DNA of 7,405 bases, taken from positions 1 through 7,405 of the forward strand of contig MHDQ01000094.1 of assembly GCA_001803565.1 (NCBI GenBank), given 5' to 3'. The notes beneath the pieces are model-generated. The model worked only from the letters and a program-made list of their open reading frames with translations. It was not told where the DNA came from and did not search any database. Origin of the DNA: Nitrospinae bacterium RIFCSPLOWO2_12_FULL_45_22 (GTDB taxonomy: Bacteria > 2-12-FULL-45-22). Below are positions 1 to 7,405 of the stretch, piece after piece. The position numbers and the translations under genes were made by a program. The number at the start of each line of letters is the position of its first letter. The stretch's first letter is position 1.

Positions 1-12
1 ACTAACCGTTCA

Positions 13-36
13 GTATGTGAACATATGTTCACATAC
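13..36. repeat. 24-bp perfect palindrome
   Basis: Each half reads GTATGTGAACAT and the second half is its exact reverse complement. The core has the form TGTGA-N8-TCACA. This resembles a CRP/FNR-type dyad, but the usual CRP spacing is N6, so it is not a match to that site. It could be a dimeric regulator operator, a cruciform, or the end of a repeat like the ones elsewhere in the window. It lies about 250 bp before the first gene. The symmetry is directly visible; any function is inference. Confidence 0.6.
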
Positions 37-63
37 CCACGTTCCGCTGTCAGCAAGACTTAT

Positions 64-135
64 CGTAAGGCGTTAGGGTCAGGCGTTAGTAGAAATTTTT
101 CTTACCCCTTGCCCTCTTACGTCTGACGGCTTACG
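64..135. repeat. Inverted array of degenerate 7-bp words (CGTNAGG)
   Basis: The left arm (64-90) runs as units cgtaagg, cgttagg, gtcagg (one base short) and cgttagt. The right arm (115-135) runs as tcttacg, tctgacg and gcttacg, in exact period 7. Reverse-complemented, the right arm reads CGTAAGC, CGTCAGA, CGTAAGA, which is the same word as the left arm. The two arms could pair as an imperfect hairpin around a loop containing a T run (95-99). The layout resembles the heptanucleotide short tandemly repeated repetitive (STRR) sequences known from cyanobacteria, but here it is arranged as facing arms. Confidence 0.65.
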
Positions 136-270
136 ATTGCTTTTAACTGAAGGCTGGAGGTTTATGGTAGTAGGTGAACACTACGCATGAATTGATTAGG
201 GTGTGGCTATTCTCAGAAATCCATTAACAAGGGTTATGAATTAATGGGGGTAGGAAAATTTTTGGTTAGA

Positions 271-280
271 AAGGAAGGGG
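271..280 (+). promoter_or_regulatory. Ribosome binding site deciding the lipoprotein start
   Basis: A purine-rich AAGGAAGGGG lies 5 bases before the ATG at 286 and supports that start over the ATG at 244, which has no comparable site and would add 14 residues before the signal peptide. Bases 262-275 are identical to 1366-1379, the leader of the next gene. Confidence 0.75.
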
Positions 281-285
281 TGCAT

Positions 286-1254
286 ATGAGAAGAAGAAAC
301 GTGTTGTTGGTGTTGGTAATCCCGATCCTATTCTGGGGTTGTAGTTCTGGTAAAGGGCCTGAGGCTGGCAAGACCGGCCCAACCACCCCCCCTGGCTGGG
401 CAGCCGTCTCTGCCTCTTTAGGCTATGAAGACTATATCTATGATATAGCCATTGTTGAAGCTCCTAATAATATCTGGGCGGTCGGGACTTATGGTAAGAT
501 ATTCCATTATAATGGTAAAGAGTGGCAATCGGTCCCTAGCCCGACAAAGCTCCATTTATTCGGCTTAGCCTTTCCCCGACCTGATGAGGGCTGGGCAGTA
601 GGGGCAGATAAGATCATCCCTGATCACCAATCTGTTATCCTCCGTTTCGATGGTCAGAAATGGCAAGAATTCCCTAACCCCGGTACAGATACCCTTCTTA
701 GTGTATTCTTTCCCCAGCCCGACGCTGGTTGGGCAGTAGGGGCCAGCAGCAACATCCTCCACTATAATGGCCAGGCCTGGGAAAAGGTAGAACCGCCTGT
801 CCATTGCTACCTCTCTGGCGTTTCTTTTGCCTCACCCCAGGAGGGGTGGGCAGTTGGTAATAATGGCGTTATCTTACATTATACTGCTGATAAGGGCTGG
901 CAAGTCTACCCCTCTCCTACCAAAGTCAATCTCTACTCGGTACAGCTTATCAGTCCGGATAATGGCTGGATAGTGGGTGCTGGCGGTACTATCCTCCACT
1001 ATAATGGCCAGAAATGGCAACCCTTAGCCAGCCCGACGGAGATGGTGCTTTCTAAAGTCTCTTTCCGGAGCCCTAATGAAGGCTTTGCTGCTGGTGCTGC
1101 TGGTACTTTATTAAGATATGATGGTAAAGAGTGGAAACTAGTAGAAAGTCCTGGCCGGGATTGGTTTTATGTCGTGGCAGCCATGAACCCTGAGGGAATA
1201 TGGGTAGCAGGACGGAACAGAAACTTTTTCTATAAGAAAGACCGAGGGGATTAA
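286..1254 (+). CDS. Lipoprotein with seven-bladed beta-propeller (Ycf48/BNR-like repeats)
   Basis: The predicted protein has 322 residues from the ATG at 286. A basic n-region (MRRRN) and hydrophobic core lead to LFWGC, with Cys19 as the likely lipidated residue. The lipobox is imperfect (F at -3). A Gly/Pro/Thr-rich linker (about 20-38) follows. The rest is seven repeats of about 39-40 residues, each ending in a GWAVG-like turn followed by ILHYNG-x-x-W and SPT. The signature Trp/Phe sits at 64, 103, 149, 188, 228, 267 and 306; the 46-residue step to 149 reflects a small insertion. Seven repeats predict a closed propeller exposed in the periplasm or on a membrane surface. Related Ycf48-like proteins occur beside RND/MMPL exporters in Gram-negative bacteria, as here. 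The role is probably binding or scaffolding for the exporter system; no catalytic residues are recognisable. Fold and lipoprotein status are fairly sure, function is not. Confidence 0.82.
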   Translation: MRRRNVLLVLVIPILFWGCSSGKGPEAGKTGPTTPPGWAAVSASLGYEDYIYDIAIVEAPNNIWAVGTYGKIFHYNGKEWQSVPSPTKLHLFGLAFPRPDEGWAVGADKIIPDHQSVILRFDGQKWQEFPNPGTDTLLSVFFPQPDAGWAVGASSNILHYNGQAWEKVEPPVHCYLSGVSFASPQEGWAVGNNGVILHYTADKGWQVYPSPTKVNLYSVQLISPDNGWIVGAGGTILHYNGQKWQPLASPTEMVLSKVSFRSPNEGFAAGAAGTLLRYDGKEWKLVESPGRDWFYVVAAMNPEGIWVAGRNRNFFYKKDRGD

Positions 1255-1263
1255 TGACTGTTC

Positions 1264-1326
1264 CCAGGGGTCAGGGGCCAGGGATCGGCTCGGTTGACCG
1301 CCGAGCCCTGATCCCTGATTCCCTGG
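1264..1326. repeat. Inverted array of degenerate 7-bp words (YCAGGGR), GC-rich hairpin
   Basis: The left arm has units ccagggg, tcagggg and ccaggga (1264-1284), then ggctcgg (1287-1293). The right arm has ccgagcc (1301-1307), then the words tgatccc and tgattcc and a final ctgg. The inner 7 bp pair perfectly around a 7-base loop, and the outer words pair with mismatches. It starts 9 bases after the lipoprotein stop codon and could weaken read-through or stabilise the upstream mRNA end. It lacks a downstream T run, so it is not a standard intrinsic terminator. Confidence 0.7.
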
Positions 1327-1373
1327 TTATTTAAGGGTATCTACGAGAATCTGAGTCCTTAACGCTTGGTTAG

Positions 1374-1380
1374 AAAGGAG
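1374..1380 (+). promoter_or_regulatory. Ribosome binding site of the exporter gene
   Basis: AAAGGAG is placed 8 bases before the ATG at 1389, a near-ideal Shine-Dalgarno. It sits in a 14-base leader (1366-1379, TTGGTTAGAAAGGA) identical to the leader of the lipoprotein gene. Confidence 0.8.
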
Positions 1381-1388
1381 AATGTCTT

Positions 1389-3740
1389 ATGGTTGATATT
1401 TTTGCCAGGTTTATCATCAAGTTCCGCTGGCCCATATGCATTATCGTCTTGCTGATCACTGCCTTCCTCACCTATGAAGCTACCCGGATAAGCCTGCCGG
1501 AGGAGCTGGCCAATATTGCCCCGAAGGGGCACCCTAATGTCCAGTTGACCGGTTTTTTGAACGAGGTTTTTGGTGTAGGGACTCTGGTAGAGATTGGGGT
1601 AGAGGTAAAAGAGGGGACCATATTCAACAAAGAGACTATCGGCAAGATGCACCGGATAGGGGAAAAGATCTATGATATGCGGGGTGTTATCCGGGGTCAG
1701 GTAGTCTCTATTGCCAGCCATAGTGGGGTGAAGAACCTCAGGACTTATACTGATGACATGGGGCTCTCGGTACTGGATAGCCAGAGCTTCCGGGACCTGG
1801 CCAAACGGGTCATTACCGAGCCCGACTTCATGCCGGTATACCGCCAGACTATCCTCAATAATGAGGCTATCTATGGCAAGCTGGTCTCCTGGGATCAGAA
1901 GTCCGCAGTGATCATGGGCCGGTTCTGGGACGAGTCGGAGTTTAAATATATCTTTCAGACCCTCCGGAAAATCCTTAAGGAAGAAGAAGATGCTAATCAT
2001 AAATTTTATCTGGCCGGCCGGGTGATAGAGATGGGCTATCTCCATCTCTATATGAAGCGGATCATGATCCTCTTTGGCGTGGCCACGCTTGCTATTATAT
2101 TGATGCTCTGGGTAGCCTTTGGCACCTGGCGGGGTATCTTTATGCCCATGTGGGCGGCCTTTGTAGCAGTATCCTGGGGCTTTGGCTCAGAGCATTTCCT
2201 GGGCTGGAAGATGGATATCATGACCATTATTATCCCCTTTATGATCATGGCTATGGAGGTGAGCCATTGTGTGCAGATACTGAACCGGTTCTATGAAGAG
2301 TATGAGAAGTGGGGGGATAATAAGAAGGCGGCAGAGGAAACCCTGGCCCACCTGGTTATTCCTGGGGCAGCCTCTATTGTCACTGATGGTGCCGGGTTTG
2401 CTACCATGTTCCTGATCCCCTTTAAGTTGCTGCAGCAGATGGCTGCCTCAGCGACCTATGGCGTGATCCGGATCTTTTTTACCACTACTATCTTTATCCA
2501 TGCCTTTATCGCTATCCTGCCCGCCCCAACAGAGAGAGAGATGGCTAAGATCCGGCGCCGGAATAAGATCATGTATGCTATTCTGGGCAAGGTAGGTTCT
2601 ATTACCTATGGCCCGGGCCGGCTGGCAATAATAGCGGGTGCGGTGGTTCTGTTGGTCATAGCAACTATAGGCTTAAGCAAGGTAGAGGTAGGGGATATGC
2701 AGGAAGGCTCGCCCCTGTTCTGGGCCGACTCGGAATATAACCAGGCCGAGGCACTGATCAATAATAACTTCTTTGGCGTCAATCCCTATGTGATTCATAT
2801 TAAGGGTGGCAAGGCCAGTGCCCTGGCTGATCCCCAACTGGTGCGGGATGTGCATAACCTGAAGAACCATCTGGAAGACCGGCCAGATGTGCGGGGGAGT
2901 AGCGCCTATACCGAAGTCCTTAAAGGGATAAATATGGCCTTCCATGATAATGACCCCCGCTGGTACGTCCTACCCAATGATTATACTACTGCCTGGCAAT
3001 TTATGGATATCTTCCGTACTGGTGGTGGCCCGGACGATAGCAAGGCATTTTTTGAGATTGATTATAGCGAGGGTATGCTAAACCTATATGTAAAGGATCA
3101 CCGTGGCAGGACTATTCGTGATATCATCCAGGATACAGACCAGTACCTGAAGGAGAACCAGCAGTCCAAATATGAGCTCCGGCAAGCCGGGGGCCTGATC
3201 GGGATATTTGCCGGTATCATGGACGAGATAAAGAAGGGGCAGATAGATTCCCTCTGGCAGATCTCTATAGTCGTATTCATCTTTTGCTTGATTACTTACC
3301 GTTCTGCCACAGCCGGTGTGATAATTATGATAACCCTGGGGCTGGGAACCATTATAACCTTTGCTACCATGGGTTTTCAGGAGATCGGCCTATTTATCTA
3401 TACCGTACCGGTAGCCTCTTTGGGTATGGGCTTAGGGGTAGACTATTCCCTTTATGTAGTCAGCCGGCTAAAAGAGGAGTATGCGGCTGGTAGGCAAGGT
3501 GAAGAGGCATATCGCCAGACCCTTATGCATTCTGGCACCGCGGTATTTTTTACGGCTCTAGCCATGACTATCGGTGTAAGTACCCTTCTTTTATCCGATA
3601 TAAGATTCCAGGCCATTTTGGGTGGTATGCTCACGGTCGTATTCCTAGCTAATATGCTAGGGGCTATACTGCTGGTACCGGCCCTGCTGGCCCAATTAAA
3701 TCCCAAATTCCTTACCAGCCAAAAGGGCCTGAATATTTGA
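1389..3740 (+). CDS. RND-superfamily exporter (MMPL/COG1033 type)
   Basis: This 783-residue inner-membrane protein has the duplicated RND layout. TM1 (about 14-29) is followed by a large periplasmic domain (about 30-220) and a bundle of five helices (about 222-380). Then come TM7 (about 411-430), a second periplasmic domain (to about 617) and a last bundle (about 619-775). The second half carries the family motif GLGVDYSLYVVSR with Asp685 in the helix expected to carry the proton relay. The equivalent first-half segment reads MAMEVSHCVQ, with Glu290 and no DY pair; Asp333 lies in the following helix. Such exporters use the proton gradient to move lipids or other hydrophobic cargo outward. The length is normal for the family and no frameshift is seen. 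The propeller lipoprotein upstream and the LolA-like gene in the window fit a lipid or lipoprotein trafficking role. The cargo cannot be read from the sequence. Confidence 0.9.
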   Translation: MVDIFARFIIKFRWPICIIVLLITAFLTYEATRISLPEELANIAPKGHPNVQLTGFLNEVFGVGTLVEIGVEVKEGTIFNKETIGKMHRIGEKIYDMRGVIRGQVVSIASHSGVKNLRTYTDDMGLSVLDSQSFRDLAKRVITEPDFMPVYRQTILNNEAIYGKLVSWDQKSAVIMGRFWDESEFKYIFQTLRKILKEEEDANHKFYLAGRVIEMGYLHLYMKRIMILFGVATLAIILMLWVAFGTWRGIFMPMWAAFVAVSWGFGSEHFLGWKMDIMTIIIPFMIMAMEVSHCVQILNRFYEEYEKWGDNKKAAEETLAHLVIPGAASIVTDGAGFATMFLIPFKLLQQMAASATYGVIRIFFTTTIFIHAFIAILPAPTEREMAKIRRRNKIMYAILGKVGSITYGPGRLAIIAGAVVLLVIATIGLSKVEVGDMQEGSPLFWADSEYNQAEALINNNFFGVNPYVIHIKGGKASALADPQLVRDVHNLKNHLEDRPDVRGSSAYTEVLKGINMAFHDNDPRWYVLPNDYTTAWQFMDIFRTGGGPDDSKAFFEIDYSEGMLNLYVKDHRGRTIRDIIQDTDQYLKENQQSKYELRQAGGLIGIFAGIMDEIKKGQIDSLWQISIVVFIFCLITYRSATAGVIIMITLGLGTIITFATMGFQEIGLFIYTVPVASLGMGLGVDYSLYVVSRLKEEYAAGRQGEEAYRQTLMHSGTAVFFTALAMTIGVSTLLLSDIRFQAILGGMLTVVFLANMLGAILLVPALLAQLNPKFLTSQKGLNI

Positions 3741-3742
3741 AA

Positions 3743-3880
3743 GGTAATTAGGTCATTGGGTCATTAGGTTACCTAATAACACGAAAACACGAAAGGTACG
3801 AAAGCCACGTTTTAGCTTCGTGCAATTCGTGTTCTTTCGTGTTGCCTAATAACCCAATAACCCAGTGACCTAATGACCCA
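3743..3880. repeat. Nested inverted array of two 8-bp words
   Basis: The outer left arm (3743-3774) is four octamers: ggtaatta, ggtcattg, ggtcatta, ggttacct. The outer right arm (3845-3876) is four octamers: cctaataa, cccaataa, cccagtga, cctaatga, then ccca. Nested inside are ACACGAAA words (3779-3786, 3787-3794, then tacgaaa) facing their complements as TTCGTG words (3817-3822, 3826-3831, 3836-3841). The whole can fold into one long imperfect hairpin with a loop near 3804-3815. It begins 3 bases after the exporter stop codon and runs into the next reading frame. The inner word recurs at 7291-7325. No protein coding is implied. Confidence 0.8.
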
Positions 3881-3890
3881 AATTGCCTTT

Positions 3891-4793
3891 ATGGTGACAA
3901 AGGCTATACTGGAGTTGCTCCGGGAAGAGGTGGTTCTATTTGATGGCGCTATGGGCACCATGCTAATAGAGCGCGGCTTAAAAGCGGGAGAATGTCCTGA
4001 GGCCTGGAATCTGCTTCACCCCCCAATCATAGAAGATATCCATCGGGCTTATTATGCCGCTGGTAGTCAGGTAGTCCTCACCAATACCTTTGGCGCTAAT
4101 AGATTGAAGCTCTCCGCCTACGGCATGGCAGGGAGGTTGGAAGAGATTAATAGTAAAGCGGTAGAGCTGGCCTTAGCTGCCCGACCGGCCGAAGAGAGGG
4201 AGTGCTATGTAGCAGGCGATATCGGGCCTACCGGAAAGTTCTTAAAACCTTTAGGACCCCATGAGTTCCTGGAATTTAAGGAAGCATTTGCTGAGCAGGC
4301 CCGGTGTTTGGCACAAGCCGGTGTAGACTTCATCTGCATCGAGACCATGTTTGACCCCGGAGAGGCCCGGGCGGCCTTGCAAGGGGCCTTAGAAGCTACA
4401 TCCCTCCCCATAATCATTACTATGACCTTTGATAAGACCCCTCGTGGGTTCTTTACTTCCATGGGCTTAGGGGCTGCTGAAGCGGCAAAATTACTGGAAG
4501 AGCATGGCGCTGGGGCTATAGGGGCCAATTGTGGCACTGGCCCCGCTGAGATGCTTGAATTAATAAAGATATTGCGGAAGGTCACGCAACTACCATTAAT
4601 TGCCAAGCCCAACGCCGGAAAGCCTATTATTAAACAGGGTAAAGCCTTTTATACTGAGGATACCCAATCCTTTGCTCGTTATATACAGGAACTGGTGCCG
4701 GCAGGTGTTAATGGGGTAGGGGGCTGTTGTGGTACTGACCCATCTTATATCCGGGCTATCGCCAAATTATTGCACAAAGAATGTGGGGCATGA
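3891..4793 (+). CDS. Stand-alone homocysteine S-methyltransferase domain protein
   Basis: The 300-residue product is a zinc-dependent methyltransferase module that would move a methyl group to homocysteine to give methionine. It begins with the family segment VVLFDGAMGTML, followed by TNTFGANRLKL. The zinc-binding cysteines are Cys214 in GANCGTGP and the pair Cys279-Cys280 in GGCCGT; this arrangement matches BHMT and the N-terminal domain of cobalamin-dependent methionine synthase MetH. There is no pterin-binding, cobalamin-binding or activation domain, so the methyl donor must come from a separate protein, for example a corrinoid protein encoded elsewhere, or a betaine-type donor. The start is uncertain: an in-frame ATG at 3873 would add six residues, but it lies inside the last octamer of the repeat array and lacks a Shine-Dalgarno. 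The ATG at 3891 also lacks a clear one. The domain is probably cytoplasmic. No SAM riboswitch is visible. Confidence 0.85.
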   Translation: MVTKAILELLREEVVLFDGAMGTMLIERGLKAGECPEAWNLLHPPIIEDIHRAYYAAGSQVVLTNTFGANRLKLSAYGMAGRLEEINSKAVELALAARPAEERECYVAGDIGPTGKFLKPLGPHEFLEFKEAFAEQARCLAQAGVDFICIETMFDPGEARAALQGALEATSLPIIITMTFDKTPRGFFTSMGLGAAEAAKLLEEHGAGAIGANCGTGPAEMLELIKILRKVTQLPLIAKPNAGKPIIKQGKAFYTEDTQSFARYIQELVPAGVNGVGGCCGTDPSYIRAIAKLLHKECGA

Positions 4794-4794
4794 C

Positions 4795-6159
4795 CTATTT
4801 TTGGGGTTTTAATATCAACTTTAGCTTCTCCTGGTAAAGATTAATAAAAAGTTCTTTATTCCCTTTCCTATTAGCACCAGCCCTGATATACAACTCTTTA
4901 ATCTCCTCTCTCTTCGCCCTGCCCTCTAACCAGCGGGCAATATCCAGTTCGAGGGTATGCGAATTTTGCCTTTCCAGGGCTAGTTTCAAGTCAGATAGCC
5001 TATCTTTAGCCAAATCCAACCCTAATTTAGGCGGCTCTTTGGTCGGGACATAATAGAGGTGTAGAGTGCTATTCCCCAGAGAACCGTCAGTGGCCTTAGC
5101 CGTTGCCTGGATGATATTAAACCCTAAAGCCACTGGCACTGTGGCCATAAAGGTGCCGTCAGGGCTTAAAAGGATGCGTTGGGCCGCTTTAGCCAGGGTG
5201 ACGTTTTTTACCTCAACTGTTTCGAGGTGGAAAAATTTGGTTTCCGCTAATCTAGTTATTATCTCATCCGGCCTTTTTACCGGGGTATAGAGACCACCGG
5301 TAGTATCAGCCATCCCTTGAACAGTAGCAGGGTCGGAAAGGGCCTCTCCCCCAATAGCGAAAGTATTGATCCTTATCCCTTTTGATTGGGCCTTACGGGC
5401 AGATGCCAGGGCGTATTCCTTATCCCCCGGCTCCGTCACATTGGCGCTGCCAAAGGGAAACGAAGGAACCCCATCAGTCAAAAAGATTATCACCTTATGG
5501 GCCTCCTTTTTGCCATTGGTCAACGCCCCTACCGCCATTTCTACCCCTTCTCCCATATTGGTACCACCATAGGGCTCCCGGTTATTATAGATATCAGTAA
5601 GTATCTCATCAACCTTTCCATAGTCATTAGTTAATGGGTATTCCAAAAAGGCATCGGGTGTACCGGGGACACTGCTGCGGCCATCAGCGGCCAGATCACC
5701 ATTGAAAGTAACCAGGCTTATCTGGGTAGTATCAGGGTTCAAGAGCCGGAGCAAGTCTCTAGCGGCTAATACCTCGGCTGCCAGGATAGAATCGTCCGGA
5801 TCTGTATTCATGAGTTTAACGGGCTTTTTGCCGAAAAAGCTTAGCCGCGAGAAGCCGATATCAACAAGCTCTCCCTCGATCCCATCATTATCCAGGTCTA
5901 TCCCGCAAGGCCATAATGTACTGCCAGAGGTGTCCAACACCAGCACAACATCGTATTGGCTGTCCTTCGCTTGTTGATAAGAGGCCTTACCACTAACGGT
6001 AGCCAGTCCCTCGGTTGGGTATGGGAAATAGGAATTATCCAGTGGGAAACTGAAGCCCACCTCTGGGGCAAGCCCCGCTCCATACGGGGCTTGATGGGCC
6101 GCAAAACTATTCCCCCATCCGAGAATAATAAGGAGAATACAAACAAAGATACCGCTCAT
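4795..6159 (-). CDS. Secreted von Willebrand factor A domain protein
   Basis: The 454-residue product begins with a hydrophobic stretch (about 4-20) ending near SFAA, read as a signal peptide, although its n-region (MSGIFVC) has no Lys or Arg. An in-frame TAG three codons upstream excludes a longer form. The VWA domain (about 69-305) keeps a complete MIDAS metal site: Asp76, Ser78 and Ser80 in DTSGS, Thr200 in GGTNMGEG and Asp229 in FLTDG. Between the first MIDAS motif and the next helix is an insertion with DLDNDG (Asp88, Asp90, Asp92), which looks like a calcium-binding loop, followed by TDPDDSILAAEV. I have seen this insertion style in other bacterial VWA proteins. Then come a beta-rich segment (about 310-372) and a Lys/Glu-rich helical tail (about 380-454). 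It probably binds a protein or surface ligand through the metal site outside the inner membrane. The partner is unknown, and its link to the neighbouring genes is unproven. Confidence 0.85.
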   Translation of the reverse strand: MSGIFVCILLIILGWGNSFAAHQAPYGAGLAPEVGFSFPLDNSYFPYPTEGLATVSGKASYQQAKDSQYDVVLVLDTSGSTLWPCGIDLDNDGIEGELVDIGFSRLSFFGKKPVKLMNTDPDDSILAAEVLAARDLLRLLNPDTTQISLVTFNGDLAADGRSSVPGTPDAFLEYPLTNDYGKVDEILTDIYNNREPYGGTNMGEGVEMAVGALTNGKKEAHKVIIFLTDGVPSFPFGSANVTEPGDKEYALASARKAQSKGIRINTFAIGGEALSDPATVQGMADTTGGLYTPVKRPDEIITRLAETKFFHLETVEVKNVTLAKAAQRILLSPDGTFMATVPVALGFNIIQATAKATDGSLGNSTLHLYYVPTKEPPKLGLDLAKDRLSDLKLALERQNSHTLELDIARWLEGRAKREEIKELYIRAGANRKGNKELFINLYQEKLKLILKPQK

Positions 6160-6162
6160 GTC

Positions 6163-6174
6163 GAACTATAGTTC
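6163..6174. repeat. 12-bp palindrome between ribosome site and VWA start
   Basis: GAACTATAGTTC is a perfect palindrome just upstream of the VWA start codon on the minus strand, overlapping the only Shine-Dalgarno candidate (AGGGAA, 6177 down to 6172, 12 bases before the ATG). It could be an operator half-overlapping the ribosome site, or chance. Confidence 0.4.
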
Positions 6175-6210
6175 CCTATAATTACCTGGTTGCCACGGAA
6201 AAATGGGATG

Positions 6211-6286
6211 TCGAGCAAGCTCGATCACTACATACGTGATAAAGACCGACTTGTTATATCAATATGTAGTGACAAAGCTTGCTTTG
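6211..6286. repeat. Compound inverted repeat with hairpin tips
   Basis: Two arms, 6225-6241 (tcactacatacgtgata) and 6257-6272 (tatcaatatgtagtga), pair at about 15 positions around a 15-base loop. Each arm is flanked outside by its own small hairpin, tcgagc-aa-gctcga (6211-6224) and caaagc-tt-gctttg (6273-6286). The flanks also match each other partly in inverted orientation through a shared AGCAAGCT core. The layout resembles a small non-autonomous repeat element or a folded RNA end. It fills the gap between the LolA-like and VWA genes. Confidence 0.6.
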
Positions 6287-6300
6287 TAAAGATTTTTTTC

Positions 6301-6327
6301 CCTGGGAACTACCTAACGTTTCCCAGG
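6301..6327. repeat. Hairpin overlapping the stop codon of the LolA-like gene
   Basis: cctgggaa (6301-6308) pairs perfectly with ttcccagg (6320-6327), an 8-bp stem with an 11-base loop that contains the TAG stop codon (minus strand, 6311-6309). In the gene's direction it is followed by an A run, not a T run, so it is not an intrinsic terminator. It might protect the 3' end of the mRNA. Confidence 0.45.
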
Positions 6328-7133
6328 AGAGAAGGGGTAAAGTAGATATCACTGGATTCAGTATTATACTCTACCTTGTCTACCCGCATAATGGTCTGGT
6401 GCTGGGTCTTATGATTTTTCATGAGGGATTGCCTTAGAGTCCAAAACCCCTGTACCTGAGCCCAATGGTTATAAAGGGTTTTTCGTAATTTACCCTCCGA
6501 GTCATAAAAATCTACCTTAAGGGATAGCCATTTATCTTTCCAAATCCAGAATATCCTCCTGGCCGGAGCATTATCCTGCTTATCCCGTGATATACTCTCT
6601 ATCAGATAACAGGGCTTAAGATTGTAGACCTCCTCGCCCAAGAGGGTATAGCTATCAGCGTCTACCGGCCTCTCGGTAAGCTCCTCATAGGTAAAATCGT
6701 TCCCTTCCAGCCAGAAACCCAGGAAGTTATCTCTTTGGTCATACACCAGTCTCCTTATTGGCTTGAAATAGAACGTGTCATTCGGGTTATAGACCCATTT
6801 CAGGTCCCTTTGCCCGGAAGTGCGATAACTCCAACTGAGATAGGCATAATTATGGTATTTAGGGGGATACTGGAAGACCAGGAGGGTCTTGGTATCCAGG
6901 CCATCTTTACCGGCATAATGCTTACGCCTCCGTAAGACATGCCGTAGACGGGTCTTTTTATCCTTGTTTATCATTAAGAAGCTGACCTGAGCGACTTCAT
7001 TCTCCCAGGTTCGGGTGGCTTTAACCTTTTCCAGTATCTCCTTGCCCGCAAGGGGATAAACCGGCACTAGCCCAATAGCCAGTAAAAAGGTAGAACAAAC
7101 CCCTAACCAGATTGATTTTCTCCAGAGTTTCAT
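6309..7133 (-). CDS. LolA-like outer membrane lipoprotein-sorting protein
   Basis: The product has 274 residues from the ATG at 7133. MKLWRKS, a hydrophobic core and a PLA-GKE end form a Sec signal peptide (cleavage near 29-30), so it is periplasmic. The mature part fits the 'outer membrane lipoprotein-sorting protein' family (PF17131-like, LolA fold). Visible family features are TLLVFQYPPKYHNYAYLSW, the strand WVYNPNDTFYFKPIRRL, the stretch FLGFWLEGNDFTYEEL, YTLLGEEVYNLKPCYLIE and the C-terminal YNTESSDIYFTPSLL. Length is typical. Known relatives are often encoded beside RND/MMPL exporters and are thought to carry a hydrophobic cargo across the periplasm. Here the exporter is in the same window but on the opposite strand. 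A GTG at 7142 could add three residues, but it overlaps the AGGGGG ribosome site. Cargo is unknown. Confidence 0.85.
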   Translation of the reverse strand: MKLWRKSIWLGVCSTFLLAIGLVPVYPLAGKEILEKVKATRTWENEVAQVSFLMINKDKKTRLRHVLRRRKHYAGKDGLDTKTLLVFQYPPKYHNYAYLSWSYRTSGQRDLKWVYNPNDTFYFKPIRRLVYDQRDNFLGFWLEGNDFTYEELTERPVDADSYTLLGEEVYNLKPCYLIESISRDKQDNAPARRIFWIWKDKWLSLKVDFYDSEGKLRKTLYNHWAQVQGFWTLRQSLMKNHKTQHQTIMRVDKVEYNTESSDIYFTPSLLGNVR

Positions 7134-7141
7134 TAACAACA

Positions 7142-7147
7142 CCCCCT
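7142..7147 (-). promoter_or_regulatory. Ribosome binding site of the LolA-like gene
   Basis: On the minus strand AGGGGG lies 8 bases before the ATG at 7133. This spacing favours that ATG over the in-frame GTG at 7142, which overlaps the site itself. Confidence 0.65.
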
Positions 7148-7289
7148 ATTTAAATATTACCCTCCAAAATAAAAAAGTTAAAGGGAACCATCTGCCTGCA
7201 ATCAAAACAATTATATGAACCAACGTTAATTCTCACGTTCCGTACCTCTTCGAGAAGGCCAGAAATAATTTGAGGTGAGTTGAAAAAGG

Positions 7290-7326
7290 GGACACGAATT
7301 ACACGAATAGACTAGTGGCACGAATG
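7290..7326. repeat. CACGAA words, copy of the 3779-3841 family
   Basis: The words acacgaat (7291-7298) and acacgaat (7300-7307) stand in near-tandem, and cacgaat recurs at 7319-7325. They match the inner arm of the nested array at 3779-3841, whose right arm read in reverse gives acacgaattgcacgaag. This is a second, unpaired copy of the same word family. Confidence 0.6.
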
Positions 7327-7371
7327 AAGTAGCGGAACCGCCTTAACCGTGAGTACGTGAGCAGCGAGGAT

Positions 7372-7387
7372 TGTGGTGATCACCACA
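7372..7387. repeat. 16-bp perfect palindrome
   Basis: TGTGGTGA followed by its exact complement TCACCACA. It lies about 240 bp upstream of the LolA-like start and could be an operator or part of a repeat element. Just left of it (7345-7363) is a segment resembling bases 5-24 at the other end of the window. Confidence 0.5.
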
Positions 7388-7405
7388 TAGGTATTTAGGT
7401 TCTCA

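Follow-up and report, generated by a model that had tools for sequence, protein, structure and literature searches.

Since the 1990s it has been asked how 23S rRNA IVSs originate and move, and what the very common genes for 'four helix bundle protein' do. The IVSs of Coxiella, Leptospira and others carry an S23 gene between complementary termini. In Coxiella, three tandem heptamers lie beside the S23 ORF and the IVS has a 28-bp stem, repeat unit numbers vary between strains, and the RNA is excised by RNase III (PMC4990558). Degenerate heptamers are also known from cyanobacteria, where STRRs and the P6b stem of the Nostoc trnL intron occupy intergenic or intronic positions as facing hairpin arrays comprising at least two classes of words (PMC2670836, PMC3488679, PMC4476775); two word classes of facing degenerate heptamers make up the P6b stem (PMC3488679, PMC4476775), and STRR hairpins have been noted between Nostoc genes (PMC2670836). 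These cyanobacterial repeats use few words, and the papers searched gave no link to S23. The TAACTGA repeats of Beggiatoaceae likewise form heptamer arrays between genes, but consist of a single word in direct orientation, inverted sets being very rare (PMC4679880). MITEs and REPIN/RAYT systems are small, non-coding, inverted, dispersed and presumably moved in trans. No paper linking S23 genes with facing heptamer arrays between genes was found among the open papers searched.

Three facing repeat arrays in a Nitrospinae genome

The window, i.e. the whole stretch of 7,405 nucleotides that was analyzed, stems from Nitrospinae bacterium RIFCSPLOWO2_12_FULL_45_22, a fragmented MAG of 85% completeness with crude gene calls. 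It contains three intergenic sites, all located between protein genes and outside of 23S rRNA, at which degenerate words are arranged as two facing arms (Table 1). A first-pass annotation of this DNA had described three such facing arrays of exact 7- or 8-bp repeats able to fold into hairpins. The arrays were recovered at roughly the same coordinates with the same periods, the best lag being 7 in both arms of sites 1 and 2 and 8 in both outer arms of site 3, and the folds yielded z-scores against dinucleotide shuffles of -2.12 for site 1 (44-160), -4.88 for site 2 (1255-1335) and -11.43 for site 3 (3738-3885). The word 'exact' is too strong: the repeats are degenerate, and in the inner arrays of site 3 the ACACGAAA word is unevenly spaced, with a best lag of 8 in one arm and 9-10 in the other. 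The median arm measures 36 nt, and the G-rich arm comes first on the coding strand at 3/3 sites.

Table 1 Array features of the window, and junctions with and without an S23 element in cyanobacterial plasmid records
Feature	Position, contigs or loci (filled/empty)	Strand	Details
Site 1, dispersed composite hairpin, ~115 bp	43..156	+	inner facing arrays GCGTNAG; outer second word GCTGTCAGC ... CTGAAGGCTGG
Site 1, copies	C266, C278, C21, C6, C213, C47 and others		
Site 1, inverted arms	62-76/123-137		
Site 1, 5' array (CGTAAGG CGTTAGG GTCAGG CGTTAG)	64..91	+	lag-7 identity 0.52, other lags <=0.32
Site 1, 3' facing array	102..135	+	lag-7 identity 0.67
Site 2, 5' array (CAGGGGT/CAGGGGC heptamers)	1264..1287	+	lag-7 identity 0.71; stem of -44.8 kcal/mol hairpin, z -4.88
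Site 2, 3' facing array (CCCTGAT heptamers)	1303..1326	+	lag-7 identity 0.65; pairs with 1264-1287
Site 3, outer 5' array (GGTCATTA octamers)	3743..3776	+	lag-8 identity 0.65
Site 3, inner 5' array (ACACGAAA word, mixed spacing)	3777..3804	+	lag 8 0.60, lag 9 0.53
Site 3, inner 3' facing array (TTCGTGT word)	3816..3843	+	pairs with 3777-3804
Site 3, outer 3' facing array (AATAACCC octamers)	3844..3880	+	lag-8 identity 0.76
cmr2-cmr3 junction	L241/L244		Picosynechococcus PCC 7003 vs PCC 7002
RNR junction (two ribonucleotide reductase genes)	L235/L245		Nostoc edaphicum vs Calothrix NIES-4105
Integrase-hypothetical junction	L236, L237/L246, L247, L252		Calothrix brevissima vs Nostoc carneum, Tolypothrix, Aulosira
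Two adjacent junctions in one Nostoc gene row	L240, L239/L248, L249, L251, L234; L234/L240 and others		reciprocally filled in different plasmids

The single-locus fold of site 1 is the weakest of the three and, given its z-score of -2.12, just modestly unusual on its own. Site 1 is part of a dispersed repeat of which about a dozen copies with 71-90% identity are spread over many contigs, and it contains a second, outer AGCNNTC-like word (cf. C81:1631-1766). Site 3 consists of two nested arrays, the octamers forming the outer one and the ACACGAAA words with their looser spacing the inner one. Three further repeated or palindromic segments were observed in the window. A hairpin at 6189-6286 (AGCAAGCTCGATCACTACATA ... 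TATGTAGTGACAAAGCTTGCT), which is not a 7/8 array, has copies of 78-88% identity on C135, C190 and C87; a segment of ~99 bp at 7231-7329, which contains ACACGAAT and is cut near the contig end, has copies of 90-91% identity on C288 and C87; and a perfect palindrome around TGTGAACATATGTTCACA, matching its own reverse complement, is located near the contig start (13-36).

All three sites have complementary termini with a long stem, and these termini are facing period-7/8 arrays. They differ from 23S rRNA IVSs in their location between protein genes and in their content: no ORF was found in the hairpin loops of sites 1-3, and hence no S23 (PF05635) gene. Relative to complete S23 elements, the three sites could therefore be derivatives only. 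Compared with STRRs, which by definition are heptamers in a cyanobacterium, the genome uses octamers as well, employs dozens of words and belongs to a non-cyanobacterial host, the nearest named relative sharing the gene pair being a Nitrospinota MAG. In contrast to MITEs and REPIN/RAYT elements, no matching transposase ends, no clear target duplication and no single conserved sequence were seen. A search of the window against Rfam matched no family. The initial view that no described family shows this design nevertheless goes too far, as the P6b stem of the Nostoc trnL intron, STRR hairpins and the heptamers of the Coxiella IVS precede it.

Arrays with many words are abundant between genes

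Periodicity was analyzed in contigs C1-C85 (988 kb, not selected by content), in which a crude ORF caller left 523 intergenic regions with a length of 40 bp or more. Period-7 arrays are present in 42 of these regions and period-8 arrays in 13, whereas shuffles gave 0.3 and 0.4, respectively, and matched coding DNA 0 for either period. Lags 4-6, 9, 10 and 12 are near background, small excesses are seen at 11 and 13, and lags 14 and 16 show the expected multiples. Inverted pairs with a score of at least 16 were detected in 62 intergenic regions versus 1 in shuffles, and nested array combinations are frequent. The 55 array-bearing regions contain dozens of different words, which bears out the suggestion in the first-pass annotation that the sites represent one architecture with many words instead of copies of a single sequence. 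Neither of the outcomes named there as refuting it, equally strong periodicity in shuffled DNA or a lack of further arrays in the genome, was obtained. The words of the window itself recur genome-wide: the dimer of the outer site 3 word occurs 80 times (13 for a reversed-pattern control), that of site 2 occurs 24 times (0 for the control) and that of site 1, with one mismatch allowed, has 57 matches (14 for the control).

Solo arrays in this small sample exhibit no orientation bias relative to neighboring genes, and a role in host mRNA therefore gains no support. More broadly, the arrays could be host regulatory or structural signals, such as terminators, RNase III or mRNA-stability hairpins or binding sites of nucleoid proteins, as has been proposed for cyanobacterial STRRs. 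Their intergenic position and strong folding, the consistent order of G-rich and facing arms in the window and the published suggestions for STRRs (PMC2670836) all fit such a role. We nonetheless regard it as very unlikely, considering that orientation to flanking genes is inconsistent in the sample, that the words differ, and that arrays are present or absent at syntenic junctions and can be inserted in an ORF (see below). Some array copies may have been exapted.

S23 genes are flanked by facing arrays in many genomes

A profile search identified nine PF05635 (S23, four-helix bundle) genes in the source genome. Nearly all of them are flanked by facing degenerate period-7/8 arrays, with a separate word at each locus (AGAACAA, AACGTAG, TTCTAGG, GGTCATTA, AGCTGAT, GCGGAAT and others), L034 being the only locus with arms not above the null. 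Conversely, array pairs facing each other at a distance of at least 300 bp in C1-C85 enclose S23 or GxxExxY genes, with one exception in which an ordinary gene is spanned between two separate copies. What the initial reading overlooked is that S23 (IVS-type) elements have this design, and that their forms with a gene are found here and in many other genomes.

In a sample of 145 genomes, each of a different family, PF05635 was found in 49. Across 43 genomes or plasmids, 63 of 87 S23 loci possess arms above the 99% null, which was defined by pairings of arms from different loci, and the other 24 have no arms over this threshold. The best period is 7 in 44 loci, 8 in 10 and 9 in 2. Read in the sense of S23, the 5' arm has more G than C in 54 loci and more C than G in 6 (p about 1e-10). 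A shared word is limited to very similar S23 proteins, namely two of nine pairs with at least 60% identity (77% and 81%). The word was considered as a stable mark of S23 lineages and rejected, the correlation being just weak (r 0.10, Mantel p 0.011). S23 is not known to have a catalytic activity; the structures of S23 relatives (2gsc and 2rld) contain five chains per entry. One sampled genome, G009, has nineteen partial S23 hits, many of them as close opposite-strand pairs.

A locus on plasmid AZO_p2 of Azospirillum lipoferum (L243) carries an S23 gene with facing heptamer arms inside a full-length LSU rRNA match. Together with the features of the Coxiella IVS, this locus within 23S rRNA indicates that intergenic elements and IVSs share both design and gene.

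Solo arrays match the arms of resident S23 elements

Solo arrays were compared with S23 arms at a score threshold of 16 or more. Among the 57 solo arrays of C1-C85, 22 match one of the 8 arms from the same genome and 7 match one of 30 foreign arms. The outer 5' array of site 3 scores 18.5 against the arms of the resident S23 locus L033, compared with 7.5 for the best foreign S23 arm and a shuffled maximum of 14.0; the corresponding values for its outer 3' array are 20.5, 10.5 and 12.5. No matching arm was found for sites 1 and 2 among the S23 arms compared, which derive in part from an incomplete source MAG. Judged by these sequence comparisons, the link to S23 elements appears to be direct for site 3 and would run through architecture and dispersal only for sites 1 and 2.

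A second gene family between facing arrays

GxxExxY (PF13366/TIGR04256) loci resemble S23 loci in having a short gene between facing short-word arrays and in being accompanied by remnants and solo forms within one genome. Profile searches identified twelve GxxExxY loci in the source genome, five nearly full and seven remnants, and by eye facing short-word arms were recognized at 12/12; in the 145-genome sample PF13366 is present in 34. They differ from S23 loci in their looser spacing (8-10) and in using nearly the same word everywhere (CACAGAG, CGCAGATT). Because one CACAGAG/CGCAGATT-like word recurs at GxxExxY loci in all genomes, the pairing null is high, and only 10/31 have arms above it. 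The inner ACACGAAA word of site 3 bears a tentative resemblance to GxxExxY-type arms. The remnants (L049-L055) retain mainly the C-terminal ~35 residues beside one arm, as if internally deleted, and several share a CACAAGATTT word.

S23, GxxExxY and Y1_Tnp co-occur across the 145 genomes, and reverse transcriptase does not track them; as a candidate partner, the latter was dismissed (no association with S23, p 0.34). The more frequent occurrence of Y1_Tnp in genomes with S23 (40/49 vs 44/96, Fisher p 3.5e-5) could suggest that the arrays are REP/REPIN-like sequences moved in trans by a Y1 (RAYT-type) transposase. That association may merely mirror a general load of mobile DNA, and arrays occur without a Y1 hit in G001, as do ten S23 genes in G094. 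Moreover, as a control, the inverted repeats beside 5 Y1 genes of this genome and about 17 foreign ones proved to be other palindromes and not 7/8 arrays. The Y1 transposase was accordingly rejected as owner of the arrays, and a REPIN-like origin is highly improbable. In unrelated genomes, palindromic inverted repeats border the Y1_Tnp genes (L039-L042, L297-L314) on both sides, and many of these repeats have GGGGTCAG(G/A)CC-like cores.

Elements are present or absent as units

Cyanobacterial plasmid records yielded five junctions that are filled with an S23 element in one record and empty in another (Table 1). The elements are mostly inserted between a stop codon and the next start codon. The element L241 is located in a type III-B CRISPR operon, where it separates cmr2 from cmr3. 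In strain N6 (L250), a hairpin of ~184 bp without an S23 gene is inserted in an S23 ORF and consists of the same TCAGGAG/TCAGAAT heptamers as the element; it is missing in L240, a copy that hardly differs in other respects. Neither the filled and empty pairs nor the L250 insertion display a clear target-site duplication. From the five site pairs and the S23-less hairpin inserted in an S23 gene with the same words, it follows that the elements insert as units and hence move.

Site 2 of the window is absent from the syntenic spacer of ~5 bp between the same gene pair in G001, a same-order but distant relative. A paralogue of the MMPL-family gene of the window (C47:325-2689) has 78% DNA identity and unrelated flanks; it was considered as an empty site and found uninformative, its flanks not being homologous.

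An alternative is that arrays form in place, through slippage of words and inversion of an arm by template switching at the hairpin, and that S23 elements land in or pick up such arrays. Several observations point in this direction: words differ between sites, unit numbers vary, also between Coxiella strains, words are kept only between very similar S23 proteins, and G001 has many arrays with S23 undetected. However, a given junction can either contain or lack an entire element, a complete solo hairpin interrupts an otherwise nearly identical ORF (L250), the same sequences are repeated at many places of one genome, and there is hardly any enrichment of periods besides 7 and 8, a pattern not expected from slippage by itself. 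We therefore consider in-place formation unlikely. Of the two generating processes raised in the first-pass annotation, a non-autonomous element class is the better option, while 'slippage plus inversion' in place falls short because it leaves the filled and empty sites and the hairpin inserted in an ORF unexplained. Slippage of units may well contribute to word drift.

Implications for S23 and 23S rRNA IVSs

Sites 1-3 are probably ORF-less, MITE-like relatives of small mobile IVS/S23 elements. The full form of such an element would consist of a 5' array, an S23 gene and a facing 3' array and span about 450-600 bp, the 23S rRNA IVS representing an element of this kind at a special address. Solo arrays would be internal-deletion derivatives, devoid of the S23 gene and dispersed in trans. 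Both arms together are predicted to form a long RNA hairpin that, by analogy with the Coxiella IVS, RNase III may cut from transcripts, and insertion between genes would be tolerable because of this removal. We hypothesize that an S23 oligomer reads the period or structure of the arms instead of one fixed word; the five chains in the entries of S23 relatives would be compatible with an oligomer that contacts about four to five units in each arm, which is speculation. Rapid drift of words would be expected since units get copied within an array. The many arrays of G001, a genome of the same order without a PF05635 or PF13366 hit, count against an S23 origin, though this is tempered by its completeness of 68%. 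Further points against it are the 24 S23 loci whose arms stay below the threshold, the fact that S23 has no known catalytic activity, the lack of a clear target-site duplication and, for sites 1 and 2, the lack of an S23 element with their word in the incomplete MAG.

On a tentative note, these elements could constitute a selfish bacterial element class defined by structure, with facing period-7/8 arrays of any word, a G-rich first arm and S23-assisted recognition and movement, in which non-autonomous copies outnumber gene-bearing ones. Such a class would bring together 23S IVSs and orphan S23 genes with STRR hairpins of cyanobacteria and many of the hairpins found between genes in uncultured bacteria. 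If the hairpins are indeed gene-less copies of S23 elements, the origin and mobility of 23S IVSs as well as the role of 'four helix bundle protein' genes could be addressed in cyanobacteria that can be cultivated and that offer filled as well as empty sites. A large share of the odd hairpins between genes of uncultured bacteria would then be explained too, by an unusual element whose ends keep their period and structure while the letters change.
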